From positions 1-9,914 of the forward strand of contig JACRGO010000044.1 in NCBI GenBank assembly GCA_016212295.1: 9,914 nt of DNA, written 5' to 3'. The stretch comes from Nitrospinota bacterium (GTDB lineage: Bacteria > Nitrospinota > Nitrospinia > JACRGO01). The position numbers and the translations under genes were made by a program. Position 1 is the stretch's first letter. Each line of letters begins with the position of its first letter. This document shows, in pieces, positions 1 through 9,914 of the stretch. A model generated the notes under the pieces. That model searched no databases. It saw nothing but the letters and a program-made list of their open reading frames with translations, and was not told the DNA's origin.

Positions 1-35
1 AAATTATACTGCCGCGATTAAAATTTTTTCCTTTG

Positions 36-58
36 AAAAATTCCCCTCTTGAGAGGGG
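36..58 (-). terminator. Possible corA terminator inside a hairpin repeat
   Basis: Read on the minus strand, downstream of the corA-family gene, positions 58-43 form a perfect stem (CCCCTC, loop TCAA, GAGGGG). It is followed by AA and a run of five T at 40-36. This has the shape of an intrinsic terminator, but it lies about 170 bases past the stop codon and belongs to a dispersed repeat (43-80), so termination may be incidental. Confidence 0.35.
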
Positions 59-80
59 TGGCCGCAGGCCGGGGTGTGTT
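43..80. repeat. Hairpin-containing dispersed repeat
   Basis: A perfect CCCCTC/GAGGGG stem is followed by a GGCC-GCA-GGCC mini-palindrome and a GGGGTGTGTT tail. The combination resembles a short intergenic repeat that recurs in many environmental bacterial genomes. That recognition is from memory, and only one copy is in this window. The rest of 1-226 shows no convincing coding sequence. Confidence 0.5.
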
Positions 81-226
81 AAGGATTTCAGTGGCTGCTT
101 GCAAGGCGGCGGACCATAATGCTTTTTTCAAGACAGCTTCTCAATGTTCGCTGTTCAAGTTTTTCCCTCTTTGATATTTAGTATCTCATTGATTTATAAA
201 CGAAAAAAATGGAAATTCCTATACTA

Positions 227-1204
227 TCATATCCATTCCTTCAGCCTGAAGATCCAAAGCAGGAGGCCGGCAAGGCAGGCCATGCCTCCAAGGACAATGA
301 TATGTCCTGATGAATAGTGAAAAATCCCCATGTGCTCGAAATTCATTCCGAATATGCCGGCCAGAAGGGAAAGCGGCAAAAAGACCGCCGCCACCACGGT
401 GAGCACACGCATGATCTCATTGGTCCGGTGAGTGACCGCTGAGTAGTGAAGCTGCACCAAGCTGTCCACCTGGAACCTGGTTTTCTGGACATGGGACAAG
501 ACCCTGCGGATATGTTCCAATAAGTCGTTGAAGCGCACCTCGAGATGGCCGCTTACCGCGGCGCCGGTCCGTTCTCGCCAGATCGAGATGCAGTCCTCCT
601 GCTCCTCGCAAATGGACTCCAGCGCCCCCAGTTGTTTTCTGTGGTTTTGGAGGAGGGACCAGTCCTGAAAAACTTTTTTCGTCTCCAGCAGTTCCTCCTC
701 CCAGGCCCGCGATTGTTCCGCCAGGGGTTTTCTAAGCGCCAAAAACCCTTCCACCATTTCGTTTAAAATCAGGTAGAGCAGTTCCGCCGGCTTCCTGGGG
801 GCATGGTCGCTCTTTTGCTTCAACCGCTTCCGCACCATATGGACAGCCGGGGTGTCCGACAGCCGCACTGTTACCAGCAATTGGCCAAGGAGAAAAAAGG
901 CGCTTGGCTGAGTGGAGATACCGCCGTTGGAGGCGTTAGGGGAGAGGCTAGGGAATATAATCATCTCGTAATTTTCCGTGAAGTCGGAAAAGGAGGGATG
1001 CATGGAATTGAAGCTGTCACGGACATGGTTTTCAAATATCTCCACGCCGGTAAGTTGTTTTACAATCTCCGGCCAGGCGGCCGCCTCCTCGCGGTGGAAA
1101 TCCAGCCATAGGAATCCGGACTTTGGGATGGCCAGTTCCTGGAATTGGCCGGTTTCCTCAACGCTTAACTTGCCGTTATGAAATACGAATAATTCCATGT
1201 GCAT
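227..1204 (-). CDS. corA: CorA-family magnesium/divalent-cation transporter
   Basis: The 325-residue protein has the usual length and layout of the CorA family: a long soluble N-terminal domain and two C-terminal transmembrane helices. Residues about 1-260 form a mixed N-terminal part followed by long charged helices. TM1 spans roughly 266-285 and ends in the GMN signature at residues 286-288, which in the family forms the selectivity filter for hydrated Mg2+. TM2 spans about 302-320, ahead of a short basic tail. The loop after GMN reads FEHMGIF rather than the classic MPEL type, so the exact ion (Mg2+, Co2+, Ni2+, or Zn2+ as in ZntB) is not settled. The start at 1204 has a second ATG two codons on at 1198; neither has a good Shine-Dalgarno. 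The gene is divergent from the SUMF1-fold gene and appears monocistronic. The sequence is intact. Confidence 0.9.
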   Translation of the reverse strand: MHMELFVFHNGKLSVEETGQFQELAIPKSGFLWLDFHREEAAAWPEIVKQLTGVEIFENHVRDSFNSMHPSFSDFTENYEMIIFPSLSPNASNGGISTQPSAFFLLGQLLVTVRLSDTPAVHMVRKRLKQKSDHAPRKPAELLYLILNEMVEGFLALRKPLAEQSRAWEEELLETKKVFQDWSLLQNHRKQLGALESICEEQEDCISIWRERTGAAVSGHLEVRFNDLLEHIRRVLSHVQKTRFQVDSLVQLHYSAVTHRTNEIMRVLTVVAAVFLPLSLLAGIFGMNFEHMGIFHYSSGHIIVLGGMACLAGLLLWIFRLKEWI

Positions 1205-1275
1205 TAAAATGATATTGGGTCAAGATGATATATTGATGACATTTGATTGTAATACAGATACAGCCACTGATGAAA

Positions 1276-1296
1276 CCTTGCCGTGCGGCAGCAAGG
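1276..1296. other. Short hairpin in the divergent intergenic region
   Basis: CCTTGC at 1276-1281 pairs perfectly with GCAAGG at 1291-1296 around a GC-rich loop. It lies between the divergent corA-family and SUMF1-fold genes. There is no T-run, so it is not a classical terminator, and I recognise no riboswitch class. It could be a protein-binding palindrome or a repeat remnant. Confidence 0.25.
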
Positions 1297-1341
1297 GTTG
1301 CGCCTCATACTTGAGACGGGGAAGGTTTAAAAGAGTTTTAA

Positions 1342-1370
1342 TTGAATTTTTTCGTTATAGGGTTTAAGAT
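1342..1370 (+). promoter_or_regulatory. Candidate sigma-70 promoter for the SUMF1-fold gene
   Basis: TTGAAT at 1342-1347 (four of six consensus -35 bases) and TAAGAT at 1365-1370 (four of six -10 bases) are separated by 17 bases. They lie in an AT-rich stretch about 90 bases ahead of the ATG at 1457. This is a pattern match only; AT-rich sequence often yields such pairs by chance. Confidence 0.3.
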
Positions 1371-1390
1371 TATATCGGTTCGCGTAAGGA

Positions 1391-1424
1391 CACTAAGAAA
1401 AAACTTTGTGATCTTTGCGCCTGC
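1391..1424 (+). repeat. Partial copy of the CACAAAG-type repeat
   Basis: Positions 1396-1424 match 6574-6602 at 28 of 29 bases, in the same strand orientation. The copy upstream of the TonB-dependent receptor is a fuller element with inverted ends. This one lacks the flanking part and sits in the presumed 5' leader of the SUMF1-fold gene, about 30 bases ahead of its start. Confidence 0.6.
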
Positions 1425-1456
1425 ATTGGCATTCAATCAAAAGTAGGAGACATAAG

Positions 1457-2278
1457 ATGAAAAGGCTTTATGAATCAGCGGTTTTTTTTGTTATTTTTAA
1501 CGTCTTTTCAAATGCTCCTGTATTCATAACTCTTTCCGGCGCTGAAGGACCACAGAGCGCTGACGTTCAGGAAACGCCAATGGTTACGGTCCCGGCCGGA
1601 AATTTTGATATGGGCTCCAACGATAGCGATTCTGATGAAAGCCCTCTTCAATCCGTGTATCTGGACGAATATAAGATCGACAAGCACGAGGCCGCGGCGC
1701 GGCAGTTCGCCCGGTTTTTGGCCGAAAATGGGAACGCTGACCAAAAGTATATGGGGGAAAATGGTGAATCAACAGTTGTGAAAAATGGAGATAAGTACCA
1801 GGCCAGGGCCGGATACGAGAACCGCCCTGCGACGAATGTTTCCTGGCATGGGGCGGACGCCTATTGCAAATGGGCGGGCAAGCGGCTTCCCACTGAAGCG
1901 GAATGGGAAAAGGCGGCCAGGGGAACCGATGGGAGGAAGTATCCGTGGGGAAATCAGGAAGCCAACGAAAAACTGGCGGTCTATGGCAAAAATGATATTT
2001 CCTTCCTGAAGGACGTGGATTCCATGCCGGAAGGGGCGTCCCCTTTCGGCTTGCATCACATGGCCGGGAATGTTTGGGAGTGGACCGCTGACTGGTACGA
2101 TTCAAAATATTACCGCAAAGGGATAGTTAAAAATCCCAAAGGGCCGGATTCAGGAAAGGCCAGGGTTTTGCGAGGCGGATCATGGAGCCGAGGCGCCGCA
2201 AGCCTGAGGACCTCCAACAGGGGCAATGACAAGCCTGCCAACCGGCATGGCTTTGACGGTTTTCGTTGCGTGCGTTAA
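1457..2278 (+). CDS. Exported SUMF1/FGE-fold protein lacking catalytic cysteines
   Basis: The ATG at 1457 is chosen because AGGAG at 1445-1449 lies seven bases upstream and the protein then opens with a signal peptide: basic MKR, a hydrophobic stretch to about residue 27, then SGA before the mature part. It has 273 residues. Positions 41-273 carry the formylglycine-generating-enzyme (sulfatase-modifying factor) fold: PAGNFDMGS (47-54), NVSWHGADAYCKWAGKRLPTEAEW (127-150), YPWGN (162-166), MAGNVWEWTADWY (202-214), RVLRGGSW (236-243) and GFRCVR (268-273). In true FGEs the residues after RGGS include two catalytic cysteines; here those positions are R245 and L250. Formylglycine formation on a sulfatase is therefore unlikely, and no sulfatase gene is present. 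Many bacterial SUMF1-domain proteins share this loss and have other or unknown roles. It is probably periplasmic. It is the only plus-strand gene here and stands alone. Confidence 0.85.
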   Translation: MKRLYESAVFFVIFNVFSNAPVFITLSGAEGPQSADVQETPMVTVPAGNFDMGSNDSDSDESPLQSVYLDEYKIDKHEAAARQFARFLAENGNADQKYMGENGESTVVKNGDKYQARAGYENRPATNVSWHGADAYCKWAGKRLPTEAEWEKAARGTDGRKYPWGNQEANEKLAVYGKNDISFLKDVDSMPEGASPFGLHHMAGNVWEWTADWYDSKYYRKGIVKNPKGPDSGKARVLRGGSWSRGAASLRTSNRGNDKPANRHGFDGFRCVR

Positions 2279-2290
2279 GAACTAGTATAG

Positions 2291-2310
2291 CGGCGCGGCT
2301 TCGCCGCAGC
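2291..2310. repeat. GC-rich hairpin after the SUMF1-fold gene
   Basis: GCGGC (2295-2299) and GCCGC (2303-2307) form a perfect five-base stem with a TTC loop, starting 12 bases after the stop codon. No T-run follows, so it is not a canonical intrinsic terminator. It may stabilise the transcript's 3' end or be one more short palindromic repeat. Confidence 0.4.
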
Positions 2311-2323
2311 CAAAGAGAAAGCA

Positions 2324-2464
2324 AAATCCCAAATGGCAAATAGCAAATTACAAATAAATTACAAATTACAATTACTGAATGTCCAAAACAACTACATTTT
2401 CTTGTTTGTCATTTGTAATTTGATTATTGAGATTTATTTGTCATTTGACAATTGAGATTTGGAG
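2324..2464. repeat. AT-rich imperfect inverted repeat (CAAAT motif)
   Basis: The left arm (about 2324-2372) and right arm (about 2403-2464) are built from recurring CAAAT/ATTTG units in opposite orientation. For example, 2344-2359 is the reverse complement of 2432-2447 at 15 of 16 bases. It lies between two convergent genes, SUMF1-fold (+) and glycosyltransferase (-), and fills most of that gap. There is no coding signal on either strand. The same style of motif recurs at 4239-4277. Confidence 0.55.
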
Positions 2465-2504
2465 TTTCATAAAACTTTGGTGTAGACTGTGGTTCTGGCC
2501 GCTT

Positions 2505-4238
2505 TTACGGGTTACGGTTTTCCCGCCCCTTTTTCAGCTTTTCTATTCGGTCCTGCATCTCTTGTATCCTTTGACGCGAACCGGCCGCCTTCCCGTCTTC
2601 TTCTTCCTTCCTGTCTAATTCCACCCCCAAGCCCAGACGGTCCAGTTCCCCAGGCGTTATCTTGTAGACAAGGTGGGTGTAACCTATATGGTCCACCGGC
2701 TCGAAGTTCTCCCTTAACCACCGGTACTTCTCCGTTGAGACATGCATCCAGCCCTGGAGGGAGTTCGTGGACACAATGATGGTCCCGAAAACAGGTTTGT
2801 CCGGATGAATATAAGCCGGGGGGGCGGCCTTTTCAAAATATTTTTCCACGAGACCCCTGTTCTGGCCCCAGTCCAGGTTGGAATCGATCAGGTATTTGTA
2901 TCCGTTCCTGGGTCCTCCAATCAACTCGTTGAAGTATGACAGGTAATGGGGATAGATAAAAATATTGGCGGCCGCGTGCCAGCAAAGAAGCGGGAAAAGG
3001 AGGGCCGCGCGGATTTTCCTTTGGCCCATGAATTCCAACGCCATTATCCTTCCTATGAACAGGAACAGAAAGGGGAAGGCTGGAAGGACATACCGCAGGC
3101 CAATATGGTATCCAACGAAGAAGGAGAAGAAGATCACCGTGTATACAGGCGCGATGAAGATGAGGCCCTCAAGCTTCCAGTGGTCCAGTCTCTTCTTGAA
3201 CAGAGATGAAAGCGCTATAGCCAGGAGGATGAGGACCGGGACCGGCTCCTTGATGGCGAAGGCGTAAAGATAATAATACCACCATCCCCCGGCCCGATGC
3301 TCGCCATGAAGGAAGGAAGGGTAGGGGACTTCGTTGTCCCTGGACAGCCAGTCAATTCCCTGGGGATAGGGGTAGGGCAAGGGGACCGGGATCCTGCCAA
3401 GGAACGAAGACGCGATTTTTTGGAACCGCTCCGTTTTGAAGTTGTATTGGTTCAGGGGCGTGAAGGTCCTGTCAAAGGAGTACAGGGAATTCACGACAAT
3501 CAGGGATATCGCGAAAATGGCCCCCAATCGCTTGAGGGAGGCCGGCCACGAAGCCCTGAATTCCCCTTTCCTTGCATAAAAGAAATAACAGAGCATCAAT
3601 GGAAAAATAAAGACCATATGCACCGCGGTCATTTTGCAGGCAAAGGCAATGCCCATGCTGGTCCCGGCCAAGACTGCCTTTCCGGCTGAAGGATTCAGCA
3701 GCGATTTCCAAAAATAATAGGATGATATGAACATGAAGCAGGTTAATGGAATGTCCGGCGAGACCAAGCCGGAGTGGGCCATGATGTTGGGGCAAAGGGA
3801 AAACAGAAAAAGCGAAAGCAGGGCGGAGGGAAACCCATATAATTCCAAGGCCCACCGGAAGAGGAAAATTCCCAGCAGGGATGTGAAAAGAAGGGTGGGC
3901 AGCCGTGCCGCGAAATACGCGGCGTCCATTGTAATTCCCTTTACCTCCCGGAAAACCGTTCCCTGGCCATCCGTCCACAAGTTAACCTTGTCCCCGGCGT
4001 ATAGGTGCAAGGCCAGGGCGTTCAGGGCGGAAAAGGGCATGACCGAGTTGTGGAACCTTTCGTATGAACCCTTGGTAACAATGTTCCATCCGTAGAGCAG
4101 ATAATGCGATTCATCCGCTGTGCTGGTCTTGCCTCGCATGCCGCCGGCGGAGAGAAGGATTGCCACGCACAGGAGGATCAACGGCGCAAAAATATAGCTG
4201 GTTTTGCAGGACTTGAACAGCGGCTTTGGAAGGGACAT
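2505..4238 (-). CDS. GT-C membrane glycosyltransferase, family 39/ArnT-like
   Basis: The 577-residue polytopic membrane protein resembles dolichyl-phosphate-mannose/ArnT-type GT-C glycosyltransferases, which move a sugar from a polyprenyl-phosphate donor on the outer face of the inner membrane. The first helix covers about residues 14-32. The following loop carries the acidic pair D42-E43 in ADESHYLLYGW, where the family keeps its catalytic aspartate. Many hydrophobic segments follow up to about 430. Motifs seen in bacterial relatives include GWWYYYLYAFAIKEPVP (318-334), GLRYVLPAFPF (380-390) and DSNLDWGQ (452-459). The tail (about 535-577) is highly charged and probably helical. Acceptor and sugar cannot be told from sequence; lipid A, cell-wall glycan or protein are all possible. 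The start at 4238 has no Shine-Dalgarno, because a repeat lies directly upstream. The gene shares its strand with the receptor but is 162 bases downstream, so an operon is uncertain. Confidence 0.85.
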   Translation of the reverse strand: MSLPKPLFKSCKTSYIFAPLILLCVAILLSAGGMRGKTSTADESHYLLYGWNIVTKGSYERFHNSVMPFSALNALALHLYAGDKVNLWTDGQGTVFREVKGITMDAAYFAARLPTLLFTSLLGIFLFRWALELYGFPSALLSLFLFSLCPNIMAHSGLVSPDIPLTCFMFISSYYFWKSLLNPSAGKAVLAGTSMGIAFACKMTAVHMVFIFPLMLCYFFYARKGEFRASWPASLKRLGAIFAISLIVVNSLYSFDRTFTPLNQYNFKTERFQKIASSFLGRIPVPLPYPYPQGIDWLSRDNEVPYPSFLHGEHRAGGWWYYYLYAFAIKEPVPVLILLAIALSSLFKKRLDHWKLEGLIFIAPVYTVIFFSFFVGYHIGLRYVLPAFPFLFLFIGRIMALEFMGQRKIRAALLFPLLCWHAAANIFIYPHYLSYFNELIGGPRNGYKYLIDSNLDWGQNRGLVEKYFEKAAPPAYIHPDKPVFGTIIVSTNSLQGWMHVSTEKYRWLRENFEPVDHIGYTHLVYKITPGELDRLGLGVELDRKEEEDGKAAGSRQRIQEMQDRIEKLKKGRENRNP

Positions 4239-4277
4239 TTAAGATTTAAGATTTGAGATTTAAGATTTGGGATTTAG
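4239..4277. repeat. Tandem GATTTAA/GATTTGA-like repeat at the glycosyltransferase start
   Basis: About five degenerate units of AAGATTT/GAGATTT/GGGATTT run directly into the glycosyltransferase ATG (4238-4236). On the minus strand the leader therefore reads as AAATCTTAA units with no Shine-Dalgarno. The units recall the CAAAT-type repeat at 2324-2464. Confidence 0.55.
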
Positions 4278-4354
4278 ATATTTACATTCGAATTCCAGGA
4301 ATTTATTTCTCAGAATGTTTTAAAACGCTACGCCTGTTCCGAGAATTTATCTCG

Positions 4355-4396
4355 TTTTTTTCTCCGCGTCTGCGGTCTCCGCGGTGAAAAGTTTTT
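4355..4396. repeat. CGCGGAG-type dispersed repeat
   Basis: On the minus strand this reads as CACCGCGGAGACCGCAGACGCGGAGA followed by a run of A, with an internal unit of the type CGCAGA/CGCGGA repeated about every nine bases. It ends about five bases before the stop codon of the TonB-dependent receptor. This type of periodic repeat is familiar from environmental genomes. Between it and 4277 I see only AT-rich sequence with no gene. Confidence 0.45.
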
Positions 4397-4400
4397 AAAT

Positions 4401-6536
4401 TTAATAAAGATAAGCCGCCTGAAAGCCGAATGTCCTCTGGGCGCCCCAAAAATCAAGAGAACCGATAAATTGGGTGTTCCGGATGACGTTTTGGCGGTAT
4501 AAGGCGCTGGTAAGGTTCTTCCCCCAGAGGGCGAGCCGCCAATCCCCGCCGGCGGCTTCAAACTCCAGCCTGGCGTTCAGAATATGGAAACCTTTCTGAT
4601 TTACTCCATGAGCGTTGAACTGGTTGAAAAAAACCTCGGATTGATATCTCCAATCCCCTTGCATGATAAGGTCCCCATGCCCCATCAGCGGATAAGCGTA
4701 CCGAAGCATCACATTGGAGGTAAGTTCCGGGGCCTTGGGCAGGAGGTTCCCCGACAAGTCCTGATTTGCCGTCGGGTCCAAGGCGTCCGGGTCCGGCGTG
4801 GCATATTCCGTAAACCGGGCGTCCAGAAGGGCTACTCCGATTTCCATGTCCAGATCTGGGAGAAGAAAGGCGCGAAGGTCCGTCTCCAGGCCTTTCACTT
4901 CCGCCTGGGCCGCGTTCTCAAGAAGAAAGAGACCGGGGGCGTCGTTTGAAAAACTCTGGACCTGCAAGTCCTTGTAGTCGTAATAGAAAGCCGAGGCGTT
5001 CCACTGGAGGCGGCCTCCAGGGACAGAGGATTTCAAGCCGGCTTCGTAACTCCAGATAAACTCCGGATTGAATTGCTCTCCTGAACCCGCTGAATTGAAA
5101 CCGCCGCTCTTGAATCCCCGTGTCGCTGAAACATAGGCCAAAATATCCTCCGTGGCGAAAAAATCCAACCCGAACTTCGGCATCCACGCCCCCCATCCCT
5201 TGCTCGCGTCCTTATACAAAGTCCCCGCCGCCCCGTTATGAATGACGTGATGTTTGTCTTCATAGCCGTACCGGAGACCGGCCGTCGCCCTCCATTTGTC
5301 TGTCAGGAAATAGGACGCCTGGCCGTAAACCGCATAGGCATTCGTCCTGTTCCTAGCGAAGGTGTTGAGACGCACGGCGTATGGCGTTAAAGAGAAATCC
5401 AGCTCCTGGGCGGATTTTTCATGGAGATAATACACTCCAGCCAGCCATTCAAGGGGTCCTTTGTCATTTGATGTGAATTGAAACTCCTGGGTCACGGCCT
5501 TGGAGTTTTCGTTGGGGGCGCTGGAGCTGTAATCCACGTCCGTGTGGTCGATATCGATCAGTAAATTCAGATCCGTCTCGTGATACGCCGTGAGGGACAT
5601 GAGGGAGAAGAGTCCACTGTCCCAGGTGATTTTTAAGCTGTCGCCGATTTCGTACAGATCGTTCCTGTCCTTGAAGGTGTTGTAAACCTCTCTTGGATCT
5701 CCGGGGTTGATTCCGCCAAAGAGGTCTATTTGCGGCGCGGGGAGATTGGAGTTGACCTTGGCCCCCAGGCCACGGGAGCCTTTTTCCTTCATATAGTCCG
5801 CGCTGACGAGGACTTCCACCTCTTCCGAGGCCAGAATCCGCAATTGGGCGCGGCCTGCCCTTAAATCCTCGTCGTCGGTCCTTGTGCCCAGGTTCACGAC
5901 CCTGATGAATCCGTCGCGGTCCGAGCTCAGGCCGGAAAGGCGCAGGAAAACCCTGTCGTCAACCAAGGGCGCGTTTACCATGCCCTGGATTCTCAGCTTG
6001 TTGTAATTCCCATAAATGAGATCGGCCTCCATGGACAAATCCGGCTCCGGCGTCCTGGAGATGATGTTCACGGTCCCGCCCGTGGCGTTCCTGCCGTAAA
6101 GGGTCCCCTGGGGCCCCTTGACTACCTCCACCCGCTCGACGTCGAAAAAATCGGCAAGGGCGCCCATGGCGCGGGATTGGTACACGCCGTCCTTGTATAT
6201 GGCCACGGTGGATTCGCTCCCTATGGAAACGAAATCGGAACCCACGCCCCGGATATAAGGCTGCCCAAGAACGGCGTTCGTGCTGAAGAGAAATCCGGGC
6301 GTCCGGAGGGGGAGATCGAGGGTGGATTCCACGCCGGAGGCGTTCAATTCCTCTCCTGTATGGACCGTGATGGACATGGGGACCTCTTGCGGGTCTTCCT
6401 CGCGCCTCTCGGCGGTCACTGTCACATCCTCGAGTTCATAATATTCATTTTCCGCCTTTGCCGGTCCGGAAATAAACAGAACCAGGAGAAGCGCCAGGCT
6501 ATTACAGACGGCAAATCGATTAGACTGAAGTTTCAT
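4401..6536 (-). CDS. TonB-dependent outer-membrane receptor
   Basis: This is a ligand-gated outer-membrane importer (siderophore, cobalamin, sugar or similar) energised by TonB-ExbBD. The reading frame stays open to 6689, but the first 49 codons are a dispersed repeat read through. The ATG at 6536 (or 6542) opens a proper signal peptide: MKLQ, a hydrophobic core, then AKA before ENEYY. From 6536 the protein has 711 residues, normal for the family. Numbered from 6536, a TonB-box-like EDVTVTA lies near residue 37. The plug domain runs from about 47 to 160 and includes PYIRGVG, AIYKDGVY, RVEVVKGPQGTLYGRNATGG and VNIISRTP. The remainder is beta-barrel, with alternating aromatic strands and a C-terminal AAYLY. 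No residues identify the ligand. No good Shine-Dalgarno precedes the start. A TonB C-terminal remnant and a two-component pair lie upstream on the same strand, which suggests regulated uptake, but this is context only. Confidence 0.9.
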   Translation of the reverse strand: MKLQSNRFAVCNSLALLLVLFISGPAKAENEYYELEDVTVTAERREEDPQEVPMSITVHTGEELNASGVESTLDLPLRTPGFLFSTNAVLGQPYIRGVGSDFVSIGSESTVAIYKDGVYQSRAMGALADFFDVERVEVVKGPQGTLYGRNATGGTVNIISRTPEPDLSMEADLIYGNYNKLRIQGMVNAPLVDDRVFLRLSGLSSDRDGFIRVVNLGTRTDDEDLRAGRAQLRILASEEVEVLVSADYMKEKGSRGLGAKVNSNLPAPQIDLFGGINPGDPREVYNTFKDRNDLYEIGDSLKITWDSGLFSLMSLTAYHETDLNLLIDIDHTDVDYSSSAPNENSKAVTQEFQFTSNDKGPLEWLAGVYYLHEKSAQELDFSLTPYAVRLNTFARNRTNAYAVYGQASYFLTDKWRATAGLRYGYEDKHHVIHNGAAGTLYKDASKGWGAWMPKFGLDFFATEDILAYVSATRGFKSGGFNSAGSGEQFNPEFIWSYEAGLKSSVPGGRLQWNASAFYYDYKDLQVQSFSNDAPGLFLLENAAQAEVKGLETDLRAFLLPDLDMEIGVALLDARFTEYATPDPDALDPTANQDLSGNLLPKAPELTSNVMLRYAYPLMGHGDLIMQGDWRYQSEVFFNQFNAHGVNQKGFHILNARLEFEAAGGDWRLALWGKNLTSALYRQNVIRNTQFIGSLDFWGAQRTFGFQAAYLY

Positions 6537-6620
6537 AACCATAAAGGACACAAAAAATTCACAAAGAACACGGAGAAAAAACTTTGTGATCTTTGTGCCT
6601 GCTTTATGCGCTTTGTGGTT
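6537..6620. repeat. 84-bp CACAAAG-type element with inverted ends
   Basis: The element begins AACCATAAAG (6537-6546) and ends CTTTGTGGTT (6611-6620), which are reverse complements at nine of ten bases. Inside are several ACAAAG/CTTTGTG units. It abuts the receptor start codon (6536-6534) with no spacer. Positions 6574-6602 recur at 1396-1424 (28 of 29 bases). It looks like a small non-autonomous mobile or REP-like repeat. Confidence 0.65.
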
Positions 6621-6631
6621 AAAAAATTTGT

Positions 6632-6798
6632 AACCGTTCACGGGTTCAAGGTTCAAGGTTGAAAGGACGTGATCACGGCAATATTGCAAGGTTTTTTTTT
6701 AGGGCATTCCACCTTGGTTATAGCGCCGCTCAACAAAAATCCGCGTGGGTACAGGGTTTTCTAAAACCCGGAACCCTGAACCTGTAACCGTGAACGGG
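6632..6798. repeat. Inverted GTTCAAGGTTCA-type repeats enclosing about 110 bp
   Basis: CCGTTCACGG at 6634-6643 is the exact reverse complement of 6788-6797. Adjoining GGTTCA-rich stretches continue the similarity on both sides. The enclosed DNA includes a GGGTTT/AAACCC hairpin (6754-6769) and a run of nine T (6692-6700). The same GTTCAAGGTTCAA string (6644-6656) is found inverted inside the kinase gene at 9505-9517. No gene is seen here. Confidence 0.5.
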
Positions 6799-6812
6799 TA
6801 CCAAATATTTTC

Positions 6813-7025
6813 TTAAAAACTGCCGGCCATCCTATTCCTTTCGATCTTAAAGACGATGTCTATTTTCATTTTTATTTCCTCATTGGCTGGATTCAGGGGC
6901 ATGGGATTGAAAGGCGCGGCCTTTTCCACGGCCAGGCATGCCGCTTGATTCAACATTGTCAGCGGGGAAGGCTCCGCCACCTCCACATCCGCCACTTTTC
7001 CGTCCGGCAATATGGCAAACTTCAC
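6813..7025 (-). pseudogene. TonB C-terminal-domain remnant, frameshifted
   Basis: The open frame (GTG at 7025, about 70 codons) matches the TonB C-terminal domain: FAILPDGKVADVEV, then an alanine-rich helix (LNQAACLAVEKAAPF), NPMP, and a final strand (MKIDIVFKIE). In TonB this domain touches the TonB box of outer-membrane receptors. The homology continues upstream of the GTG (NTFYKVKF) until a TGA at 7052-7050. A second short frame starts at the ATG at 7078, overlapping the response-regulator stop as ATGA, and encodes MTLMKAKYFDG before running out of phase. A one-base deletion (or two-base insertion) around 7030-7055 would explain both, giving an ancestral product of about 88 residues. Even so, there is no N-terminal membrane anchor, no proline-rich spacer and no first helix of the domain. 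It cannot act as a normal TonB unless fused elsewhere. Confidence 0.6.
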
Positions 7026-7074
7026 CTTGTAAAAGGTATTGCCAGGCCGTCAAAATACTTCGCCTTCATAAGAG

Positions 7075-7728
7075 TCATTTTTTGAGGCCCTTTTTATTCT
7101 CAATTGCGTAGGCAAGCAGGGCGTTTGCTCCTCTCAGGCCGAGCTTGGCGCGCATATTATTGCGATGGTTCTGAACGGTCCTGCGGCTCAAACATAGTTC
7201 CCCGGCGATCTCCTTGCTCGTTTTATTTTCCGAGATCAAGCGGAGGATATTGAATTCGGCTGGAGTCAACGCGTGCATGGAGGTCCTTTCCCTTGCCGTG
7301 AGTTTTTCTTTTTTATATTGTTCCGCTAAATGGCCGGAAATCAGTGGACTGATATATTTTTTCCCGGCAGCCGCGTATTTTATCGCCGTGGCCAGGTCCT
7401 GGGCCGTGTTCTCCTTTAATATATAGCCTTTGATCCCTATTTCCATGGCCTCGATGAGATATTCTTCATCCTCATACATGGTGAGAATCACGAACTCCAC
7501 GGGCAGCTTTTCTTCCATTGCCTTTTTGGCCACAACGAGGCCGTTTAAACGAGGCATGCTTATATCCAACACCGCGACGTCCGGCTTCAGGGCCCTGATC
7601 TTATTCAGGGCCTCCAATCCGTCTTCCGCCTCCGCCGTTACTTCGAATGACGGATCGCTCCCTATAAGTTTCACGAATCCCTGGCGTATAAGGTGATGGT
7701 CGTCCGCCACCAGAATTTTAATTTTCAT
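7075..7728 (-). CDS. NarL/FixJ-family response regulator
   Basis: This 217-residue cytoplasmic transcription factor has an N-terminal receiver domain (about 1-120) with the acidic pair D9-D10, phospho-acceptor D55 in VAVLDISMP, T83 and K105 in place. The C-terminal LuxR-type helix-turn-helix (about 154-210) contains LTPAEFNILRLISENKTSKEIA and SRRTVQNHRNNMRAKLG. All residues needed for phosphorylation and DNA binding are present, so it looks functional. The ATG at 7728 is supported by AAGGA at 7740-7736, seven bases upstream. Its natural partner is the HisKA_3-type sensor kinase encoded just upstream on the same strand. The pair is now separated by a large palindromic element (7746-8112). Its stop overlaps the ATG of the TonB remnant. 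Target genes are unknown; the receptor and the locus itself are reasonable guesses. Confidence 0.92.
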   Translation of the reverse strand: MKIKILVADDHHLIRQGFVKLIGSDPSFEVTAEAEDGLEALNKIRALKPDVAVLDISMPRLNGLVVAKKAMEEKLPVEFVILTMYEDEEYLIEAMEIGIKGYILKENTAQDLATAIKYAAAGKKYISPLISGHLAEQYKKEKLTARERTSMHALTPAEFNILRLISENKTSKEIAGELCLSRRTVQNHRNNMRAKLGLRGANALLAYAIENKKGLKK

Positions 7729-7745
7729 TTTTGAATCCTTTTTTT

Positions 7746-8112
7746 ACCATGAAGGGCATGAAGAGCATGAAGTAAGTCATAAAACAAAACATTTTTTGTA
7801 ACTATTCAGCGTTTTTTTCCCCAAAGGGGATATTTATTTCAGCCCAGGGTTGCCGAAGGCTACCCTGGGTTACTGAAAACAACATCCATCTTTCCCCGGA
7901 GGGGATATATAACACCCTGAAAAACATTATTTATGTATCCCCTCCGGGGAAAAATATTTTGTGGGTTTCCCATACCCAGGGCAGCCTTCGGCAACCCTGG
8001 GCTATCATATGTAACCCCTTCGGGGTAGAATTGAGTGAATTTTTTATAAAAGACGCTGAATAGTTACCATTCTTATAGCTTTTCCCTTCAAGCCCCTCCT
8101 GCTCTTCATGGT
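7746..8112. repeat. 367-bp nested palindromic element
   Basis: The gap between kinase stop and regulator ribosome-binding site is one large palindrome of at least five nested arm pairs. These are 7746-7772 with 8086-8112 (22 of 27 complementary), 7798-7812 with 8053-8067 (15 of 15), 7819-7829 with about 8014-8024 (CCCC-GGGG hairpins), 7841-7870 with 7974-8003 (29 of 30) and 7891-7907 with 7936-7952 (17 of 17). Several arms are hairpins themselves; 7842-7869 folds into a 12-base stem with one mismatch and a GAA loop. There are no plausible ORFs inside. The outermost arms carry CATGAAG units that suggest a repeat unit of their own. Element edges lie 5 bases from the regulator Shine-Dalgarno and 9 bases from the kinase stop. 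It is best called a MITE-like or composite REP-like insertion; an RNA role as attenuator or processing site is possible. Confidence 0.8.
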
Positions 8113-8121
8113 GAAATCTCT

Positions 8122-8475
8122 TTATTTCAGCGGAATCCGCGCCTCCACTGTTGTTCCCTTGCCCGGCGCCGAGTCCACGCGAAACGTCCCCCCGCAAATC
8201 CTGGCCCACTCCTCCATGCTCCTGAGTCCGAGTCCTGAGTGATGAGGACCCTTGCCCCCATTTCGCTCTTTTGCGTCAAACCCCTTGCCGTTGTCCGTTA
8301 TTTTCAGATGTAGGCAGCCGTTTGCATGGGTCATCTCCACCACGCCTTCCCTGGCCTTCGAGTGCTTGATTATATTGTTCAACCCCTCCTGGACGATTCT
8401 GTATATTTGAATCTCCGCGCCAGGGGAAAAGCGTCCCCTTTTTAACGTCAATTTTTTCCTGGATTTCCAAGCCAA
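8122..8475 (-). CDS. Histidine kinase C-terminal ATPase part (after frameshift)
   Basis: This frame carries the HATPase_c domain missing from the longer upstream frame. The conserved sequence begins at PGAEIQIYRIVQEGLNN (about residues 18-34). It contains the N box (GLNNIIKHSKA), G1 box (DNGKGFD) and G2 box (HSGLGLRSMEEWA), and ends in GTTVEARIPLK. The ATG at 8475 is not a likely natural start, because the first 17 residues have no family resemblance and overlap the other frame. Joining the two frames by one skipped base at 8422 gives a kinase of about 556 residues. The intact N, G1 and G2 motifs argue that the frameshift is recent, a sequencing error, or translationally bypassed. The stop at 8124-8122 is nine bases from the edge of the palindromic element. 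Confidence 0.8.
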   Translation of the reverse strand: MAWKSRKKLTLKRGRFSPGAEIQIYRIVQEGLNNIIKHSKAREGVVEMTHANGCLHLKITDNGKGFDAKERNGGKGPHHSGLGLRSMEEWARICGGTFRVDSAPGKGTTVEARIPLK

Positions 8476-9793
8476 AGGACCGGGACACGCTTTTTGCCAA
8501 GGACCGGATGGCGCTCTTCAGTCCAAGCTGCTCCAATTGCGGAGGATGAAGGTTGTAGGATATTTCCTTGATTTCGCGCAGGGACCGCAGGGCCGTGGCG
8601 GATATCAGATTCAGGAGCTCCGCCTCTTTCCCATTGATGGGAAATTCCCTCACGGCATTCAGCGCCTCGGCGCTTATGGCCATCATGTTCTGGGCCAGGC
8701 TGTCGTGCAGTTCCGCCGCTATCCGCTTCCTCTCGGCCTCCTGGGATTCCACCAGTTTTTTGGAAAATTGCCTTTGCGCCTCCTCGCTCCGGCCCAGTTG
8801 ATCATACAGCATGGCGTTTTCCAGGGAGATGGCGGCCTGGCGGGCCAGGTGATTCAGGACCTCCAGCTTCTTGCCCGTGAACATGCCCGGGGCGAGGTTA
8901 TTTTCAAGATACAGGACGCCGGTGAGCGCTGCTTCCCGCAGGATGGGAAGGCACAGGATCGACCTCAGCCCCTTTCCCGCCACGCAGGGCTCCCCGGTGA
9001 AAGGCCCCTCCCTGGCCGCGTCATGAAGAACAACTGTTTCCAGGGTCCTGGAAACATAATTCACGATCCCGGCAGGGCGCCTGCCGTTCTCCACGAGGGG
9101 AAGGGATTCCAGCGCTAAGATTTGAAATCGGTCCTCCCCTTTTTTCTCATGGCCGTCCTCCTCTCCTTTAATAATTCGACCCTCGGCCTCGATATATAAA
9201 GTCCCTTCCCGCGCCAGAAGCAGGCATCCCTCTTCCGCGCCCGCGGTCTCCAGCATCACTTCCATCAGTTTCACGAGCAGATTTTTCAGGGAAAGTTCTC
9301 CGGAAATGATCCGGGCGGATTTCAGGATCGAGGCTGCGTCCAGCAGATCCATGTCTTCGGAATCCTTTCCATTCGCTTCGGACGTTTCCTTCCCGTGTTC
9401 AGGCCTCAGGAAGGCGAATTCTTCAGCCAAGGCCCTGACCTTGGCCGTGGCGCCCCAATGGAAATAACCGGAACAGGCTTCCCGCAAGTAAATTTCGGCA
9501 AGTTTTGAACCTTGAACTTTGAATCCTGATTTTTTTTGGAAGAACCTTCCTGCCAGCTCGCGGCCCATGGCCGCGTGGTGGATGAATCCGTTTTTTTCGG
9601 CTGCATCAATAGCGGCGTCATAAAGGTCCATGGCCTTGAGCGCGTCCCCGGAAACCCGCTCCCGTTCCGCGTTCATCAGATAATATTTGTGAAGGAAATT
9701 TTCCGGGCACCCCTTTGCCCATCTTTTCATCCTTTGGATATTCTTGTTCATCTTTCGTGAAAATCGTCTCTTCTCTCTATAGAGCCTACGCAT
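8276..9793 (-). CDS. Sensor histidine kinase, GAF and HisKA_3 part, frameshifted and 5'-truncated
   Basis: The frame gives 505 residues, of which about 1-457 are meaningful. Residues 15-130 (RMKRWAKGCPENFLHKYYL and the helical repeats after it) match the TPR-like stretch that precedes GAF in large trifunctional Ser/Thr-kinase/ATPase/histidine-kinase proteins. The kinase and ATPase halves are absent. A GAF domain covers about 170-330. The dimerisation/phosphorylation helix has ERKRIAAELHDS with H363, the HisKA_3 type that pairs with NarL/FixJ regulators. At F456-P457 the frame leaves the homology, and the ATPase domain continues in another frame (8122-8475). Residues 91-97 (FKVQGSK) come from a dispersed repeat. 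An in-frame stop lies two codons upstream (9799-9797), so the frame cannot extend. ATG 9793 has no Shine-Dalgarno; M15 at 9751 is an alternative. It is cytoplasmic, with no membrane segment, and its signal is unknown. Confidence 0.82.
   Translation of the reverse strand: MRRLYREKRRFSRKMNKNIQRMKRWAKGCPENFLHKYYLMNAERERVSGDALKAMDLYDAAIDAAEKNGFIHHAAMGRELAGRFFQKKSGFKVQGSKLAEIYLREACSGYFHWGATAKVRALAEEFAFLRPEHGKETSEANGKDSEDMDLLDAASILKSARIISGELSLKNLLVKLMEVMLETAGAEEGCLLLAREGTLYIEAEGRIIKGEEDGHEKKGEDRFQILALESLPLVENGRRPAGIVNYVSRTLETVVLHDAAREGPFTGEPCVAGKGLRSILCLPILREAALTGVLYLENNLAPGMFTGKKLEVLNHLARQAAISLENAMLYDQLGRSEEAQRQFSKKLVESQEAERKRIAAELHDSLAQNMMAISAEALNAVREFPINGKEAELLNLISATALRSLREIKEISYNLHPPQLEQLGLKSAIRSLAKSVSRSFGLEIQEKIDVKKGTLFPWRGDSNIQNRPGGVEQYNQALEGQGRRGGDDPCKRLPTSENNGQRQGV
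9503..9528 (-). repeat. Dispersed repeat embedded in the kinase coding sequence
   Basis: The minus strand reads GGATTCAAAGTTCAAGGTTCAA here, encoding GFKVQGSK in frame. Thirteen bases (9517-9505) are identical to 6644-6656 in the intergenic repeat upstream of the receptor. Related proteins usually have about five fewer residues at this point, between the helical repeat and the AxxYLxEA helix. Confidence 0.6.
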
Positions 9794-9868
9794 AAATTAA
9801 AAAACAACAAATCAATTTTAAAAAACCCAACAAAATCAATGAGTTAGGATTTTAGGGTCTATGGGTAA

Positions 9869-9898
9869 ATTGAAAACCAGTAAATATAAACTTGTCAA
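9869..9898 (-). promoter_or_regulatory. Candidate promoter upstream of the kinase gene
   Basis: On the minus strand a perfect TTGACA (9898-9893) is followed after 18 bases by TTCAAT (9874-9869, four of six -10 bases). It lies in the AT-rich stretch about 75 bases before the kinase start. The -35 is good and the -10 is weak. If real, it would let the truncated kinase gene be expressed despite having lost its upstream half. Confidence 0.3.
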
Positions 9899-9914
9899 TT
9901 TTGAAGCAGTCCCA

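Follow-up and report, generated by a model that had tools for sequence, protein, structure and literature searches.

The window analysed here, a 9,914-nt stretch of Nitrospinota contig JACRGO010000044.1, carries a GAF histidine kinase gene and, downstream of it, the gene for a response regulator (Table 1). The kinase is split between two frames, one that carries GAF/HisKA_3 and ends at 8276 and one that carries the ATPase domain and ends at 8122, which may reflect a pseudogene or decaying operon, or else an assembly or base-call error. The 393-nt gap between the two genes (regulator start at 7728, last kinase frame stopping at 8122) is filled by a nested palindrome, which at 7742–8116 is slightly wider than the 7746–8112 given in a first-pass annotation of this DNA.

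The arm pairs of the palindrome lie about where that annotation had placed them. Perfect pairs occur at 7841–7861/7983–8003 (21/21, the core of what had been described as a 29/30 pair), 7891–7907/7936–7952 (17/17), 7798–7812/8053–8067 (15/15) and 7757–7767/8100–8110 (11/11), and imperfect arms include 92 nt at 72% (7793–7884/7960–8051) and the 31-nt outermost pair (Table 1). The longest perfect arm in 200 dinucleotide-preserving shuffles was 13 nt, against 21 nt in the real sequence. Five or more arm pairs had been described as symmetric about one centre; they are roughly concentric, but their centres spread from 7921.5 to 7933.5, up to 12 nt apart and with no single exact point, which is what layers of different origin would give. 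Some arms are themselves hairpins, as had been noted (7843–7869, 7975–8001), and the sense-strand RNA is predicted to fold into one long, very stable hairpin with an MFE of −199.7 kcal/mol, compared with −102.6 ± 5.4 kcal/mol for shuffled sequences (z = −18.1; 0/100 as low). On sequence grounds, the palindrome is made of three concentric layers: an outer ring, a 270-bp element and a hairpin core. The earlier idea of a composite MITE-like element or stacked REP-like units was thus essentially right, given the layers and the copies and 8-bp duplications described below, but not as a single 367-bp unit: the mobile unit is 7798–8067, and the outer arms come from an older repeat.

Table 1. Features of the kinase–regulator gap and its flanking genes (positions in the window).
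Feature	Position	Strand	Remarks
Outer ring, left arm, 9-nt-period ATGAAG repeat	7742..7772	+	Pairs with 8086–8116, 81% over 31 nt
Left 8-bp target duplication CATTTTTT	7790..7797	+	6/8 against 8068–8075
Left terminal inverted repeat GTAACTATTCAGCGT	7798..7812	+	15/15 with 8053–8067
Hairpin a (CCCCAAAGGGG)	7819..7829	+	From sequence; kept in copies
Hairpin b (CCCAGGG...CCCTGGG)	7843..7869	+	Aligned to Y1 transposase flank
Hairpin c (CCCCGGAGGGG)	7894..7904	+	Within 17/17 arm pair; aligned to Y1 flank
17-nt centre, at the place of the Y1 transposase ORF in G001	7913..7929	+	BLAST matches to Y1 flanks stop there
Hairpin c' (CCCCTCCGGGG)	7939..7949	+	Within 17/17 arm pair
Hairpin b' (CCCAGGG...CCCTGGG)	7975..8001	+	Own hairpin; with a' resembles Acido-Lenti-1 RNA
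Hairpin a' (CCCCTTCGGGG)	8015..8025	+	From sequence; kept in copies
Right terminal inverted repeat	8053..8067	-	15/15 with left repeat
Right 8-bp target duplication CATTCTTA	8068..8075	+	6/8 against 7790–7797
Outer ring, right arm	8086..8116	-	Pairs with 7742–7772
Response regulator (receiver + LuxR-type HTH), downstream gene	7075..7728	-	PF00072, PF00196
GAF histidine kinase, upstream gene, frameshift near 8400	8122..9793	-	PF01590, PF07730, PF02518; two overlapping frames

The mobile unit has terminal inverted repeats (TIRs) GTAACTATTCAGCG and no transposase ORF inside its 270 bp. BLAST matches to the region number 27 in its own genome (3.74 Mb in 237 contigs, about 90% complete) and 21 in a same-genus genome, G001; the dispersed copies are 83–93% identical, and many have the same ends, one of the signs that the first-pass annotation had proposed to look for. 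The terminal 12-mer GTAACTATTCAG occurs at 47 exact sites in the own genome, its reversed control at none. Fifteen own-genome copies are two-ended (138–275 bp), nine of which have perfect 8-bp direct repeats outside the TIRs (e.g. GAAGAAAC, AAAAAATC, GAATTTTT, AAAAGATT), target-site duplications being another of the proposed signs; that of the window copy is imperfect. Perfect 8-bp duplications were also found in copies of G001, of the class relative G004, of Kuenenia and of Methylobacter. Within the own genome the same ends enclose at least two core types unrelated to each other: subfamily A, with members in the window and at C49, C232, C89, C1 and C93, and subfamily B, the core of which consists of CCCCCTTAATCCCCCTTTGTTAAGGGGG-type hairpins. 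The copies share no gene context and lie in many unrelated places. Many own-genome contigs break 125–140 bp into a copy; thus the repeats limited the assembly.

Elements with such ends also occur outside the genus. Among 84,980 genomes scanned for a pair of perfect 14-nt ends lying 220–250 bp apart, they turned up in Ca. K. hertensis, Ca. Methylobacter oryzae, a Burkholderiales MAG and two 'Nitrospirae' MAGs, and most of the elements so found have perfect 8-bp repeats. No relatives were found in plasmids or phages, the TIR pair did not occur in IMG/VR, and a full-text literature search for the TIR letters gave no match. The same TIRs enclose other mirrored-hairpin cores (e.g. GTTCCCAAACTCCAGTTTGGGAACG) in Kuenenia (L152 5261–5529), the Burkholderiales MAG (L157 6773–7030) and G004 (L135 1147–1424), which looks like the result of several captures of hairpin cores. 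Further variants occur. At L100 1991–2149 and L043 759–916 lies a 159-bp relative that has TIR GTAACTACTCAGC and a different core, and its 8-bp duplication at L100 is perfect; the copy at L085 696–1039 (G001:C19) has two left TIRs 61 bp apart and one right TIR, the outer left TIR giving a perfect duplication, TAAAAAAG.

The ends of the element point to the IS66 family. Laboratory transposition has been observed for ISDge4, a member of the ISBst12 group of IS66 whose TIRs are GTGACTACTCAGCA/GTAACTGCTCAGCA and whose insertion shows an 8-bp repeat (PMC12898284); other IS66 elements likewise give 8-bp repeats (PMC3281130). The window element has a nearly identical TIR (GTAACTGCTCAGCA versus GTAACTATTCAGCG) and 8-bp direct repeats in its family, but it lacks a transposase gene and is 270 bp long rather than about 1.5–1.7 kb. 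The connection is also visible in coding sequence: in G004 an IS66 transposase fragment (PF03050; NF033517) ends ...LPKFAE, and the TIR there encodes the last codons of the transposase and its stop (TTC GCT GAA TAG TTAC). In G015 and G001, too, IS66 C-terminal coding continues into the TIR, or into a version that differs from it by one base, and C10 of the own genome holds a degenerate IS66 C-terminal piece. Larger elements of this kind occur elsewhere, and those of Kuenenia and Chlorohelix are complete IS66 elements with related TIRs. Ca. Kuenenia hertensis has a whole element of 1721 bp with a frameshifted IS66 gene, TIR core CTATTCAGCG and duplication GTTTATCA, its outermost TIR bases differing from GTAAC. 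A Ca. Chlorohelix plasmid carries a 1504 bp element with an annotated IS66 transposase, TIRs GTAACAATTCAG/GTAACAGTTCAG and duplication TTCAATTT; an Oceanisphaera plasmid a 1570 bp element with GTAACTATTCAGCTT at both ends and no duplication; and a Marinobacter plasmid a 960-bp derivative with duplication AAAACTTT.

The own assembly, which is about 90% complete and broken at repeats, yielded no intact IS66 carrying exactly these TIRs, and a query of IMG/VR with the IS66 fragment gave no match. None of the three genomes searched contains the IS66 protein TnpB (PF05717), in keeping with the single ORF of the ISBst12 group. Two candidates for an autonomous element were rejected: a nuclease–IS66 fusion, the only full PF03050 protein of the own genome, has none of these TIRs nearby, and a 3.7-kb TIR-like pair at G001:C11 encloses ordinary genes and has no duplication. 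The fusion itself, in which an IS66-type transposase domain is joined to a TM0106-family RecB-like nuclease domain, occurs in both genomes of the genus (L068 1372–3492, G000:C81; L123 1378–3762, G001:C44), in each case away from the TIRs of the MITE. With TIRs, target duplications and short, foldable, multi-copy members that contain no ORF, the element resembles MITEs in general. It departs from them in that its core is an IS200-type hairpin frame rather than an internally deleted IS66, and in that it sits inside another palindrome.

The core (7819–8025) is built symmetrically, with three hairpins, then a centre of 17 nt, then the same three in mirrored order (a-b-c/c'-b'-a'). At two places in G001, C249 (L089) and C442 (L088), the same hairpin set lies on both sides of a small ORF that encodes a Y1/IS200-type transposase (PF01797, E about 1e-22). 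This protein scores 59 bits against the IS200 model NF033573 (cut-off 55) and 22.5 bits against the REP-associated NF047646, below its cut-off of 80. In the L088 alignment, element positions 20–115 correspond to one flank at 88% and positions 133–237 to the other at 78%, and the matches stop about at the start and end of the Y1 ORF; thus it appears that the core is a Y1 cassette frame without its gene. G001 also holds gene-less copies with IS66 TIRs (L085, L086), and its Y1 cassettes carry no such TIRs. Hairpin repeats associated with Y1 genes are known as REPtrons and TIRtrons (PMC3733652), and in these terms the Y1 cassette is a TIRtron. The window set is like these in that its hairpins match the flanks of a Y1 transposase ORF, and unlike them in lacking the gene, in being surrounded by IS66-type ends and in having as its G001 counterpart an IS200-type rather than a REP-associated protein. 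REP-type elements have an unpaired GTAG tag next to every hairpin; here a GTAG follows hairpin a' (8025–8028) and overlaps its stem, and such motifs are not systematic beside the hairpins.

Hairpins b'-a' also show the two-stem layout of Acido-Lenti-1 RNA (RF01687, PMC2864571) and match the whole model, but their score of 28.5 bits at 7975–8027 does not reach the gathering cut-off of 37. Matches above the cut-off occur at L007 (44.2 bits) and L070 (43.4 bits). The L007 match (G000:C127) goes with a similar hairpin sextet at about 1700–2010 whose inverted ends are different (CCATTAAGTTAAGG); such a module of hairpins may be carried between various kinds of ends. Rfam microRNA matches, far below cut-off, were rejected as hairpin look-alikes.

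The outer ring consists of paired 9-nt-period ATGAAG repeats and is not common to other copies of the MITE; a ring of this type, with ATGAAG/ACGAAG repeats, also surrounds the Methylobacter copy. Insertions inside older palindromes were found in the window, at C58 of the own genome, in a bin of another family of the class and in Methylobacter. When sites were emptied in silico by removing the MITE and one duplication, 4 of the 29 beat all 145 random controls as inverted repeats. A given inverted-repeat score was reached at 6 of the 29 sites and at 43 of the 2500 AT-matched positions (Fisher p about 1e-5), a value that is indicative only, the AT-matched controls being not fully independent, overlapping some shared palindromes and including coding DNA. 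These inverted-repeat scores, with random and AT-matched controls, replaced a duplex-energy test of empty sites that was biased against AT-rich flanks. We suggest, tentatively, that MITEs of IS66/ISBst12 type may prefer the loops of existing cruciform-forming palindromes and repeatedly take up the hairpin cores of other elements, so that nested palindromes would grow by successive captures.

Periodic palindromes of this general kind were also seen elsewhere. One at 6528–6629 of the window is uninterrupted, with 44-nt arms and a 14-nt loop, and lies within the 5' extension of a TonB-receptor ORF, the true start of which is probably downstream of the TTG at 6689. At L083, L091, L093, L096, L116 and L117 of G001, the TIR variant GTAACTACTCAGC is followed immediately by 9-nt-period repeats of the CCACTAAGGCACAAAGAC type, as would be expected if periodic palindromes themselves served there as cores of such elements.

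Taken together, 7798–8067 is very probably a non-autonomous MITE with ISBst12-group IS66 ends and the core of an emptied Y1 cassette, inserted in the loop of an older palindrome. This reading builds on features demonstrated in the sequences compared above: the division into three layers, the existence of copies, the 8-bp duplications of the family, the link of the TIRs to IS66 and the Y1 cassette match. In the order of events that we infer, the hairpin set a-b-c/c'-b'-a', which elsewhere in the genus flanks an IS200-type Y1 transposase gene and here has 17 nt instead of the gene, would first have been enclosed between IS66 ends. An IS66-family DDE transposase most likely moved the MITE in trans, making the 8-bp target duplications, and the MITE would have landed in the AT-rich loop of a 9-nt-period ATGAAG palindrome already present between the kinase and regulator genes. 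Because the MITE lies inside the loop of the ring, three concentric palindromes look like one of 370 bp. The element's effect on the operon is probably incidental: a very stable hairpin in the kinase–regulator mRNA might, by its predicted fold, alter processing or polarity.

Is the structure instead a selected cis-acting RNA, a processing site, attenuator or stabiliser that sets the kinase:regulator ratio, with mobile origin only its history? The very stable sense-strand fold, the position exactly between the two cistrons and the resemblance of b'-a' to Acido-Lenti-1 RNA would suit such a role, and effects of MITE hairpins on mRNA stability, in either direction, have been reported (PMC3733652). 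We nevertheless consider it unlikely, since the same element occurs in many unrelated places with no common gene context, the Acido-Lenti-1 match is below cut-off, the kinase frame is broken in this assembly, and neither a terminator-like nor a promoter-like site was found on the sense strand of the element. A homologous kinase–regulator pair in a class relative (G002:C68), moreover, has 47 nt from kinase stop to regulator start, without the element. Such a pair speaks for a gap that was once short, and with it for the earlier proposal of an insertion between once-adjacent genes, although the relative, with a regulator about 49% identical, is too distant for a strict empty site. The ribosome-binding site of the regulator lies outside the big helix. 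The earlier suggestion that the element could uncouple kinase from regulator expression gains no support from the sense strand, given that neither kind of site was found there.

A second alternative would have the Y1 (IS200-type) transposase move the unit, with the hairpins as its recognition ends and the IS66-like ends as bystanders. The hairpin set does flank Y1 genes in G001 and occurs with other ends at L007, and Y1-associated repeats are a known class. Yet it is at the IS66 TIRs that the copies end, next to 8-bp target duplications of a kind not known from Y1 transposition, and the same TIRs carry unrelated cores in subfamily B, Kuenenia and Methylobacter, which makes a Y1 mover quite improbable. 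A local origin of the palindrome in the gap, through inverted duplication, template switching or assembly error, would account for its roughly concentric layers and is hardly credible: it is refuted by the dispersed copies in the own and the same-genus genome, and the offset arm centres and the relatives that every layer has elsewhere also speak against it.

As a whole, the palindrome is best read as one layer of mobile DNA nested in another, not as an established regulatory device. A MITE of IS66 type within an older repeat explains a very large intergenic palindrome as a legible stack of IS66-type ends, an emptied IS200-type frame and the older repeat itself. It suggests that some of the RNAs grouped by Rfam as Acido-Lenti-1 may belong to mobile repeats. 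It also connects the ISBst12-group IS66 transposases with a 14-nt TIR that recurs across several distant lineages of bacteria, and for this poorly studied transposase group palindrome loops offer a testable hypothesis of target choice.
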